The position numbers and the translations under genes were made by a program. Under the pieces are notes generated by a model. It was not told where the DNA came from. It saw only the letters and a list, made by a program, of their open reading frames with translations, and did no database searches. From Cyanobium sp. Cruz CV13-4-11 (GTDB taxonomy: Bacteria > Cyanobacteriota > Cyanobacteriia > PCC-6307 > Cyanobiaceae), in assembly GCF_024346055.1 (NCBI RefSeq), contig NZ_JAGQCH010000010.1:1-64000 (forward strand): DNA of 64,000 nucleotides. The letters run 5' to 3'. Below, piece by piece: positions 1-64,000 of the stretch. How positions within the stretch are numbered: the first letter of the stretch is position 1; every line of letters starts with the position of its first letter.

Positions 1-51
1 GAAGAACCCTTCTGAATCCTTTTCGACTACTACATCAAATTGTCTAGACAT
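1..51 (-). CDS. HicB-family antitoxin, N-terminal fragment (runs off window)
   Basis: Only the first 17 codons are in the window, beginning MSRQFDVVVEKDSEGFF. This matches the opening beta-strand and [D/N]-x-G-[Y/F] turn of HicB-type antitoxins, which fold like a degraded RNase H and neutralise a HicA mRNA interferase. The ATG (complement of 49-51) is preceded at good spacing by an AGGAGG ribosome binding site (about 60-65). The gene lies on the same strand as the integrase gene whose stop is at 534. The partner hicA, if present, lies outside the window. The family call rests on a short stretch and is moderately sure. Confidence 0.55.
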   Translation of the reverse strand, partial: MSRQFDVVVEKDSEGFF

Positions 52-533
52 TGAAGCCACCTCCTCAAGCCAGTGTAGCGGCTTAGCAGCGGACTGGTAC
101 GAGGGCCCAGCTACTGGTCGGTCCAACTACTAAATGGGTGGTTCCGTGATGCCCACCCAGGGCCTCTCAGATCGCCGCCTATGCAGAGGCATTCTGGGCC
201 GGCCATCGGAGCGGGCTCCTTCCCGTCTGGGTTCCTCGGCATCCGTGCTCGTTGATCTGCTTGCATCGCGCTTCCGTTATGCACCCAAGCCAAGCCCTGC
301 GGCAATGGTAGGCGCCTTTGGTGGCGCCGAACTTTGCCCGTTCATCTGAAGCGGGGTGACTCTCTGCCGCCCATTTAGCCGGAAGTTGCCGGGGGTGTCG
401 CTGAAATCCCCTGTCCTGGAGGCATTCTTGGGTGTGCTGTCCGGTGGCTTGCGCACATTGCGGTTCCGGTGATGCACGCACGCCCTCCCTCCCTGTTGGC
501 GGATTGGCGCAGCTCACGGCAGCTCCGTCCAGC
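52..533. other. Gene-free stretch between intI and the hicB-like start
   Basis: No ORF here has convincing coding character or a recognisable product. On the minus strand there is one 7-mer GTTGGAC (complement of 121-127) that fits the integron core-site consensus GTTRRRY, about 70 bases before the antitoxin start. I could not find a matching inverted RYYYAAC partner at attC spacing, so a complete attC site is not visible. A short imperfect inverted repeat surrounds the 7-mer (about 110-130). Confidence 0.4.
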
Positions 534-1640
534 TCACAGCAGGTCGGCGGGGCTGCGCACGCCGCATGGGCCTCGGTTGAGCACATGCGTGTAGATCATC
601 GTGGTGCGCACGTCGTTGTGGCCGAGCAACTCCTGAATGGTGCGGATGTCGGCGCCTCTCTCCAGTAGGTGGGTGGCAAATGAATGGCGGAAGGTGTGGC
701 AGCTCACCCGTTTGGGGATCGCTGCGGCCTGCACAGCCCTTCGCACCTCCTTCTGCACGATCGACGGGTCCAGGTGATGCCGTCCCTCCCTGCCATTGGT
801 TGGATCACGCCAGCGACGGCTTTGGGGGAACACCCATTGCCAGCCCCATTCCATGGCGGCATTTGGATACTTTCGCTCCAGGGCATGGGGAAGTACCACC
901 CTCCCCCAGCCGGCGGCGAGATCGGCGCCATGCACCTGCCGCACCCCCTCCAGGTGCGCTTCCAGTGGTGCCACCAGCCGCTCCGGCATCAGGGTGAGGC
1001 GGTCCTTGTCGCCCTTGCCGCTGCGCACCGTGATCTGCCGGTGGCCGAAGTCGAGATCTTGCACCCGCAGCCGCAAGGCTTCCATGAGCCGCATTCCGCT
1101 CCCGTAGAGCAGCCTCGCCACCAGGGCCGTGGTGCCCTCCAGCTGGCCCAGCACCTGCTGCACCTCCGCCGGCGTCATCACCACCGGCATTCGCCGCCGC
1201 ACCCGGGCCCGCACCACCCCCGTCAGGTCGCCGGGATCCTTCCCCAGCACGTGGCGATAGAGGAATAGCAGCGCCGAGAGGGCCTGGGTCTGGCTGGAGG
1301 CGCTCACCCTTTCCTCCACCGCCAGGTGGGTGAGGAACGCATTGATCTCCTCCTGCCCCATCTCCCGGGGCGGCCGCAGACCGTGGAAGCGCAGGAACCG
1401 CCGCACCCACTGCTCGTAGGTCCCGGCGGTGCGGCGGGCGTAGTGGCGCACGGCCAGTTCCTCCCGCAGCTTCTCCAGCAGGCGCGGCGCTCGTCGTGGG
1501 CTCGGGGGTGGCTGGATGGCTCGGCGGCGGACCCTTTCGCCAGCATTCCCTGGCCCGGTCGTCTCCGGCGCTCCGGCGCGCCGGCAGGATCGTCCTCTTG
1601 CCGCGTCCCTTCGCCGCCTCCTCTCGACGCCCCCGCCCAT
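534..1640 (-). CDS. intI: Integron integrase-like tyrosine recombinase
   Basis: This is a tyrosine recombinase with an N-terminal SAM-like core-binding domain (starting LLEKLREEL, near base 1481) and a C-terminal catalytic domain. The catalytic residues are visible: Arg in [13 protein letters not shown], His and Arg in [13 protein letters not shown], His in [11 protein letters not shown] and Tyr in [10 protein letters not shown]. The insert [20 protein letters not shown], followed by an RHHL segment, is the extra motif that separates integron integrases from XerC/XerD. The body is intact to a normal C terminus. The start is unclear: the only in-frame ATG (1640) adds about 50 Arg-rich residues unlike the family, and lies in the same CCATGG as the divergent oxygenase start. 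The native start may be lost, so activity is uncertain. Confidence 0.85.
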
Positions 1641-2376
1641 GGCCGACCCTGCCGTCCCCGCCAGCCTTGCGATCCAGCCCCTGTTCCCGATGGCCCTGGG
1701 CCGGGTGCAGCTGGCGCCCGACCCCCTCGACACGGCCCTGTTGCTGCAGAGGGCCCTGGCCCTGCGGGAGCAGGTCCCCAGCGAGGAGGGCGTCGCCTGG
1801 ACCGGCGATGTGCGTGGCGCCGGGGAGCTGCACCGTGATCTCCTGTTCGCCCCCCTGATCAGCCGGCTGTCGGACCATGCCTGGCCGTACCTGGCCGGGC
1901 TGGGGTTCGATCGCCGGCGCGTGGCGCTGCATGTGCAGCGCAGCTGGCCGGTTCTCAGCGACGTCGGTGAGCAGGTGGGGCGCCACCACCACCCCAACGC
2001 CCACCTCAGCGCCATCTATTACCTCAATGGCGACGGCAGTGGCCGCTGCGGTTGCCTGCGCCTGTTCGCCCCCCGGCAGGTGAATGAGCTGGTGCCGGGC
2101 CTGGCGGTGGGCCAGGACGGTCCGATCGACGCCACGGCGGCCCTCAACCAGCCCTGGCACGACGTGGCGCCCCGGGCCGGCCTGCTGCTGCTGTTCCCCG
2201 CCTCGGTCGACCATGCGGTGCTGCCCAACGACGACCCCGACGACACCCGCTTTTCCCTCAGCATCGACTTCGTTCTCACGGCCCCGGAGGCGGCGCCCCA
2301 TCCGGGTGAGTACCTCGCCCCCCATCCCGGCCGCTGGTTGGCGATCGGGGAGGATGGCAACGCGTCGGGAGCCTGA
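1639..2376 (+). CDS. 2OG-Fe(II) oxygenase-like protein
   Basis: The 245-residue product resembles cyanobacterial 2-oxoglutarate/Fe(II)-dependent oxygenases of the prolyl-hydroxylase type. Near residues 115-130 it has the run [16 protein letters not shown] (metal-binding His region at the start of the jelly-roll core). A later [17 protein letters not shown] segment holds the distal His, followed by [10 protein letters not shown] with the Arg that would bind 2-oxoglutarate. The substrate is unknown. The ATG at 1639 was chosen because homology-like sequence begins just after it. It heads a compact plus-strand run with the ferredoxin gene at 2418, which could supply electrons to an iron enzyme (inference). 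Confidence 0.7.
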
Positions 2377-2417
2377 GCCGCCCCTGCCACCGCCGCCCTC
2401 CCGGACCCCCATCCCCC

Positions 2418-2771
2418 GTGCCTGAGACCACACCAGCGACCACCGCAGAGCCGAACGTCTTTCAGATCAGCGCCAACCTGGATGGCGTCACCCACATTTT
2501 TTCCTGCCGCAGCGACCAGACGGTGCTGGGCGCCGCCGAGGCCGCCGGGGTGCCCCTGCCCAGCTCCTGCTGCTCGGGGGTGTGCACCACCTGCGCCGCC
2601 CTGCTGCGCAGCGGCACGGTGCACCAGCCCGATGCCATGGGCGTGAAGGCCGAACTTCAGGCCAAGGGCTATGCCCTTCTGTGCGTCTCCTATCCCCGCT
2701 CCGATCTCGACCTGCTGGCCGGCCAGGAGGACGCCCTCTACGAGGCCCAGTTCGGTCAGTTCCAGAAGTGA
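2418..2771 (+). CDS. 2Fe-2S ferredoxin (plant type, variant)
   Basis: This 117-residue ferredoxin binds a [2Fe-2S] cluster with Cys51, Cys56, Cys59 and Cys89 (SSCCSGVCTTC, then LLCVSYP). Compared with the photosynthetic ferredoxin at 36004 it has an N-terminal extension, an extra Cys52 and a different C-terminal tail, so it is probably a specialised electron carrier. The start is GTG at 2418. The stop overlaps the GTG of the next small gene (GTGA), suggesting translational coupling. Confidence 0.88.
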   Translation: MPETTPATTAEPNVFQISANLDGVTHIFSCRSDQTVLGAAEAAGVPLPSSCCSGVCTTCAALLRSGTVHQPDAMGVKAELQAKGYALLCVSYPRSDLDLLAGQEDALYEAQFGQFQK

Positions 2772-2977
2772 GTTCCCTGGTGCCGCTGGAGCTGTGGGTG
2801 CGCCCCGCCCCCGGCCCCCGGCTTCCCCAGCTGCGTCAGGCGCTGGTGAAGGAGGCCCGCCGCCTGGCCGGTGAGGGCGCCGAGCCCCTGCGCTGGGCGA
2901 TCACGGCGGTGGATCCCGTCCGCGGCCTGCGGCTGGAGGGGATCGTGGTGGGCCCGGCGCCGGTCCCCGGCCCTTGA
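2768..2977 (+). CDS. Small conserved-looking hypothetical protein
   Basis: This 69-residue protein starts at GTG (2768), overlapping the ferredoxin stop, and ends at TGA (2975-2977), which overlaps the TTG start of the DUF3326 gene. The two overlaps and the lack of spacer argue that it is real. The sequence has a short hydrophobic start (SSLVPLELWVRP), a basic amphipathic helix (LRQALVKEARRL) and a strand-like end (AITAVDPVRGLRLEGIVV), compatible with a small alpha/beta fold. Its function is not recognised. Confidence 0.6.
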   Translation: MSSLVPLELWVRPAPGPRLPQLRQALVKEARRLAGEGAEPLRWAITAVDPVRGLRLEGIVVGPAPVPGP

Positions 2978-4014
2978 GCGCGGCGGTTCCGCCCCTGCCC
3001 ACCCTGCTGGTGATCCCCACCGGGGTGGGCTGCGCCGTGGGTGGCTTCGCCGGCGACGGCCTGCCGGCGGCCCGGCTGCTGGCGGCGGCCAGCGGCTGCC
3101 TGATCACCCACCCCAACGTGATGAACGCCGCCACCCTCTACTGGAGCGACCGGCGCCTCCATTACGTGGAGGGCTGGAGCCTCGACCGCTTCGCCGCCGG
3201 TGAGCTGGCCCTCTCTCCGGTGCCCAGCCAGCGGGTGGGCGTGCTGCTGGATGCGGGCATCGAAGCGGAGCTGCTGCTGCGCCACCGCCAGGTGATCGAC
3301 GCCTGCCGCGCCAGCCTGGGGCTGACGATCGGCCCGGTGCTCAGCAGCGATGGGCCCCTGGAGGTGAGCCTGTCGATCGGCCCCAGCGGCAGCAGCTGGG
3401 GCACCATGGGCCGGCCGGATGCGCTGCTGCGGGCCGGTGAAGCGCTGCTGGCTGCCGGGGCCACGGCCATCGCCGTGGTGGCCCGCTTCCCCGAGGATCC
3501 CGGCAGCGACGCCCTGGCGGCCTACCGCCACGGCACCGGGGTGGACGCCCTGGCCGGGGCGGAAGCCGTGATCAGCCACCTGCTGGTGCGCCACCTCGGG
3601 GTGCCCTGCGCCCATGCCCCCGCCCTGGCGCCGCTGCCGCCCGACCCAGGGCTGGATCCGCGGGCGGCGGCGGAGGAGCTGGGCCACACCTTCCTGCCCT
3701 GCGTGCTGGTGGGCCTGAGCCGGGCCCCCTCGCTGCGGCCCGAGCCGGCCAGCGGCAACGGGCTGCTGCACGGCACCGATCTCGGGGCGGTGGTGGCGCC
3801 GGCGGGAGCCCTGGGGGGTGAGGCGGTGCTGGCCTGCGCCGAGCGGGGCGTGCCCGTGATCGCCGTGGAAGGCAATCCCTGCTTGCTTGAGGTCAGCGGC
3901 GAAGCCCTGGGGCTGCCGGTGATCCCGGCCGCCAGCTATGCGGAAGCGGCCGGGATCGTGCTGGCCCTGCGGGAGGGCCTCGATCCGGCGGCCCTGCGGC
4001 GGCCGCTGGCCTGA
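2974..4014 (+). CDS. DUF3326 family protein
   Basis: The 346-residue product matches the cyanobacterial and plant DUF3326 family. Hallmarks are [19 protein letters not shown] near the start, [46 protein letters not shown] and [16 protein letters not shown]. It is predicted soluble and its biochemical role is unknown. The TTG start overlaps the previous stop (TTGA), so it ends a four-gene set with the oxygenase, ferredoxin and small protein. Confidence 0.85.
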
Positions 4015-4021
4015 AGGCGCC

Positions 4022-4528
4022 TCATGGTTCGCCGAGGAAATCCCGCTTGCCCAGCTCCACGCCGTTGTGGCGCAGGATGGCGTAAGCGGTGGTGACGTGG
4101 AAATAGACGTTGGGCAGCACGAAGAGCAGCAGGAAGCTCTGGCCACTGAAGTGGAGCGTTTCGCCGCGGATCGGCAGTTCGATCGGCTTGGCTTCGGTGC
4201 CGTCGATCTGCCCGGGGGAGAAGGCCTCGAGGCTGGCGAGGGTTGTTTCGATGCGGCCGATCAGCTCTTCGAAGCTGGCTTCGTTGTCCTCCATCGAGGC
4301 GCTCTCCACCCCGGCCAGCCGGGCCAGGCCGCGGCGGGCGATGTCGGTGGCGATCTGCACCTGGCGCACCAGGGGGAACATGTCGGGGTAGAGGCGGGCC
4401 TGCAGCAGCGCCGCCGGATCAATCGCCTTGGCTTCGGCGTGGGCGGCCGCCTTGGCCAGGATGCCGCTGAGGTTGGTCAGGCTGCGGGCCAGGGGCGGAA
4501 CGGCCGCCTCGTACATCGAGAGGGACAT
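4022..4528 (-). CDS. DUF1993 family protein
   Basis: This 168-residue protein matches DUF1993 (a DinB-like four-helix fold): [20 protein letters not shown] at the N terminus, then [19 protein letters not shown], and [35 protein letters not shown] at the end (quoted from 4022 upward in separate parts). The ATG at 4528 is preferred to an upstream in-frame start because the family begins here. It is convergent with the DUF3326 gene, 7 bases away. The function is unknown. Confidence 0.85.
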
Positions 4529-4711
4529 GGCTGGGGCGAGGGCCGGGGGCAGGCGGACCGGACTGTAGGGCGGTCGACGGGGTGGCCCGGGGGCGGCGAT
4601 GAGCACAAACACTCAGCCGGTTTCCACCCTAAGGCGGACCGAATACGAGTTAAGCTCCATGCGATCGCTGCTCCGGGCGGCGCGTCGTCAAGTCGTTCTT
4701 CACAGATTCAC

Positions 4712-5284
4712 ATGGCTGCCATCGAAAAGGTCCCCAGCGTCGTCTTCAAGACCCGTGTGCGCGATGAATCCGTGCCCGGCCCCAACCCCTTCCGCTGGCA
4801 GGACCTGACCACCGACGACATCTTCAAGGGCAAGAAGGTCGTGGTGTTCTCCCTCCCCGGCGCCTTCACCCCCACCTGCTCCTCCAACCACCTGCCCCGT
4901 TACGAGGCCCTGTTCGAGGAGTTCAAGGGCCAGGGTGTCGACAGCATCGTCTGCGTGTCCGTCAACGACGCCTTTGTGATGTTCCAGTGGGGCAAGCAGG
5001 TGGGCGCCGACAAGGTGTTCCTGCTGCCCGATGGCAACGGTGAGTTCAGCCGCAAGATGGGCATGCTCGTCGAGAAGGACAACCTCGGCTTCGGTGCGCG
5101 CTCCTGGCGCTACTCGATGCTCGTCAACGACGGCACCATCGAGAAGATGTTCGTGGAGCCCGGGCTCGAGGACAACTGCCCCACCGACCCCTTCGAGTGC
5201 TCCGACGCCGACACGATGCTGGCCTACCTGAAGGGCACCGCCCCCGCCGGTGTCTCCGCCCCCAGCCGCGAGTTCGTCGGCTGA
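4712..5284 (+). CDS. Type II peroxiredoxin (Prx5-like)
   Basis: This 190-residue thiol peroxidase reduces H2O2 and alkyl hydroperoxides in the cytosol using thioredoxin or glutathione. The peroxidatic Cys56 sits in [16 protein letters not shown], the PrxII/Prx5 signature, and further cysteines occur in SIVCVSV and in [11 protein letters not shown] near the C terminus. The start [10 protein letters not shown] is at 4712. A HIP1 octamer lies just upstream (4661) and a strong terminator follows, so it is probably monocistronic. Confidence 0.9.
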
Positions 5285-5332
5285 GGCCGCCTCTGGGCTG
5301 GTCCGATCCGTCTCCAGCCCTTGCTCCGCCTA

Positions 5333-5363
5333 CCCCCGCTCCGCCATCGGAGCGGGGGTTTTT
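5333..5363 (+). terminator. Rho-independent terminator after the peroxiredoxin gene
   Basis: An 11-bp perfect stem (CCCCCGCTCCG at 5333-5343 with its complement at 5348-5358), a CCAT loop and a run of five T form a classic intrinsic terminator 48 bases past the peroxiredoxin stop. Confidence 0.9.
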
Positions 5364-5439
5364 CGTGGTTCGAAACGATGCCGCGATGGAGCCTCCCGGC
5401 CAGCCTGTGTCCATAAGACGGCGAAGTTTCTGAGACCGC

Positions 5440-6204
5440 TCAGAGCGGCCCGTCCCGGAGTTCCTCGCAGCAGGCCGCAAAGGCCGCCGCCGGATCGGTG
5501 GCGCCGCTGATCGGTCGACCGATCACCAGCTGGCTGGCACCCGCCGCCACCGCCGCCGCTGGCGTCATCACCCGCTTTTGATCGGCCGCGGCGCTGCCGG
5601 CGGGGCGAATACCGGGGGTCACCAGAGAGAAGGGCTGGGGGTGGGCGGCCCGCAGGCTGGCCACCTCCCAGGGGGAGCACACCGCTCCGGTGAGGCCCGC
5701 CGCGGCGGCCATCGCGGCCAGCTGGGTCGCGTAGGCGGCCAGGGGTGTGGAGATGGCCAGTTCCTGCTGGAAGCGGTCGGGATCCCAGCTGGTCAGCACG
5801 GTCACCGCCAGCAGGGTGGGCGCGCCGAGGCCCTCACTGGCGGCCCCCTCCACAGCCGCGGCCTGGGCGGCGGCGAGGGCCTCGCCCCCGGCGCAGGCGT
5901 GCACCGTGATCAGCTCGGCGCCCAGGCGGGCGGCACTGCGGCAGGCTCCGGCCATGGTGGCGGGGATGTCGTGGAACTTGAGGTCCAGGAACACCCGCAG
6001 GCCCTGCTGCCGCAGCTCCCGCACCACCCCTGGCCCGGCGGCGGTGAACAGCTCCAGGCCCACCTTCACCCAACGCAGCTCCGGGACCGCCGCCGCCAGT
6101 GCCAGGGCCTCCTCGGCCGTGCCGCGGTCGAGGGCCAGGATGATCCGCTCTGCCGGGTCAAGGGTGGGCTCCAAGGCCGTGGCGGGGCGTTCGGCGTCCG
6201 CCAT
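5440..6204 (-). CDS. pyrF: Orotidine 5'-phosphate decarboxylase
   Basis: Catalyses OMP to UMP, the last step of de novo pyrimidine synthesis. The TIM-barrel protein (254 residues) has the strand-1 motif [14 protein letters not shown], the catalytic [12 protein letters not shown] (Asp-x-Lys-x-x-Asp), [15 protein letters not shown] and the closing [14 protein letters not shown]. The ATG is complement of 6202-6204, overlapping the tyrS stop by one base, so tyrS and pyrF are probably co-transcribed. Confidence 0.95.
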
Positions 6205-7505
6205 CAGGCCACCAGCCTGCGGAAGGTTTTCCGGCCCAGCTGCAGCACCTTGCCGGCCAGTTGCTCGGGGCTGCTGAATTCCTGGTTGGGGTCGCTCAGC
6301 TTCTCGCCGTCCAGCTTCACGCCGCCCCCCTGGATCTGGCGCCGCCCTTCGCTGCTGCTGGCGCACACCTGCAGGGCGCTGAGCAGATAGAAGGCCTTCA
6401 ACGGGAAGGCCAGTCCCGCCAGGGAGGCCTCCGGCACGCTGTCCGCCTGGAGTCCGGCCCCTGCCCCCGCTCCGGACAGCCCGGCAGCCACCAGAGCGGC
6501 CGCATCGGCCTGGGCCTGCAGCGCCGCGTCGCGCCCATGGCGGCTCGCGGTCACCTCCAGCGCCATCGCCTTCTGCCGCTCCCGGGGTCCGCTGGGCAAC
6601 GTCGCCGTGTCCAGGTCGGTGAGCAGGGTGAGGTAGTCCTCCACCACCGCGTCCGGCACTTTCTCGAGCTTGGAATACATCGAGAGGGGGTCCTCCAGCA
6701 ACCCCACCGTGTTGCCCAGGCTCTTGCTCATCTTCTGCACCCCGTCGAGGCCCGGCAGGATCGGCAGCAGCAGGCCGAACTGGGGCCGCTGGCCGAAATG
6801 GCGCTGCATGTCGCGCCCCATCGCCACGTTGAACTTCTGGTCGGTGCCGCCCAGTTCGAGGTCGGCCTGGATCGCCACCGAGTCGTACCCCTGCAGCAGG
6901 GGGTAGAGGAACTCGTGCAGGCTGATCGAGGTTCCCGAGCCGTAGCGGTTGGCGAAGTCCTCCTTGGCCAGCATCTGGCCCACGGTGCTGATGCCCAGCA
7001 GCTCGATCACCTGCGGCAGATTCAGGCCCTTGAGCCACTCGGAGTTGCGCCGCACCTCCAGCCGGCCGGGGGTGTCGAAATCGAGCAGGGCGCGCTCGGG
7101 GGGCTGGCCCTGGCCCAGCTGGGCCAGGTAGGTGGCGGCATTGGCCTCCACTGCCGCCGCGTCGAGCTGCACCCGGGTGCTGCTCTTGCCGGTGGGATCG
7201 CCGATGCGGGCCGTGAAGTCGCCGATGATCAGCACGGCCGTATGGCCGGCGTTCTGGAAGGCCCGCAGCTTGCGGAACAGAAGGCTGTGGCCGAGGTGGA
7301 TGTCGCTGCCGGTGGGGTCGATGCCCAGCTTCACCCGCAGCGGCCGCCCCTGGTGCGCCGACTCCGCCAGCCTGGCCTCCAGGCGCTGGTCAGGGTCGGG
7401 ATCCCGACCGGCGGGAAACAGGTCGGCGATGCCCCTGGCCAGGGCTTCGGGGAGGGGCGGCAGGGCCGGTGGCTCCGTCTGCTTCGCCGGGATTGCTTCG
7501 CCCAT
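6204..7505 (-). CDS. tyrS: Tyrosyl-tRNA synthetase
   Basis: The 433-residue class I aminoacyl-tRNA synthetase charges tRNA-Tyr. Visible motifs are [18 protein letters not shown] (HIGH-type), [14 protein letters not shown] (tyrosine and tRNA acceptor recognition region) and [10 protein letters not shown]-terminal S4 RNA-binding domain covers about residues 370-433. It is first in a tyrS-pyrF pair. Confidence 0.96.
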
Positions 7506-7559
7506 CTACGCCAGCCGCCTGCCTGGGGCGATGGTAGGCAGCCATGGTGCTGTGGTTGA

Positions 7560-8945
7560 TCAGCCCAGCAGGGCGACCACGGCGGCCGCGGCGGCCGCGG
7601 CCCTCTCGCCACTGTCCACGGCACCCTCGAAGAAACCGGGCCAGCGCTCCGCCACCTCCGTGCCGGCCCAGAACACCCGGCCATGGGGCCGCAGCAGGGC
7701 GTCGCCGCTGCGGGTCCACAGCCCGGGGGGCATCCAGGCGGCGAAGGCGCCACCGACGAAGGGCTCCTCGGGCCAGTTCTTCTCCACATACTCCAGCGGC
7801 TCCAGGGCCATCGGGCCGAAGTAGGCGGCCAGATCTTCGAGGACCGCTGCCCGCCGCTGCTCCGGCCCCAGGGCCGCCCAGCGCTCGCGGCGGCGACCCA
7901 CCACGAAGGCGGCGATCACCCCCAGACCCGTCTCCGGGTCGGAGCTGTCGGCGCACAGCTCCACCCAGGGGCGATCGCCGATGGCGATGCCGGAGAGCCC
8001 CGACTCCCGCCACCAGGGCCGTCCGTAGGCGATCAGCACCTTGGTGCAGTTCCCCATGGCCATCCCCTCCTGCAGGGCGACCCGGTCGGCCGGCAACGCC
8101 GGCGTGAAGCGGATGGCGCCCGCCAGTGCCGGCGGCATGGCCACGATCACGGCCCGGCAGCGGTGGCTGGCGCGATCGGTGATCACCGCGACAGCCGCCT
8201 CGCCCTCGGGCTGCTGGATGGCCCGCACGGGCTCACCGAGCACCAGGGCATCCCCCAGGCCTTCGGCCAGCAACGTCGGCAGTTGGCCGGCGCCGCCATG
8301 GATCAGTTCCTCCTCGGGGTGGTCCCCCTGGGACGCCGTGCGCTGCCCCCAGGCCACGTGCAGCAACGACACCTGATCCGGCTCCGCCGGCCCGAGAAAA
8401 CCGACGGCCCGGCAGAAATAGGCGAAGTACCAGGCGGCGAAGGGGGTGTGGGTGTGGGCCTCGATCCAGTCCTGGAAGCTCAGCCGGTCGAGGGCGGCGG
8501 CATCGGGATGGTGATGGGGATGGCCCTCGGGCAGGGACGCCACCAGCTCCTGGAACTGTTTCAGGGCCGCCATGGCATCGTCCCAGTCCCGGCTGGGGAC
8601 CGACGGCGGCTGCCCCTCCGGGAACCCCTGGAAGAAGCCGCTGAAGGTGCAGCGATGGGAGCCGAAGCAGAGGACGGTTTCACCGCCGTGGGGGGAGGGG
8701 AAACGGCGCAGACCGTGGGCGTCGAGCAGGGCCAGAAAACGGGAATGGCTGGGCCCCACCCACTGACCGCCCAGGTCGACCCAGGCCGGCGTCCGGGCTT
8801 CCTCCAAGGCCAGGGGGGTGCGCACCATGCGGCCCCCCACCGAAGGCGCCGCCTCGATCACCCCCACCGACAGGCCGGACCGGCGCAGCTGCCGCGCCGC
8901 CACCAGCCCCGCCAGCCCCGCTCCGACAACGACGACATCCTTCAC
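7560..8945 (-). CDS. FAD-dependent amine oxidase family protein
   Basis: This 461-residue flavoprotein starts with an FAD-binding Rossmann motif (VVVGAGLAGLVAARQL, then PSVGGRM) and has the C-terminal FAD-contact segment GRVFWAGTEVAERWPGFFEGAVDSGERAA, as in flavin monoamine oxidases and related desaturases. The substrate cannot be told. DUF1825 lies just upstream on the same strand (gap 6). The C-terminal helix is rich in Ala and Val. Confidence 0.88.
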   Translation of the reverse strand: MKDVVVVGAGLAGLVAARQLRRSGLSVGVIEAAPSVGGRMVRTPLALEEARTPAWVDLGGQWVGPSHSRFLALLDAHGLRRFPSPHGGETVLCFGSHRCTFSGFFQGFPEGQPPSVPSRDWDDAMAALKQFQELVASLPEGHPHHHPDAAALDRLSFQDWIEAHTHTPFAAWYFAYFCRAVGFLGPAEPDQVSLLHVAWGQRTASQGDHPEEELIHGGAGQLPTLLAEGLGDALVLGEPVRAIQQPEGEAAVAVITDRASHRCRAVIVAMPPALAGAIRFTPALPADRVALQEGMAMGNCTKVLIAYGRPWWRESGLSGIAIGDRPWVELCADSSDPETGLGVIAAFVVGRRRERWAALGPEQRRAAVLEDLAAYFGPMALEPLEYVEKNWPEEPFVGGAFAAWMPPGLWTRSGDALLRPHGRVFWAGTEVAERWPGFFEGAVDSGERAAAAAAAVVALLG

Positions 8946-8951
8946 GGGGGG

Positions 8952-9275
8952 TCAGCCGGCGGCTTCCAGTTGGCTCTTCATGCGCTCCAGGGTGAGGGTC
9001 ATCTGCTCGAACATCTGTTCCGGGGTGAGGCCGAACTGGCCGAGCTGGGTGCGCAGCTGTTCGACGGTGAGCTTGGCCTGGAAGTCCTCGGACAATTCGA
9101 AGCGCTTCATGAACACCTGGTAGCGCTCCATCATCTGCTCCATCCGTTCGATGTACAGCTTCTTGCCTTCGCGGTCGAACTTGCCGTACTCGCTGCCCAG
9201 CTGCATCAGCTGCTGGTAATCGGTGAACAGCCGTTTCGCCTCGTCCTGGACGATCTCGGACTCGAAGAAAGCCAT
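8952..9275 (-). CDS. DUF1825 family protein
   Basis: The 107-residue cyanobacterial protein starts MAFFESEIVQDEAKRLFTDY, the DUF1825 signature. It is helical and Met/Gln/Glu rich throughout (MEQMMERYQVFMKRF; LTPEQMFEQMTLTLERMK), consistent with a helical bundle. The ATG at 9275 was chosen over an upstream start because family similarity begins there. Function unknown. Confidence 0.88.
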   Translation of the reverse strand: MAFFESEIVQDEAKRLFTDYQQLMQLGSEYGKFDREGKKLYIERMEQMMERYQVFMKRFELSEDFQAKLTVEQLRTQLGQFGLTPEQMFEQMTLTLERMKSQLEAAG

Positions 9276-9337
9276 GGGGAGGTTGGCTCCGGTCTGCTTG
9301 AGAGGTCGATTCTGCAGAGGCCGCGGGCTCCTGGGGA

Positions 9338-10141
9338 GTGCGGATCCACGTATCGCCATGGCCGCTACCGAATGGACGCGCAGCATCTGTTGAAGATGGA
9401 TCTCCATCCGCTGGGGCGACCGAGCCCCCTGTTCCCGTGGACCTCACCCCCCTGCTGCCCCAGGTGCGTGACGATGTTCGCCAGGGACTGGCTCTGCTGA
9501 AAGGGGTCCGGCTGGTGCTCTGCCTGGGCAGCCGGGCCCAGGTGGCCCTGCTGATGGGCACACCCGCCCGGATCCTGGGTGCCGCCACCACCGCCGCCGA
9601 GGGGCTGGCCCTGGTGCGCCGGCACCAACCCAGCCTGCTCCTGGTCAGCGACCGCCTGGAGGGAGGCTGCGGCGTCGACCTGGTGGTGCAGGTCAAGCGC
9701 CGCCATCCCGAGGTCCGCACCCTGCTGGTGGTGTCCCAGGAGCACCAGCAGGCCCTGATCCAGGCGGCCCTGCGCGCCGGTTGCGACGCCATCGTGCCGG
9801 AGTCGCGGCTGCTGCACGGTTCCGGGCTGCAGGCCCTGCACGCCGTGCTCGGCGGCGGGTTGTACCTGGACCATTCCCTGGTCGGCGCCTACCGCGCCGG
9901 CCAGGAGCCCGCCGCCGGGCACGAGCGGCTCAGTGCCCGTGAACGGCAGGTGCTCGACCGGGTGGTGCGGGGCCTGAGCAATCCCGAGATCGCCGGGGAG
10001 CTGATGGTGTCGGTCGACACGGTGAAGACCCACGTGCGGAACGTGCTCCTCAAGCTCCGGGTCAGCGGTCGCATCCAGGCGGTGGTCACCGGCCTGCAGC
10101 TGGGCCTGGTCGACTGGCCCCGGACAGGAGGCACCCGCTAG
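9338..10141 (+). CDS. NarL/LuxR-type regulator with a degenerate receiver
   Basis: The first two thirds resemble a receiver domain (GVRLVLCLGSRAQVALL; LLLVSDRLEGGCGVDLV; RTLLVVSQEHQQALI). At the usual phospho-acceptor site the alignment puts Ser, with Asp one residue later, so phosphorylation may not occur as in canonical regulators. The C-terminal 65 residues are a GerE/LuxR DNA-binding domain (LSARERQVLDRVVRGLSNPEIAGEL; SVDTVKTHVRNVLLKLRV). The given start is GTG at 9338; a GTG about 33 codons later (VDLTPLLPQV) is also possible. The target genes are unknown. Confidence 0.8.
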   Translation: MRIHVSPWPLPNGRAASVEDGSPSAGATEPPVPVDLTPLLPQVRDDVRQGLALLKGVRLVLCLGSRAQVALLMGTPARILGAATTAAEGLALVRRHQPSLLLVSDRLEGGCGVDLVVQVKRRHPEVRTLLVVSQEHQQALIQAALRAGCDAIVPESRLLHGSGLQALHAVLGGGLYLDHSLVGAYRAGQEPAAGHERLSARERQVLDRVVRGLSNPEIAGELMVSVDTVKTHVRNVLLKLRVSGRIQAVVTGLQLGLVDWPRTGGTR

Positions 10142-10174
10142 CTTCAGGCTCGACGTGCATGCAGGTGGGCCTCG

Positions 10175-10825
10175 ATGGCAGGGCGCCACTGGCTGGATCC
10201 CCTGGCCCGGAAGCTGCTGGTGGCCACCGGGCAGCTCCCCCCGCCTCCAGCGGCAGCTGCCGACGAGGCGGTGGAGCGGGAGCTGCTCGCCCTCAAACTG
10301 GCCCACAACCCCGACCTGCGGCTGCGCGATGCCGCTGAGGTGCGTCACGCGGCCGCCCTGGGTTGGACGCTTGAGGTCAACGTGGCCGCCGCGGCCGACT
10401 GGCTGCGGTTGCCGGGTTGCCGGCCCGATCTGGTGGATCGGCTGATCGCCATGCAGCGCGACGGTATCCAGTGGCGCGGCCCCGGGGAGCTGGCCGCGGC
10501 GCTGCAGGTCCCCCCCGGGCAGGTGCTGATCTGGCTGCCGGTGCTTCGGTTCGCGCGGCAAGGGGAGCCGGCATCTGCCCGGGCGCCGGTGCCCCTGGCG
10601 ATCAACCAGGCCTCTGAAGGCCTGCTGCGGGAGCGTCTCGGCCTGGGGCCGGAGCGCTGCCGGCGGCTGTTGCAGGAGAGGGCCCGCGAGCCCTTCCGGG
10701 ACCTGGCCGATCTGCAGCAGCGGCTGCAGCTGCCCGCCGATCAGGCCGAACGCTGGATCGGCCGGTTCCGCTATGCCACCGCCCCTGGACCGGTGCTGCC
10801 GCCGTCCCGGAGCCCGGCCCCATGA
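10175..10825 (+). CDS. Helix-hairpin-helix (ComEA-like) domain protein
   Basis: The 216-residue protein holds two ComEA-type helix-hairpin-helix units: LEVNVAAAADWLRLPGCRPDLVDRLI (about residues 65-92) and PLAINQASEGLLRERLGLGPERCRRLL (about 140-166), each followed by a second helix-hairpin segment (quoted spans are approximate). Such modules bind DNA without sequence specificity or mediate protein contacts. There is no signal peptide. It overlaps the start of the GIY-YIG gene by 4 bases, pointing to joint expression. Confidence 0.65.
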   Translation: MAGRHWLDPLARKLLVATGQLPPPPAAAADEAVERELLALKLAHNPDLRLRDAAEVRHAAALGWTLEVNVAAAADWLRLPGCRPDLVDRLIAMQRDGIQWRGPGELAAALQVPPGQVLIWLPVLRFARQGEPASARAPVPLAINQASEGLLRERLGLGPERCRRLLQERAREPFRDLADLQQRLQLPADQAERWIGRFRYATAPGPVLPPSRSPAP

Positions 10826-11448
10826 GCCGCCAGGGGGACCTGTTCACGGCCGCGGCCGCCGCTGAGGCAGGAGCGGCCGGCGCCACGCCGCTTCCTGAAC
10901 TCCCCCTGCTGCGGGAGCAACTGCTCACCTGGCAGGGCCGGCTGGCCGAGCACCAGGGGCCGCTCTTCGCCACGGCCACGGCCGGTGGGGCCGCCGCCCT
11001 GTTGCAGGGGCAGCTCTTGCCGATGGCGGCTGACCCCGGCGATCCCGACGCGGTGGCGCGCCGCTTCGATCCCCTCAGCCTCAGTCCCCAGAGCCTCTCG
11101 TTCTGGCGCTGGCCCAGGCTCCCCCAGCGAGGGGCGGCCCTCTACCTGGTGATGGACCGTCCAGCGGGGCTGCCTGTGCCGTTGCTGCTCTACGTCGGCG
11201 AGACGGGGAGGGCAGACCAGCGCTGGAAGGGCGACCACGACTGCAAGGGATACCTGGCGGCCTACGGCGAAGCTCTGGCCCGGGTGGGGTTGGAGGCGCG
11301 GCCGAGCATCCGCTTCTGGAGCGACGTGCCGGCGGCGGTGTCCCCGCGCCGGGCCCTGGAGCAGGCCCTGATCCGGCGCTGGCTGCCCCCGTTCAACAAG
11401 GAGACCCGGGAGCGCTGGGCCACGCCGTTCACGGCCGATCCCGCCTGA
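10822..11448 (+). CDS. GIY-YIG nuclease family protein
   Basis: The C-terminal half (about residues 105-205) shows the GIY-YIG layout: AALYLVMDRP, then LLLYVGETGRADQRWKGDHDC, a conserved basic helix, and ALEQALIRRWLPPFNKE with the metal-binding Glu and the final Asn. This domain is common in cyanobacteria, usually with an uncharacterised N-terminal half as here. The role may be structure-specific DNA cleavage (inference). The ATG lies inside the end of the preceding HhH gene. Confidence 0.72.
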   Translation: MSRQGDLFTAAAAAEAGAAGATPLPELPLLREQLLTWQGRLAEHQGPLFATATAGGAAALLQGQLLPMAADPGDPDAVARRFDPLSLSPQSLSFWRWPRLPQRGAALYLVMDRPAGLPVPLLLYVGETGRADQRWKGDHDCKGYLAAYGEALARVGLEARPSIRFWSDVPAAVSPRRALEQALIRRWLPPFNKETRERWATPFTADPA

Positions 11449-11496
11449 TCTCCAGGGCTGAGCTGGCTACGATCACGGGCCGCCTGCGCTGGGTCC

Positions 11497-12999
11497 ATGG
11501 AGTTTCGCTGTCTTGCCGTCACCCCTGCCGTCCCTGGTGCTCTGAAGGAGGCCTGGACGGGTGACACCCTGGTGGTGGGGCTGTTCGCCCCCGCCGCAGG
11601 CAGCGGTCGGGCCCTGGCCGAAGAGCTGGTGGGCGAGGGGTTCGAAGCCTTGCTGCAGCGCCGCCGTTTCGAGGGCAAGTCCGGCCAGAGCATCACCCTG
11701 GAGCGGCCGGGTGGCTCCCCGGCCAGCCTGATCCTGCTGGGCCTGGGGGATCCGGCCGACTTCGGCCTCGAGGCCCTGCGCCAGGCCGGTGCCGAAGCGG
11801 CCCGTGCCGCCGCCACTGCCGGCGCCGTGGAGCTCGGCCTCTGGCTTCCGGTCGAGGGTCTGGAGCCGGCGTCGGCCGCCGCCGCCATGGCCGAAGCGGT
11901 GCGGCTCGGGCTCTATGCCGACCAACGCTTCAAAAGCGAGGCGGAACCCCCGTCCCTTCCCTCCCGGGTGAGCCTGCTCGGAGTGGTGGCAGGGGCCGAG
12001 TCCGGCCTGGCCCATGTGGCGGCCATCTGCAGCGGCGTGGAACTGGCCCGGCGGCTGGTGGCGGCACCTCCCAACAAGGCGACCCCCCAGTCCCTGGCTG
12101 ATGAGGCCGCCGCCATTGCCGCCGCCTTCGGCCTCGAGCTCAAGGTGCTGGAGCGGGACGATTGTGAGGCGCTCGGCATGGGGGCCTACCTGGGGGTGGC
12201 CCAGGGCTCGGATCTGCCCCCCAAGTTCATCCATCTCACCTACCGGCCCACCGGGGCGGTGACGCGGCGGGTGGTGCTGGTGGGCAAGGGGCTCACCTTC
12301 GATTCCGGTGGCTACAACCTCAAGACGGCCGGCTCCCAGATCGAGATGATGAAGTACGACATGGGCGGCAGTGCCGCGGTGCTGGGGGCCGCCCGTGCCA
12401 TCGCCGAAATCCGGCCTGCCGGGCTGGAGGTGCACGTGATCGTGGCCAGCTGCGAAAACATGATCAGCGGTGGCGCCATCCATCCGGGTGATGTGCTCAC
12501 CGCCTCCAACGGCAAGACCATCGAGATCAACAACACCGATGCCGAGGGGCGGCTCACCCTGGCCGATGCCCTCGTCTATGCCTGCGGCCTGGAGCCGGAT
12601 GCCATCGTCGATCTCGCCACCCTCACCGGCGCCTGCGTGATCGCCCTCGGCGAGGAGATCGCCGGGCTCTGGTCCCCCAGCGACGGCCTGGCCGAGGCCC
12701 TGCTCAGCGCCGGCAACGCCGGCGGGGAGGCGTTCTGGCGCATGCCCCTGCGCCCCTCCTACAAGAAGGGGCTCAAGAGCCCCATCGCCGACCTGAAGAA
12801 CACCGGGCCGCGGCCGGGGGGTTCGATCACCGCCGCCCTCTTCCTGCAGGACTTCGTCACCAAGGGGCTGCCCTGGGCCCATCTCGACATCGCCGGCACC
12901 GTCTGGAGCGACAAAGCCCGCGGGGTGGATCCGGCCGGGGCCACCGGCTTCGGGGTGCGCACCCTGGTGGCCTGGCTGCTGGCGGGTGCCGCCAGCTGA
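11497..12999 (+). CDS. pepA: Leucyl aminopeptidase (M17)
   Basis: The 500-residue cytosolic metalloexopeptidase removes N-terminal residues from peptides. The M17 catalytic domain is clear: LVGKGLTFDSGGYNLK (metal-binding Lys and Asp) and the family signature NNTDAEGRLTLADAL (Asp, Glu, Arg), with DLATLTGACVIALG after it. The N-terminal domain begins MEFRCLAVTP. Length is normal. Confidence 0.95.
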   Translation: MEFRCLAVTPAVPGALKEAWTGDTLVVGLFAPAAGSGRALAEELVGEGFEALLQRRRFEGKSGQSITLERPGGSPASLILLGLGDPADFGLEALRQAGAEAARAAATAGAVELGLWLPVEGLEPASAAAAMAEAVRLGLYADQRFKSEAEPPSLPSRVSLLGVVAGAESGLAHVAAICSGVELARRLVAAPPNKATPQSLADEAAAIAAAFGLELKVLERDDCEALGMGAYLGVAQGSDLPPKFIHLTYRPTGAVTRRVVLVGKGLTFDSGGYNLKTAGSQIEMMKYDMGGSAAVLGAARAIAEIRPAGLEVHVIVASCENMISGGAIHPGDVLTASNGKTIEINNTDAEGRLTLADALVYACGLEPDAIVDLATLTGACVIALGEEIAGLWSPSDGLAEALLSAGNAGGEAFWRMPLRPSYKKGLKSPIADLKNTGPRPGGSITAALFLQDFVTKGLPWAHLDIAGTVWSDKARGVDPAGATGFGVRTLVAWLLAGAAS

Positions 13000-13085
13000 T
13001 CCCATCAATACCGGCCCCCCCCCCGGATCAGGCGGCTGAAGGTTGCGGCCTAGGTTTGCCGCCAGACCAGACAACGCATCGCCCC

Positions 13086-13361
13086 ATGGCCGTTCACAAG
13101 ATCCGCTGGTACGTGAAGGCCCAGCTCGGTGTGCTCCTGCTCCCCGCCGGCCTCTGCCTGTTCGGGGAGGGGGTGATCCGCAAGGGCATCCAGACCTGGT
13201 CGGCCCTGGCGGCAGCGGCAGATCATGGGCAGTCGCTGCCGGAGGCCGGTCCCTGGGTCTGGTACGGCGCCCTGGGATTGATCCTGATCAATGCGGGCGT
13301 CGGTCTGATGGTCGAGAGCGGTTTGCTGCGCGGCTATCCCCGCACCCCGCCCCGGGCCTGA
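13086..13361 (+). CDS. Small membrane protein, hypothetical
   Basis: This 91-residue protein has two predicted membrane helices (VLLLPAGLCLFGEGVI, about 16-31, and VWYGALGLILINAGVGLMV, about 58-76) joined by a polar Ala-rich loop, with a basic C terminus. Start MAVHKIRWYVKAQLG at ATG 13086. No family recognised. It is convergent with the small minus-strand gene ending at 13365. Confidence 0.65.
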   Translation: MAVHKIRWYVKAQLGVLLLPAGLCLFGEGVIRKGIQTWSALAAAADHGQSLPEAGPWVWYGALGLILINAGVGLMVESGLLRGYPRTPPRA

Positions 13362-13364
13362 GGC

Positions 13365-13568
13365 TCAGACCGCCACCGGCTCGGTGTCGCCCCTGCCGCT
13401 CACGGGGACGTGCAGTTCGGCGGGAGATTCAAGGCGATGGATCTGCCAGGTGGCCTTCTCACCAAAGCTGGCCTGCAGCTTGTCGAGGTCGTCGGACGCC
13501 TGCCTGGGGCTCGTGTAGGGCCCGATATGGCGCGTCTGCAGACCGTCACGGATGGTCAGCAGATACAT
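13365..13568 (-). CDS. Small conserved-type hypothetical protein
   Basis: The 67-residue soluble protein begins MYLLTIRDGLQTRHIGPYTS and continues PRQASDDLDKLQASF, a strand-loop-helix pattern, with an acidic tail. Such short proteins with a leading YLLTIRDG strand recur beside housekeeping genes in picocyanobacteria, but I cannot name a family. It lies about 100 bases downstream of msrA on the same strand. Confidence 0.55.
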   Translation of the reverse strand: MYLLTIRDGLQTRHIGPYTSPRQASDDLDKLQASFGEKATWQIHRLESPAELHVPVSGRGDTEPVAV

Positions 13569-13666
13569 ACAGAGGCCCTCCGGTCGTGTGCCGAACGCTA
13601 AGGCATTCTTCGGGGTCGCGACAGGGTGCAAAAGCACCGTGTCTGCATCATCCGGTCGGGTTCGGC

Positions 13667-14293
13667 TCAGCTGCCCTGCCAGCGCTGACTGCTGCGGGCC
13701 CGTCGGCCCCAGACCGTGTCCAGGCGTCGGTCGCGCCCACAGGACCAGCGGTAATAGTTGTACCGGACGCCATTGCGCTTGGCGTAGTTCTGGTGATAGC
13801 CCTCCGCCGGCCAGAACTTCGCCAGGGGGCGGATCGCCACCTTGATGGCTGTCGCCGGCTTGCCCAGCTCCCGGGCCGCCGCCACGAGGCTGTTGCGGGC
13901 CTCCACGGCCTGGTTGGCGCTGGTGGTGAAGATCACGGGCCGGTAGGAATCGCCGCGGTCGCAGAACTGTCCGCCGCCGTCGAGGGGATCGATGTTGCGC
14001 CAGTAGGCCCGCAGCAGCGTGTCGTAGCGGATCTCGGTGTTGTCGAAGCGCACCCGGACCACCTCCTGATGGCCGCTCCCCCCGGCCGAGACCTGCTTGT
14101 AGGTGGGGTTGGACCCTTTGCCGCCGCTGTAGCCGCTCTCCACGTCCAGGACGCCGGGGAGGACCTCCAGATCGTGCTCCAGGCACCAGAAGCAGCCGCC
14201 GGCCAGCACCGCCTCTTCGGTGGCCGCCAGGGCTGGAGCCACCGGGCCCCCCAGGGCCATCAGCAGACCCAGCAGCAGCGCGATCAGTCGCAT
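13667..14293 (-). CDS. msrA: Peptide-methionine (S)-S-oxide reductase, exported form
   Basis: Repairs methionine-S-sulfoxide in proteins. The catalytic motif [17 protein letters not shown] is at about residues 32-48, followed by [19 protein letters not shown] and the YHQNY segment. Unlike cytosolic MsrA, it starts with a clear signal peptide ([20 protein letters not shown], cleavage near ALA-ATEE), so it should act in the periplasm or thylakoid lumen. Its start overlaps the lpxB stop by 10 bases. The msrB at 49289 also has an export-type N terminus, suggesting a paired extracytoplasmic repair system. Confidence 0.92.
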
Positions 14294-15483
14294 GGCGTGT
14301 GTCCTGAGAACGGTTCGAGGATCGCCGTCGCCGCCCGGCGGGTGACGCCCGGCTCCCCCAGCTTCTGCCTCAGCCGAACGTAGCCCTCCTGCACCCGCTT
14401 CCGCGCCCCGGAGGCGGGATCGAACAGGGGCAGCAGGGCCGCCAGGATGGCGTCAGGGTTGAAATCATCCTGCAGCAGTTCCGGCACGAGCCGTTCCCCC
14501 AGCACCAGGTTCACCGGGGAGATGTGGGCCACGTTGAAGTGGATCACATGTTTGGCCAGGAACGCCGTCGGCCGGCTCACTCGGTAGCCGGTCACCTGGG
14601 GCACCCCCCGCAGGGCCAGTTCCAGGTTGGCGGTGCCGGATTTGGTCAGGGCGGCATCGGCAGCGGCACAGAGCAGGGGCCGCAGGGCATCGGCCTTACC
14701 GGCCGGGATCACCCGCACCGCCTTGGCTCCCGCCGCCCGCATGGTCTCTGCCAGGACCGCCTCAAACCCCGGCAGGCCGGCGGGAAGCAGCACCTGCAGG
14801 TCAGGGTGTTGCCGCTGCAGCAGGGCCACCGCAGCGGCCATCGGCGGCAGCACGTAGCGAAGCTCCTGCCGCCGCGAGGCGGGCAGCATCAGCAGCACCG
14901 GTGCCTCCGCCGGCAGGCCCAGCCCCTGGCGGGCCTCCTGGCGCGAGGGTCGCTGCTGCAGGGTGTCGATCAGGGGATGGCCCACCCAGGTGACCTGGGC
15001 GCCGCGTGCGGCGTAGAAGCTGGCCTCCTCCGGGAAGATGGCCAGGATGCGGTCGGTGAAGCCGATCAACCGGGTGGTGCCGCCGTCGCCGAGGCGGAAG
15101 GCCCACTCCTGGGGAGCGATGTAATAGGTGATCGGCACAGTGGGGTAGAGCCGCCGCAGGCGCAGCCCCAGGTTCACGTTCGCCCCCATGTAGTCGATCA
15201 GCACCACCGCATCCGGGGGGTGCTGGCGCAGCCAGCGGCGCACCCTGGCCTGCAGCTTGAGGGTGGGAATGACCAGGGGGATCGGTTCCCACAGGCCGAT
15301 GGCCCCGAGTTTGGTGGTGTCCGCCAGGAGCTGGGCGCCGGCCCGCTCCATCCGACTGCCCCCGAGGGCCACCACATCGAGGGGCAGGGAACGGCGGGCC
15401 GCCTCTTCGTGCAGGGCCTTGACCAGCAGGGATCCCTGCAGATCACCGGAGACTTCTCCGGTGCTGACCAGGAGTCGCACCAT
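14284..15483 (-). CDS. lpxB: Lipid-A-disaccharide synthase
   Basis: Condenses UDP-2,3-diacylglucosamine with lipid X to form the lipid A disaccharide at the inner membrane (GT19). Signature segments are [48 protein letters not shown] and [13 protein letters not shown]. The ATG at 15483 overlaps the lpxA stop by one base (TGATG). Last lipid A gene of the bamA-lpxC-fabZ-lpxA-lpxB series; 399 residues. Confidence 0.94.
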
Positions 15484-16304
15484 CAGCGCTGGGCCGGCAG
15501 CGGTCCGCGCCGGCCCGGCCCCACCGAGGCCTCCAGAAAGGCACACAGCTCATCGGCGGCGGCCAGCAGGGGACGCTCCCGCGCCTGCCGCAGGGCGGCG
15601 GCCAGCACCAGATCGCTGCGGTAGATGAGGGTCCAGAGATCCTGCAGCTGGCGGAACTGGGCGCCATCGTCGAGCTGGGCCACGCCGCTGCGTCGCAGCC
15701 CGACGCGGTTCAGCCCCCGGAGGCGGCCGGGGTGGCCCTCCACCGTCATGAACGGGGGCACGTCGCGGTCGATGCGGCTCATGCCGCCCACCATCGCCAG
15801 ACTGCCGATGTGGACGAACTGGTGGATGCCGAGCACGCCACCGATCACGGCCCGCTCCCCGATGACCACGTGGCCCGCCACCGCGACACCGTTGGCGATC
15901 ACGATGCGGTCGGAGAGCTGGCAGTTGTGGCCGATGTGGCTGTAGGCCATCAGCAGGTTGCCGTTGCCTAGGACGGTCCTCTCCCCTTCGGCCGTGGCGC
16001 GGTTGATGGTCACGCACTCCCGGATCGTGTTCTCATCCCCCATCACCACTTCGGTGGGGGCACCGCCGTACTTGAGGTCCTGGGGCTCGAGGCCGATGCA
16101 GGCCCCCGGGAAGATCCGGTTGCCCTTGCCCATCCGCACCCGCCCGTCGATCACGACGTGGGGGCCGATGCGACTGCCTTCGCCGATCTCCACCTCCGGA
16201 CCGATGACGGAATAGGGGCCGATCTCCACGCCCGGGGCCAACCGGGCCCGGGGATCGACCAGGGCCGTGGGATGCACGGATGTCGTCATGGCAGTACTCG
16301 ACAT
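15483..16304 (-). CDS. lpxA: UDP-N-acetylglucosamine O-acyltransferase
   Basis: First step of lipid A synthesis: transfer of a 3-hydroxyacyl chain from ACP to UDP-GlcNAc. The left-handed beta-helix of hexapeptide repeats is obvious ([20 protein letters not shown] onward), with the catalytic-His region [16 protein letters not shown] and [12 protein letters not shown]. Start at 16304 or 16289 ([10 protein letters not shown]). It begins a few bases after the fabZ stop. Confidence 0.94.
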
Positions 16305-16308
16305 CGCG

Positions 16309-16812
16309 TCAGTCCACGAGCGAGAACATCAGCTCACCCGAGCAGACCCGCTCGCCATCGACCGTGGCGGTGGCGTGCACCTTGCCGAAGCGTTTGCGCT
16401 TCAGGCTGAGCAGTTCGCAGGTGATCAGAAGCTGGTCGCCGGGCACCACGGGGCGCCGGAAGCGCACACCGTCGATGCCCGCGAAGACGAACAGGCCCTT
16501 GGGCAGATCGGGCATCTGGGTGACGATCAGGCCCCCCACCTGGGCCATGGCCTCAACGATCAGGACGCCAGGCATCAGGGGGCGGCCCGGGAAATGGCCC
16601 TGGAACTGCGGTTCGTTGAAGGTGACGTTCTTGAGCGCCACCGCCCGTTTACCGGGGACATACTCCACCACCCGATCCACCAGGGCGAAGGGGTAGCGAT
16701 GGGGGAGCAGGTTGAGGATCTGCTCGCTGCTGAGCACCACGGCCCGGGCCGCATCGGCGTCGGGGCAGGCTGCCGGGGCGGCCTCAGGAGCGGCGGAAGG
16801 AAGAACGGTCAA
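16309..16812 (-). CDS. fabZ: 3-hydroxyacyl-ACP dehydratase
   Basis: Dehydrates (3R)-hydroxyacyl-ACP in fatty acid elongation. The hot-dog fold core is complete: [20 protein letters not shown] with the catalytic His, and [20 protein letters not shown] with the catalytic Glu. The best start is TTG at 16812, just after the lpxC stop at 16817; an internal GTG giving [11 protein letters not shown] is the alternative. The gene sits between lpxC and lpxA, as in other Gram-negative lipid A clusters. Confidence 0.94.
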
Positions 16813-16816
16813 GGAA

Positions 16817-17689
16817 TCAATGGGTCGGTACGGGCACGGGCAGGCGGGATGCCTGGGCCGCAAGGGCCGCGGCCATGGCGGTGTGCAGGCCATGGGAACC
16901 GCGGTAGGCGAAGACGTGGGCCCTGGGCAGGCCCACCAACGCCAGATCTCCCAGCAGATCCAGCAGCTTATGGCGCACCGGTTCATCAGCGAAGCGCAAC
17001 GGCGGATTGACCCAGCCGTCGCCGTCACAGACCAGGGCATTGTCGAGGGCACCGCCGCGGATCAGGCCCGCGGCCAGCAACTGCTCCACCTGCTCTTGGA
17101 AGCCGAAGGTGCGGGCCGGGGCGATCTCCGCCACAAAGCTCTCCGGGGTGAGATCCAGGGTAAAGAGCTGGCGGCCGATGGCCGCCTGGGGAAAGTCGAT
17201 GGCCGCCGCCAGGCGCAGCCGGTCGGCCGGCAGGGCCACCACGAAGCTCTGACCCTGCTGAAGGGTGACTGGCAGGGCCGGCAGGGGCGGCTCGAGGCGC
17301 TCACCCCGGCTGCAGATCCCCGCCTCACCGATCGCTTCGACCCAGGGAAGCCCCGAGCCGTCGAGCAGGGGGATCTCCTCCCCGTCCACCAGCAGCTCCG
17401 CCTGGCTCACCCCGGTGCCGGCGAGGGCCGCCAGCAGGTGCTCCACCGTCGCCAGGCGCCGATCCCCCAGCTGCAGGCAGGTGCAGAGGCGGGTGTCACT
17501 CACCTGGGAGGGGCCCAGTTGCTGCAGGGGCCGTTGCGGGTCGTCCAGCCAGCCCAGCCAGTAGCCCGGCCGTTCCGAGGGGCCGAGGCGGACCCGGGAG
17601 ACGGCGCCGCTGTGCAGCCCGACTCCGGTGCGTTCCACGCAGGAGCCCAGGGTCCATGCCTGGCGATAGTCGCTGGGCCAGCTGGTCAC
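16817..17689 (-). CDS. lpxC: UDP-3-O-acyl-N-acetylglucosamine deacetylase
   Basis: Zinc deacetylase, the committed step of lipid A synthesis. Motifs: [40 protein letters not shown] (zinc His), [19 protein letters not shown], and [20 protein letters not shown] with the second zinc site. The GTG at 17689 overlaps the bamA stop (TAGTG); an upstream ATG at 17725 would lie deep inside bamA. 290 residues. Confidence 0.93.
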
Positions 17690-20055
17690 TAGAACTTCCA
17701 GCCCACGCCGAGGTTGAAGCGCCACTCGCCGGTGAAGTCCTGGCTGGCCACTTCCAGCCGCAGTGGGCCGACCGGGGTGGTGACGATCAGGCCGGTGCCG
17801 ATCGAGAAGCCGGAGCCCGGCTTTTTGAGCAGGCCGCCCAGGTTGCCGGGCACGTTCGTCTGGCTGCCGAAGGTGGTGCCGCCATCGACGAACAGCTCGC
17901 CGCTGACGACGCTGAACAGGGGGAACCGGTATTCGATCGTGGCCTCGCCGAAGCTGCGGCCCACGCCGAGATCGCAGTCGAAGTAACCGCGCACCGAGTT
18001 GCCGCCGCCCAGGCAGAAGGCTTCATAGGGCGGCAGATCGCCGATCACCGCGCCGGCCGACACCTGGAAGGCCAGGGCCTGTTTGCAATCTTCGGTTTCA
18101 CCGGCCTTGGGTCGGCACCCCTTGTAGAACTTCAGCCAGCGGACCGGGATGTAGTGGGTGAAGCTGCCCCGCAACCGGTTGAAGGTGGGGGAATCGGGAC
18201 CCACCGAGATGAACTGTTCGGTGCCGAGGCTGAGGAAGTTGCCTTTGGTGGGGTTGCGGGGATCGTTGAGGGTGCTCATTGTTGCCGCCAGCCGCAGGCC
18301 CACCAGCTGGTTGCGGGCGGCGCAGTTGTAGGCCAGGCAGATGATCGAGTTGGTGGGAGCCGAGAACAGGGAGGTGGACTCGTTTGGGATGGCCAGACCG
18401 AAGCGGCGGGAGGTGCCGGAGAAGTCCATCGGCGTGGCCACCTGGCCGGTCAGACCCAGCAGCACGGTCCAGGGAGCGCGCTTGAAGGGGTTGCCGCCGT
18501 TGAGCGGCCGCACGAACTGGACGTTGGCGCCGACGCGCTGGATCAGGACGCTGTTGCCGTCATACTTGAACCAGCTGAGGTTCTTGCCTCTGGTCTCGGC
18601 GGCGATGCGGGCCGCCGTCACCGAAGGGAAGAAAGCCCCGAGGGGGTTGAACAGCGATTCAATGTTGTAAGAGACCTGGGTGCCGGGGGGCTGGTAGAAA
18701 TCGGTGACGGTGAAGATGTTGCCGTTGTTCTGGCTCTGGAACACCTGGGGGGCGTCCCGGCTGATGAAGGCCTTGAGCCGGAAAGCCGTCCGGAACGGGT
18801 CCCCCTTGATCCACGGGTCGCTGAAGGAGATGTCGGCCAGACCGCCGAACTGGCCGTAGGTGAAGCTTGTCGAGAGGTCCCAGGCGCGGCCTAGCAGGTT
18901 GCTGTCCTGCAGCTGGATCTGCCCGAAGACCCCCTGACTCTGGCTGTAGCCCAGGCCACCGGAGAGGGAACCGGTCGACTGTTCCACCACCCCCAGCACG
19001 ATCACCACGGAGCCGGGATCCTCCGGTTCGGGCCGCAGGGTCACCTTGACGTCGCTGAACAGGCCGGTGCCGTAGAGGCGCTTGAGGTCGTCCTCCAGGT
19101 TGCGGCGGTTGAAGACCTCGCCGGTCTTGATGGAGATCTCCCGGGTGATGACCCATGCCTTGGTCTTGCCCTTGATCGGCTGGCCCTTGTCGTTGGTGGC
19201 CGATCCCTCCTTGTTGAGGAACTGCACCTCCACGCCTTTGACCGTGCCCTGGCGCACCAGCAACTGCACATCGCCATCGGGGCCGACCCGGGAGGGGCCG
19301 GTGACGCGGGCCAGGGAGAAGCCCTGATCGGCGTACCACTTCTGCAGCTCCTGCATGCGGCCCTGCAGGGTGACCAGGTTGAGGGTCTTGCCGTAATCAC
19401 CGGCGAAGGTGTCTTGCACCACCGTTTGCGGGACCTTGGCGTCGGCGGGGTCCAGGCTCACCTTGGTGAGTACCGGGTTGGCCACCACCGAGACCACCAG
19501 CCTCACCCCGAGGGGGCCGTCCTGGGGCTGGATCCGGACGTCGGAGAACCAGCCCGTGGCATAAATGGCCTGCAGATCGGTTTCCAGTTCGCTGCGGGTG
19601 ATCGCATTGCCGGGCGTCACTGCCGTGGCGGCGTAGGCCGCCAGCTCGAGCCGCTCACGCTCAGGGTGGTCTGCCAGACCTTCGATCACCACCTCGCTGA
19701 TCAGCACCCGGGGTTCGGCCGAGGCCGACGGTGCAGGGGCTGGACCCAGGGAGGGCTTGCCCGGCCGGTCGTCGCGGGCGGCGGGGGCGCCCGGGGCTGG
19801 GGTGGCGGGGGCGGGAGCCGCCGGGGACGCCCCGGCCGGAGGGGTGGTGTCCGCCGGGGCGGCGAAAGGATCGGCGCCGGCCTGGGCCAACGCGGGCACC
19901 GGGGCCTGCCCCTCCCGCTTGGTGGGGGGACTCTCGGCCGCCCTGGACTGGCCGCCGGCCAGCAGCAGGGCCACGAGCAGGGGCAAGGAGGCGGTCGCCG
20001 CCCGGGGCGTGACGCTTCGAAGGATGTGGGGCCTGCCGAGGCGAACGCCAATCAT
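17689..20055 (-). CDS. bamA: Omp85-family outer membrane assembly protein
   Basis: Inserts beta-barrel proteins into the outer membrane. After a signal peptide (SLPLLVALLLAGGQSRA) comes a Pro/Ala-rich linker of about 80 residues, then POTRA domains (ISEVVIEGLADHPERERLEL; VQDTFAGDYGKTLNLV; REISIKTGEVFNRRNLEDDL) and the C-terminal 16-strand barrel with YEAFCLGGGNSVRGY (the VRGF/Y lid-lock motif) and a terminal aromatic, GVGWKF. ATG 20055 precedes the signal peptide. It heads the lipid A genes, linking outer membrane protein and lipid assembly. 788 residues. Confidence 0.93.
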   Translation of the reverse strand: MIGVRLGRPHILRSVTPRAATASLPLLVALLLAGGQSRAAESPPTKREGQAPVPALAQAGADPFAAPADTTPPAGASPAAPAPATPAPGAPAARDDRPGKPSLGPAPAPSASAEPRVLISEVVIEGLADHPERERLELAAYAATAVTPGNAITRSELETDLQAIYATGWFSDVRIQPQDGPLGVRLVVSVVANPVLTKVSLDPADAKVPQTVVQDTFAGDYGKTLNLVTLQGRMQELQKWYADQGFSLARVTGPSRVGPDGDVQLLVRQGTVKGVEVQFLNKEGSATNDKGQPIKGKTKAWVITREISIKTGEVFNRRNLEDDLKRLYGTGLFSDVKVTLRPEPEDPGSVVIVLGVVEQSTGSLSGGLGYSQSQGVFGQIQLQDSNLLGRAWDLSTSFTYGQFGGLADISFSDPWIKGDPFRTAFRLKAFISRDAPQVFQSQNNGNIFTVTDFYQPPGTQVSYNIESLFNPLGAFFPSVTAARIAAETRGKNLSWFKYDGNSVLIQRVGANVQFVRPLNGGNPFKRAPWTVLLGLTGQVATPMDFSGTSRRFGLAIPNESTSLFSAPTNSIICLAYNCAARNQLVGLRLAATMSTLNDPRNPTKGNFLSLGTEQFISVGPDSPTFNRLRGSFTHYIPVRWLKFYKGCRPKAGETEDCKQALAFQVSAGAVIGDLPPYEAFCLGGGNSVRGYFDCDLGVGRSFGEATIEYRFPLFSVVSGELFVDGGTTFGSQTNVPGNLGGLLKKPGSGFSIGTGLIVTTPVGPLRLEVASQDFTGEWRFNLGVGWKF

Positions 20056-20098
20056 GGATGTCGTCTGCAGAGCGGCCAGGCCGCAAATTCCGCTGACC

Positions 20099-20857
20099 TT
20101 ACCCGTAGACCCGCGGTTCGGGACAGGCCCCTTGGACCCGTTTGAGGACCTCCCCGTAGGCCTCGACAACGCCGCCCAGGTCCTGGCGGAAACGGTCCTT
20201 GTCGAGAATTCGCTCCTCCTCATCGCTCACCGCCCGGTTCCAGAGGCGACAGGTGTCGGGGCTGATCTCGTCCGCCACCACCAGGGTGCCGGCGGCGGTG
20301 AAGCCTAGTTCGATCTTGAAATCCACCAGTTCGAGCCCCACCTCGGCGAACAGCTGGCGCAGGGCGTCGTTGACGCGGAAGGCCAGGTCCCTGATGGCCT
20401 CCATCTGGGTGGAGGTCACCAGCTGGAGCCGCTCCAGCCGCGCTTCGCTGAGCAGGGGATCGCCCAGGGCGTCGTCCTTGTAGTACAGATCGAGAAGCGG
20501 CGGATCCAGGGGGGTCCCCGCCGGGATCGGCATCTGGCGGCAGAGGGAACCGGCGGCCACGTTCCGCACCACCACCTCCACCGGCACCACCCGCACCGGC
20601 CGCACCATCATCCAGTGATCCCCGTGCAGGCCCAGGTAGTGGGTGGGTACCCCCAGCCGCTCCAGATGCTCGAACAGGAGGGCGGAGATGCGGCAGTTCA
20701 GGGACCCCTTGCCGTGCAGCTGGGCCTTCTTGAGGGCATTGAAGGCCGTGGCGTCGTCCTTGTATTCCACGGCCACCACGTCGACCTGATCGGTGGCGAA
20801 CACCCGCTTCGCTTTGCCTTCGTAGAGGAGGGGGCCGGTGGCAGGGGTCAGGGTCAT
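20099..20857 (-). CDS. purC: SAICAR synthetase
   Basis: Joins CAIR and aspartate with ATP to make SAICAR in purine synthesis. Motifs: [14 protein letters not shown] at the start, [29 protein letters not shown], and [10 protein letters not shown] followed by [14 protein letters not shown]. The ATG overlaps the stop of the upstream secreted-protein gene (ATGA). 252 residues. Confidence 0.96.
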
Positions 20858-22026
20858 GGGGCGGGAGTGGTGGTCGGGGCCGGTTCCGTCGCCGGTATCG
20901 GAAGGTCGGCGGCATGGCCGCCGGGGTCGCGGGGGGAGCGCAGCTGGATCTCCAACTGGCGGGTGCGTGGGGCCGAAGCCGGATCCTCGCGCCGCCAGCG
21001 CCATTCCCCGTAGGCGTCGTCGAGGCGGCGACTGAGCCGCAGGCGGCGCTCCACGGCCCGCCCCGAGGGCAGGGCGGCCTGGGTGTCCAGCAGTTCGGCC
21101 ACCAGGCCCCAGGCCCCCGCCGCCGCCGCCTGGTCGAGGGCCGCCTCCAGCAGGGCCTCCCGCTGCGGCGCCGGCAGCTCCGCCAGCAACCCCACGGCCT
21201 GTTGCAGACGCAGGGCCCCCGCCAGGCCGCCCTGGCGGGCCCGGACCAGCAGCTCGCCGCCGACCTTGGGGAAGCCCCGTGATTCCAGATGCAGGGCCAG
21301 CAGTTCCAGGGCCGAGCGGCTGATCACGGTGCCATCCTCCCGGCGTAGCAGCGGCAGGGCGATGGCATCGAGGGAGGTGCCGCTTTCCTGCCGCAGCCGC
21401 TCCAGGGCCAGGGCGGCCCGGCGGTGGTCCAGCCCCGCCGCGGCGGCGCGCCACTGGAGTTGCAACCACTGCACCCGCTCGGCTCCGGCGGCCGGTCCGA
21501 AGCGGTTGAGCACGTCCATCGCCTCGCTGGGGGCCCGGCAGCTGAGCAGCACGTCGGCGTTGGCCAGCACCACCTCCAGGGGCTGGGGGGCCGGGTGGAG
21601 TGTCAGCAGCCGCTGCTGCAGCTGCCTCAGGCGCTCGCCCAGATCGGCATCGGCGCTCTGGCGACAGGCCGCATCGAGCTGCTCCAGGTCCCCGTCGCGC
21701 AGCAGCTCGGCGAAGGCTTTATCACTGAGGAGTAGTGGTGGTTTTTCGGTTTCCTCCGGTGGCCCGGAGGGTCCGGCCCCGGCCCCGTCTGCGGCAGGAC
21801 CCTGGGGTGCCTGGTCTGGTGCCACCGACGGCGCAGGGGTGGTGGGGATGGCCGCCGCACCCCCCAGTGGCGTGAACAGGCCGAGGAGGGCCAGGGCTCC
21901 TAGGGTCCTCAGGAGCGGCCGACGCCACTCCAGGGGCCACCGCCGCCCGCCCAGGGAAAGGCCGGTGGTCGGGCCGGATCCGCTGGGCGGGGCAGCGGTC
22001 GAGGCGGCGGTCGGAGAGAATGGCAA
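20854..22026 (-). CDS. Hypothetical protein with N-terminal membrane anchor or signal
   Basis: The 390-residue product has a hydrophobic segment at about residues 40-62 ([20 protein letters not shown]), then a Pro/Ala/Gly linker and a long helical domain built of Leu/Ala/Arg/Glu repeats that looks like TPR or alpha-solenoid (e.g. [38 protein letters not shown]-type units). The tail is Pro/Thr rich. It probably acts in the periplasm or lumen. No specific family recognised. It overlaps purC and diverges from purD. Confidence 0.7.
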
Positions 22027-22141
22027 AGGGGAGTGGCAGCAAGGCAGGTGAGGGCAACCGGTGCAGCACCCGTGCCGGCGCTCAACCTAGGGGACCTCTC
22101 CTCCCCGATCCACCCCCCGTCCTGCCTCCCCTCTTCCGCCC

Positions 22142-23500
22142 ATGGCTTCACCCACCCCCACTGCTGCTTCCTCCGCTGGCCCGGTACCGGCCCGGATCCT
22201 GGTGGTGGGCGGCGGTGGCCGCGAGAACGCCCTGGGCTGGGCCCTGGCGCGCTGCCCGGGGGTGGAGCAGGTGCTGGTGGCCCCTGGCAACGGCGGCACC
22301 GCGGCCCTGGCGGGCTGCGGCCAGCTGGCCATCGCCGAGACCGACCATGGCGCCCTGGCCGCGGCCTGCCATGCGCAGGCCATCGACCTGGTGGTGGTGG
22401 GGCCGGAAGCGCCGCTCGCGGCCGGTCTGGCGGATCGATTGCGCTCGGAGGGGCTGGCGGTCTTCGGCCCCGGGGCGGATGGGGCCCTGCTGGAGGCCAG
22501 CAAGCGCTGGGCCAAGGATCTGATGCGGGAAGCGGGCGTGCCCACGGCGGGCTACTGGGCGGCAACGTCTCGGCAGGAGGCCCTGGAGGCCCTGGAGCGG
22601 CACGGCCGACCCCTGGTGGTGAAGGCCGATGGGCTGGCGGCCGGCAAGGGGGTGACGGTGGCCGACAGCCTTGAGCAGTGCCGCGACGCCATCGAGGAGG
22701 TGTTCGCCGGCCGCTTCCAGACCGCCGCCCCTGGTGAGCCGGCCGCCGCCGCCTCCCTGGTGCTGGAGGAGCGCCTGCACGGCCCGGAGGTGTCGGTGTT
22801 CGCCCTCACCGACGGCCGCAGCATGGTGCTGCTGCCCCCGGCCCAGGACCACAAACGCATTGGCGAGGGGGACACCGGTCCGAACACCGGTGGCATGGGG
22901 GCCTATGCCCCGGCCCGGTTGCTGGATGGGGAGGGGCTGGAACAGGTGCGTCAGCTGGTGTTGGAGCCGGTCCTGGCGGCCCTGAGGGCCCGGGGCATCG
23001 ACTACCGCGGCGTGATCTTCGCCGGCCTGATGCTCACCGAGGACGGCCTGCGGGTGATCGAGTTCAACTGCCGCTTCGGGGACCCGGAATGCGAGACCCT
23101 GATGCCCCTGCTTGGCCCTGAGCTGGCCCGGGTGTTGCTGGCCTGTGCCACCGGCCGCCTCGAGGAGGCCCCGCCCCTGACGATCGTGCCCCGCTGCAGT
23201 GCCTGCGTGATCGCCGCCGCCGAGGGCTATCCCGGCGAGGGGCGTCGTGGGGATCCGATCCATGGGGAGCTGACGGACGACCCCGACCTGCAGCTGTTTC
23301 ACGCCGGCAGTCGACGGGGCGAGGGCGGCCAGGTGGTCACGGCGGGCGGGCGGGTGCTGGCGGTGGTGGCCCAGGCCGAGGATTTCGATGCCGCCTTCGA
23401 GCGCGCCTATGCCGGCCTGGAGCGGGTGGGCTTCGAGGGCATGGTCTATCGCCGCGACATCGGCCACCAGGTGCGGACGCGTCCGCCGGTGCGGCCATGA
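22142..23500 (+). CDS. purD: Phosphoribosylamine--glycine ligase
   Basis: GAR synthetase of purine synthesis, an ATP-grasp enzyme of 452 residues. Motifs: ILVVGGGGRENALGWAL, RPLVVKADGLAAGKGV, EVSVFALTDG, DHKRIGEGDTGPNTGGMGAY and FNCRFGDPECE. The N-terminal 18 residues are a low-complexity lead. The stop overlaps the nblS start by 4 bases (ATGA), a pairing usual in picocyanobacteria. Confidence 0.96.
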   Translation: MASPTPTAASSAGPVPARILVVGGGGRENALGWALARCPGVEQVLVAPGNGGTAALAGCGQLAIAETDHGALAAACHAQAIDLVVVGPEAPLAAGLADRLRSEGLAVFGPGADGALLEASKRWAKDLMREAGVPTAGYWAATSRQEALEALERHGRPLVVKADGLAAGKGVTVADSLEQCRDAIEEVFAGRFQTAAPGEPAAAASLVLEERLHGPEVSVFALTDGRSMVLLPPAQDHKRIGEGDTGPNTGGMGAYAPARLLDGEGLEQVRQLVLEPVLAALRARGIDYRGVIFAGLMLTEDGLRVIEFNCRFGDPECETLMPLLGPELARVLLACATGRLEEAPPLTIVPRCSACVIAAAEGYPGEGRRGDPIHGELTDDPDLQLFHAGSRRGEGGQVVTAGGRVLAVVAQAEDFDAAFERAYAGLERVGFEGMVYRRDIGHQVRTRPPVRP

Positions 23501-25500
23501 CACTCACCTGGAGGGAGCGCCTGCAGCGTTGGTGGGCCGAATTCAGCCTGCAGACGAAACTGCTGGCGGTCGCCACCCTCGTGGTGAGCCTGCTGATGAC
23601 GGGCATCACCTTTCTGGCGCTCAATGGCATCCAGCGCGATGCCCGCATGAGCGACACCCGCTTTGCCCGCGATCTCGGGCTGCTGCTCTCGGCCAACGTC
23701 ACCCCCCTGGTGGCGGAGGGCAACGACCGCGAACTGGCCTCGGTGGCCGAACGCTTCTGGCAGTCCAGCCGCAGCCTCCGTTACATCTTCTTCGCCGATC
23801 CCGATGGCGTGATCTATCTGGGCATCCCCATGGGTGGCAGCACCGGCATGGGTGAACGGTTGCTCAGCCGCCGCCTGGAGCTGCCGGCCGACATCCAGCG
23901 CCGCCCCGACAACCCCCTGATCCGCCAGCACCTCACGCCGGACGGCCAGGTCACCGATGTGTTCGTGCCGATGGTGAGCGACGGCCGCTATCTGGGCGTG
24001 GTGGCCCTGGGCATCAACCCCAACGAAACACTCCTGGCCAGTGCCGCCCTCACCCGTGAAGTCACCGTGGCGGTGTTCATCTCCATCTGGGTGCTGGTGA
24101 TCCTGGGCTCGGTGTTCAACGCCCTCACCATCACCCAGCCGGTGAAGGAACTGCTGCGGGGGGTGCGCTCGATCGCCGGCGGCAATTTCGAGACCCGCAT
24201 CGCCCTGCCGGTGGGGGGGGAACTGGGCGAACTCCTGAACGGGTTCAACACCATGGCCTCCCAGCTGGAGGTCTACAAGGCGGCCAACATCGAGGAACTC
24301 ACCGCCGCCCAGGTGAAGCAGCAGTCGCTGATCGCCACCATGGCCGATGGCGCGGTGCTGCTCGACGCGGAAGGGCACATCGTGCTGGCCAACCCCACCG
24401 CCCGGCGCCTGTTCCGCTGGGAGGGGCGCAACCTGGAGGGCAGTGAACTGGCCACCGAACTGCCCGATCGGTTGGCGATGGAACTGCACGATCCGCTGGA
24501 GAGCCTGATCCTGAGCGAGCGGGACAACACTGACGTGCGCTGCAGTTTCGGCGATCCCGCCCGCACCCTGCGCATCGTGCTCCAGTCGGTGCGGGATGCC
24601 AGCGGCGAGAGCCTCAAGGGCATCGCCATGACCATCCAGGACCTGACCCGGGAGGTGGAGCTGAATGCGGCCCAGAGCCGCTTCATCAGCAATGTCTCCC
24701 ACGAGCTGCGCACCCCCCTCTGCAACATCAAGAGCTACGTGGAGACGCTCCACGACATGGGCGACCTGCTCAGTGCGGAGGAGCAGAAGGAGTTCTTGAG
24801 CATCGCCAACGCCGAGACCGACCGGCTGTCACGGCTGGTCACCGACGTGCTCGACCTGTCGCGGCTGGAATCCGACCGGGTCTGGCAGCTGGAGCCGTTG
24901 GACCTGGCCCCGGCCATTGAGCAGACCCTGCGCACCTACCGGCTGAACGCTGAGGAGAAGGGGGTCACCCTGATCTTCACCGGCGATCAGCACCTGCCCA
25001 GGGTGCGTGGTAACTGGGATCTGCTGCTGCAGGTGTTCGACAACCTGGTGGGCAATGCCCTCAAGTTCACCCAGGGCGGCGGCCAGCTGCTGCTGCGGGC
25101 CTACCCCTGGCCCGACCAGTGCCTGCTGGATCCGGACGCCAGCGCCGGCGACCACCCCTCCTGCGCCCTCACCTCCCCCCTGCCCCGGCTGCGGGTCGAG
25201 ATCTCCGACACCGGCTGCGGCATCTCCGAGGCCGACCAGGCCCGGATCTTCGAGCGGTTTTTCCGGGTCGAAAATGCCGTCCACACCGAGGCCGGCACCG
25301 GGCTGGGACTCTCCATCGTGCGCGGCATTCTCGAGAAACACGGCAGCCAGGCCCGCATGGCCAGCGAGCCCGGTGCGGGCACCACCTTCTGGTTCGACCT
25401 GCCCCTGGAGGATGCCGACGGCGATGAATTGCAGGTCCAGGCGGAGCGTTCCTCGAGCCTGGCCGTCATGGACAAGGAGCGGCGAACCGCCGTGGCCTGA
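23497..25500 (+). CDS. nblS: NblS/Hik33-type sensor histidine kinase
   Basis: Membrane sensor kinase of high-light, redox and nutrient stress signalling. In order: TM1 (LLAVATLVVSLLMTGITFLAL, about 20-40), a periplasmic sensor segment (FARDLGLLLSANVTPLVAEG on), TM2 (EVTVAVFISIWVLVILGSVF), HAMP, PAS (LLDAEGHIVLANPTARRLF), HisKA with the phospho-His in FISNVSHELRTPL, and a HATPase domain with N, G1 (EISDTGCGI) and G2 (GTGLGLSIV) boxes. 667 residues, matching NblS. It runs convergent to kaiC, 16 bases away. Confidence 0.92.
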   Translation: MTLTWRERLQRWWAEFSLQTKLLAVATLVVSLLMTGITFLALNGIQRDARMSDTRFARDLGLLLSANVTPLVAEGNDRELASVAERFWQSSRSLRYIFFADPDGVIYLGIPMGGSTGMGERLLSRRLELPADIQRRPDNPLIRQHLTPDGQVTDVFVPMVSDGRYLGVVALGINPNETLLASAALTREVTVAVFISIWVLVILGSVFNALTITQPVKELLRGVRSIAGGNFETRIALPVGGELGELLNGFNTMASQLEVYKAANIEELTAAQVKQQSLIATMADGAVLLDAEGHIVLANPTARRLFRWEGRNLEGSELATELPDRLAMELHDPLESLILSERDNTDVRCSFGDPARTLRIVLQSVRDASGESLKGIAMTIQDLTREVELNAAQSRFISNVSHELRTPLCNIKSYVETLHDMGDLLSAEEQKEFLSIANAETDRLSRLVTDVLDLSRLESDRVWQLEPLDLAPAIEQTLRTYRLNAEEKGVTLIFTGDQHLPRVRGNWDLLLQVFDNLVGNALKFTQGGGQLLLRAYPWPDQCLLDPDASAGDHPSCALTSPLPRLRVEISDTGCGISEADQARIFERFFRVENAVHTEAGTGLGLSIVRGILEKHGSQARMASEPGAGTTFWFDLPLEDADGDELQVQAERSSSLAVMDKERRTAVA

Positions 25501-25516
25501 GGGGGCACCCGCCTGA

Positions 25517-27061
25517 TCAGCTCTCCCCATCCACGCTGCGCATGATGCGCCCGAGGTCGGCCCGTTCATCTGTGGTGATGCGATGGGGAACACCGCTGAT
25601 GATGCGCTCGAAATTGGCGAAGGAATCCTTGATCTCCGGTCCGTTGCCCGTGATCACGAACTCCCGGATGCCTTTGTCGTGCCAGGACCCACGCATCTTG
25701 AACACGTTCAGAGCCCGGGCCATCTCACCACGGATCTCCACATACTGAAGCAACAGAATCGTGTCGGTGATGGTGGAGATATGGGAGTCGGTGATCGAGT
25801 GACTGCCCATGAATTCTTCGGATGTGTTGGTGAAGAAGCCCGCGATTTCCTCCTGCTTCGCATAGCCCGTCACCCCGATCACAAACTGCCGGAAGGCGTT
25901 GTGGCTGACGCCCCTGGCGAGGGCGGAGAGGGAGTCGATCGCCATCCTGGACGGTTTGAACTGGCTGATCTCCGTCTTGATGATCTGCAGGTGATCCTCC
26001 AGGCCAGTGGACTCCGGATAGGCACAGATGATCTTGAGCAGGCCGTCCTGCTCCATCTGCTCGAAATCGATGCCCCAGCTGGTGGCGTTGCGCAGCAGCT
26101 GGGCGCGGGATTCCTCGTAGGCGAACAGGATCGCCCGCTCCTTGCTGCGGCAGGCATCCTCCACAAATTTGCTGACCAGAAGGGTCTTGCCGGTGCCGGT
26201 GGCGCCGGTCGCCAGGATGATGGAGTCCTTGAAGAAGCCGCCCCCGCACATCTCGTCCAGCCTGGGAACGCCCGAGCTCAGACGCACGTTGGAGGAGCGC
26301 TGGGTGAGGCGCATCGCCCCCAGGGGGAACACACTGATGCCGTGGCTGCCCATGGTGAAGGGAAACTCCCCCTTCATGTGGGTGGTGCCCCGGAGCTTGA
26401 GCACTTCCACCGTGCGACGCCGCCGTTCGCCTTCCAGCACGTTGCGCAGGATCACGACGTTGTCGGAGACGAATTCCTCGACGCCGTAGCGGGCGATGGC
26501 GCCGTATTCATCGACCCGTTCGGTGGTCATCACCGTGGTGACGCCGATCTCCTTGAGCCGGGCGATCAGCCGGAAGATTTCCCGGCGAACCACGGAAATA
26601 GCGTCGTACTGCTGGAAGACGGCGGTGATGGAGTCAATCGCCACCCGCTTCGCTTTGTACTTGCGAATCGCGTAATGGATGCGTTCAATCAGCCCGGAGA
26701 GGTCGAAGCTTCCGGAGACTTCCTGGCCATCGGGATCCGGGGAGGCGTCGAGGACAAACAACTTGTTCTGCTCCACCATCTCCTGCAAGTTCCAGCCGAA
26801 GCTGGAGGCGTTGCGAAGGATGTCGAGGGGAGATTCCTCAAAGGTGACGAAAATGCCGTGCTCGTTGAACTGGCGGATCCCGTTGCAGAGAAAATTCAGC
26901 GAAAAGACCGTTTTCCCGGTTCCTGAGGTGCCACTGATCAAGGTCGATCGACCGATCGGCAGACCGCCATGGCAGATGTCATCGAAGCCCTCGATCCCCG
27001 TGGGAAGCTTCTGCATCTGCATCCGGTTGGCGGAGAGGTCGTGGTCGTTGGAATCCGGCAT
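25517..27061 (-). CDS. kaiC: Circadian clock ATPase/kinase KaiC
   Basis: Core clock protein that forms a double-ring hexamer and autophosphorylates. Two RecA-like domains are complete: CI with the Walker A GTSGTGKT and catalytic Glu pair in VTFEESPLDI; CII with GATGTGKT and the Glu pair in FAYEESRAQL. The phosphorylation sites Ser-Thr lie in TDSHISTITDTILLL. The A-loop/C-terminal tail (to GRIMRSVDGES) is present. 514 residues, close to the usual 519. Downstream of kaiA and kaiB on the same strand. Confidence 0.98.
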   Translation of the reverse strand: MPDSNDHDLSANRMQMQKLPTGIEGFDDICHGGLPIGRSTLISGTSGTGKTVFSLNFLCNGIRQFNEHGIFVTFEESPLDILRNASSFGWNLQEMVEQNKLFVLDASPDPDGQEVSGSFDLSGLIERIHYAIRKYKAKRVAIDSITAVFQQYDAISVVRREIFRLIARLKEIGVTTVMTTERVDEYGAIARYGVEEFVSDNVVILRNVLEGERRRRTVEVLKLRGTTHMKGEFPFTMGSHGISVFPLGAMRLTQRSSNVRLSSGVPRLDEMCGGGFFKDSIILATGATGTGKTLLVSKFVEDACRSKERAILFAYEESRAQLLRNATSWGIDFEQMEQDGLLKIICAYPESTGLEDHLQIIKTEISQFKPSRMAIDSLSALARGVSHNAFRQFVIGVTGYAKQEEIAGFFTNTSEEFMGSHSITDSHISTITDTILLLQYVEIRGEMARALNVFKMRGSWHDKGIREFVITGNGPEIKDSFANFERIISGVPHRITTDERADLGRIMRSVDGES

Positions 27062-27124
27062 CGAAAGGATGGAAGGGGAAGGGGATAAGGGACTGGGAAG
27101 ACGACTGGACTGGCTTGGAAGGCT

Positions 27125-27487
27125 TCAGGAGGATTCGGGAGGGGAGGCTTCACCGCCTGCTTCGAGATCGTCGATGTCCAGCTTGAAGTCCTCCTCCGAG
27201 AGTTCTTCGTAGAGGAGATCGAGGCCGATCAGCACCCGATCCCGGTCGGACAGGTCGCCGATGATCCGCCGCACGGGCGGGGGGAGGATCTTCGCCAGGG
27301 TGGGTGTGGCCAGGATCTTGTCCTCCTCGGCCAGTTGGGGATTCTTGAGGACGTCGATCACCTTCAGGGCGTAGACCCCGCGGAACTCGGACTCGAGGAT
27401 TTCGCGGAGTGTCTTAAGAGCCCGCATGGAGTTGGGCGTGTTGCCTGCCACGTAGAGCTTGAGGATGTAAGTCTTGCGAAAAGTCAT
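27125..27487 (-). CDS. kaiB: Circadian clock protein KaiB
   Basis: Thioredoxin-like, fold-switching clock protein that binds the KaiC CI ring and sequesters KaiA. Conserved segments: [20 protein letters not shown] and [20 protein letters not shown]. 120 residues, longer than the 102-108 typical of freshwater KaiB, with an acidic tail ([16 protein letters not shown] then a Gly/Glu/Ser end) as found in marine-type relatives. It lies 9 bases after kaiA and 63 bases before kaiC. Confidence 0.97.
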
Positions 27488-27496
27488 GGCAGTGGA

Positions 27497-28345
27497 TCAG
27501 GCGGAAGGGCTGGATGCTTCGGGTATGGGGGAAGGCACGATCGGCACGTCTGGAGGGATGGAGCGCCGATACATCTCACAGAGGTGGGCCATGACGTCAA
27601 GGAGGGCCAGGCGGTAGTCCTGCAGGAAATCGTTCTTCTGTCCTTTGAGCATGAGCTGTTTCCAGAACTCTTCGATCAGATTCACGTGGATCTCAACCAT
27701 TTTGGTAATCGGTAGATCGGCAAAGAAGGCTGTGTTCACGAAGCTTTCGATGGCCTGGTTGGCTGTGGCCGGATCCTTGAAGTAACTGATCAGCAGATCG
27801 CGGTAGCTGCGCCTGAGGGAGTCGAGCAACTCGTCGCGTTCTTCGGCTTCCAGGTTGCGTAGGAAGCGGGAGGGATCCCGCTTGTAGTACACGCTGAGAT
27901 AGCCGAGACGGCCGTTCAGCCGGTTCGACAGCTTCCAGCCATCGGGGGTGGTCGCCTGGGCTTCGCTGCTGGCCGATGGGATGTGGCTGCGCAGAAACCG
28001 GGAGACGGCCGCATCAAGGCTGTAGCTCAACTGCTCCAGCTGGTCGGGGGGCAGGCGGACTTCGGCGCCATGGAAGAGAACGTCGCCGCTGACGGGTCCG
28101 ATCAGCACGGCCGGCAGCTCCAGCCCCCGTTCGTGCAGGGTGCCGTAGAAGCCTCCGTCGACCGCCCCCTCCTCGAGCAGGAGGCCGTCGATGTCCTCCC
28201 GGAGGCGCTCCAGCTGTGCCAGGGGCTCGACGGCAGGGTCCACCGGCATGAGCCGGTAGCGGCCACCCTTGAGCGACTGGACGCAGGCCTCGGCCAGGGC
28301 GGGGGTCTGGAGGAGGGTAAGGATGGTGAGAACCGGTTGGGGCAT
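27497..28345 (-). CDS. kaiA: Circadian clock protein KaiA
   Basis: Stimulates KaiC phosphorylation. The N-terminal pseudo-receiver domain (LTILTLLQTPALAEACVQSL; LLLEEGAVDGGFYGTLHERG) covers about residues 1-135; the C-terminal four-helix dimerisation and KaiC-binding domain follows (LGYLSVYYKRDPSRFLRNLE; YRDLLISYFKDPATANQAIE; KMVEIHVNLIEEFWKQL). ATG at 28345, 282 residues, full length. An intact kaiA argues against Prochlorococcus, which lacks it. Confidence 0.97.
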   Translation of the reverse strand: MPQPVLTILTLLQTPALAEACVQSLKGGRYRLMPVDPAVEPLAQLERLREDIDGLLLEEGAVDGGFYGTLHERGLELPAVLIGPVSGDVLFHGAEVRLPPDQLEQLSYSLDAAVSRFLRSHIPSASSEAQATTPDGWKLSNRLNGRLGYLSVYYKRDPSRFLRNLEAEERDELLDSLRRSYRDLLISYFKDPATANQAIESFVNTAFFADLPITKMVEIHVNLIEEFWKQLMLKGQKNDFLQDYRLALLDVMAHLCEMYRRSIPPDVPIVPSPIPEASSPSA

Positions 28346-28495
28346 CGACCGCTGCGGCGGGGAGCTCCCCTGGGCGGGCTGAATCTTGACGGAAGGTGGG
28401 CCCGGACGGGAAGATCTTAGTTCTGTCTTTCGATTCCGTGCGCCCAGGCCCAATGGCGGCTCCCTGCCGCCAGCCTGGCCACGCCCCTTGACGTG

Positions 28496-28897
28496 ATGAC
28501 CCAAGCCCCCCAGCAGGACCTCCCGAGCGACGCCGCAACAGGAGCCGCCACGACGGACACCACCGGTGCCTACGCCATCGTCGAAGCCTCCGGTCAGCAG
28601 TTCTGGCTCCAGACCGATCGCTACGTCGACCTGGATCGACTCAGCGCCGACGTCGATAGCACCGTCACCCTGGAGAACGTGCTTCTGGTGAAGGATTCGT
28701 CCGGCACCACCCTGGGCCAGCCCTATGTGGCAGGCGCCACCGTGGAGCTCAAGGTGATGGCCCATCGCCGCGGCCAGAAGATCATCGTCTACAAGATGCG
28801 TCCCAAGAAGAAAACCCGCCGTAAGAACGGCCACCGCCAGGAACTCACCCGCGTGATGGTCCAGGCCATCAAGGTGGGCGGCAAGGCGATCGTCTGA
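28496..28897 (+). CDS. rplU: Ribosomal protein L21
   Basis: 50S subunit protein. YAIVEASGQQFWLQTDRYVD begins the L21 domain after a 25-residue Ala/Thr-rich leader, and KMRPKKKTRRKNGHRQ is the rRNA-binding loop. ATG at 28496 (a GTG directly before it at 28493 is also possible). Divergent from kaiA with about 150 bases between, so kai and rplU promoters share that gap. Confidence 0.95.
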   Translation: MTQAPQQDLPSDAATGAATTDTTGAYAIVEASGQQFWLQTDRYVDLDRLSADVDSTVTLENVLLVKDSSGTTLGQPYVAGATVELKVMAHRRGQKIIVYKMRPKKKTRRKNGHRQELTRVMVQAIKVGGKAIV

Positions 28898-28948
28898 TCC
28901 GGCTCTCCAGCGTCCCTCCCAGCTTCCACTCCACCCCCCGCTTTCCCC

Positions 28949-29215
28949 ATGGCCCACAAGAAAGGCACAGGTTCGACCCGTAACGGTCGCGATTCCAACT
29001 CCAAGCGCCTCGGTGTCAAGCGCTACGGCGGTGAAACCGTCAGCGCCGGTTCGATCCTGATCCGTCAGCGCGGCACCTCGGTGATCCCCGGTGTCAACGT
29101 CGGCCGTGGCTCCGATGACACGCTGTTCGCCCTGGTGGATGGCGTTGTCAACTTCGAATCGATCAAACGCGGCCTGCGCAATCGCAAGCGCATCAACATC
29201 GCCGCCGCCGCCTAG
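28949..29215 (+). CDS. rpmA: Ribosomal protein L27
   Basis: 50S protein near the peptidyl transferase centre. [20 protein letters not shown] and [15 protein letters not shown] are diagnostic. The second residue Ala and lack of an N-terminal leader show the type that needs no processing. 88 residues, 51 bases after rplU. Its TAG stop shares a CTAG palindrome with the stop of the convergent transporter gene. Confidence 0.97.
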
Positions 29216-29967
29216 GTCAGGGGCACCTCTCCCAGTTCGGTGCCGTCCCCCGGCACCTCCAAGTAGCGCCTCAGCCAGCCCACCAGCAGGTAGAAGGGCA
29301 GGGTGTCAGCCAGGGCCGCCACCAGCTTGAACACATAGCCGCTGGCGATGAACACCCCCAGCTGGGGCAGCACGGGTTCGCCCGGCCTGATCGGCAGCAC
29401 ATGGGCGGCGTAGTGGCTGATCAGCACCACCGCTGAAGTGTCCACGATCTGGCTGATCAGGGTGGAGCCGTTGTTGCGCAGCCACAGGGCCTTGCCGTTG
29501 CTGAACCGCTTCCAGAAATGGAACAGGCGCACGTCGGTGAACTGGGCGGCCATGTAGGCGGCCATGGAGGCCCCCACCGCCCCGAAGGCCAGCCGCCGCA
29601 CCTCGAAGAACACCGGCACCCCATCGGCCTGGGTGTCGGTCGGCAGACCTGCCAACCCACCGAAACCGTCCAGGCCCGGCAGGATGCCTCCCAGCCAGAG
29701 CACCAGCACAATCCAGCCGTTGAGCATCAGACCCACCCACACCACCTGGGAGGCGCGCCGCTCGCCCCAGATCTCGCTGATCAGGTCGGTGCAGAGGAAG
29801 GTGACGGGGTACGGCAGGGCCCCGATCGCCACGATGATCGGGAAGGAGCCGATGCTGCCCAGCGTCAGGAAGCGGGTCAGGCCCAGGATGTTCAGCATGC
29901 CCATGGTCCCCAGGAAGAGGCCGGCCAGCACCAGAAAGGCCACCTCGCGCCGGTCCTGCAGGGTCAT
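29212..29967 (-). CDS. Queuosine precursor transporter (VUT/YhhQ family)
   Basis: Integral membrane protein of about six helices ([58 protein letters not shown]). The family signature [15 protein letters not shown] and the [18 protein letters not shown] segment match YhhQ/DUF165 proteins that import 7-cyano-7-deazaguanine or 7-aminomethyl-7-deazaguanine for tRNA queuosine. ATG at 29967; an extended upstream frame is only antisense to truB. 251 residues. Confidence 0.88.
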
Positions 29968-29979
29968 CGGCGCCTGGGC

Positions 29980-30903
29980 ATGAAGGAAGGTTCCACCAGG
30001 CTGCCGCCTTCCCCCCCGTCGCGCCACGGCTGCGGCTTCCTCGTGCTCGACAAACCCGCCGGCCTGACCTCCCACGACGTCGTCGCCCGGGTGCGCCGGG
30101 CCTCCGGCCTGCGGCGGGTGGGCCATGGCGGCACCCTGGATCCGGCGGTCACGGGCGTGCTGCCGATCGCCCTCGGTCCCGCCACCCGCTTGCTGCCCTA
30201 CCTCCCTGGCGACAAGACCTACCGCGGCACCGTGCAACTGGGGCTGCGCACCAGCACCGACGACCTCGAGGGTGAGGTGCTGGAGCAGCAAGCCGTGCCC
30301 CGCCTCGGCCCCGAGGAGCTGGAGCGGACCCTGGCCGCCTTCCGGGGGGAGATCCTGCAGGTTCCTCCCCAGGTCTCCGCCGTGCATGTCGATGGCCAGC
30401 GGGCCTACGCCCGGGTGCGGGCGGGGGAAGAGCTGGCCCTGGCGGCCCGACCGGTGGTGATCCATGGCCTCGATCTGCTCGGCTGGGACGCGGCCAGTGG
30501 CCGCCTGGAGCTGGAGGTGCGTTGTTCCGCCGGCACCTACGTGCGCGCCCTGGCCAGGGACCTGGGGGAGGCCCTGGGCTGCGGCGGTGCCCTGGCCAGC
30601 CTGCGCCGCACCGCCGCCCTCGGCTTCGGCCTGCACCAGGCCATTTCGATGGAGCGCCTGGCGGGCGGCCCCATGCCCCCCCTGCTGGATCCCCTCGACG
30701 TGCTGGTGGATCTGCCGCGGCAGCGTCTGGATCCGTCCCAGCTGTCGCCGTGGCGGTGCGGCCGTGCGCTGCCACGAACGGTGGAGCAATTGCCCGAGGG
30801 GGCCGTCGCCGTACTCACGCCGGATGGCAGTCTGGCTGGCATCGCCCGTGCCGACGGCAAGGGCCTGCTCCTGCCCCGGCTGGTGTTCGACGCCACCGGT
30901 TGA
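29980..30903 (+). CDS. truB: tRNA pseudouridine-55 synthase
   Basis: Isomerises U55 in the tRNA T loop. FLVLDKPAGLTSHDVVARVR and GHGGTLDPAVTGVLPIALG with the catalytic Asp are visible, and CSAGTYVRALARDLG follows. 307 residues. It diverges from the queuosine transporter with only 12 bases between the starts, so the two tRNA-modification genes must share promoter sequence or use promoters inside each other. Confidence 0.95.
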   Translation: MKEGSTRLPPSPPSRHGCGFLVLDKPAGLTSHDVVARVRRASGLRRVGHGGTLDPAVTGVLPIALGPATRLLPYLPGDKTYRGTVQLGLRTSTDDLEGEVLEQQAVPRLGPEELERTLAAFRGEILQVPPQVSAVHVDGQRAYARVRAGEELALAARPVVIHGLDLLGWDAASGRLELEVRCSAGTYVRALARDLGEALGCGGALASLRRTAALGFGLHQAISMERLAGGPMPPLLDPLDVLVDLPRQRLDPSQLSPWRCGRALPRTVEQLPEGAVAVLTPDGSLAGIARADGKGLLLPRLVFDATG

Positions 30904-30921
30904 ACCTCTCCCGACATCGCG

Positions 30922-31698
30922 ATGGCCGGCCACAGCAAATGGGCCCAGATCAAACGCACCAAGGCGGTGGTGGATGCGAAGCGGGGGGCGCTCTTCACCC
31001 GGTTGGGGCGGGAGATCACCGTGGCGGCCCGCGGTGGTGCCGATCCCGCCGGCAACTTCCAGCTGCGCACCGCCATCGAGAAGGCCAAGGTGGCGGGGCT
31101 GCCCAACGCCAACATCGACCGGGCCGTGGCCAAGGGCAGCGGCCAGGGCGCCGGTGGTGCCGACCTGTTTGAGGCGGTGCGCTACGAGGGCTATGGCGCC
31201 GGGGGGGTGGCCGTGCTGGTCGAGGCCCTCACCGACAACCGCAACCGCACCGCCGCCGACCTGCGGCTGGCCTTCGGCAAGCATGGCGGCAACCTCGGCG
31301 AGACCGGCTGCGTCAGCTACCTGTTCGAGCAGCGGTCCGTGGTGCGGCTGGCCCTGCCCGGTGCCGACGAGGAGACCCTGCTGGAGAGCCTCCTGGCCCT
31401 GGAGGAGCGGGGAGGTCCGGCGGCGGTGGGCTACGCCATCGACGTGGACGGCGTCGATGTGTTCGGGGCCTTTGCCGACCTGGAAGTCCTCCAGGACGGG
31501 TTGAGGGACCTGGGCCTGCCGCTGGCGGGCTGGGAGCACCGCTGGATCGCCTCCCTGCCCTGTCGCCTCGAGGACGGGGACTTGCTCGCCGCCTGTTTGC
31601 GCATGCTGGATGTGCTCGAGGACCTCGACGACGTGCGCAGCGTGACGACCAATCTCGAAGCGGATGAGGCCCTGATGGAAGCGGTCCTGCTCAGCTGA
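30922..31698 (+). CDS. YebC/PmpR family protein
   Basis: The 258-residue protein starts [20 protein letters not shown], the YebC hallmark, with [20 protein letters not shown] and [28 protein letters not shown] split over the central domain. Members act as DNA-binding regulators or as factors that relieve ribosome stalling at proline stretches. 18 bases after truB and probably co-transcribed; converges on nagB with 8 bases overlap. Confidence 0.92.
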
Positions 31699-32464
31699 GC
31701 ATGGCGTCGGTGTCGGCGATCACCGTCAGGCCTTGATGGTGCTGCAGCCAGCTGGCGGGCAGCTCCGCTGAAGGGGGCTCCTCCAGGGTGCGGCGCAGGA
31801 TCGCCGCTTTCTCGGCCCCGGTGACCACCAGCAACACCCGGCGGGCCGAGAGGATCTCGGCCAGTCCCAGGGTGATGGCCCGCCGGGGGACGGCGCCGGG
31901 GTCGCCGCCGAAGCCACCGGCGTTCTGGCGGCGGGTGTGGCCGCTGAGCTCCACACAGCGGCAGGTAAGCGCAGGGTCCGAGGGGGGTTCGTTGAAGCCC
32001 ACGTGGCCGTTGAGGCCCAGGCCCAGCAGTTGCAGGCCGATGCCACCGGCCGCGCCGACGGCGGCGCCATAGCGACGGGCTTCGGCCTCCGGATCGGCGG
32101 CCTGCCCATCGGGGAGCCGCACCCGCTCAGGGTCCAGGCCGAGGGGCGCCACCAGCTGGCGGGCCATGGTGGCGGCGAAGGAGGTGGGAGTCTGCGGCGT
32201 CAGCCCCACGTACTCGTCCAGGTTGAAGCTGCACCAGGTGTCGCGCACCTTGGCCGCCAGGGTGGGGTCCAGCCGAGCCATCCGGCGGGCCAGGGCCCCA
32301 TAGACAGGCTCCATGGTGCGTCCGGTGGCCAGGCCGAGGGGCCGCTGCGGGTGCAGCCGATCCGCCAGCAGCAGGGCCGCCACCCGTTCGGCCACCGCCG
32401 CCGCATCGCCCAGAACGACGGGTGTGATCGCGGTGCTGGTGGTGGAGGGGTGGCCGGTCTTCAA
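31691..32464 (-). CDS. nagB: Glucosamine-6-phosphate deaminase
   Basis: Converts glucosamine-6-phosphate to fructose-6-phosphate and ammonia. [34 protein letters not shown] (catalytic Asp) and [17 protein letters not shown] (catalytic His and Glu) are all present. Start is TTG at 32464 overlapping the preceding stop (TTGA), coupling it to the SpoIID-like gene. 257 residues. Amino-sugar recycling from peptidoglycan would fit that neighbour. Confidence 0.9.
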
Positions 32465-33789
32465 AGGGAGCTGTAGGGGAGGATCCTGGCCCCCTGGTAG
32501 TAATGCTGCAGGATCTGGCGGTAATCATCGCCGCGCAGGGCCAGCCCGTAGGCCCCCCACTGGCTCATGCCCACCCCGTGGCCGTAGCCACGGCCACTGA
32601 CCAGCAGCGTCGGCGCTGCCGGTGGCCGGGGGCTGCGCCAGGGGGCCTGGACCATGCCGGAGGCCAGGGAGCGGATCCCTTCGGGGGTGAACATGCCCTG
32701 CAGGGAGGGCAGCGGAGGAGGGAACGGGTAGGCCCTGGGGGCCTCGAAGTCGAAGCGGGCCAGGGTGCTGCGCAGGCCCAGCCGCTGCCGCAGTTCGGCG
32801 CCCGTGAGCAGCAGCGTGCCGCCAGGTCCCGTCACCCTGGCCTGGCGGATGCGGCCGGAGCCGGTGGTGGAGAGCACCTCGATGCGGAAGGCCCCATTGA
32901 TCTCCCGGAAGGCCCTGGCCAGCTTGTCGGGCTCGATCCGCAGTTGCCAGGCGTGGACCGGGCTGGCCTGGTCGAAATCGGGCACGCTCACGAGGTAGGG
33001 GAGCTGCTGGCGCCAGAGATCACCGCTGTTTTCCGTCAGGCCGCCACTGCTGCTGTGGAAGACCGCGTTGATCAGGGCGGAACCGTGCACCAGCACCTGA
33101 GACCGGGTGCTGCGCACCGCTTCTCGGGTGGAGTCGGTTTCGCTCTCCACCCCCTTGTAGACCTGGCTGGCCACCGTGGCCTTGAGGTCGAAGGGGGCCT
33201 CCGGCCGGCGCTGGCGCAGGGCGTAGGTGCGGGCTGCCACCGCCTGGGCCCGCAGGGCCGCGAGCGGCCAGCTGGCCGGCATCTCGCTGCCCACCACGCT
33301 GGGCAGGTAGCTCTCGACATCGATCAGGTTGATCGCCTGCAGGCGATCGCCCTCACTCCGCACCAGCAGCCGGCCCCGGTAGCGGCGCTGCTGCAGGGTC
33401 AGCATGGCCTCGCTGCCGCCGCCCTGGCCCGGGGCGGGATCGATCCAGGCCTGACCCGATGGCAACGACAGCCGCCTTGGGCTGCCGGCCGGTCCCTGAA
33501 GCCTCGCCTCCAGGGCCGCGCCGCTGAGGACGAACTGCAGCCGGGCCCCCGGGGCCAGCTCCAGCAGGGTGCGGCCCGCCCCATCGCCCAGGCGCAGGGG
33601 GGCGCTATCGGCCTCCAGCTCCAGGCTGGGGGCTTCCTGCAGCAGCACCCGCACCAAGGGGACCGGCGCCCCCCTGGCCTCCATGGGTATCGGCGCCGCC
33701 ACGGCGGCTGGGAGCAGCGCCAGGGGCAGGCCGGCGCGCCATCCGAAGCGGAGCAAGGACACGAGTGCGCGCGAGCGACAACGGGTCAT
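32461..33789 (-). CDS. SpoIID/LytB domain protein, exported
   Basis: Signal-like N terminus (SLLRFGWRAGLPLALLPAAVAA) followed by an unassigned beta-rich domain and the SpoIID domain (INLIDVESYLPSVVGSEMPA; ALRAQAVAARTYALRQRR; NAVFHSSSGGLTENSGDLW; GRGYGHGVGMSQWGAYGLAL). SpoIID-type proteins act on peptidoglycan glycan strands, as lytic transglycosylases or amidase enhancers. 442 residues from ATG 33789. Paired with nagB downstream. Confidence 0.88.
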   Translation of the reverse strand: MTRCRSRALVSLLRFGWRAGLPLALLPAAVAAPIPMEARGAPVPLVRVLLQEAPSLELEADSAPLRLGDGAGRTLLELAPGARLQFVLSGAALEARLQGPAGSPRRLSLPSGQAWIDPAPGQGGGSEAMLTLQQRRYRGRLLVRSEGDRLQAINLIDVESYLPSVVGSEMPASWPLAALRAQAVAARTYALRQRRPEAPFDLKATVASQVYKGVESETDSTREAVRSTRSQVLVHGSALINAVFHSSSGGLTENSGDLWRQQLPYLVSVPDFDQASPVHAWQLRIEPDKLARAFREINGAFRIEVLSTTGSGRIRQARVTGPGGTLLLTGAELRQRLGLRSTLARFDFEAPRAYPFPPPLPSLQGMFTPEGIRSLASGMVQAPWRSPRPPAAPTLLVSGRGYGHGVGMSQWGAYGLALRGDDYRQILQHYYQGARILPYSSL

Positions 33790-33876
33790 TCTGGACGGCG
33801 CCACCGGGGTTGGCCATGGCGACGGCCACCACACCGGCTGGCGGCGTGGCAGCATGCCCGCTGAGGCCCCCCGGAT

Positions 33877-34824
33877 GTGCAGGTCACCTTCCTGGGAACC
33901 AGCTCCGGCGTTCCCACCCGCGCCCGCAACGTCTCCGCCGTCGCCCTGCGTCTCCCCCAGCGGGCGGAGCTCTGGCTGTTCGACTGCGGCGAGGGCACCC
34001 AGCACCAGTTCCTGCGCAGTGAGCTGCGGGTGTCGCAGCTGCGCAGGATCTTCGTCACCCACATGCACGGCGACCACGTTTTCGGTCTGCCGGGGCTGCT
34101 GGCCAGCCTGGGCCTGGCCGGTAGCTGTGGCGGGATCGATCTCTACGGACCGGATCCGCTCCGGGATTACCTGGAGGGGGTGATGCGCAACTCCTCCACC
34201 CGCATCGGTTATCCCCTGCGCACCCACCGGGTCAAGGAGGCCGCCGCCCGGGGCAGCCTGGTGCTGGATGACGACGACATCACGGTGCGTTGCACGGCGC
34301 TCACCCACCGGGTGCCGGCCTACGCCTACCGGGTGGATCAGAAGCCGCGGCCGGGCCGCTTCGATGTGGAACGGGCCAGGGCCCTGGGCGTCCCTCCCGG
34401 GCCGGTCTATGGGGAGCTCAAGGCCGGTCGCAGCGTCACGCTCGACGACGGCCGGGTGATCCGCGGCGAAGCCCTGTGCGGACCGCCGCGGCCGGGCCGC
34501 AGCGTCGTCTACTGCACCGACACGGTGTTCAGCGAGGCGGCGGTGGCCCTGGCCCAGGGCGCCGACCTGCTGATCCACGAATCCACCTTTTCCCACGGCG
34601 AGGCGGACCTGGCCATCGCCCGTCAGCACTCCACCAGCACCATGGCCGCCCAGACCGCCCTGGAGGCGGGGGTGAAGCGGCTGGTGCTGACCCACCTCAG
34701 TCCCCGCTACGTGGCCGGCAACCCCATGACCCCCGACGACCTGGTGGCCGAAGCGCGGGCCATCTTCCCCGAGACGCTCGTGGCCAGGGACTTCCTCAGC
34801 CTTGAGGTGGGGGAGGCGGGCTGA
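33877..34824 (+). CDS. rnz: Ribonuclease Z (tRNA 3' processing)
   Basis: Metallo-beta-lactamase fold nuclease that trims tRNA 3' ends. [32 protein letters not shown], the zinc motif [15 protein letters not shown] and the exosite region near [15 protein letters not shown] are visible, with a further metal His in [11 protein letters not shown] start at 33877. 315 residues. Divergent from the SpoIID-like gene. Confidence 0.94.
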
Positions 34825-34920
34825 GCCTGCAACAGTTCGCGTGATTCCACTGCGGGGGACCCATTGCCCGTGATACAAGGTCTCAGTTGCGGTCCCACCG
34901 CCATTTCGCCGGCTTCTTCC

Positions 34921-35463
34921 ATGGCCCCCCTCTTTCTCTCAGCCGCCCCCTTTTCAGCCGTCCGCCGCTCGCTTGTCCGTGCCGTCGCCCGGACCCTGCT
35001 GATCCTTCCTCTGGCCCTGCTGGTCTGCTTCGCGGGTCCCGCGGCGGCGGCCCAGTGGAGCGCCGACGATCTCACCGTGCCGGTGTCCCCTGACGGCACC
35101 CTGGTGACCTTCACCGAGAAGGAGGTCAAGACCGGCCGCAAGCTCTTCAACGACAGCTGCGGCACCTGCCATGCCGGCGGCATCACCAAGACCAACCAGA
35201 ACGTGGGCCTGGATCCCGAGACCCTCGCCCTGGCCACCCCGGCCCGGGATTCGGTTGACGCCCTGGTGGACTACATGAAGGACCCCACCTCCTACGACGG
35301 GGAATACAGCATCTCCGACGTCCATCCCAGCCTGCGCAGCAGCGATGTGTTCGTGAAGATGCGCGACCTGGACGACGAGGACCTGCGCCTGATCGCCGGC
35401 TACATCCTGGTGGCCCCCAAGGTTCAGGGCATCCAGTGGGGCGGCGGCAAGATCTACTTCTGA
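34921..35463 (+). CDS. psbV: Photosystem II cytochrome c-550
   Basis: Extrinsic lumenal subunit that stabilises the oxygen-evolving Mn4CaO5 cluster. A long N-terminal signal (hydrophobic TLLILPLALLVCFAGPAAAA) ends at AAA-QWSADD, the mature start being about residue 45. The haem site is SCGTCHAGG (CxxCH) and the distal His ligand lies in ISDVHPSLRSSDVF. It ends GGGKIYF, normal for PsbV. ATG at 34921 chosen to fit the signal peptide. A terminator follows directly. Confidence 0.95.
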   Translation: MAPLFLSAAPFSAVRRSLVRAVARTLLILPLALLVCFAGPAAAAQWSADDLTVPVSPDGTLVTFTEKEVKTGRKLFNDSCGTCHAGGITKTNQNVGLDPETLALATPARDSVDALVDYMKDPTSYDGEYSISDVHPSLRSSDVFVKMRDLDDEDLRLIAGYILVAPKVQGIQWGGGKIYF

Positions 35464-35479
35464 GTCCCGACCACCCTCC

Positions 35480-35509
35480 AGCCGGCCGCCCAGTGCTGGC
35501 CGGCTTTTT
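35480..35509 (+). terminator. Rho-independent terminator after psbV
   Basis: An 8-bp stem AGCCGGCC (35480-35487) / GGCCGGCT (35498-35505), a 10-base loop, and a run of five T (35505-35509) lie 17 bases after the psbV stop. Confidence 0.88.
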
Positions 35510-35529
35510 CATGGCCTGAATCCAGGGGC

Positions 35530-35925
35530 TCAGGGCACCGGGACGGGGGCTGGTGGCGGTGGAGGCGGCGCTAGGTTGACGGCCTCAAGGGAGCCAGGAA
35601 GCTTGCTGTACCACCACTCCTGCAGCCCGGGGGCCAACCGCTGGGGGAACAGGGTGATGACGGTGCGGGTGGGCCTGGCCCCCGGCTGGAGCAGTTCCAC
35701 GGCGTAGGAGGGGCAGCGGCGGGCGGCCAGGTCGGGCACGAAGCGGCGGCCGACCCGGCGCCAGCTGGGCTCCTTGCTGCGCCAGGCCAGGCGGCAGCAG
35801 GGCCAGGGAAGTTCCTCCCGATCGAACAGGCGACAGCAGGGCCCCAGGACCCGGTAGCTGTACTGGCCGCCGGGGCTGGGATGCTCGCTGCCGGAGGCCA
35901 GCACGGTGTCCACCTGGAGTGACAT
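35530..35925 (-). CDS. Hypothetical cyanobacterial protein
   Basis: The 131-residue protein begins MSLQVDTVLASGSEHPSPGG and contains four clustered Cys (GPCCRLFDREELPWPCCRLAW), a basic stretch (SWRRVGRRFVPDLAARRCP) and a Pro-rich tail. The order of strands suggests a small beta-rich domain. The paired CC motifs could bind a metal or form disulfides (inference). ATG 35925 sits right after the petF terminator; an upstream in-frame ATG (35970) would place coding sequence across that terminator, so it is less likely. Confidence 0.6.
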   Translation of the reverse strand: MSLQVDTVLASGSEHPSPGGQYSYRVLGPCCRLFDREELPWPCCRLAWRSKEPSWRRVGRRFVPDLAARRCPSYAVELLQPGARPTRTVITLFPQRLAPGLQEWWYSKLPGSLEAVNLAPPPPPPAPVPVP

Positions 35926-35926
35926 G

Positions 35927-35949
35927 AAAAAGCCACCCCTGAGGGTGGC
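35927..35949 (-). terminator. Rho-independent terminator after petF
   Basis: On the minus strand, GCCACCC (complement of 35943-35949) pairs with GGGTGGC (complement of 35932-35938) across a short loop, followed by five T (complement of 35927-35931). It lies about 55 bases after the petF stop. Confidence 0.88.
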
Positions 35950-36003
35950 GGAGAAGAACACGGGGTTCAAGGGGCGATCCGCGTGAATCGCCCGGCGAGG
36001 AGC

Positions 36004-36303
36004 TCAGTAGAGCTCTTCTTCGGTGTGGGTCTTGATGGTGCAGTCGGAGGTCGGGTAGGCGACGCAGGTGAGGACGAAGCCGGCCTCGATCTGGTCGTCG
36101 TCAAGGAAGCTCTGGTCCGACTGGTCGACGGTGCCGGCAGTGAGCTTGCCAGCGCAGGTGGAGCAGGCGCCGGCACGGCAGGAATAGGGCAGATCAATGC
36201 CCTGCTCTTCGGCGGCGTCGAGAATGTACTGGTCGTCGGGAACCTCGATGGTCTTGTTCAGCCCCTCGCTCTCATTGACGAGGGTGACCTTGTAGGAAGC
36301 CAT
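36004..36303 (-). CDS. petF: Photosynthetic ferredoxin I
   Basis: Plant-type [2Fe-2S] ferredoxin that carries electrons from photosystem I to FNR, thioredoxin reductase and other enzymes. Cluster ligands Cys42, Cys47, Cys50 ([12 protein letters not shown]) and Cys80 (VLTCVAYP). 99 residues, standard length, ending KTHTEEELY. It is monocistronic with its own terminator. Confidence 0.97.
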
Positions 36304-36445
36304 GGAAGAGATTGGAGCTCACAGACACCCGGCAGCCAGGGCCTGTAGGACCCGCCCTTCCTACATCCGACAGGGGGCTTTCCCGGCGTTCTTGGGCTCG
36401 CAGGCCGGGAAGGCCAATCAAAGCCAGGACACAGATCAGCGTGCC

Positions 36446-37390
36446 TTATGCAACATCGGATGCCGAACGGATCCGCAGCAGGCCCCAGCGGTCCTGCTCG
36501 ACCCGCCCTTCCACCCGCCAGCCCGCCGCCGCCAGATCCCGCTCCAGGCCTGGGGCCTGATCCACCAGCAGGCCGCTGAGCAGGCCCACGCCGCCGGGGC
36601 TCAGCAGGTGCTCGAACCAGGGAATCAGGGCCTCGATCACCGGCGCCAGGATGTTGCAAAGCAGCAGATCCGCCGGATGTCCCTCCAGCAGCGCCACGAG
36701 GGCCTCCGCCGACCCGGTGGCCACCGTCAGGGCCTGGGCGCCGTCCAGGCCATTGAGGGCGGCGTTTTCGCGGGTCGCGCGCTCCGCCAGGGGATCGCTG
36801 TCGGCGGCCGCTACGGTCGCCGCCCCCAGCCGCAGGGCGGCCAGGCCCAGGATGCCGCTGCCGCAGCCCAGGTCGGCCACCCGCAGCCCCCGCAGGCCCG
36901 GCCCGTGGCCAGCCCGCTCCCGTTCGCCTGCCAAGGCTTCGAGCGCCTCCAGGCAGAGGCGGGTGGTGGGATGGCTGCCGGTGCCGAAGGCACTGCCCGG
37001 GTCGATGCGGATCACCAGGCGATCGGCCTGTTCCGGCGGCACCTCCAGCCAGGCCGGCAGCACCAGAAGCCGTTCCCCCACGGGATCGGGCCGCCAGTGG
37101 CTCTTCCAGCTCAGGCTCCAGTCCTCATCAGCCTGCCGCTGCCAGTGGACCTGTGGCAGCGCCAGGTTGAAGGGCTCCCCCAACGGGGCCAGGGCCCGCT
37201 CCAGCTCCTGCCGCTGGTCGGGGGGCCAGTCGCTTTCGGGCAGCCAGGCCAGCAGCTGGCGGCGCTCCGGGGCCTCGGGGGGATGCTGCAGGGCCACCCG
37301 GGGCACCCCCAGCAGCGGCAGCTTCCAGAGCAGGGATTCCTCCAGTTCGGCCGGGGCGGCCATCTCCAGCCGCCACCAGACCAGGCCCAT
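36446..37390 (-). CDS. prmA: Ribosomal protein L11 methyltransferase
   Basis: SAM-dependent methyltransferase modifying L11. The substrate-binding N-terminal domain is followed by IDPGSAFGTGSHPTTRLCLE, VADLGCGSGILGLAALRLG (motif I) and LLLCNILAPVIEAL (NxL[A]P motif). 314 residues. The start overlaps the serA stop by one base, so it is translationally coupled to serA. Confidence 0.93.
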   Translation of the reverse strand: MGLVWWRLEMAAPAELEESLLWKLPLLGVPRVALQHPPEAPERRQLLAWLPESDWPPDQRQELERALAPLGEPFNLALPQVHWQRQADEDWSLSWKSHWRPDPVGERLLVLPAWLEVPPEQADRLVIRIDPGSAFGTGSHPTTRLCLEALEALAGERERAGHGPGLRGLRVADLGCGSGILGLAALRLGAATVAAADSDPLAERATRENAALNGLDGAQALTVATGSAEALVALLEGHPADLLLCNILAPVIEALIPWFEHLLSPGGVGLLSGLLVDQAPGLERDLAAAGWRVEGRVEQDRWGLLRIRSASDVA

Positions 37391-38976
37391 CAGAGGGTGA
37401 CCGGATGGGCGGCCTGGATGCCGTTGATGCCGTGGATCACCGCCAGCAGGCTGGGGGGGATCGGGTCGTCCAGGCTCAGGACCATCACGGCGTCGCCCCG
37501 CACGATGCGGCGCCCCACCTGCATCGAGGCGATGTTGACGTTGTGCTCGCCGAGCAGGGAGCCCAGGTGGCCGATGATGCCGGGCATGTCCCGGTGGCGG
37601 GTGAAGAGCATGTGACGGCTCGGCGTCACGTTGACCGGGAATTCGTCGATGGTGGTGATGCGCAGTTCCCCGTCGGTGAACACCGCGCCGGTGACGCTGT
37701 GGTTACCCCGGGGGCTGCGGGAGCTGAGCTGGAGTGAACCGCCGGCGAAGTCGCGGCTGGCGTCGTCCTTCACCTCGAGCACATGGATGCCGCGTTCCTT
37801 GGCTTCCAGGGTGGCGTTGACGTAGTTGATGCTGTCCCCCAGGGCGGCCGAAAGGATGCCCTTGAGGGCGGCCACCACCAGGGGCTGGGCGGGATGGGAG
37901 GCGAATTCCCCCTGCAACCGCACCTCCAGCTCGCTGATCTGGCCGCCGGCCAGTTGGCTGAGCAGCAGGCCGAGGGTTTCGGCCAGCTGCAGATGGGGCT
38001 TGAGCAGCTCCATCACCTCGGGGGTCAGGCCGGGGATGTTCACGGCGCTGCGGGCCGGCAGGCCGAGCAGCACGTCCCGGATCTGCTCGGCCACATCGAT
38101 CGCCACGTTCTCCTGGGCTTCCTCCGTGGAGGCCCCCAGGTGGGGGGTGAGGATCAGGCGCTCCTTGACCAGTCGCAGGGGTGAATCGGCCGCCAGCGGC
38201 TCTTTGGCGTACACGTCGATGGCGGCGCCGGCGATCACCCGGTTCTCGACCGCGTCGGCCAGGGCCTGTTCATCGATGATGCCGCCGCGGGCGCAGTTCA
38301 CCAGCCGGGCCGTGGGCTTCATCGTGGCCAGCAGCGCCGCGTTGACCAGGTTCTCGGTGTCGGGCGTGCGGGGCAGGTGCAGGCTGACGTAGTCGGCTTC
38401 GGCGAACAGCTGGGGCAGTGGCAGCAGGCGCACCTGGAGCAGCTGGGCCCGTTCGGCGGAGATGAAGGGGTCGTAGGCGGCCACGTCCATGCCCAGGGCC
38501 CGGGCGACGCGGGCCACGTGGGAGCCGATCTTGCCGAGGCCCACCACGCCCAGGGTTTTCTTGTAGAGCTCGTTGCCCACGTAGGACTTGCGGTCCCAGC
38601 CGCCGGCCATGGTGCTGGCGTGGGCGTGGGGCACGTGCCGCGACAGGGAGAGCATCAGCGCCAGGGCGTGCTCGGCGGCGGCGATCGTGTTGCCCTCCGG
38701 GGAGTTGACCACGATCACACCGCGCCGGGTGGCGGCGGGCACGTCGACGTTGTCGACGCCGACGCCGGCGCGGCCGATGATGCGCAGCTTGGTGGCGGCC
38801 TCGATCACCTCGGCGGTGACCTGGGTGCCGGAGCGGATCATCAGGCCGTCGTAGTCGCCGATGCAGCCCACCAGCTGCTCCGGGCTGAGGCCCGTGCGCA
38901 CGTCCACCTGGGCCACCTGGGAGAGGATGTCGATCCCCGCCTGGTCGATGGGATCAGAGACCAGAACCTTCGTCAT
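37390..38976 (-). CDS. serA: D-3-phosphoglycerate dehydrogenase
   Basis: First step of serine synthesis. N-terminal MTKVLVSDPIDQAGIDIL, the NAD-binding site LGVVGLGKIGSHVARVARAL, catalytic region NCARGGIIDEQALADAV and HLGASTEEAQENVA, then an intervening domain and a C-terminal ACT domain (HRDMPGIIGHLGSLLGEHNV). 528 residues, the long bacterial form, likely feedback-inhibited by serine through ACT. Confidence 0.96.
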   Translation of the reverse strand: MTKVLVSDPIDQAGIDILSQVAQVDVRTGLSPEQLVGCIGDYDGLMIRSGTQVTAEVIEAATKLRIIGRAGVGVDNVDVPAATRRGVIVVNSPEGNTIAAAEHALALMLSLSRHVPHAHASTMAGGWDRKSYVGNELYKKTLGVVGLGKIGSHVARVARALGMDVAAYDPFISAERAQLLQVRLLPLPQLFAEADYVSLHLPRTPDTENLVNAALLATMKPTARLVNCARGGIIDEQALADAVENRVIAGAAIDVYAKEPLAADSPLRLVKERLILTPHLGASTEEAQENVAIDVAEQIRDVLLGLPARSAVNIPGLTPEVMELLKPHLQLAETLGLLLSQLAGGQISELEVRLQGEFASHPAQPLVVAALKGILSAALGDSINYVNATLEAKERGIHVLEVKDDASRDFAGGSLQLSSRSPRGNHSVTGAVFTDGELRITTIDEFPVNVTPSRHMLFTRHRDMPGIIGHLGSLLGEHNVNIASMQVGRRIVRGDAVMVLSLDDPIPPSLLAVIHGINGIQAAHPVTL

Positions 38977-39063
38977 GTCCGGCAGCGGTGCGGGGGGCGG
39001 GGGGTACGCCCCCAGGGGGGCAGGCCGGAGGTGCAGTGTAGAGAGCGGTGCGGAGACGAGCCC

Positions 39064-39567
39064 ATGTCCTTGAGTGTGGTGGTCGTGCTGGACGACCGCG
39101 ATCGCCTGCAGGCCTTGCGGGAACGCTTACTGGCGCTGCAGCCCGCCCCGACCCGGGTGCTGGCGATCGGCAGCGGTGAGGCGACCATGTCGGACGTGGA
39201 GCGGCTCGATCCGGCCACGGCCCGGCGGCGGCGGCAGCAGTCGATGGTCCGCTGGCTGTTGCCCTTCGGCTTTCTGGCCGGACTCACCTTCACCCAGATC
39301 ACCGACCTGCACACCTTCAGCTTCGCCGGGGCCTACGGAGAACCGCTGATCGGCGGCCTGCTGGGCATGGGCTCCGGCTGGATGGGCAGCTTCGCCGCCG
39401 CCGCCAGTGTCAGCTCCGAGGAGGACGACCGCATCCGCATCCTGCGCAACCGGCTCGACGAAGGCTGCTGGTTGCTGCTGCTGGAGGCCCCCGCCGGGAG
39501 CGAGATCCCCTGGACCACCATCCAGCTGGCACGACCGAAGGCGGTCGTGCGGCTGGACGACACCTGA
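39064..39567 (+). CDS. Membrane-associated hypothetical protein
   Basis: The 167-residue product has an N-terminal alpha/beta stretch (MSLSVVVVLDDRDRLQALRE), a basic RRRRQQSMVRW, one or two membrane segments (LLPFGFLAGLTFTQITDL; GLLGMGSGWMGSFAAAASV) and a C-terminal domain (LRNRLDEGCWLLLLEAPAG). The central Gly-rich membrane part and flanking cytosolic domains occur in unnamed cyanobacterial proteins. It diverges from serA and precedes the PSII S4 gene by 12 bases. Function unknown. Confidence 0.7.
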   Translation: MSLSVVVVLDDRDRLQALRERLLALQPAPTRVLAIGSGEATMSDVERLDPATARRRRQQSMVRWLLPFGFLAGLTFTQITDLHTFSFAGAYGEPLIGGLLGMGSGWMGSFAAAASVSSEEDDRIRILRNRLDEGCWLLLLEAPAGSEIPWTTIQLARPKAVVRLDDT

Positions 39568-39579
39568 GCCGCTGGCGCC

Positions 39580-40353
39580 ATGCTTCCACGACGGGACCTG
39601 TTGGCAGGAAGCCGCCAGCCGGAGGCCCTCGAAGGCCTGTTCAGCCTGGCGGAAACGGTCCTGCGCACCTGGGAGCCCCAGGTGAGTGGATTTCTGGACG
39701 CCGTCGTCTGGGAGGAGGCCGAGGCCAGGCTCGGTGCCCTCAGTGAGCTGAGTCTGGCCAGCGACGGCGGTCACCCCGGCGCCGAACGCCGCTGCCTGCT
39801 GCTGGCTCGGGCAGGCCAGGAGCCCGTGCCTCCCGTCCTGACGGGGCTGGAGATCAGCGGCAATTTTCTTTTCGATCCCGCCACTGCTGCCGACATGCTC
39901 GAGGGGCTGGCCCGCTCCGGTGCCAGCGCGGCGGAGTGGGGCGATCTGTGGCTGCGGGGTGATCGGGGCGCTCAGGCCATCGTCACGGCGGCCCTGGCCG
40001 CGAGGCTGGATGGGGGCGAGGGCGTGGTGCGCACGGTGCCGGTGCGCTTCGAGGCCCGCCCCATCGAGGTGCTGCAGCTCCCGGCCCGGCGCCTGCCCCG
40101 CCAGCTGACCACGGTGGAAGCCTCCCTGCGGCTGGATGCCCTGGCGTCAGCCGGTTTCGGCCTGTCCCGCAACCGCATGGCCAACCTGATCCGCCAGGGG
40201 GCCGTGCGCATCGACTGGACCGTGGTCAGCAGCCCCAGCCAGCCGCTGGCCGTGGGGTCGCGGGTCCAGCTGGAGGGGCGGGGGGAGCTGGAGGTGCTGG
40301 CGATCGATCCCACCAAGCGGGAGCGCTTCCGGATCCGGATGGAGCGCCATTGA
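39580..40353 (+). CDS. Photosystem II S4 domain protein
   Basis: Matches the cyanobacterial/plastid PS II S4 family: LFSLAETVLRTWEPQVSGFL near the start, the core ISGNFLFDPATAADMLEGL and the C-terminal S4 RNA-binding domain VEASLRLDALASAGFGLSRN, then RQGAVRIDW. 257 residues. The family is tied to photosystem II function or assembly by comparative studies, and the S4 domain suggests RNA binding. Confidence 0.88.
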   Translation: MLPRRDLLAGSRQPEALEGLFSLAETVLRTWEPQVSGFLDAVVWEEAEARLGALSELSLASDGGHPGAERRCLLLARAGQEPVPPVLTGLEISGNFLFDPATAADMLEGLARSGASAAEWGDLWLRGDRGAQAIVTAALAARLDGGEGVVRTVPVRFEARPIEVLQLPARRLPRQLTTVEASLRLDALASAGFGLSRNRMANLIRQGAVRIDWTVVSSPSQPLAVGSRVQLEGRGELEVLAIDPTKRERFRIRMERH

Positions 40354-40420
40354 GGCCTCGGGCCCGAAGTTGACAGGAGGGAAGGCCGGCGAGTAGGAAA
40401 AGTCGTAGGAAGAAGCGGAT

Positions 40421-40478
40421 CCAACGGATTTCCCGTTGGCGAAGTTACGACAACCATTCCTCTCGATCTTCATCGAGA
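40421..40478. other. Two consecutive hairpins ahead of tRNA-Val
   Basis: CCAACGG (40421-40427) pairs with CCGTTGG (40433-40439), and TCTCGAT (40461-40467) pairs perfectly with ATCGAGA (40472-40478), each with a 4-5 base loop. Neither is followed by a T run. They may be an attenuated terminator for the PSII S4 gene, part of the tRNA leader, or a small RNA. Confidence 0.35.
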
Positions 40479-40517
40479 TGACAGTCGATTTCCCCACACC
40501 TCGGTGATCCCGGCAAC

Positions 40518-40589
40518 GGGCGATTAGCTCAGAGGTAGAGCACTACCTTGACACGGTAGGAGTCACTGGTTCGATTCCAGTATCGCCCA
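40518..40589 (+). tRNA. tRNA-Val (GAC)
   Basis: A complete 72-nt cloverleaf: acceptor GGGCGAT/ATCGCCC with discriminator A at 40589, D stem GCTC/GAGC, anticodon stem CTACC/GGTAG with loop TTGACAC giving anticodon GAC, and T arm ending with GGTTCGATTCC. CCA is not encoded. It reads GUC/GUU valine codons. Confidence 0.97.
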
Positions 40590-40686
40590 TCTTCCGATCT
40601 ATTCATTACTTGCGAATCGGCCACGGTTGAGGTCGATGTGCGCTTCGCTGCTACCCTCGGCCGATCGTGGTTGAGAGCCTGCCAGC

Positions 40687-42093
40687 GTGAGCCCCAATGA
40701 GGCCAATCCACCCCTGTCCTGCACGGTGGTGGTGGGCCTTGGCCGATCGGGACTGGGGGCCGCCCGGTTGCTTCGCGCCCGCGGCGAGACGGTGGTGGTG
40801 ATCGAAAGTGGCGACTCCCCGGAGCTTCGGGCTCGGGCCGCCGAGCTGGAGAACGAGGCCATCGCGGCGCGCCTGGGGGTGCCCCTCCGCGTCGAGGCGT
40901 TCCAGGCCCTGCCCCTGCCACCGTCCGTTGTGGTGGTGAGTCCGGGGATCGCCTGGAACCATCCGGTGCTGGAGGAGCTGCGCGGCCAGGGGGTGCAGGT
41001 GCAGGGGGAGATCGTGCCCGCCTGGCAGGCCAGCCGGGATGTGCCCTGGATCGGCATCACCGGCACCAATGGCAAGACCACCGTCACCTGCCTGGTGCAC
41101 CACCTGCTGGAGCAGGGCGGCAAGGATGCGCCGCTCTGCGGCAATGTCGGCATCTCCGCCGCCGAGGTGGTGCTGCAGCGCCGACTGGAGCAGGGCCCCC
41201 GTCCCGACTGGTTGGTGGTGGAACTGAGCAGCTACCAGCTGGAGGCGGCGTCGGCGGTCGCCCCCGCCATCGGTGTCTGGACCACCCTCACCCCCGACCA
41301 CCTCGAGCGCCACGGAACCCTGGCCGCCTACCGGGCCATCAAGCGGCGCCTGCTGGAGAACGCGCTGATCCGCATCCTCAACGCCGACGACCCCGACATC
41401 CGCCGCCATGCGGACACCTGGGACCACGCCGACTGGATCACCGCCGGGCCCAAAGAAGCCCTGCCGGCGGGCCTCGATCCGCTGCTCTGGATTGACGAGC
41501 ACGACATGGTGCAGGGGCGCCAGGGGCCCCTGTTCCCCGCCAGCGCCCTGGCGATGCCCGGGGCCCACAACCGCCAGAACCTGCTGCTGGCGGTGGCGGT
41601 GGGGCTCCATGCCGGCCTGGAGCCGGCGGCGATGGAGACCGCCTGCCGCTGCTTCCCCGGCGTGCCGCACCGGTTGGAGCGCCTGCGCCAGCTGAACGGC
41701 ATCACCTGGTTCAACGACAGCAAGGCCACCAATTACGATGCCGCCGAGGTGGCCCTGCGGGCCCTGGATGGACCCTTGGTGGTGCTGGCCGGTGGTCAAT
41801 CGAAGCAGGGGGATGCAGCGGCCTGGCTGGAGCAGCTCCAGCAGCGGGCGGCGGCGGTCGTGCTGTACGGCGCGGCCCGGGAGGAATTCACCGGCCTCCT
41901 GCACACCAGCGGTTTCGCTGGTGTGGTGCGGCAGGTGGAGGATCTCGAGGCTGCGGTCTCCCTGGCCGCCAGCCTGGCTCCGGAGCTCGACTGCCAGGGG
42001 GTGTTGCTGTCCCCGGCCTGTGCCAGCTTCGATCAATACACCAGTTTCGAAGCCCGCGGCGACCACTTCCGCCAGCTGGTGCTGTCCCTCTGA
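40687..42093 (+). CDS. murD: UDP-N-acetylmuramoyl-L-alanine:D-glutamate ligase
   Basis: Adds D-Glu to UDP-MurNAc-L-Ala in peptidoglycan synthesis. VVVGLGRSGLGAARLLRARG (UDP-binding domain), the ATP loop ITGTNGKTTVTCLVH, VVELSSYQLEAA and WFNDSKATNYDAA are diagnostic of MurD. GTG start at 40687; 468 residues. Confidence 0.95.
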   Translation: MSPNEANPPLSCTVVVGLGRSGLGAARLLRARGETVVVIESGDSPELRARAAELENEAIAARLGVPLRVEAFQALPLPPSVVVVSPGIAWNHPVLEELRGQGVQVQGEIVPAWQASRDVPWIGITGTNGKTTVTCLVHHLLEQGGKDAPLCGNVGISAAEVVLQRRLEQGPRPDWLVVELSSYQLEAASAVAPAIGVWTTLTPDHLERHGTLAAYRAIKRRLLENALIRILNADDPDIRRHADTWDHADWITAGPKEALPAGLDPLLWIDEHDMVQGRQGPLFPASALAMPGAHNRQNLLLAVAVGLHAGLEPAAMETACRCFPGVPHRLERLRQLNGITWFNDSKATNYDAAEVALRALDGPLVVLAGGQSKQGDAAAWLEQLQQRAAAVVLYGAAREEFTGLLHTSGFAGVVRQVEDLEAAVSLAASLAPELDCQGVLLSPACASFDQYTSFEARGDHFRQLVLSL

Positions 42094-42105
42094 GAGCGAA
42101 CATCC

Positions 42106-42573
42106 ATGGCCTGGTGGTTGATGAAAAGCGAGCCGGATGTCTACGGCATCCAGCATCTGCAGGCCGAGGGCACCACCCTCTGGGACGGGATCCGCAACTA
42201 CCAGGCCCGCAACTTCATGCGCGCCATGCAGAGCGGTGATCGCGCCTTTTTTTATCACTCCAATGTCAGTCCCCCCGGCATCGTCGGTCTGATGGAGGTG
42301 CTCGAAACGGGGCTGGTGGATCCCAGCCAGTTCGATCCCACGTCCAAGTACTTCGATCCGGCCTCCAAGCCCGAGGCCCCCCGCTGGGACTGTGTCCGTC
42401 TGGCCTATCGCGCCACGTTCCCGGCGATGCTGGGTCTTGATGCCCTGCGGGAGCATTTCTCGGTGGAGGAACTGGTGGTGGTGCGCCGGGGCAACCGCCT
42501 CTCGATCCTGCCGGTGGCTGATGCCAGCGCCGCGCGGATCTTCAGCCTGCTGGGGGTGGAGCCTGACGCCTGA
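42106..42573 (+). CDS. EVE domain protein
   Basis: The 155-residue protein starts MAWWLMKSEPDVYGIQHLQA and contains TLWDGIRNYQARNFMRAMQ and DRAFFYHSNVSPPGIVGLME, the EVE (PUA-like) fold of the Thy28 type, which recognises modified bases in DNA or RNA. It starts 12 bases after murD and is probably co-transcribed. The specific ligand is unknown. Confidence 0.92.
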   Translation: MAWWLMKSEPDVYGIQHLQAEGTTLWDGIRNYQARNFMRAMQSGDRAFFYHSNVSPPGIVGLMEVLETGLVDPSQFDPTSKYFDPASKPEAPRWDCVRLAYRATFPAMLGLDALREHFSVEELVVVRRGNRLSILPVADASAARIFSLLGVEPDA

Positions 42574-42589
42574 GGCGCCCCAGGCCAGC

Positions 42590-42844
42590 TCAGGCCGCCG
42601 GCGCCGAGAACGCCTGATGGCCCGGAAACAGGTTGGCCAGGTAGCAGCGGGTCACCCCCCGGTTGCGGATGCCGTTCTGCACCAGGAAGCCCGCCAGGGC
42701 GGCCTGGAAGAGCCGGTACTGGTCCCAGTTGGGGTGGCGCTCGATGAACTGCCGCATCGCCTCCAGCAGCGGTTCGGGCACCTCCGCCCGCAGGCTCACC
42801 AGCGACTCGGCCCCGTCCAACGGCAGGGTACTTAGGCGGGCCAT
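42590..42844 (-). CDS. DUF2811 family protein
   Basis: The 84-residue protein matches DUF2811: SLVSLRAEVPEPLLEAMRQF, then IERHPNWDQYRLFQAALAGF, ending with RCYLANLFPG. A start 12 codons upstream (42880) is possible but adds an unrelated lead. Convergent with the EVE gene. Function unknown. Confidence 0.85.
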   Translation of the reverse strand: MARLSTLPLDGAESLVSLRAEVPEPLLEAMRQFIERHPNWDQYRLFQAALAGFLVQNGIRNRGVTRCYLANLFPGHQAFSAPAA

Positions 42845-43141
42845 TGCGGACTCCAAGCAGCGCGTCAGCCACTTCTCCACACCGAAGGGGGAACGTCAAA
42901 CGGCGCCGGCTGCGGCGATGGGTCCCTGGTCTCAGGTTGAGACACAAGCCCTGGCAAGGCGTTGGGGCCGCCTCAGCCTTCACCAGCCAGGCGCCGCTGT
43001 GGTGGCCGTGATCTGTCAAGCCGGGGCGGCGGCCAGGACAGCTTCTCCCCAGCCGCGGCCAGCGGGCAGCCTCCGAGGGGGGGCGCCTGGGGAGAAACGG
43101 TGCAAAACGGAGCTGGCGGCTGTGGAATCCGCCAACGATCA

Positions 43142-43564
43142 TCAATCCTGATCCCCGCCATCCCGCTCAGCGGGTCTCAGGCGCTCCAGGGCCGCGGCGA
43201 ACGCGGCGCTGGCGGGGGCAGGCCAACCCCCTTCCATCCCCCGCCATCCGGGCTCCGGGGTGAGCACCAGGTGCAGCGACCAGTTGCCGCGATCCCCCCG
43301 CAGCCCCAGCCACAGCGACCCGCCGGCATTGGAGCGGGGATCGCCGATCGGCAACTCCAGTTCGATATCGATGGCCTCTTCCGCCATCAAGGTGCCGGCG
43401 AGGGCAAGATGCTGAGCGGTGAGCCGCCCGCTGGCCCGTTGCAGGGCGAGCAGTTCGGCGTCGGTGAGTTCGCAGGCCCAGCCCTCACCCCCGATCAGGG
43501 CGGTGTAGGGGCTGCGGGAGGGATCCACCACCAGCCGCCAGCCCTGACCTTCGCAGATCTCCAC
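43142..43564 (-). CDS. DUF1818 family protein
   Basis: The 140-residue product shows the DUF1818 layout: GQGWRLVVDPSRSPYTALIG, then GEGWACELTDAELLALQR, a MAEEAIDIELE segment and a C-terminal GWRGMEGGWPAPASAAF. GTG start at 43564, 25 bases after rpoZ, with which it is usually paired in cyanobacteria. Predicted soluble alpha+beta protein; function unknown. Confidence 0.85.
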   Translation of the reverse strand: MEICEGQGWRLVVDPSRSPYTALIGGEGWACELTDAELLALQRASGRLTAQHLALAGTLMAEEAIDIELELPIGDPRSNAGGSLWLGLRGDRGNWSLHLVLTPEPGWRGMEGGWPAPASAAFAAALERLRPAERDGGDQD

Positions 43565-43589
43565 CGGTCGGTCGAGGCATGGTCCCCGT

Positions 43590-43817
43590 TCAGCCGGGCA
43601 GCAGGTCGGGCTGGTCCTGCTCGTCGCTGAGTTCGACGATGGCCCGTTGCACGGGTTTGATCATGGAGTCATCGAGCAGGCCGTCGAAATCGTCGAAGCG
43701 GCGTTGCTTGGCCCGAAAAGCGATGCGAACGGTGGTCAGGTAGCGGTTGCTGGAGTGCCGGATCAGGCTCTCTCCTCTCTGGGCCAACTCCTTGGCGTTG
43801 AGTTCGCTGCTTGGCAT
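43590..43817 (-). CDS. rpoZ: RNA polymerase omega subunit
   Basis: 75-residue cyanobacterial omega: [20 protein letters not shown], then [20 protein letters not shown] (the conserved helix that clamps the beta' subunit). In cyanobacteria omega helps recruit the primary sigma factor. First gene of rpoZ-DUF1818, divergent from the Hsp70-like gene. Confidence 0.94.
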
Positions 43818-43937
43818 GCGGACCTGATCATCAATTTCAACAGCGTAGTTCAGCCCCCCGTTCGCCCCACTTCAAATGTCACGGCCTAGAAGGGGGCCAC
43901 CCGTGCCCCTGCGCCAACACCGCACCCCCTCCGACCC

Positions 43938-45491
43938 ATGAGCGGCACCCTCGCCATCGACCTGGGCAGCAGCACCACCGTGGTGGCCTGGCAGGACAGC
44001 CAGGGTCCCCCCGGGCTGCTGCCCCTGCCCCCCTACAGCTGCGGCGACCCCTGCGTGGTGCCCAGCCTGCTGTGGCTGGAGAGCCCCGAGGCCGATCAGC
44101 CCCTGATCGGCCGCCAGGTGCTGGAGGCGGCCCTGGCCGATGGCGACCATCCCGGCCTCTGCCGGGATTTCAAGCGCCACATCGGCGCCCCGGCGACGGG
44201 CCCATCGCCGGGCTGGCTCACCGCTGAGCGGGCCGGTGCCCTGCTGCTGCAGGGGCTCTGGCGGGCCCTGCCGCCGGAACTGGTGCCGGAACGGCTGGTG
44301 CTCACCGCCCCGATCGAGACCTACCGGGGCTACCGGGCCTGGCTGCAGCGGGCCAGCAGCGAGCTGGCGGTGCCGGAGCTGGCGCTGGTGGATGAGCCCA
44401 CCGCCGCCGCCATCGGTGCCGGCCTGCCCGCCGGCAGCCGGGTGCTGGTGGTGGACATGGGCGGCGGCACGATCGATCTCTCCCTGGTGGCCCTGGAGGG
44501 CGGTGAGGGGCGGGCCGCGCCGATCGCCCAGCTGCTGCGCTTCGCGGGACGGGATCTGACCCGCAGCACCCAGACCCTGCGCTGTGCCCGGGTGATCGGC
44601 AAGGCGGGTGTGGCCCTCGGTGGTCGGGACATCGACCGCTGGATCGCGGCCCACCTCTGCCCGGACGTTCCCGCCGACGGCGCCCTGCTGCAGCTCGCCG
44701 AGCGGCTCAAGTGCCAGCTCAGCGGCGCCCCCGAAGCCCGGCAGATCCAATCGACGGGGGGATCCTTCCGCGAACTGACCCTGAGCCGGCCGGCCTTCGA
44801 GCGGCTGCTGCAGGAGCGGGGACTGCTGCAGCTGCTCGATGGTCTGCTGGAGACGGTGCTGGCGGCGGCGCGCCGCGAAGGGCTGGGCCTGGCCGCCATC
44901 GACGCGGTGCTGCCGGTGGGGGGCAGCAGCCGGATCCCCCTGATCCGCCAGTGGCTGGAAAGCCGCTGTCCGGGCGTGCCCCTGCGCGGCGAGCGGCCCG
45001 TGGAGGCCGTGGCCCTGGGGGCCCTGGCCCTGACGCCCGGGGTGCGGGTGCGGGACGTGCTGGCCCGCGGCGTGTCCCTGCGCTGCTGGGACCGGCGCAG
45101 CAGCTGCCACCGTTGGCATCCCCTGTTCATGGCGGGCCAGAGCTGGCCCACCGAGCAGCCCCTGGAGCTGGTGCTGGCCTGCAGCCGGGATGGTCAGGAC
45201 CAGTTCGAGGTGGTTCTGGGGGAGCCCCTGCCCGAGGAGCGGGCCGAGGTGGTGTTCGAGGGGGGGCTGCCGGTGCTGCGGGAGCGGCCGGCGGGGGCGG
45301 CCCCGGTGCGGCCCTGGTCAACGCCGCCGCTGACCATCCCCCTGGCCTCCCCAGGCCGCCGTGGCGTCGACCGGCTGCGGCTGCGGTTTTCCATCGATGC
45401 CGAGGCCCAGCTCCTTGTTGACGGCGACGATCTGGAGTCCCCTGAAGGGGCTGAGAGCCTGGGGCCCCAACGCCTCGGTCCGGTGTGCTGA
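43938..45491 (+). CDS. Hsp70-family (DnaK-like) protein
   Basis: 517 residues with an actin/Hsp70 ATPase fold: phosphate-1 LAIDLGSSTTVVAWQD, DEPTAAAIGAGLP, phosphate-2 VLVVDMGGGTIDLSLV, and adenosine motif VLPVGGSSRIPLIRQWL. The C-terminal 130 residues are beta-rich but shorter and different from the DnaK substrate domain, and no EEVD-like end is present. It is thus a divergent Hsp70 relative rather than DnaK itself. The neighbour at 45504 is a TM protein with TPR-like repeats and may be its partner (inference). Confidence 0.88.
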   Translation: MSGTLAIDLGSSTTVVAWQDSQGPPGLLPLPPYSCGDPCVVPSLLWLESPEADQPLIGRQVLEAALADGDHPGLCRDFKRHIGAPATGPSPGWLTAERAGALLLQGLWRALPPELVPERLVLTAPIETYRGYRAWLQRASSELAVPELALVDEPTAAAIGAGLPAGSRVLVVDMGGGTIDLSLVALEGGEGRAAPIAQLLRFAGRDLTRSTQTLRCARVIGKAGVALGGRDIDRWIAAHLCPDVPADGALLQLAERLKCQLSGAPEARQIQSTGGSFRELTLSRPAFERLLQERGLLQLLDGLLETVLAAARREGLGLAAIDAVLPVGGSSRIPLIRQWLESRCPGVPLRGERPVEAVALGALALTPGVRVRDVLARGVSLRCWDRRSSCHRWHPLFMAGQSWPTEQPLELVLACSRDGQDQFEVVLGEPLPEERAEVVFEGGLPVLRERPAGAAPVRPWSTPPLTIPLASPGRRGVDRLRLRFSIDAEAQLLVDGDDLESPEGAESLGPQRLGPVC

Positions 45492-45503
45492 CGGCCAGGG
45501 ACG

Positions 45504-46418
45504 GTGGACGCCGACCAGGCTGCCCCTGCAACCGGGCGCCGGTGGCCGCCGTTGCATACAAAGGAGAGAGATTCGCCCCGCTGTCCCCCCTTGGCCCTCC
45601 GCCGGCACAGACTCCCGCGCTTCTGGCTGGCCATCACCCTGGGTTCGGTCGCCGCCGCCGTCGGACTGGGCTACTGGTGGGAGCGGCAGCTGCCCGTGCG
45701 CCTGGAGCAGGCCTCCGCCACCGGCCGTCTCGATGATTGCCTTCGCTACAGCGAGCAGCTGGCCGCCCTTAGCTGGCTGCCCGGCCGCACCCCCTTTGAT
45801 CGGGGCCGTTGTCAGCGGGCCAAGGCCGACCAGCTCTGGGGCCAGGAGAACTGGAGCGAGGCCCTGCGTCTCCAGCGCCAGGTGATCAACTCCAGGGCCG
45901 GCACCCCCGCCGACCGCGAGCGGCTCGCCCGTTGGCAGCGCCAGCTGCGGGCCGTGGCGATGAACCGCTTCCAGGCCGGTGATCTGCCGGGGGCCCTCGC
46001 GGCGCTCACGCCCCTGGGGGAGGAGCGCAAGGACGATGGCAGTTCCATGGGCGACGACCTCCAGGAGATCTGGAACCGCAACCGCTCCCAGCTGGAGCGG
46101 GCGACGCTTCTGGTCAAGCAGAAGCGCTGGTGGGAGGCGCTCGACAGCCTCAACCGCATCGACCACCCCTGGTGGCGCCAGCAGAGCGATCCCCTGCGGC
46201 TCGAGGTGAAAAAGGGCCTCGACCAGCTCAAGGGCAAGGACCGGGAGCACGACAGCCACGGCTCCCTGCCCCACACGGTCTCCGGCGAGAAGCTGGATGG
46301 CCTGGTGCAACGCCGCATCGCCGCCGGCATGGACGAGTGGCAGGCGTTCCAGGCGGCCTGCAAGGAGCTGGGGGGCCGGGTGGTCGAGGCCGGTCCCGAA
46401 AGCGCCTGCCAGCGCTGA
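45504..46418 (+). CDS. Single-span membrane protein with TPR-like repeats
   Basis: The 304-residue product has a basic N terminus, one membrane helix (LPRFWLAITLGSVAAAVGLG, about 37-56) and a long helical domain with TPR-like units (RLDDCLRYSEQLAALSWLPG; EENWSEALRLQRQVI-type; FQAGDLPGALAALTPLG; KQKRWWEALDSLNRI). GTG start 12 bases after the Hsp70-like gene, probably an operon. No family name recognised. Confidence 0.72.
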   Translation: MDADQAAPATGRRWPPLHTKERDSPRCPPLALRRHRLPRFWLAITLGSVAAAVGLGYWWERQLPVRLEQASATGRLDDCLRYSEQLAALSWLPGRTPFDRGRCQRAKADQLWGQENWSEALRLQRQVINSRAGTPADRERLARWQRQLRAVAMNRFQAGDLPGALAALTPLGEERKDDGSSMGDDLQEIWNRNRSQLERATLLVKQKRWWEALDSLNRIDHPWWRQQSDPLRLEVKKGLDQLKGKDREHDSHGSLPHTVSGEKLDGLVQRRIAAGMDEWQAFQAACKELGGRVVEAGPESACQR

Positions 46419-46430
46419 GCCCATGACAGG

Positions 46431-46676
46431 ATGGCTGCGCAGAGCCTCCCGGTGGACATGCAGCCAGGTGATCAGGTCAAGGTGAGCAGCAGCGTGGTCG
46501 TCTACAACCACCCCCAGCACCGGGGTGAAGCTTTCGACATGGAAGGGCAGCAGGGGGAAGTGTTCAACGTCCTGAACGACTGGAAGGGACGCCCCATCAG
46601 CCCGAATCTGCCGGTGGTGGTGGCCTTCGGCAAGTTCCGCGCCCACTTCCGCGAGGACGAACTGGCCACCGTCTGA
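46431..46676 (+). CDS. ftrV: Ferredoxin:thioredoxin reductase variable (alpha) chain
   Basis: 81 residues forming an SH3-like barrel: PGDQVKVSSSVVVYNHPQHR, DMEGQQGEVFNVLNDWKGRP, NLPVVVAFGKFRAHFREDEL. FtrV caps the catalytic FtrC subunit, which passes light-derived electrons from ferredoxin to thioredoxin through a [4Fe-4S] cluster. ATG at 46431, 12 bases after the TPR-like gene. Confidence 0.93.
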   Translation: MAAQSLPVDMQPGDQVKVSSSVVVYNHPQHRGEAFDMEGQQGEVFNVLNDWKGRPISPNLPVVVAFGKFRAHFREDELATV

Positions 46677-46697
46677 CAGTCCCCGTCTGAGTCCGCT

Positions 46698-47258
46698 TCA
46701 GTCCCGCAGCAGGTAAACCCCCTCCTCGCCATCGATGGCCTGGAGGCAGAGCTGGATCGTCTCGTGGCGGGCGGTGGGCACCACCCGGCCGCAGTAATCG
46801 GGCTGGATCGGCACTTCCCTGTGGCCCCGGTCCACCATCACCAGCAGCCCAACCCGGCGGGGACGTCCCCAGGCCTGCAGGGCCTCCAGGGCGGCCCGTA
46901 CCGTTCGGCCGGTGAAGATCACGTCGTCGACGAGCACCACCTGGCGGCCGTCCACGGGCACCGGCAGCTGGGTGGCCTCCACCAGCCGGGTGCCCACCCG
47001 CTCCAGGTCATCGCGGTGGAAGGTGGGATCCAGGCTGCCGTGGGCGATCGGATGGCCGCAGATCGCCTCCAGCCGTCCGGCCAGCACCCGTGCCAGGGCC
47101 ACACCACGGGTGGGGATGCCAAGCAGCACCAGGTCCTGGCTGTCGGCCACGGCCTCCAGCACCTGGGAGGCGAGCCTGTCGAGGGTGCGTCCCAGGTCCT
47201 GGGCGGAGAGCAGTTCCAACCTGTCCGCGGGTGCCGGACCGGCCGTGGGCCTGGCCAT
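46698..47258 (-). CDS. pyrR: PyrR-type uracil phosphoribosyltransferase/regulator
   Basis: 186-residue type I phosphoribosyltransferase. The PRPP loop is QVVLVDDVIFTGRTVRAALE, with LVLLGIPTRGVALARVL and an N-terminal helix before it. PyrR-family proteins make UMP from uracil and PRPP and in some bacteria attenuate pyr genes; whether this one binds RNA is not shown here. ATG at 47258. Divergent from gpmI. Confidence 0.87.
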   Translation of the reverse strand: MARPTAGPAPADRLELLSAQDLGRTLDRLASQVLEAVADSQDLVLLGIPTRGVALARVLAGRLEAICGHPIAHGSLDPTFHRDDLERVGTRLVEATQLPVPVDGRQVVLVDDVIFTGRTVRAALEALQAWGRPRRVGLLVMVDRGHREVPIQPDYCGRVVPTARHETIQLCLQAIDGEEGVYLLRD

Positions 47259-47349
47259 GAAGCGTATGGCGTGTAACCAAAGCCTGACGCATTCTGGGCG
47301 AAAGAACGTCTTCCCAGGGGAGCGCTGTAGGTTGGGTTTGTGTTGAAAC

Positions 47350-49020
47350 GTGCAGTATTTCTCTCTGGTGACCGCAGTTCCCTCCCAGAAGCAGTCTGCT
47401 AACGGCAATGCCGAACGCGTTTCCTGTGAGGCGGCTGGCCCCGTAGCTCCGATGGTCCTGGCCATTCTTGATGGTTGGGGCTATAGCCACGAGCGTGACC
47501 ACAACGCCGTCAGGGCGGCTGACACCCCGGTGATGGACGCCCTGTGGCACGCCTATCCCCATACCCTCATCGAAGCCAGCGGCGCCGCCGTCGGCCTGCC
47601 CGATCACCAGATGGGCAACTCGGAGGTGGGCCACCTCACGATCGGCTCCGGCCGGATCATCCGCCAGGAGCTGGTGCGAATCGGCCAGGCGGTGCGCAGC
47701 GGCACGATCGCCAGCAACCTGGCCCTCAACGACCTGGGCGACACGCTGGTGGCCAGCGGCCGCCCCCTGCATCTGATCGGCCTCTGCTCCGATGGCGGCG
47801 TCCATAGCCACATCGACCATCTCGGCGGCCTGCTGCGCTGGGCGGCCGGCCGCGGCCTCAGCGATGTGCTCGTGCACGTGGTCACCGATGGCCGTGATTC
47901 GGCTCCCCATGGCGGCCCCGGCTATCTGGCCCGCATCCAGGCCATGATCCAGGAGGTGGGTGTGGGGCGGATCGCCACCCTCTGCGGCCGCTACTGGGCC
48001 ATGGACCGCGACCAGCGCTGGGAGCGCACGGAGAAGGCCTACCGGCTGCTCACCGAACCGGCCGAGATCTGCCCCTTGGGCCCAGCCGAGGCGCTGGAGG
48101 GTTCATATGCAGAGGGCATCACCGACGAGTTCCTGGAGCCGGTGCGCCTCGCCGAGGGACTGCTGGAGAGCGGCGACGGCCTGGTCTGCTTCAACTTCCG
48201 CCCCGACCGGGTGCGCCAGCTGATGCGCGCCCTGGTGCTGCCGGACTTCGACGGCTTCCCGCGCCAGTGGATCGGCCCCCTCCATGTCGTCACGTTCACC
48301 CAGTACGAGCAGGGCCTGCCCGTGCAGGTGGCCTTCCCGCCCGAATCCCTCGACGGCCTGCTGGGCCAGGTGGTCTCCGAACACGGTCTGCGGCAGTTCC
48401 GCACCGCCGAAACCGAGAAGTACCCCCACGTCACCTATTTCATGAACGGTGGCATCGAGCAGGCCTTTTCCGGCGAAGACCGCCACCTGGTGCCCTCGCC
48501 CCGCGTCGCCACCTACGACCAGGCGCCGGCGATGTCGGCGGAGAAGCTCACCGACAGCTGCATCGCCGCCATCGGCCGGGGGATCTACTCCCTGGTGGTG
48601 ATCAACTACGCCAACCCCGACATGGTGGGCCACACCGGCCAGATGGAGGCCGCCACCGAAGCCATCGCCATGGTCGACCGCTGTGTGGGCCGGCTGGTGG
48701 AGGCCACCACCCGCATGGGCGGCACCCTGCTGATCACAGCCGACCACGGCAACGCCGAAGTGATGCAGGGCCCAGACGGGCTGCCCTGGACCGCCCACAC
48801 CACCAACCCCGTACCGGTGATCCTGGTGGAGGGCGAAAAGCGCAAGTTGGACGGCCACGGCAACGACGTCAGCCTGCGGGAGCACGGCGGCCTGGCCGAC
48901 ATCGCCCCCACCCTGCTGGAGATCCTGGGCCTGCCCAAGCCGGCCCGCATGACGGGCACCTCCCTGGTGGTGCCGGCCACCGCCCCCACCGCCCGGATCC
49001 CCCAGACCCTCGGCGCCTGA
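47350..49020 (+). CDS. gpmI: 2,3-bisphosphoglycerate-independent phosphoglycerate mutase
   Basis: Interconverts 3- and 2-phosphoglycerate using two Mn ions. [20 protein letters not shown], the catalytic Ser in [55 protein letters not shown] and [10 protein letters not shown] form the alkaline-phosphatase-like core plus inserted domain. About 556 residues from the GTG at 47350; the true start within the first 35 codons is uncertain (a second GTG at about 47368). Confidence 0.94.
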
Positions 49021-49052
49021 AGGCCCGGTTCAGCGGCGGCTAGTCTGGGGCG

Positions 49053-49283
49053 ATGGTCAAGAACATCGTTTCCTTGCTCTGGATGCTCAGCGGCGCCCTG
49101 CTGATCGTCAGCGTGCTGCTTCATAGCCCCAAGGGCGATGGCATGGGGGGGCTGGCCTCCAGTGGCGGCTCGATGTTCAGCAGCGCCCGCAGCGCCGAGA
49201 ACACCCTCAACCGCGTCACCTGGACCCTGCTGTCCCTGTTCCTGGGGCTGGCCGTGGTGCTGAGCGCCGGCTGGCTGGGCTGA
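49053..49283 (+). CDS. secG: Preprotein translocase subunit SecG
   Basis: 76-residue protein with two membrane helices (IVSLLWMLSGALLIVSVLLH and WTLLSLFLGLAVVLSAGWL) around the conserved cytosolic loop SPKGDGMGGLASSGGSMFSS. It is the small SecYEG subunit and lies directly after gpmI, a common order in cyanobacteria. Confidence 0.94.
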   Translation: MVKNIVSLLWMLSGALLIVSVLLHSPKGDGMGGLASSGGSMFSSARSAENTLNRVTWTLLSLFLGLAVVLSAGWLG

Positions 49284-49288
49284 ACCGG

Positions 49289-49792
49289 ATGGACCGCCGC
49301 AACTTTCTCTCCAGCCTGCTGGCCCGGCTGGGGGCGCCCCTGGCGGGGCTGCTGCCCTTCCTGCCGGCCGACCGGGCCCTGGCGGCGGCGAAGGCCACCG
49401 ATCCCGCCTGGCAGCTGAGCCCGGAGGAATGGAAGAAGCGCCTCAGCCCGGCTGCCTATGCGGTGCTGCGCCAAGAGGGCACCGAGCGCCCCTTCAGCAG
49501 CCCGCTCAACAAGGAGAAGCGCAGCGGTACGTACGTGTGTGCCGGCTGCCGCCTGCCCCTGTTCGCCTCAACCGCCAAGTTCGACTCCGGCACGGGCTGG
49601 CCCAGCTTCTGGCAACCCCTGCCCAAGGCGGTGGTCACCAAAACCGACTTCAAGCTGATCCTGCCGCGCACGGAATACCACTGCCGCCGCTGCGGCGGCC
49701 ACCAGGGCCACGTGTTCGACGACGGCCCCAAGCCCACCGGCAAGCGCTACTGCAACAACGGCGTGGCCCTGGCCTTCGTGGCTGGGGGCTGA
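49289..49792 (+). CDS. msrB: Peptide-methionine (R)-S-oxide reductase, exported form
   Basis: Reduces methionine-R-sulfoxide. Zinc Cys pairs in YVCAGCRLPLF and YHCRRCGGHQGHVFDDG, FDSGTGWPSFWQPL, and the catalytic Cys in KRYCNNGVALAF. The N terminus MDRRNFLSSLLARLGAPLAG followed by a hydrophobic stretch to DRALAAA looks like a Tat-type signal (RRNFL), so the protein is probably exported, like the msrA at 13667. 167 residues, 6 bases after secG. Confidence 0.92.
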   Translation: MDRRNFLSSLLARLGAPLAGLLPFLPADRALAAAKATDPAWQLSPEEWKKRLSPAAYAVLRQEGTERPFSSPLNKEKRSGTYVCAGCRLPLFASTAKFDSGTGWPSFWQPLPKAVVTKTDFKLILPRTEYHCRRCGGHQGHVFDDGPKPTGKRYCNNGVALAFVAGG

Positions 49793-49794
49793 GC

Positions 49795-50678
49795 CGCCTG
49801 CGGCGGTGCTGCGAGCGGATCGTGCCCCACAACTGGTCGCCGATGCCTCCCGGGCCAGCTGGCGGTACTCGAAGACGTGTTCGCCGGCGGCGCAGAGGCC
49901 CAGATACAGGGGCAGCAGGCGGGGTTGCTGCCGTGCCATCTGCAGCAGCTGTCGCCAGAACTGGCCGCGGAGTTCAGGGCGGCGGCACGTGCATCTGCTG
50001 GGAGCAGTGGGGATTGGGGGTGATGGCGAGGCAGTGGCGCAGGCAGCGCTCCAGGTAGGCGGCGGGCTCATACATCCGCCAGAGGGCCCGCACATACTCG
50101 CGGCCGATGTCCTGGGACGGACGGGAGGGCACGAAGTTCATCAGGGTGTTCTGGTCGCCGCAGAGAACATCGGCCTCCGGCAGGAGCCGCCCCTCCCCCT
50201 CCAGCCTGGTCCATAGGGCTGTGTTCGGCAGGGCCTGGAGAATCCCCAGCATCGGCTGGGGAATGGCCGTTTCAGCGACGAACGCCTCGATACGCTCTCC
50301 AGCTCCTGATCGTTCTCCGTCGAAACCGAGAATGAACCCGGCGTAGATGACCAATCCCGCCGCGCTGATCGTCCCGCAGGCCTCCGCGAGGGGATGGCGG
50401 GTGTTCTGCTGTTTGCGGGTGACCGCGAGGCTGTCCTGGTCGGGGGTCTCGATGCCCAGGAAGACCCCGAAGAAGCCGGCCCTGGCCATCAGATCCAGGA
50501 GCTCGGGCTGTTCGGCCAGATTCACCGAGGCTTCGGTCAGGAAGTTGAAGGGAAAGCGATGCTCTCGCATCCAGGGAATGAGGTCGCGGAGCAGGCGTTT
50601 GACGTTGTGCTGATTGCCGATGAAGTTGTCATCCACCATGAAGATAGATCCCCGCCAGCCGAGGTCATGAAAAGGCAT
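49795..50678 (-). pseudogene. B12-binding/radical SAM protein remnant
   Basis: Broken gene. The segment from 50660 down to about 49980 codes for the C-terminal half of the radical-SAM barrel and the tail of cobalamin-type radical SAM proteins (LGWRGSIFMVDDNFIGNQHN; MARAGFFGVFLGIETPDQDS; GLVIYAGFILGFDGE; YEPAAYLERCLRHCLAITPN). At about 49980 the frame is lost and about 15-20 family residues are missing; homology resumes in another frame (RPELRGQFWRQLLQMARQQP, then LYLGLCAAGEHVFEYRQLAR) and shifts again to give GHDPLA near the end. The B12 domain and the CxxxCxxC cluster motif are absent. It cannot make an active enzyme. Confidence 0.85.
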
Positions 50679-50825
50679 CCGGCCCGCAGCGCCGAATCGT
50701 TCCGTTCAACGTAGGCACCGGGTGAAAGTGCAGGCGGAAGCTGTGATAGTCATCGACGTCTTTTGATGCAGTTCAACTGCATTCCGCTGCTGAGTTGCTG
50801 ATCGCTGCGTGACGCATTTTTGGCG

Positions 50826-51221
50826 TTAAAGTGCCCATCGCTTAGTGTCATGAAGCAGCAACGGCCTTGGCAGCCATTCCCTTTGCCAGGGGCTGCAGGC
50901 CACCGGGCGAGACCAGGACGAGATGAGAAGCCTTCGGCGTTTTAGATAGTGGGTGATGAGGTGCTTCCGCAAGCAGCGGCCATCCTCAGACCCCTCCAGC
51001 GGTTGGCCGCCCGCCTGCAGGATGCAGTGTCTCAGGTGCTCCAGGGAGGTTGGCCTGGATCCAGGGCTGATCTCGTGCATCGAACGAACAAGCCTTGGCA
51101 CCAGCCGTTCCGGCGGAGCACAGTCAGTCATCAGAAAGTGTTGCTGCTCGCCGGAGTCGATAGCGAACAGCGTGAGCAGGGCAACTTCGGGCACGAAGGC
51201 TGGTGGCGGTGGCTTCAGCAA
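50826..51221 (-). CDS. Hypothetical protein downstream of the hsdR remnant
   Basis: An open frame of about 131 codons with host-like codon use and no recognised domain. It lies 21 bases after the hsdR remnant in the same orientation and frame. The 5' start at 51221 would be TTG; the first ATG gives MTDCAPPERLVPRLVRSMHE. It ends KRWAL. It may be a real accessory gene or more debris of the restriction locus. Confidence 0.35.
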   Translation of the reverse strand: MLKPPPPAFVPEVALLTLFAIDSGEQQHFLMTDCAPPERLVPRLVRSMHEISPGSRPTSLEHLRHCILQAGGQPLEGSEDGRCLRKHLITHYLKRRRLLISSWSRPVACSPWQREWLPRPLLLHDTKRWAL

Positions 51222-51242
51222 GTGCCACCGGATGAGATGCGT

Positions 51243-51896
51243 TCAGGCCGCCAGTGGCAGCTCGGCCCGCTGGCGGATGTCGCTCAGCAGGGCGCAGATG
51301 CGGTTCACTTCGGAATCTGAGAACAATCCTTCCGGTCCTGTGGGAGCCAGATCACTGAAGGGTGGGTCGTAGAGGCGGGCTGGATCCATCACGCCCCGGC
51401 TGGTGAGTTCGTTGATGATCCCGTTGATGAACTGGATCTGGGTGACGGTGTGGGTGCCTTCAATGAGGAAGTCAGCGAACTGCTCCTTGGCGGCCTTTCG
51501 GTCGAGTCCCACCAGGGAGCGGATGAACAAGCCGAAGCCGTTCGCCTCCTCACTGGCTCGTTCGATCAGGGGCTGATTGCCGATGCCATGGCTGATCAGG
51601 AAGTGCTCCAGTTCCTGCAGGTCGGTGGCGGTGAGGGGCTGGTTGCGCCGCAACCGCTGCATGGTGAGGTGGTCCTCATGTTGTTTGAGGAAGTTCTGGG
51701 CCCGTAGGCGGAACTGGCGGAATTCATCACGAGTAAGAAGGGCAGCACCATCCACCTCCTTGATGGCGACGATCTCATCACTGAAGTCAGTGTAGAGGGG
51801 ATCCTGGGCCTCGGTTTCGATCAGTCCCACCAGGCCCCGAAGGCGACGGCGCACCTCCTCAAGCATCGGCAAGGTCACGTCCTGCCACCATCCTGT
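51243..51896 (-). pseudogene. hsdR: Type I restriction enzyme HsdR, C-terminal remnant
   Basis: The sequence matches only the C-terminal (EcoEI-R type) region of HsdR: WWQDVTLPMLEEVRRRLRGL, DPLYTDFSDEIV, NFLKQHEDHLTMQRLRRNQP, LFIRSLVGLDRKAAKEQFAD and GVMDPARLYDPPFSDLAP. HsdR is normally about 800-1100 residues with nuclease and helicase domains, which are missing. Homology begins at 51896, where a stop and a GTTC tetranucleotide (51895-51898) mark the boundary with the IS91-type element. A GTG at 51878 could start a 211-residue protein, but it would lack catalytic parts. No hsdM or hsdS is in the window. Confidence 0.82.
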
Positions 51897-51956
51897 TCAA
51901 CCTCTGATCAGGGCATTCGGGCCTCGGGATTTACACCACGCGAAGGGACGCGGCCC

Positions 51957-52865
51957 ATGGATCCTGCTGAGCAGGCCAGATTTGATTCGCGCTTAGATGC
52001 AATGACGCAGGCCATGCACCTGCATGGTCTGCGCGACAAAACGATCGACAGTTACAGACGCACGCTCTATCGGATAGCTGGACACTTTAGCCGCTGCCCG
52101 GACGACCTCCAGCCTGATGAGTTGAAAGACTACTTCTCTACCATGCTGGAGCAATATTCTTGGAGCACGATCAAGGTTGACCTCTCCAGTCTGCAGTTCT
52201 TCCACCGCTATGTGCTGGAGCGGGAGATGGAATGGATCAAGATTATCCGTCCCCCGCGTGTGCGCACGCTGCCGGACATTCCAACCCGGGAGGAAGTTCA
52301 GCTCTTGATCAACACGGTGCGCAAGTTGCGCTACCGGATTTTTCTGCTGGTGGTCTATAGCCTGGGGTTGCGGATCAGTGAGTGCCTGGCTCTGCAGGTA
52401 GCTGATATCGATGGCAGCCAGCGTCGCGTGCACATCCGCGATGGCAAGGGCGGCAAGGATCGCTACGTCCCCCTGCCGGCCTTGACCCTGCAGGCGATGC
52501 GCCGCTTCTGGAGCAGCCACCGCCACCCACGGCTGCTGTTCCCTTCCCCGGCCGGTCACCAGTTCATCGTGCGCATCGCCAGTGCACCGATGGACGCCAG
52601 TGGTGTGCAGGCTGCTCTGAGGGCAGCACGGCTGGACTGTGGCATCCAGAAAAAACTCACGGTCCACAGCCTGCGCCATGCCTATGCCACCCACCTGCTG
52701 GAGCAGGGGATGGACCTGAGGCTGATCCAGTCACTGCTCGGCCACAGCAACAGCAACACCACCGCCCGCTATGCCCACATCACCCAGGTGGTGCGGGATC
52801 ACAGCAGTGATCGCATCGAGAGGCTGCTCGATGGCTTCCAGCTGCGCTGGGAGGAGGGGCTGTGA
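51957..52865 (+). CDS. Tyrosine recombinase of the IS91-type element
   Basis: 302-residue XerC/D-like integrase. The N-terminal core-binding domain (MHLHGLRDKTIDSYRRTLYR; WSTIKVDLSSLQFFHRYVLE) is followed by the catalytic domain with Arg in YSLGLRISECLALQVADID, Lys in RDGKGGKDRYVPLP, His-x-x-Arg in VHSLRHAYATHLLEQGMDL, His in QSLLGHSNSNTT and Tyr in ARYAHITQ. It is not an integron integrase, as the IntI insert is absent. Its stop overlaps the transposase start (GTGATG). In IS91 relatives such recombinases travel with tnpA; their role may be resolution or control. Confidence 0.9.
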   Translation: MDPAEQARFDSRLDAMTQAMHLHGLRDKTIDSYRRTLYRIAGHFSRCPDDLQPDELKDYFSTMLEQYSWSTIKVDLSSLQFFHRYVLEREMEWIKIIRPPRVRTLPDIPTREEVQLLINTVRKLRYRIFLLVVYSLGLRISECLALQVADIDGSQRRVHIRDGKGGKDRYVPLPALTLQAMRRFWSSHRHPRLLFPSPAGHQFIVRIASAPMDASGVQAALRAARLDCGIQKKLTVHSLRHAYATHLLEQGMDLRLIQSLLGHSNSNTTARYAHITQVVRDHSSDRIERLLDGFQLRWEEGL

Positions 52866-53953
52866 TGGTGCTCCTTTCCGAGGTGGTCGAACGCCACCAG
52901 GGCGAACTGGAGCGGCTGCATGGCCCCCAGCTGCTGCCAAGCCACTACCAGGCACTGCAAGCCATGCGGCGCTGCCGCCGCCAGGGCGGCGACCTGATGG
53001 TGCTCCGCTGCAGCGACTGCAGCCACAGCCTCAAGGTTCCCCACTCCTGCGGCCACCGCAGCTGCCCCCACTGCCAGCACACGGACAGCCAGCGCTGGAT
53101 CGAGCGGCAGCAGGCCAAGCTGCTGCCGGTGGAGTACTTCCTGATCACCTTCACGGTGCCAGCCGAGCTGCGGGCTCTGTTCTGGAGCCAGCAACGCATC
53201 ACCTACGACCTGCTGCTCAAAACCGCCTGGCAAACGGTGGATTCCTTTGCCCGCAAAGATCCAAAACTGAAAGGAATCACAGGAGCGCATGCGGTGCTGC
53301 ACACCCACAGCCGCCGCCTGGACTTCCATCCCCATGTGCACTTGATTGTGCCCGCTGGTGCCATCCACCACCAGCAATCAGCACCAGTACAGGGGGGAGG
53401 AGGTCAGCGAAAATGGCAGTGGAAAGAGAGGGGCTATCTCTTCCCGGCCGCCAACCTGGCCAAGGTGTTCCGCGCCAAATGGCTGGACGGCATGCGCAGG
53501 GCCGGTTTGCGCGTGCAGGCAACGATCCCAAGGGACTGGGTGGTGCATTGCCAATCAGTCGGCAGTGGCCAGAAGGCGCTGGTGTACCTGGGTCGCTACC
53601 TCTACCGCGGTGTGCTCCCCGAGAAAGACATCCTCAGCGATCGCGATGGCCTGATCACCTTTCGCATCCGCGACAACAGCGGTGCGGTGCTGATCCAGAG
53701 CCTGCCTGGCGCAGAGTTCCTGTGGATGCTGCTGCGCCATGTGCTGCCCAAGCGCTTCCGGCGCGCCCGCGACTACGGCCTGCTCCACGGCAACAGCCAG
53801 AAGCTGCTGCAGACAGTGCAACTGCTGCTGCGCGTCGTGCTGCCGGAACCATGGCGACCCCAGCCCAAACCACCGATCCACTGCCCGCACTGCGGCGGCG
53901 TGATGGCGATCATCGCGGTGCGCGTGCGAGAGATCAACCCAGCGCCAGCTTGA
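52862..53953 (+). CDS. IS91-family HUH (Y2) transposase
   Basis: 363 residues. The N-terminal zinc finger reads LRCSDCSHSLKVPHSCGHRS followed by CPHC; the relaxase core has the metal motif HPHVHLIVPAGA (HxH) and the two catalytic Tyr in LVYLGRYLYRGVL (YxxxY spacing). It transposes by rolling-circle replication using single-stranded DNA. Start GTG 52862 or ATG 52865, overlapping the recombinase stop. A HIP1 octamer at 53637 inside it suggests long residence in cyanobacterial genomes. Confidence 0.92.
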   Translation: MMVLLSEVVERHQGELERLHGPQLLPSHYQALQAMRRCRRQGGDLMVLRCSDCSHSLKVPHSCGHRSCPHCQHTDSQRWIERQQAKLLPVEYFLITFTVPAELRALFWSQQRITYDLLLKTAWQTVDSFARKDPKLKGITGAHAVLHTHSRRLDFHPHVHLIVPAGAIHHQQSAPVQGGGGQRKWQWKERGYLFPAANLAKVFRAKWLDGMRRAGLRVQATIPRDWVVHCQSVGSGQKALVYLGRYLYRGVLPEKDILSDRDGLITFRIRDNSGAVLIQSLPGAEFLWMLLRHVLPKRFRRARDYGLLHGNSQKLLQTVQLLLRVVLPEPWRPQPKPPIHCPHCGGVMAIIAVRVREINPAPA

Positions 53954-54030
53954 ATCCATCAACACGCGCAAGCAAATAAGCCGTAGTGAGTAGCACCTGC
54001 AGACAATGATGGCCCGTTCGCAACCAGAAC

Positions 54031-54367
54031 TGGCCTGCTGGGCTGTCTGCGTGCCTAAACTGGAGAGTGCAACAGCTCAACCGGTTCGTGCTGCCGTCTG
54101 TAGGACATTTCACCTAGGGCAGAAGCCAAAGAAAACCTGAAAAATGGCCTGATTCTTCTGCAGTGGGCCCAGGGCCTCAACGTTGCAGGCTTGTTCAACT
54201 GCGGATAAGATCGTGGCTGCGCACGATCTATCCATATTCGTTGCACGATCTATCCATATTCGTTAGCTTGTCAAGCTGGAATTTAATGGCTGCTTAAAGG
54301 GCCCGAATCCGGTCAGTGTTGCAAAGCAATATTACCCTTGTTCAATTGAATCTAGTTCTCAACAAAG
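54031..54367. other. Gene-free stretch between the IS91-type element and the amylase gene
   Basis: No convincing ORF. It holds a hairpin GATCGTG (54209-54215) / CACGATC (54222-54228) that leads straight into the tandem repeat listed next. Composition changes here from GC-rich to AT-rich. Confidence 0.5.
54221..54264 (+). repeat. Two tandem copies of a 22-bp repeat
   Basis: The unit GCACGATCTATCC plus ATATTCGTT occurs at 54221-54242 and again at 54243-54264 with no mismatch and no spacer. Its first bases also form the right arm of the preceding hairpin. It sits about 240 bases before the likely amylase start. Confidence 0.9.
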
Positions 54368-54505
54368 ATGCAGGATCGCATGCGCATGGCAGTGAGCAGC
54401 CCCAAGTATGCAAAAGTCTTGATTTCTGAACATTATTACTGGCTTCCTCTGTCTCAGAGTATCGTTAAAAAATCTTTTCTTGTGGAGCCAACATTATGCC
54501 TGAGC

Positions 54506-56194
54506 ATGCCGATGGAGTTTTGTTTCAGTTTTTTTCATTGGTTCCTCGATAAAGATGATTCTTTTCAGGCCAATAAACCTTTATGGAGCTTCTTAAAGGA
54601 TGAGGCTGATCATCTTCGAGATATTGGCATAGATGCGGTTTGGATTCCACCAGCTTACAAAGGAGCAAGTGGTGACAATAGCAGTGGGTATGATGTTTAT
54701 GATCACTTTGATCTGGGGGAGTTTAATGCCAGAGGCTCCAGGAGAACTAAGTATGGCGAAATAGAGCAGCTACATGATGCCATCAATGCGCTTCATGGAT
54801 ACACAAAAAATGCCTCTGGTGCTTTAGTGCCAGATGGCAACAAAAGATATATCCAAGTTTATGGAGATATTGTCCTCAACCATCGAGCGGGAGGATCTGA
54901 AAGCGATTTCTGGCAGGCAGTTAGGGTCGAGAAAGAGGACAGAACACGAGAGAGGTGGGAATCAGGTTATGAAAGTGGACTGATTGATATCAAGTCTTAC
55001 ACAACTTTTGACTTCCCCGAAAGGGCTAATCAGTATTCCGATTTTAAGTGGACATCCCGACACTTTGATAGTGTCGATACTACAGTCAAAATTAGACAAG
55101 ATGGCAATGACTTTATTGAGACAGGAGGGAAAGACGGGAAATATATTTATCGATTTGTGTTTAATGAACCTGGCTATATCCCACAAATAAAAAACTTTGA
55201 AAAATGGGTCTCTCTGGAAAAAGGGAATTATGACTTCCTTCAAGACTCTGATTTTGACTATGGTCGATTTGATGTTCGAGAGGAGATGAAGCATTGGGGA
55301 ACATGGTTTTCAGCCAAAGTTGGCTTAGATGGATTTAGGCTAGATGCTGTAAAGCACATCACTGCTGGTTATGTCCGAGAATGGGTTGGTCATATGAGAG
55401 CCAAAGCAAATAAGCCTTTCTTTACAGTGGGTGAGTATATCGCTGGTGACACACCTATGCTACACAGCTATCTTACCGAAGTCACAGCTAAGGGTTCGTA
55501 TCCTCAGGATATTAGTTTGTTAGATTTTCCTCTACGATTTAAGTTTAAGAGTGCAAGCTGGTCTGGACAGTCATTTGATCTGCGAGAGCTTAACCAAAAT
55601 ACCTTAATGGCTGAGCAGCCCGCCAAGGCAGTGACATTTGTTGAAAATCATGATTATCAATTTGGCAGAGAACTCGACTCTCATGTCAAGGAATGGTTTA
55701 AACCATTGGCCTATGCTTTTATTTTGCTGAGGGAGCAGGGATATCCTTGCGTTTTCTTCCCAGACTACTATGGCTCTCATGATAAGGATAATCATAAAGC
55801 TCAGCCCAGTGGCAGAGACTATATCAGCCTGCTTTTAAAGCTTAGGAAGCAATTTGCGTTGGGAGATGAACGTTTCTACGCCCATAGTGACATTGTTGGT
55901 TGGGTTAGAATGGGGGGAGTTTCTAATGCAATAGGAGCAATGGCCGTAACCATGAGCAATTCCTATAGTGCTATCAAAGCAATTAGAATGAATACTGGCC
56001 GCTTTAATAAGCGGTTCTATCATCTGGCAACCATCAAGCTAGTTGGCAATCAATATGTCATTTCTAGAGCCAACTATGATGTTTTCGGAAGCAAGTCAGA
56101 AGGGTTAATGACCGATCAATATGGATGGGCTGAGTTCGTTGCCGAAGGGGGTTCCGTTACCATCTGGATTGAGGATGGTGTCGGGTTAAGTTGA
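54506..56194 (+). CDS. Alpha-amylase (GH13, cytoplasmic type)
   Basis: Hydrolyses alpha-1,4-glucans. The GH13 barrel is recognisable: FSFFHWFLDKDD, DAVWIPPAYKGASGDNSSGY, VYGDIVLNHRAGG (region I), GLDGFRLDAVKHI (nucleophile Asp), FTVGEYIAG (acid Glu) and TFVENHDYQFG (third Asp). The order and the NSSGYDVYDHFDLGEF motif fit the GH13_5 intracellular group. No signal peptide. The frame is open from 54368, but family sequence begins at about 54506 (MPMEFCF). About 560 residues. It is strikingly AT-rich with AT-ending codons, unlike nearly all other genes here, so recent transfer is likely. Confidence 0.88.
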   Translation: MPMEFCFSFFHWFLDKDDSFQANKPLWSFLKDEADHLRDIGIDAVWIPPAYKGASGDNSSGYDVYDHFDLGEFNARGSRRTKYGEIEQLHDAINALHGYTKNASGALVPDGNKRYIQVYGDIVLNHRAGGSESDFWQAVRVEKEDRTRERWESGYESGLIDIKSYTTFDFPERANQYSDFKWTSRHFDSVDTTVKIRQDGNDFIETGGKDGKYIYRFVFNEPGYIPQIKNFEKWVSLEKGNYDFLQDSDFDYGRFDVREEMKHWGTWFSAKVGLDGFRLDAVKHITAGYVREWVGHMRAKANKPFFTVGEYIAGDTPMLHSYLTEVTAKGSYPQDISLLDFPLRFKFKSASWSGQSFDLRELNQNTLMAEQPAKAVTFVENHDYQFGRELDSHVKEWFKPLAYAFILLREQGYPCVFFPDYYGSHDKDNHKAQPSGRDYISLLLKLRKQFALGDERFYAHSDIVGWVRMGGVSNAIGAMAVTMSNSYSAIKAIRMNTGRFNKRFYHLATIKLVGNQYVISRANYDVFGSKSEGLMTDQYGWAEFVAEGGSVTIWIEDGVGLS

Positions 56195-56387
56195 CTTAAC
56201 TTTCTGGCCTGCGAAGTTTCTCTTGCTTTATTCAATCTAACACTTGCTCATCACGCACGCCGCCGAGGGTACTGGCGGAACCGAATAGATGTCCGCTAAC
56301 AATGCCATACACCAGAGCCGCAAATAGAGGATAAGCTCGATGTCTCAAGGCCTCTGCGGCCTGGTGATGGCAAGCGTTAGAGCGCAA

Positions 56388-57392
56388 TCAATACTCCTGC
56401 CTCCCCCCAATCCCCCCCCCCCCCCGCACCCCACCCCGCGGCTCCTCGCAATCCCCCTCCCGCCGTGGAATCAGATGCCAATGCGCATGAAACACCGTCT
56501 GCCCCGCAGGTTCACCTGAATTCAACCCCACATTCCAGCCACTGATCGACGCATCCTGGGCGCTCAGCTGCTCCCGCCGCAGCTTCAGCAGCTCCACCAC
56601 TGCGTTCCATTCCGGCTGGTGCAACGCCAACCCATCGGCACCATGCCGCCGCGGGATCAGGCTGTGCCCAGGCGACACCGGATAGGCATCGGCGATGCAC
56701 AACGCCAGTTCGTTCTCCAGCAGCACCCGGCCGGTGCCCTCCAGCGCGCAGAACGCACAACTGTCCTGGCGATGGGCATAGCTGGCCTGCAGGCCGCGGA
56801 AGTCTGTGGAGTCCGTGTCGCGCTTGCCGGCATTGCAGCGGAAGCAGAGGGCCTGCAGGTTGCTGAGGTCGTCCGAGCCGCCCTGGTTCCTGGGCACGAT
56901 GTGGTCCACCTCCAGGGCCCTTTGATGCTCGTGGGCGCCGCAGCATTCGCAGCGGCCCTTTGCCCGGGTAAGCACCCGGTATTTGATCGAGCCGCTGATC
57001 GGGGTGCGGTGGCGGCTCCTGTGGGCGAACACCTCCTGGCCGCGCTGCTCGCGGAAGGCATCGAGGCGCTGGCGGCACAGCTGCAGCAGCTCGTCGCGCT
57101 CGGCGTCGCTCAGTTCCTCGCCGCCCACAAGGTCGTAGGCGCCTTGGTCGTAGCGGGTGATGCCGTTGCCGGTGAGGACCTTGCCCACCATCCGCTTGAC
57201 GCGTTCGGTGTAGTAATCGATCTGGGTCACGTCCTCCCCCAGGATCCGCCGGGCCACGTCCTGCGCGGGGGCTGGGCTGCGCCGACCAAGGAGCTCCATG
57301 AGCATTAGGGGCTGGTAGACGTGGCTCATTCGCATGCGCCTCGCGATGTAGTCGCGCAGGCGCTCGTAGGTGGGGGAGGGGGTTGGGGGCAT
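56388..57392 (-). CDS. HNH endonuclease-HIT domain fusion protein
   Basis: 334 residues. The N-terminal 115 are helical and unassigned. An HNH nuclease domain follows (about 135-195: KGRCECCGAHEHQRALEVDH, IVPRNQGGSDDLSNL, LCFRCNAGKRD) with zinc Cys pairs and catalytic His164. Next is a HIT domain (about 210-312: CAFCALEG, YPVSPGHSLIPRRH, and the triad FHAHWHLIPR, H302-H304-H306). HIT proteins act on nucleotides, so the fusion could join DNA cleavage with nucleotide sensing or removal; this is inference. ATG at 57392 was chosen where family-like sequence begins. A run of 14 G near the 3' end encodes a poly-Gly tail. Confidence 0.85.
   Translation of the reverse strand: MPPTPSPTYERLRDYIARRMRMSHVYQPLMLMELLGRRSPAPAQDVARRILGEDVTQIDYYTERVKRMVGKVLTGNGITRYDQGAYDLVGGEELSDAERDELLQLCRQRLDAFREQRGQEVFAHRSRHRTPISGSIKYRVLTRAKGRCECCGAHEHQRALEVDHIVPRNQGGSDDLSNLQALCFRCNAGKRDTDSTDFRGLQASYAHRQDSCAFCALEGTGRVLLENELALCIADAYPVSPGHSLIPRRHGADGLALHQPEWNAVVELLKLRREQLSAQDASISGWNVGLNSGEPAGQTVFHAHWHLIPRREGDCEEPRGGVRGGGGIGGRQEY
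56412..56425 (-). repeat. Homopolymer of 14 C/G inside the HNH-HIT gene
   Basis: Fourteen C on the plus strand (G14 in the coding strand) at codons about 324-328, just after the HIT domain. Gain or loss of one base would change the last few residues and the stop. Confidence 0.9.
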
Positions 57393-57510
57393 GGGGAGAT
57401 CTTGGCGCTGTGGGGGCCAGTGCTGGGGCGGGGTGTGACGGGGGGTGGCACTGGTGGGGGAGAGAAGCATTGACGCGATGCCACGACCTCCACGTAGCAC
57501 ACGCGCTAAC

Positions 57511-57846
57511 ATGGACAGGTCATTTCGCCTTGCTTACTTCAGTCCTCGCGTTCGCGAGGAGATCGAATCGTGGCCTGTCGACCTGCTGGCCCGTTGTGAT
57601 GAACTCCTGGACCTGCTGGAAGACCATGGCCCCCTGCTGGGCTCGCCACACTCCAAGGCCCTCGGCGAGGGCCTATTTGAACTCAGGCCCAAAAGCCGCA
57701 GCGGGACTGGCAGGGCGTTCTTCTGTTATTGCAGTGGCCGCATGATCATCGTGCTCCACGCCTTCATCAAGAAGACGCAGAAAACGCCCCAGCGCGATCT
57801 CACCATTGCCCGGAACCGAATCAAAGAGATCAGGAATCATGGCTGA
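57511..57846 (+). CDS. HigB/RelE-type toxin (phage Gp49-like)
   Basis: 111-residue protein of the RelE superfamily, Gp49-like branch: FSPRVREEIESWPVDLLARC, HSKALGEGLFELRPKSRSGT, RAFFCYCSGRMIIVLHAFIK, KKTQKTPQRDLTIARNRIKE. Such toxins cleave mRNA on the ribosome. ATG at 57511. It comes before its antitoxin gene and overlaps it by 8 bases, the reversed order typical of HigBA. Confidence 0.85.
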   Translation: MDRSFRLAYFSPRVREEIESWPVDLLARCDELLDLLEDHGPLLGSPHSKALGEGLFELRPKSRSGTGRAFFCYCSGRMIIVLHAFIKKTQKTPQRDLTIARNRIKEIRNHG

Positions 57847-58147
57847 CATTGCCTACGAACCGCTGATCCGCGACCGCGATAGTGAGCGGAGCCGCGCCGC
57901 GACGATCCCCGGCTATACGGAGGCCAGGCAGGAAGCCGCAGCGGAATTCCGCCTGCTACGCGAGCTTCTTGATGCTCGCAAACGGGCTGGCCTGACCCAG
58001 GAGGACGTGGCACTGCGCATGGGAACGACCCGCAGCGCCATCAGCCGGCTGGAGGGATCCCGCAAGCACCTTCCCGCGTTGTCAACCCTTCGCCGCTACG
58101 CCGATGCGCTCGGTTGCGATGTGGTGATCCACCTCGTTCCTCGTTAG
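57839..58147 (+). CDS. HigA-type antitoxin (XRE helix-turn-helix)
   Basis: 102 residues with a C-terminal XRE/Cro HTH: LDARKRAGLTQEDVALRMGT, TRSAISRLEGSRKHLPALST, LRRYADALGCDVVIHLVP. The N-terminal 40 residues would bind and block the toxin. Its ATG lies inside the end of the toxin gene, so the pair is one operon that the antitoxin probably represses. Confidence 0.88.
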   Translation: MADIAYEPLIRDRDSERSRAATIPGYTEARQEAAAEFRLLRELLDARKRAGLTQEDVALRMGTTRSAISRLEGSRKHLPALSTLRRYADALGCDVVIHLVPR

Positions 58148-58598
58148 AGGAGGGTGGTTGCCATTCCTTTTTGCCGCTCTCGGAAAGCATTGAGGCGCTG
58201 GCTGCGCAGATGCAGCAACTGGTCGCGTTCGGCGTCGCTCAGTTCCTCGCTGGCGGTGGTGGCGGGGACAGCGGTGGCGGTAGTGATGGTGGTGGCAGCC
58301 CCGGCAGCTCAGCACGCCCTGCCCGCGGCCTGCTCTGGCCGCGGGGCATTTAATCGAGGCTGGCTAAAGCAGTCTCAAGCTCTGGCCAGGGCTTCTGCAA
58401 CTTTGTGGCGCAGAAAGTGTTGAAAGTTATGTACTCAGAGATCATCACACCTTGATCCGCAAGGATTTTCCCCCATATTCGCCTTCCGAGATGGACGGAT
58501 TTTCGTCAATTCAGACGCATTAAACGCCATAAGCGTAAGTCGTTGCCGCCCTGCCAAAGTGCCTGAAAAAATAATTCCTACGCACGAGTGCGACATCG
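58148..58598. other. Gene-free stretch with a remnant of an HNH-HIT-like gene
   Basis: Bases about 58172-58253 closely resemble 57044-57125 of the HNH-HIT gene in the same orientation; on the minus strand they read EELSDAERDQLLHLRSQRLN, then AFRERQKG, against ELSDAERDELLQLCRQRLDA in the intact protein. The rest is low-complexity Gly/Ser-type sequence and unassigned DNA up to the membrane protein gene. Confidence 0.75.
58320..58351 (+). terminator. Possible terminator hairpin after the toxin-antitoxin pair
   Basis: TGCCCGCGGCC (58320-58330) pairs with GGCCGCGGGGCA (58337-58348) with one bulged G and a 6-base loop; only a short TTT follows. A strong hairpin but weak T tract, about 170 bases after the antitoxin stop. 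Confidence 0.35.
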
Positions 58599-59822
58599 CT
58601 AGCCAGCAAGATGGGCAACTCCGAGCTTAAAAGACTCATAAAGATAGACAAGATTAAGAGGAAGAAGTATAAGCGCAAGCACATAAACAAGCAAAGTGAT
58701 GCTCTTCTTGTGGGCCTCAGGCATGGCGGTTAATCCGTACCCAGCCAGCAATACCATGGCCGGTACATAGTGGGCGGAATACAAGAAAGGACTATCCCCA
58801 TAGAATGAATGAAGAAGAAACTGAAAACCCAAAAAACATGCCAAAGCAATGCTGACAGAATTGTCTCTTCGCGAGAGAGCGGCATAAATTCCATTAAAGA
58901 GCAGCGCCAGCCAAGCCGTCGCTGTACTGATACGCAATAGCGAAATATCACTCCAGCCTGGCAGCGCAAACGTGAATTGCGAATACCTGCCTTCCCCAAT
59001 AATTACTGAGGGAGTCAAAGGGGCAACAGGCGCAACAAAAAACTGATAGGCAGTTTCAAACGGTCGAACACTTCTTTTGATGTATGTGCGCTCTTCACCA
59101 AGTTGAAACGGCAAGCCCGCCGAGGGCAGATACGCTTTTTGTACACAGATCAAAAGACTGGTCAATAGCAAAGTCATCCCGCACAACCCTAGAAATGCTT
59201 TTCTCAGGCCGAAACGTACGAGAGAAGCTATTAAGCCAGCACCCCAGTTCGTGGTTGTCATCGAAAGTGAGCCAACTAAAGCCATTACCCAAACCTTATG
59301 AGACTTAATGTTGTATGCAAGCAGAATAAGAGGCAGTAAAATCGTCACTGCTCCCAGGGGAAAGGTTTCGGGCGTAGACCACCAAAACAGGAAGGCAGTC
59401 GACGAAAGAAATAGCAGGGATATACCAAGCGATGCGAACCTAGAAAGGCCCATCCTGATTGCCAATAAATAGATAAGGATCCACGTCGCACCCGCAGACA
59501 TTGACGTGACGAATTGAGCGGCGATACCCTTGGAAAGGCCACCATCAAAACCCATTAACCTGCCGATCCAATATACAGGCCGAGCGACAGGAAGAACAAT
59601 AAGAGAAAACAGCGGATGGACTTTTAGCCTGTAATGATTAGCCAGTGGCTCGGCCATGTCATTTATCACCCTTCCAATATCAGCCCCAAACCACAAGTTG
59701 GGCTCAATCCTGACATTATTAGGGAATACTGCTGACAGCACTCCACTCAATGCGAAGGCAAGAAAGAAGCCCGCAATTAATAGCTTCTTTCTCATTACCA
59801 TGCTTAAAATGCGAATAGCCAT
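58599..59822 (-). CDS. Polytopic membrane protein, GT-C glycosyltransferase-like
   Basis: 407 residues with about 9-11 hydrophobic helices (KLLIAGFFLAFALSGVLSAV; FPLGAVTILLPLILLAYNI; SITLLVYVLALILLPLNLVY). After helix 1 comes an acidic outer loop (RIEPNLWFGADIGRVINDMA) and NHYRLKVHPLFSLIVLP, resembling the catalytic loop and HP motif of GT-C lipid-linked sugar transferases (GT39-like). No exact family is recognised. It lies 64 bases after the HAD-flippase gene on the same strand and is AT-richer than the core genes. Confidence 0.65.
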   Translation of the reverse strand: MAIRILSMVMRKKLLIAGFFLAFALSGVLSAVFPNNVRIEPNLWFGADIGRVINDMAEPLANHYRLKVHPLFSLIVLPVARPVYWIGRLMGFDGGLSKGIAAQFVTSMSAGATWILIYLLAIRMGLSRFASLGISLLFLSSTAFLFWWSTPETFPLGAVTILLPLILLAYNIKSHKVWVMALVGSLSMTTTNWGAGLIASLVRFGLRKAFLGLCGMTLLLTSLLICVQKAYLPSAGLPFQLGEERTYIKRSVRPFETAYQFFVAPVAPLTPSVIIGEGRYSQFTFALPGWSDISLLRISTATAWLALLFNGIYAALSRRDNSVSIALACFLGFQFLLHSFYGDSPFLYSAHYVPAMVLLAGYGLTAMPEAHKKSITLLVYVLALILLPLNLVYLYESFKLGVAHLAG

Positions 59823-59886
59823 TGTGGTAGACCAAGTGGAATGATGTTTAATCCAGTCAACGCCTCAAGTGAGCCTGCTGTCATGA

Positions 59887-61446
59887 TTATCTTTGTCGCG
59901 GCCATAGAAGGCACGCAACTCCCATGGCTGTGGAGAACCAAAGGGTCATTAGCCTGATTAGCAAAGTCGCAGCGGTAGCTATCGATAAAGGTACGCCCTG
60001 CAGAGAAAGCAAGCCTATTGTACTTGCTTCACTGCTTCCTAGCCCACCTGGGAGCAACGTTATTACACCTACTAGGCATGCAAGAGTATGGGCGATTATC
60101 GCGCCGCCAATATCCACAACTTCAACGCCCATCCCTCGAAGCAGCAGCCAGATGCTCAGCCCTTCCAGGCTCCAAGCCACCGCCCCAATAAAGGTGGATT
60201 GGAGAAGCAACCAAGGTCGCAAGAGCTGCCTCAGCGCCGAAAGCCCCTCGCTGCCGGCACTGGCTAGCCTGGAGGGCAGCAAACTTTTTGCGGCAACCTT
60301 GAGCTGTCTCTTGGCCCATTGATTCCGCAAAACCAACGAACAAATGAGAACAATAAGTAGTCCAGAACCAATCGGAACCACTAGGGGAACATCGCCACTA
60401 AACAGTAGAGGAAGATTTAGAGATAACAAGACCAGCACAGCTAAGCCGTCAGTGATTCGCTCCACTACTAGTGCCATTAATGTGGGCGGAATTGGAATCC
60501 CGCACTCCTGATTCAATAGAAGCGCGCGCACTGCTTCTCCAGATTTGCCAGGTGTTGCAGTGAATGCATATGAGCCCATCCAGATACGCGCATCAGCTGA
60601 AATCAGCGGTTTTTGGTTTATGGATGCGAGGAGTGATCTCCAGCGGCTATAGCGGACTGCAAATGCCAGAAGCACTAATAGCAATCCCTGGCAAATCTGA
60701 GGCCACAAGCTTCGCAATAGAGGCAGCAATCGATCACCCTGAATCCAAACTCCTAGCAGCCCATAGCTCAGTAGTGCAATCGCCACGACCAGCAATGGTG
60801 GCCCAAGAGAGAAAGCCGGATAGGAACAGGGTTCGCTCAGAAAACTGCGATAATGAGGAAAATCAGCAGCCTGGAGAATCTCGCGATCGCCCTTACTGTC
60901 GCCGTAGGCCTCAATCGAAAGCCCATCCAATGGGCCCAGATGCTGCTCGAGGCGACACACCTTCTCCGGGCCCTTGCAGTTAAGGCTCGCCAACTTGGGG
61001 ATCCAGCGCCCGTCGTGTTGCTGCAGTTCGGTGCAGAGCAGCTCTACTCCGAGCCAATCGGCCAAGGGCTGCAAGAGCAGCCGGGGCGAGGCTGAACACA
61101 GCAGCACCCGGTCACCGCGCTGCTGGTGCCAGCGCAACCGCTGCAGCGCCTCCGGCCGCAGCTGTAATCGCAGCGCGCCCAGCAGCCAATCAGCGTGCCC
61201 CGCAGCTTTAGCACGGTTGGCCGCCTCACACACACCAAAGGCGGCAATGGTCTGCTGCTTGAACCGGCCGGTGCTCACCAGTCGTAACTGCCAGCCAATC
61301 AGCCAGGGCAGAACGGCCACGGCGGCCAGTAGCAGCTGCCCTATGGCTCCCTTGGAGCGGCGGGCGGCCAGCCACAGGCAATCGCCCCGCAGCAACGTGC
61401 CATCCACATCAAAGACCGCGACCCTGTTGCCCACCGTCTGGCCCAT
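59887..61446 (-). CDS. HAD phosphatase fused to a flippase-like membrane domain
   Basis: 519 residues. Residues 1-200 are a HAD-IB phosphatase: motif I VFDVDGTLLRGD (D13, D15), motif II LLCSASPRLL, Lys in LNCKGPEKV, motif IV EAYGDSKGDREIL (D183, D187). From about 216 to the end is a polytopic domain of the LPG-synthase-TM/UPF0104 type (LLVLLAFAVRYSRWRSLL; TPGKSGEAVRALLLNQECGI; LLPGGLGSSEASTIGLL). It overlaps the UbiA gene by one base (TGATG). With that gene it could dephosphorylate and flip a polyprenyl-linked pentose (inference). Composition changes near the domain junction. Confidence 0.85.
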   Translation of the reverse strand: MGQTVGNRVAVFDVDGTLLRGDCLWLAARRSKGAIGQLLLAAVAVLPWLIGWQLRLVSTGRFKQQTIAAFGVCEAANRAKAAGHADWLLGALRLQLRPEALQRLRWHQQRGDRVLLCSASPRLLLQPLADWLGVELLCTELQQHDGRWIPKLASLNCKGPEKVCRLEQHLGPLDGLSIEAYGDSKGDREILQAADFPHYRSFLSEPCSYPAFSLGPPLLVVAIALLSYGLLGVWIQGDRLLPLLRSLWPQICQGLLLVLLAFAVRYSRWRSLLASINQKPLISADARIWMGSYAFTATPGKSGEAVRALLLNQECGIPIPPTLMALVVERITDGLAVLVLLSLNLPLLFSGDVPLVVPIGSGLLIVLICSLVLRNQWAKRQLKVAAKSLLPSRLASAGSEGLSALRQLLRPWLLLQSTFIGAVAWSLEGLSIWLLLRGMGVEVVDIGGAIIAHTLACLVGVITLLPGGLGSSEASTIGLLSLQGVPLSIATAATLLIRLMTLWFSTAMGVACLLWPRQR

Positions 61447-62375
61447 CAGCTGACCCTGCTGAGCAACCCGATCACCGCTGTCGTCACCAACCACCCCACC
61501 AGGGTGAGCTTGATGCCCCGATCCCCCAGCCGGATCTCCTCCGGCTTCTCGCTGCTTTGCTCAGGCGTCCGCTCCCGCCGCCGCTCCGCTTCCTCCGGGT
61601 CGCTCAGCAGCTGATACCGAAAGATCCCCACCAGCACGAACGGCACCGTCAGCAGCATCCAACTCGTCGGTGCCCCCCGCAACGCAGGGCCCGCCGCCCA
61701 GAGGGAGTAGCTCATGAAAGCGCTGGTGGCCACCGTGCTCTCCAGCCGCAGTAGCAGCGGCAGCGAATAGCGCTCGAGCACCTTGCGGGTGATCACGCCC
61801 CGGACCTGAGCCACCTGCAGCTCAGCCTTGCGCTTCTCGATCGCCAGAAAGAGAGCTAGCAGCCCCGCCGTGAGCAGGAACCAGGGCGACGGCGGTACCT
61901 GTGCCGCAACGGCACCGGCAATGGCCCGCAGCAGGAAGCCGGAAGCAATGCAAAAGATATCCAGCAGCGGCACCCGCTTGAGCTGCAGGCAGTAGCCCAC
62001 CTGGATCAGTCCGTAGAGCAGCACCACCCCGGCCAGGGCAGGCGCCACCCAGGCCGCCAGGGAGAGGCTCACGACCGCCAGCACCGCAGCGGTCGTCAGG
62101 GCTGCCGGCATGCTCACCAGTCCGGCGGCGATCGGGCGGTTGCGTTTAGTGGGATGGGCGCGATCGGCTGCCACATCCAGGCAGTCGTTCAGAAGGTAGA
62201 TGGCACTGGAGATCAGGCAGAACGCCACCAGTGCCCCTGCGGCCGGCAGCCAGACGGCGGCCTCAAAGCGGAAGGCGAACAGCGGCGCCGCGAACACAAG
62301 CAGGTTCTTGGTCCACTGCCGCGGACGGCAGGCAGCCATCAGCGCAGGCAGGGTGTCAGTACGGCCAGCAGCCAT
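61446..62375 (-). CDS. UbiA-family decaprenyl-phosphate phosphoribosyltransferase-like protein
   Basis: 309-residue membrane prenyl-/phosphoribosyl-transferase. The first Asp-rich motif LLNDCLDVAADRAHPTKRNR (N63, D64, D67, D71), the start ACRPRQWTKNLLVFAAPLFA, and LDIFCIASGFLLRAIAGAVA agree with DPPR synthases, which join PRPP and polyprenyl phosphate to give polyprenylphosphoryl-5-phosphoribose, precursor of lipid-linked arabinose in actinobacteria. About eight to nine membrane helices. First gene of the three-gene cluster. Confidence 0.83.
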   Translation of the reverse strand: MAAGRTDTLPALMAACRPRQWTKNLLVFAAPLFAFRFEAAVWLPAAGALVAFCLISSAIYLLNDCLDVAADRAHPTKRNRPIAAGLVSMPAALTTAAVLAVVSLSLAAWVAPALAGVVLLYGLIQVGYCLQLKRVPLLDIFCIASGFLLRAIAGAVAAQVPPSPWFLLTAGLLALFLAIEKRKAELQVAQVRGVITRKVLERYSLPLLLRLESTVATSAFMSYSLWAAGPALRGAPTSWMLLTVPFVLVGIFRYQLLSDPEEAERRRERTPEQSSEKPEEIRLGDRGIKLTLVGWLVTTAVIGLLSRVS

Positions 62376-62543
62376 GGTTCCACCCTCCCCGAGCCGGAGT
62401 GAGGCTAACCCTATAACTCTCCCATCGGGATTGGCCTGCTGGGTTGGGTAAGCGAGTCGAGATGAGATGCCGGTGAGTTTTGTACGAACCGCGTTCGCGC
62501 AGATAGCCGTCCCCGGCCAGCGACCAGAAGACCTGATGGGGAA

Positions 62544-62559
62544 GGGGGCCGCAGCCCCC
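62544..62559. other. GC-rich hairpin
   Basis: GGGGGC (62544-62549) pairs with GCCCCC (62554-62559). It lies just after the stop of the minus-strand gene ending at 62571, but no T run follows, so a terminator role is doubtful. Confidence 0.3.
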
Positions 62560-62570
62560 GGCCCTGGACC

Positions 62571-62924
62571 TCAGGCCATCTGCAGCCTCAACGCACTCAG
62601 CACCTCACGCTCAGCCTCCAGCTGGCAGCGGTGCAGCAGCTCCTGCTGGGCCAGCAACCGCTCATCCAGCTCATCCACTCGCGCCAGACACTGCTGGATC
62701 GCCGGGATCACCTCCTCCTCCAGCAGGGTGATCTCCTCCTCGCCATAGGGCTGCTCGATCCAGGTGCGGCGCAGCGGCAGCCCCCGCCGCAGCAGCAGGA
62801 TCCGCTCAATCGCCTTGAGGCTTGATTCGAGCAGCAGGAACGGATCTTCCTCTGGTTTGCAGAACGCACCTTCCGGTGCGATGGGCCGGCAGAACGGTGA
62901 GGCAGCAGCAGAAAGCATGGCCAT
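62571..62924 (-). CDS. Hypothetical helical protein
   Basis: About 117 residues starting MAMLSAAASPFCRPIAPEGA (ATG at 62924 or 62918). The C-terminal two thirds are a heptad-like, Leu/Glu-rich coiled coil (LLLESSLKAIERILLLRRGL; EEEITLLEEEVIPAIQQCLA; RLLAQQELLHRCQLEAERE). No family recognised. Its frame extends upstream, but that part looks non-coding. Confidence 0.55.
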   Translation of the reverse strand: MAMLSAAASPFCRPIAPEGAFCKPEEDPFLLLESSLKAIERILLLRRGLPLRRTWIEQPYGEEEITLLEEEVIPAIQQCLARVDELDERLLAQQELLHRCQLEAEREVLSALRLQMA

Positions 62925-63296
62925 GGACTCGGCGCCGAGAGCGGCGCAGCGACGGGACCGATCCCAGTAGGGGCCTGACGTCAGGAAGGCCCCAGACTGG
63001 AGAGGCCCGGAGCAAGACCCAGAGGGTCGAGCCGCGGAGGGAACGGGGCTCGGAGGGGAGAGCCTCAGATCAGCGGCGGGCAGCCCTCGGTTTCGCCTGG
63101 TGTTGCAGCGCCGCAGCATGGCTTGAAATTGCCAAAGCGGCCCTGATCATCGTCAGATCGCCTGCACTGCAGGCTTTTTGCGTCAGCACCTCGTCATTTC
63201 TGGTCGGTGAAGGGCGGTTGACAGCTCCCCCCTTCACCTTGCATGCTTCCATCGATAGAGCTCAAGCCCCTGTTGCAGCCATGAGCTGCATCACGC
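62925..63296. other. Gene-free stretch
   Basis: No convincing ORF. It contains a hairpin GGGGCCT (62970-62976) / AGGCCCC (62987-62993) around a TGACGTCA palindrome. The rest shows no recognised structure. Confidence 0.5.
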
Positions 63297-64000
63297 TTGA
63301 GCCATCCATTTTGGCCTAGGGAGCCATTGTCGCCCTCCCCCAGCCCCAAACCGCCCAAACCCTTCAGGTCTTACTCCGAACTCGTTGATCTCCTCAGCGC
63401 GAGAGGGATGGACGTCGGGCCTGACCCTCAGCGAGCCGCTCGAAAGCTGTCGCAGATTGGCTACTACCGCCTGAGCGGCTTTTGGTACCCATGCCGCGAA
63501 ATTGAAATCGATTCTCAAGGAGAAGCTGTTCTCGATACACAAACTGGTAAGCCCAGGCGCCTTGATGCCTTCATGCCGGGCACAAGCCTGCAGGGGATTT
63601 TAGATTTATATCTGTATGACAAGCGTTTAAGGCTCGCCGTCCTTGATGCCATTGAGAGGATTGAAGTTCATCCGAACCGTAATAGCACATGAGCTTGGGC
63701 GCCTCGACCCCGTCGCGCACACGATGGCTAGCTTCATCAATCAGCGTTTTCTGCAAGACTATCAGGACAGAAAGTCTCGCAAAAAGCGCAACACCTGGAA
63801 TGAGTGGGTCGAAGATCACGGGAAGCACCTCTCTCGCTGCTCTGAGGACTGCATCCTCTGGCACAAGCAGAACGACAAGACCATGCCATTTTGGGTTGTC
63901 GTAGAAGCGTGGAGCTTCGGGCTGGCTTCTCGGTATTACGGTCTGCTCAAACGGCGTCACCAGCTAGAAATCGCCAAGCGCTTTGAGATTGACAACCCAA
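63297..64000 (+). pseudogene. Abi-family (AbiD/AbiF-like) protein, frameshifted and cut by the window edge
   Basis: The first frame (63297-63672) codes FRSYSELVDLLSARGMDVGP, RAARKLSQIGYYRLSGFWYP, GTSLQGILDLYLYDKRLRLA and LDAIERIEVH, typical of the Abi_2 family, then reaches a stop at about 63690. The rest continues in the next frame from 63673: RTVIAHELGRLDPVAH, KKRNTWNEWVEDHGK and MPFWVVVEAWSFGLASRYYG, open to the window end. One extra base near 63671 (or two missing) explains it. Family members abort phage infection in lactococci, but the role here is unproven. Start uncertain (TTG at 63297 or 63327). Confidence 0.82.

Follow-up and report, generated by a model that had tools for sequence, protein, structure and literature searches.

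A PRPP-fed route to lipid-linked ribose, with a flippase and a GT-C glycosyltransferase and without DprE, has been shown biochemically in Citrobacter (Kelly 2024, PMC11127046). More specifically, the C. youngae O1/O2 loci are described there as encoding the polyprenyl-phosphate phosphoribosyltransferase (PPPRS; ORF15), a MATE flippase (ORF14) and a GT136 enzyme (ORF12). The mycobacterial arabinose (DPA) pathway is made up of Rv3806c, Rv3807c, DprE1/DprE2, Rv3789 and Emb/Aft, and the Citrobacter paper describes Rv3807c as unrelated to HAD PRPs (PMC11127046). GpgF, a UPF0104 protein, is described as a predicted flippase of a modified lipid (PMC12713373). The word stem 'cyanobacter' is absent from the main text of PMC11127046. 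In the open-access literature we found no paper on the three-gene cluster described here or on DUF6080, and none of its domain arrangement, GT-C family, cyanobacterial setting or apparent arabinose-to-ribose conversion was found in print.

We analysed a 64,000-nucleotide stretch of DNA from Cyanobium sp. Cruz CV13-4-11 (the window). It carries three intact open reading frames, all on the minus strand, for a UbiA protein, a phosphatase-flippase fusion and a GT-C protein (Table 1). The UbiA stop and the fusion-gene start overlap in TGATG at 61448-61444, and 64 bases separate the fusion gene from the GT-C gene, which agrees with the one-strand trio reported in the first-pass annotation. Together, the genes look like a complete set of tools for charging a membrane lipid with ribose, moving this to the outside and linking it to a surface molecule.

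The sequence itself gives the gene anatomy, the UbiA, HAD and LPG_synthase_TM memberships, the predicted GT-C fold, a mosaic second gene and a draft genome without a DprE1 match; each catalytic step, the lipid translocation, the nature of the sugar and of its acceptor, and how the locus came about are our inferences. We favour, with a probability of about 0.65, a reading of the trio as a compact three-component pentofuranose system that does without DprE and would synthesise polyprenyl-phosphate-ribofuranose, export it and transfer its sugar. The HAD domain of the fusion protein would remove the 5'-phosphate to give polyprenyl-phosphate-ribofuranose, the MprF-type domain of the same chain would carry it to the outer leaflet, and the GT-C would attach the ribofuranose to a glycan or protein at the cell surface. 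A compact lipid-pentose pathway had been proposed from the first reading, and families, folds and neighbourhoods support it, the activities being putative. The actinobacterial arabinose frame of that proposal was too narrow, as judged from Citrobacter (PMC11127046), and since that DprE-free system was shown in 2024, the trio would be a variant rather than the first of its kind.

Table 1. Features of the lipid-pentose cluster in the window.
Feature	Positions	Strand	Length	Basis
UbiA-family polyprenyl-phosphate 5-phosphoribosyltransferase (PPPRS/DPPRS-like), predicted	61446..62375	-	309 aa	
HAD-IB phosphatase + LPG_synthase_TM/UPF0104 (MprF-type) membrane domain, one chain	59887..61446	-	519 aa from ATG	
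HAD-IB domain (residues 10-205), proposed 5'-phosphate remover	60832..61419	-		Pfam/NCBIfam profiles, conservation, predicted fold
LPG_synthase_TM / MprF-type flippase domain (residues 221-509)	59920..60786	-		PF03706, TIGR00374, predicted fold
Polytopic GT-C fold protein, proposed ribofuranosyltransferase	58599..59822	-	407 aa	AlphaFold model, structure comparison, conservation
Recombination junction, approximate, inside fusion gene (codons about 160-205)	60830..60970	-		GC3 drop, dS jump
Low-GC tract read as graft	58501..60900	none		GC content, dS, comparison with G620 and others

Like the C. youngae system, the trio is predicted to comprise a UbiA-type PPPRS using PRPP, a HAD phosphatase, a flippase and a GT-C, and like the O1 (ribose) version its cluster has no DprE. 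The spacing of the Asn/Asp motif is equal in the two enzymes (N247, D248, D251 and D255 in C. youngae; N63, D64, D67 and D71 in the window). In contrast, the C. youngae HAD is fused to the PPPRS (ORF15), with a predicted MATE protein, encoded separately, as the flippase, whereas the HAD of the window has the LPG_synthase_TM (MprF-type) domain as its partner. The GT-C of the window has no Pfam family over cut-off. With the mycobacterial pathway, the trio shares a first enzyme homologous to Rv3806c and, by its predicted model, the GT-C fold of AftA, AftB, AftD and Emb. It differs in that its flippase candidate comes from another family, that no DprE1 was found in its draft genome and, on the account of Rv3807c given above, that it has a HAD phosphatase. 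The fusion protein resembles the N-terminal flippase domain of MprF and the UPF0104 proteins in LPG_synthase_TM family and predicted fold, but unlike them it is joined to a HAD phosphatase, and its proposed cargo is a polyprenyl-phosphate sugar.

The UbiA protein matches PF01040 (E 3e-27) and lies over the equivalog cut-off of NF008978, decaprenyl-phosphate phosphoribosyltransferase (255.1 bits, cut-off 207). Two sister models of the same name remain below theirs (NF008976, 229.7 against 474; NF008977, 202.8 against 234), and the quinone, heme and chlorophyll UbiA models score far under their own cut-offs. The closest solved relative is Rv3806c (PDB 8j8j, E 8e-49). Its PRPP/Mg-binding residues are Lys28, Asn73, Asp77, Gln135, Lys143 and Lys208 (PMC10994848), with which K23, N63, D67, Q125, K133 and K198 align, as read from the alignment. 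The Asp motif, N63-D64-x-x-D67-x-x-x-D71, previously noted as DPPR-synthase-like, is invariant in 5/5 aligned orthologues (the window's included). In the tree the protein stands beside DPPRS-like proteins of DprE1 clusters, and by family it is a predicted polyprenyl-phosphate phosphoribosyltransferase. PF01040 membership would also fit a common prenyltransferase of quinone, chlorophyll or heme synthesis, and two other UbiA proteins of the genome attach to the open region of the tree where this one lies; all four others, however, sit on very long branches of unsure placement. The NF008978 score and the PRPP residues rule against such an enzyme and make it extremely improbable, in keeping with the original DPPR-synthase-like assignment.

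In the fusion protein, PF12710 (HAD; E 8e-30, residues 10-191) and PF03706 (LPG_synthase_TM; E 5e-38, 131.6 bits, cut-off 33.4) match a single chain, so the joining of a phosphatase to a UPF0104-type domain seen at first pass holds. TIGR00374 is also over its cut-off on the membrane domain (83.3 bits, 43.2), while on the HAD domain TIGR01488 exceeds its cut-off (69.7 against 45) and TIGR01490 falls just under (91.9, cut-off 98.3). Residues D13, D15, S120, K162, D183 and D187, which we take to be the catalytic motif positions, are invariant in all seven aligned fusions. The predicted HAD domain matches 3fvv (Z 19.2), and the predicted LPG domain matches the flippase half of MprF (6lvf; Z 22.6, rmsd 4.0, 260 aligned). 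The HAD fold with its catalytic Asp, in a gene overlapping that of UbiA, is consistent with a phosphoribose phosphatase; the profile score and the modelled MprF fold point to a flippase domain. The HAD-flippase fusion recurs in cyanobacteria, both halves being matched in 7 of 386 genomes (the window's own included), and it offers a ready test of coupling between dephosphorylation and flipping.

The only Pfam match of the third protein is DUF6080 (PF19558) at 21.7 bits, under the cut-off of 27; its Leptolyngbya relative (L042) reaches 25.7 bits. The AlphaFold model (pLDDT 71.6, pTM 0.79) matches ALG12 (9s6t; Z 22.8, rmsd 3.6, 325 aligned), ArnT (5f15; Z 20.0, rmsd 4.2, 325 aligned), AftD (Z 17.3), AftB (Z 17.1) and EmbB (Z 16.4). 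The 50 listed structural matches are GT-C enzymes, oligosaccharyltransferase structures and GPI transamidase, a list that does not by itself discount other families; chain U of the transamidase is presumably GT-C-like. With Foldseek alone, the best match is ALG12 (E 4.6e-4) and two matches reach E ≤0.001. By predicted fold, the third protein is a GT-C over most of its chain, as had been proposed. The GT-C-like acidic outer residue and HP motif pointed out earlier recur in an alignment of 11 rows, the window's included (D48 in 10, H69 in 10, P70 in 9), and residues kept in at least nine rows include D48, R51, R65, H69, E152, N192, Q228, Y341 and Y348. D48 follows predicted helix 2-32, as an acidic residue after TM1, in a region where the model pLDDT is below 50. 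Long unassigned open reading frames and glycosyltransferase candidates of DprE-type clusters were rejected as orthologues, since phmmer matched none of the seven proteins, even with the E-value limit set at 10; Pfam found nothing for six and assigned one, in L034, to GT87.

Ten other genomes have a GT-C relative: it adjoins a DPPRS-like UbiA (≤5 kb) in eight, and DprE1 is absent from nine; this count excludes the window's own genome and G590, where the gene is in fragments and DprE1 belongs to a separate complete cluster. Four of the ten relatives (f31) are weak profile matches of 39-61 bits, and without them UbiA lies within 5 kb in 6/6 and DprE1 is missing in 5/6. Two f31 genomes, G234 and G345 (the latter covered up to contig ends), have no UbiA near the GT-C relative; in the remaining two, UbiA scores under the DPPRS cut-offs. 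Among the adjoining UbiA proteins, those of G334 and G708 exceed the NF008978 cut-off, those of G162 and G067 have DPPRS models as best matches below cut-off, and those of G191, G346, G135 and L042 match the window's UbiA by phmmer. G708 has UbiA and GT-C and no match to the HAD/LPG fusion at 1e-5. Lipid-ribose might also be made while the GT-C uses another polyprenyl-phosphate sugar, its co-location being incidental: GT-C folds are common to enzymes for many donors, Pfam, NCBIfam and literature searches yielded no characterised member of this family, and the relative in G234 adjoins a uridine-kinase-like protein instead of UbiA. We regard this as improbable, given that all three of the 400 genomes of the same family with a window-like GT-C (the window's included) hold the window-type UbiA, against 37/400 overall, and that outside this family, too, relatives have a UbiA close by.

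Neither the window, as first noted, nor the rest of the 3.4 Mb draft genome yielded a DprE1 orthologue: NF053785 gave 44.6 and 38 bits against a cut-off of 500, and the DprE1 that marks an arabinose (DPA) cluster was not found in the draft. Four FAD_binding_4 genes in the genome were rejected as DprE1 on these scores and on their weak similarity to the relatives' DprE1 proteins (27% over 174 aa in the best tblastn match, E 2e-6); PF04030 is a weak test, also missing the relatives' DprE1. DprE2 had no match in the 20 kb around the cluster. Because the contig runs continuous through the cluster, the epimerases are really missing at the locus, and, given the negative DprE1 search of the genome, ribose rather than arabinose is most likely the delivered sugar. 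A cluster still serving arabinofuranose, through an unlinked or unrelated epimerase or through DprE1/DprE2 in an assembly gap, would fit a draft of 52 contigs and a UbiA whose sister in the tree comes from a DprE1 cluster. Furthermore, DprE1 accompanies the window-type UbiA in 30 of the 37 genomes of the family that have it, at a distance of no more than about 6 kb by coordinates in 30/30, and L042 pairs its GT-C relative with DprE1 (471 bits), which means that the tie of the GT-C family to ribose is not strict. Set against the continuous contig, the NF053785 scores and the nine DprE1-free genomes with GT-C relatives, continued arabinofuranose use seems rather unlikely.

A close relative, G620, has the same cluster head (UbiA 94% identical; dN 0.037, dS 0.276, dN/dS about 0.13), followed by LPG_TM-DprE2-DprE1, the latter two being the arabinose epimerase pair. 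GC content is 52% in the flippase half of the fusion gene and 47% in the GT-C gene, against 67% in the window, and GC3 within the fusion gene falls from about 80% to about 48%. In a codon alignment with G620, dS is 0.42 before the junction, 1.1 across it and 2.3 after it, the last value being near saturation. The flippase half and the GT-C have the look of grafted low-GC DNA that took the place of epimerase genes present in G620 and others, and the cluster appears to descend from a DprE-containing, arabinose-type one, its epimerases apparently lost by recombination inside gene 2. The ancestor would have been ordered UbiA - HAD/flippase - LPG_TM - DprE2 - DprE1, and recombination inside the fusion gene would have swapped its tail for a low-GC one with another flippase half and the GT-C. 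The graft donor could itself have had epimerases upstream.

Such recombination might have destroyed an arabinose system and left genes on their way out. UbiA is broken in G511, as is the second copy in G590, whose GT-C-like gene lies in pieces at contig ends, and G625 (77% complete) retains UbiA and just a short HAD stretch. In the window, however, all three open reading frames match their relatives in length, the fusion gene is still in frame after the graft, dN/dS against G620 is low for UbiA and for the HAD part (dN 0.048 / dS 0.422), and the GT-C of the graft has relatives near UbiA elsewhere, so that decay appears quite unlikely.

A functional ribofuranose system may have arisen by a natural conversion from arabinofuranose, in which one recombination in the fused phosphatase-flippase gene removed DprE2 and DprE1 and installed the GT-C; we hold this tentatively, at somewhat less than even odds. 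Elsewhere, the family of the installed GT-C occurs mostly in DprE-free clusters read as lipid-ribose. If the conversion took place, this GT-C family would be a new one of extracytoplasmic ribofuranosyltransferases, found in cyanobacteria ranging from a small low-GC genome in the family of this organism to members of other classes, and in the HAD-MprF-type chain a phosphatase would pass its product straight to its own flippase. The mosaic gene may be an example from nature of what the 2024 paper suggested, a change of sugar through loss of the epimerase (PMC11127046).

The neighbourhood is conserved beyond this genome, as a comparison of relatives' loci indicates. A scan of genome contigs kept 80 loci of at least 283 that encoded a relative; both search patterns lie within the HAD domain, so its presence is largely by construction, and 28 of the 80 kept loci showed it only. 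HAD, UbiA and LPG_TM occur together in 22 of the kept loci, 13 of them with DprE1; the nine without DprE1 in the locus are seven from Burkholderiales (L057, L078, L088 and kin) and two truncated where their contigs end (L052, L053). The Burkholderiales loci share the four functions of the window, and none of their seven genomes, whose completeness is not given, has a DprE1 match above 76 bits, compared with 418 and 488 bits in two genomes holding the gene. Unlike in the window, their HAD and LPG_TM are separate genes, and the GT-C belongs to PMT_2 in all three loci scanned.

The cyanobacteria G334, G191, G346 and G135 combine UbiA and a YqeG-like HAD with a GT-C related to that of the window, and a DprE1 match is found in none. 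An SMR protein is present in three of these clusters; in G135 a 126-aa open reading frame, whose frame may be wrong, lies between HAD and GT-C and matches neither any family nor those three SMR proteins. In some clusters of GT-C relatives, putative YqeG phosphatases and SMR flippases fill the same slots as the two halves of the fusion protein.

The three-gene cluster appears to be a variant of a pathway already known from Citrobacter, and we put the probability that its sugar is ribose rather than arabinose at about 0.7. The genes are arranged head to tail, all on the minus strand, and the coordinates and motifs assigned to them in the first-pass annotation both agree with the open reading frames read from the window.

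Gene anatomy of the cluster
Gene	Coordinates	Strand	Remarks
UbiA	62375-61446	minus	intact ORF
HAD-LPG_synthase_TM fusion	61446-59887	minus	intact ORF; start overlaps UbiA stop as TGATG
Polytopic third protein (GT-C candidate)	59822-58599	minus	intact ORF, 64 bases after fusion gene

In profile searches, the UbiA protein scored 255 bits on the decaprenyl-phosphate phosphoribosyltransferase profile NF008978 (cut-off 207) and stayed under the cut-offs of two sister models. Among solved structures, only the Rv3806c entries 8j8j and 8j8k are close to it. For Rv3806c, PMC10994848 reports residues that bind Mg, ribose, the 5'-phosphate and pyrophosphate; in the alignment, these have identical counterparts at K23, N63, D67, Q125, K133 and K198 of the window protein. 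A tree of 36 UbiA proteins places it as the sister of the protein from the close relative G620 (support 99/91), within a six-member clade whose five remaining members all belong to DprE1 clusters. The window genome's four other UbiA proteins sit on very long branches of unsure placement, two of them in the same open region of the tree. The predicted phosphoribosyltransferase activity is very probable.

The fusion protein matches HAD over residues 10-191 and LPG_synthase_TM over residues 221-509, both far above cut-off; 7 of 386 cyanobacterial genomes, that of the window among them, have a match spanning its two halves. Its predicted structure (pLDDT 74.3) gives a Z of 22.6 against MprF's flippase half and of 19.2 against 3fvv, a HAD protein; the placement of the domains relative to each other is unsure because the pTM is 0.49. 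A UPF0104 protein elsewhere, GpgF, is described as a predicted flippase in PMC12713373. The HAD domain quite likely removes the 5'-phosphate, and the LPG_synthase_TM half is a reasonable, somewhat favored flippase candidate.

Sequence searches with the third protein returned no family above cut-off and no solved relative. Its AlphaFold model (pLDDT 71.6, pTM 0.79, alignment of 11 rows) resembles the GT-C structures of ALG12 (Z 22.8), ArnT (20.0), AftD (17.3), AftB (17.1), EmbB (16.4) and AftA (15.1); Foldseek on its own was weaker, with a best E of 4.6e-4. D48, in the loop following TM1, and H69 are each conserved in 10 of the 11 rows. The protein probably uses lipid-ribose as donor.

Together, the three proteins would form a short route, each step of which we infer from homology, fold and gene neighborhood. 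UbiA would convert PRPP and polyprenyl phosphate to polyprenyl-P-ribose-5-P, which the HAD domain would dephosphorylate at the cytoplasmic face. The lipid-ribose would then cross the membrane by way of the MprF-like part of that protein, and the GT-C protein would transfer the ribofuranose onto an outer acceptor. The same logic can be read in Citrobacter, where a 2024 study (PMC11127046) demonstrated a lipid-ribose pathway in which the UbiA part carries a fused HAD domain, the flippase is a predicted MATE protein, the GT-C enzyme founds GT136 and epimerases are optional additions. In the window, by contrast, the HAD partner is LPG_synthase_TM and the flippase candidate is of MprF type, and the GT-C family probably differs. 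The authors of that study propose that a gain or loss of epimerase genes may bring a change of sugar.

The window genome yielded no DprE1 orthologue (best match 44.6 bits; draft assembly of 3.41 Mb in 52 contigs, rated 100% complete, the window being bases 1-64000 of its contig). UbiA is followed by the fusion, a second LPG_TM, DprE2 and then DprE1 in G266, in G264 and in G620, the nearest relative; the G266 DprE1 scores 520 on NF053785 (cut-off 500). Of 400 family genomes, 37 have UbiA and 31 have DprE1 (24 above cut-off); 30 carry both, by coordinates about 6 kb or less apart in every case. DprE1 stands without UbiA in G441, whose cluster reaches the contig end. UbiA stands without DprE1 in seven: the window's genome, G511 (UbiA broken), G561, G568 and G625 (54-78% complete), G704 and G708. 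Outside the family, 80 loci listed in a contig scan, whose patterns sit in the HAD domain, were kept; 48 have UbiA and 22 have UbiA, HAD and LPG_TM, 13 of these with DprE1. G620 also holds two copies of the LPG_TM-DprE2-DprE1 tail (L163, on G620:C79, and L152), one on a 4.2 kb contig, which would fit a duplicated or mobile tail, or a contaminant contig.

The window cluster apparently came to be without epimerases through recombination. GC3 in the window is 83% in UbiA, 75% in the HAD half, 49.5% in the LPG half and 47.5% in the GT-C gene; in G620 it stays at 83-87% across UbiA, HAD and LPG. Residues 1-150 of the window fusion are 92% identical to G620 and the LPG half 72%, while the G620 LPG half shares 86-90% identity with those of G513, G539 and G266. 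Between the window genes and those of G620, dS is 0.28 for UbiA and 0.42 for HAD, then climbs to 1.1 over residues 151-205 and to 2.3, a value near saturation, in the LPG half. DNA similarity to the compared G620 stretch runs from about 63,033 to 59,898 and goes no further than the fusion gene. From these sequence patterns, the simplest reading would be an exchange inside the second gene that replaced the native tail, including LPG_TM-DprE2-DprE1, with a low-GC tail. The donor of the graft may itself have carried epimerases upstream, in which case the window genome lost them by accident.

A sequence like the third protein is present in 3 of the 400 genomes of the family and in 9 of 367 across the phylum, both figures including the window's own; its co-occurrence counts with UbiA in the family also include the genome where the cluster was first noticed. 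With the window's own and the G590 fragments set aside, ten genomes carry one: G708, G334, G191, G346, G135, the Leptolyngbya genome of locus L042, and G162, G067, G234 and G345 of group f31, the last four with weak matches (39-61 bits). Eight of them have a DPPRS-like UbiA no more than 5 kb away, the exceptions being G234 and G345. DprE1 is absent from nine of the ten: the four f31 genomes reach 57-65 bits, and the other five have no match at 1e-10; the GT-C family can coexist with DprE1, since L042 has both (DprE1 471 bits). In G334, G191, G346 and G135, the next gene encodes a HAD-IIIA phosphatase (for three of them, NCBIfam scans put it above the YqeG cut-off; for G346 the assignment comes from Pfam and similarity), followed in three of the four by an SMR protein, that of G334 being weakly ArnE/ArnF-like, below their cut-offs. 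Thus, an unrelated phosphatase and an unrelated flippase candidate occupy the same slots around UbiA and GT-C. In Burkholderiales, these slots hold separate HAD and LPG_TM proteins, with a PMT_2 GT-C in all three loci scanned, and a DprE1 orthologue was found in none of seven genomes.

Several of these loci have features of their own. G708 (L160), presumably Prochlorococcus-like, has a 1.6 Mb genome (29% GC in the stretch read) in which UbiA and GT-C adjoin on opposite strands and the HAD-LPG protein finds no match at 1e-5. The GT-C ORF at L042:6123-9158 (Leptolyngbya SIO4C5) spans 1011 aa, with residues 832-931 weakly like glycoside hydrolase family 15 (17.3 bits, cut-off 22); long GT-C ORFs also occur in G334 (1084 aa) and G346 (1111 aa). 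At L197:7826-10170 in G234, the weak GT-C relative comes after a uridine-kinase/phosphoribulokinase-like protein, with no UbiA there.

Elsewhere in the window, an Abi_2-like gene (63297-63999) is split over two frames that overlap and each match a single part of the Pfam model, reflecting either a frameshift or a sequencing error. Past the GT-C gene's 3' end, on the opposite strand, a gene of the Gp49 family (PF05973) and another for a helix-turn-helix protein (57445-58147) resemble what we take to be a HigBA/RelE-type toxin-antitoxin pair. A single ORF at 56388-57512 contains both HNH endonuclease and HIT domains. A second low-GC island (53751-56500; GC down to 42% against 67% for the window), probably acquired, includes a 608-aa alpha-amylase-family protein (54368-56194, PF00128 E 3e-15).
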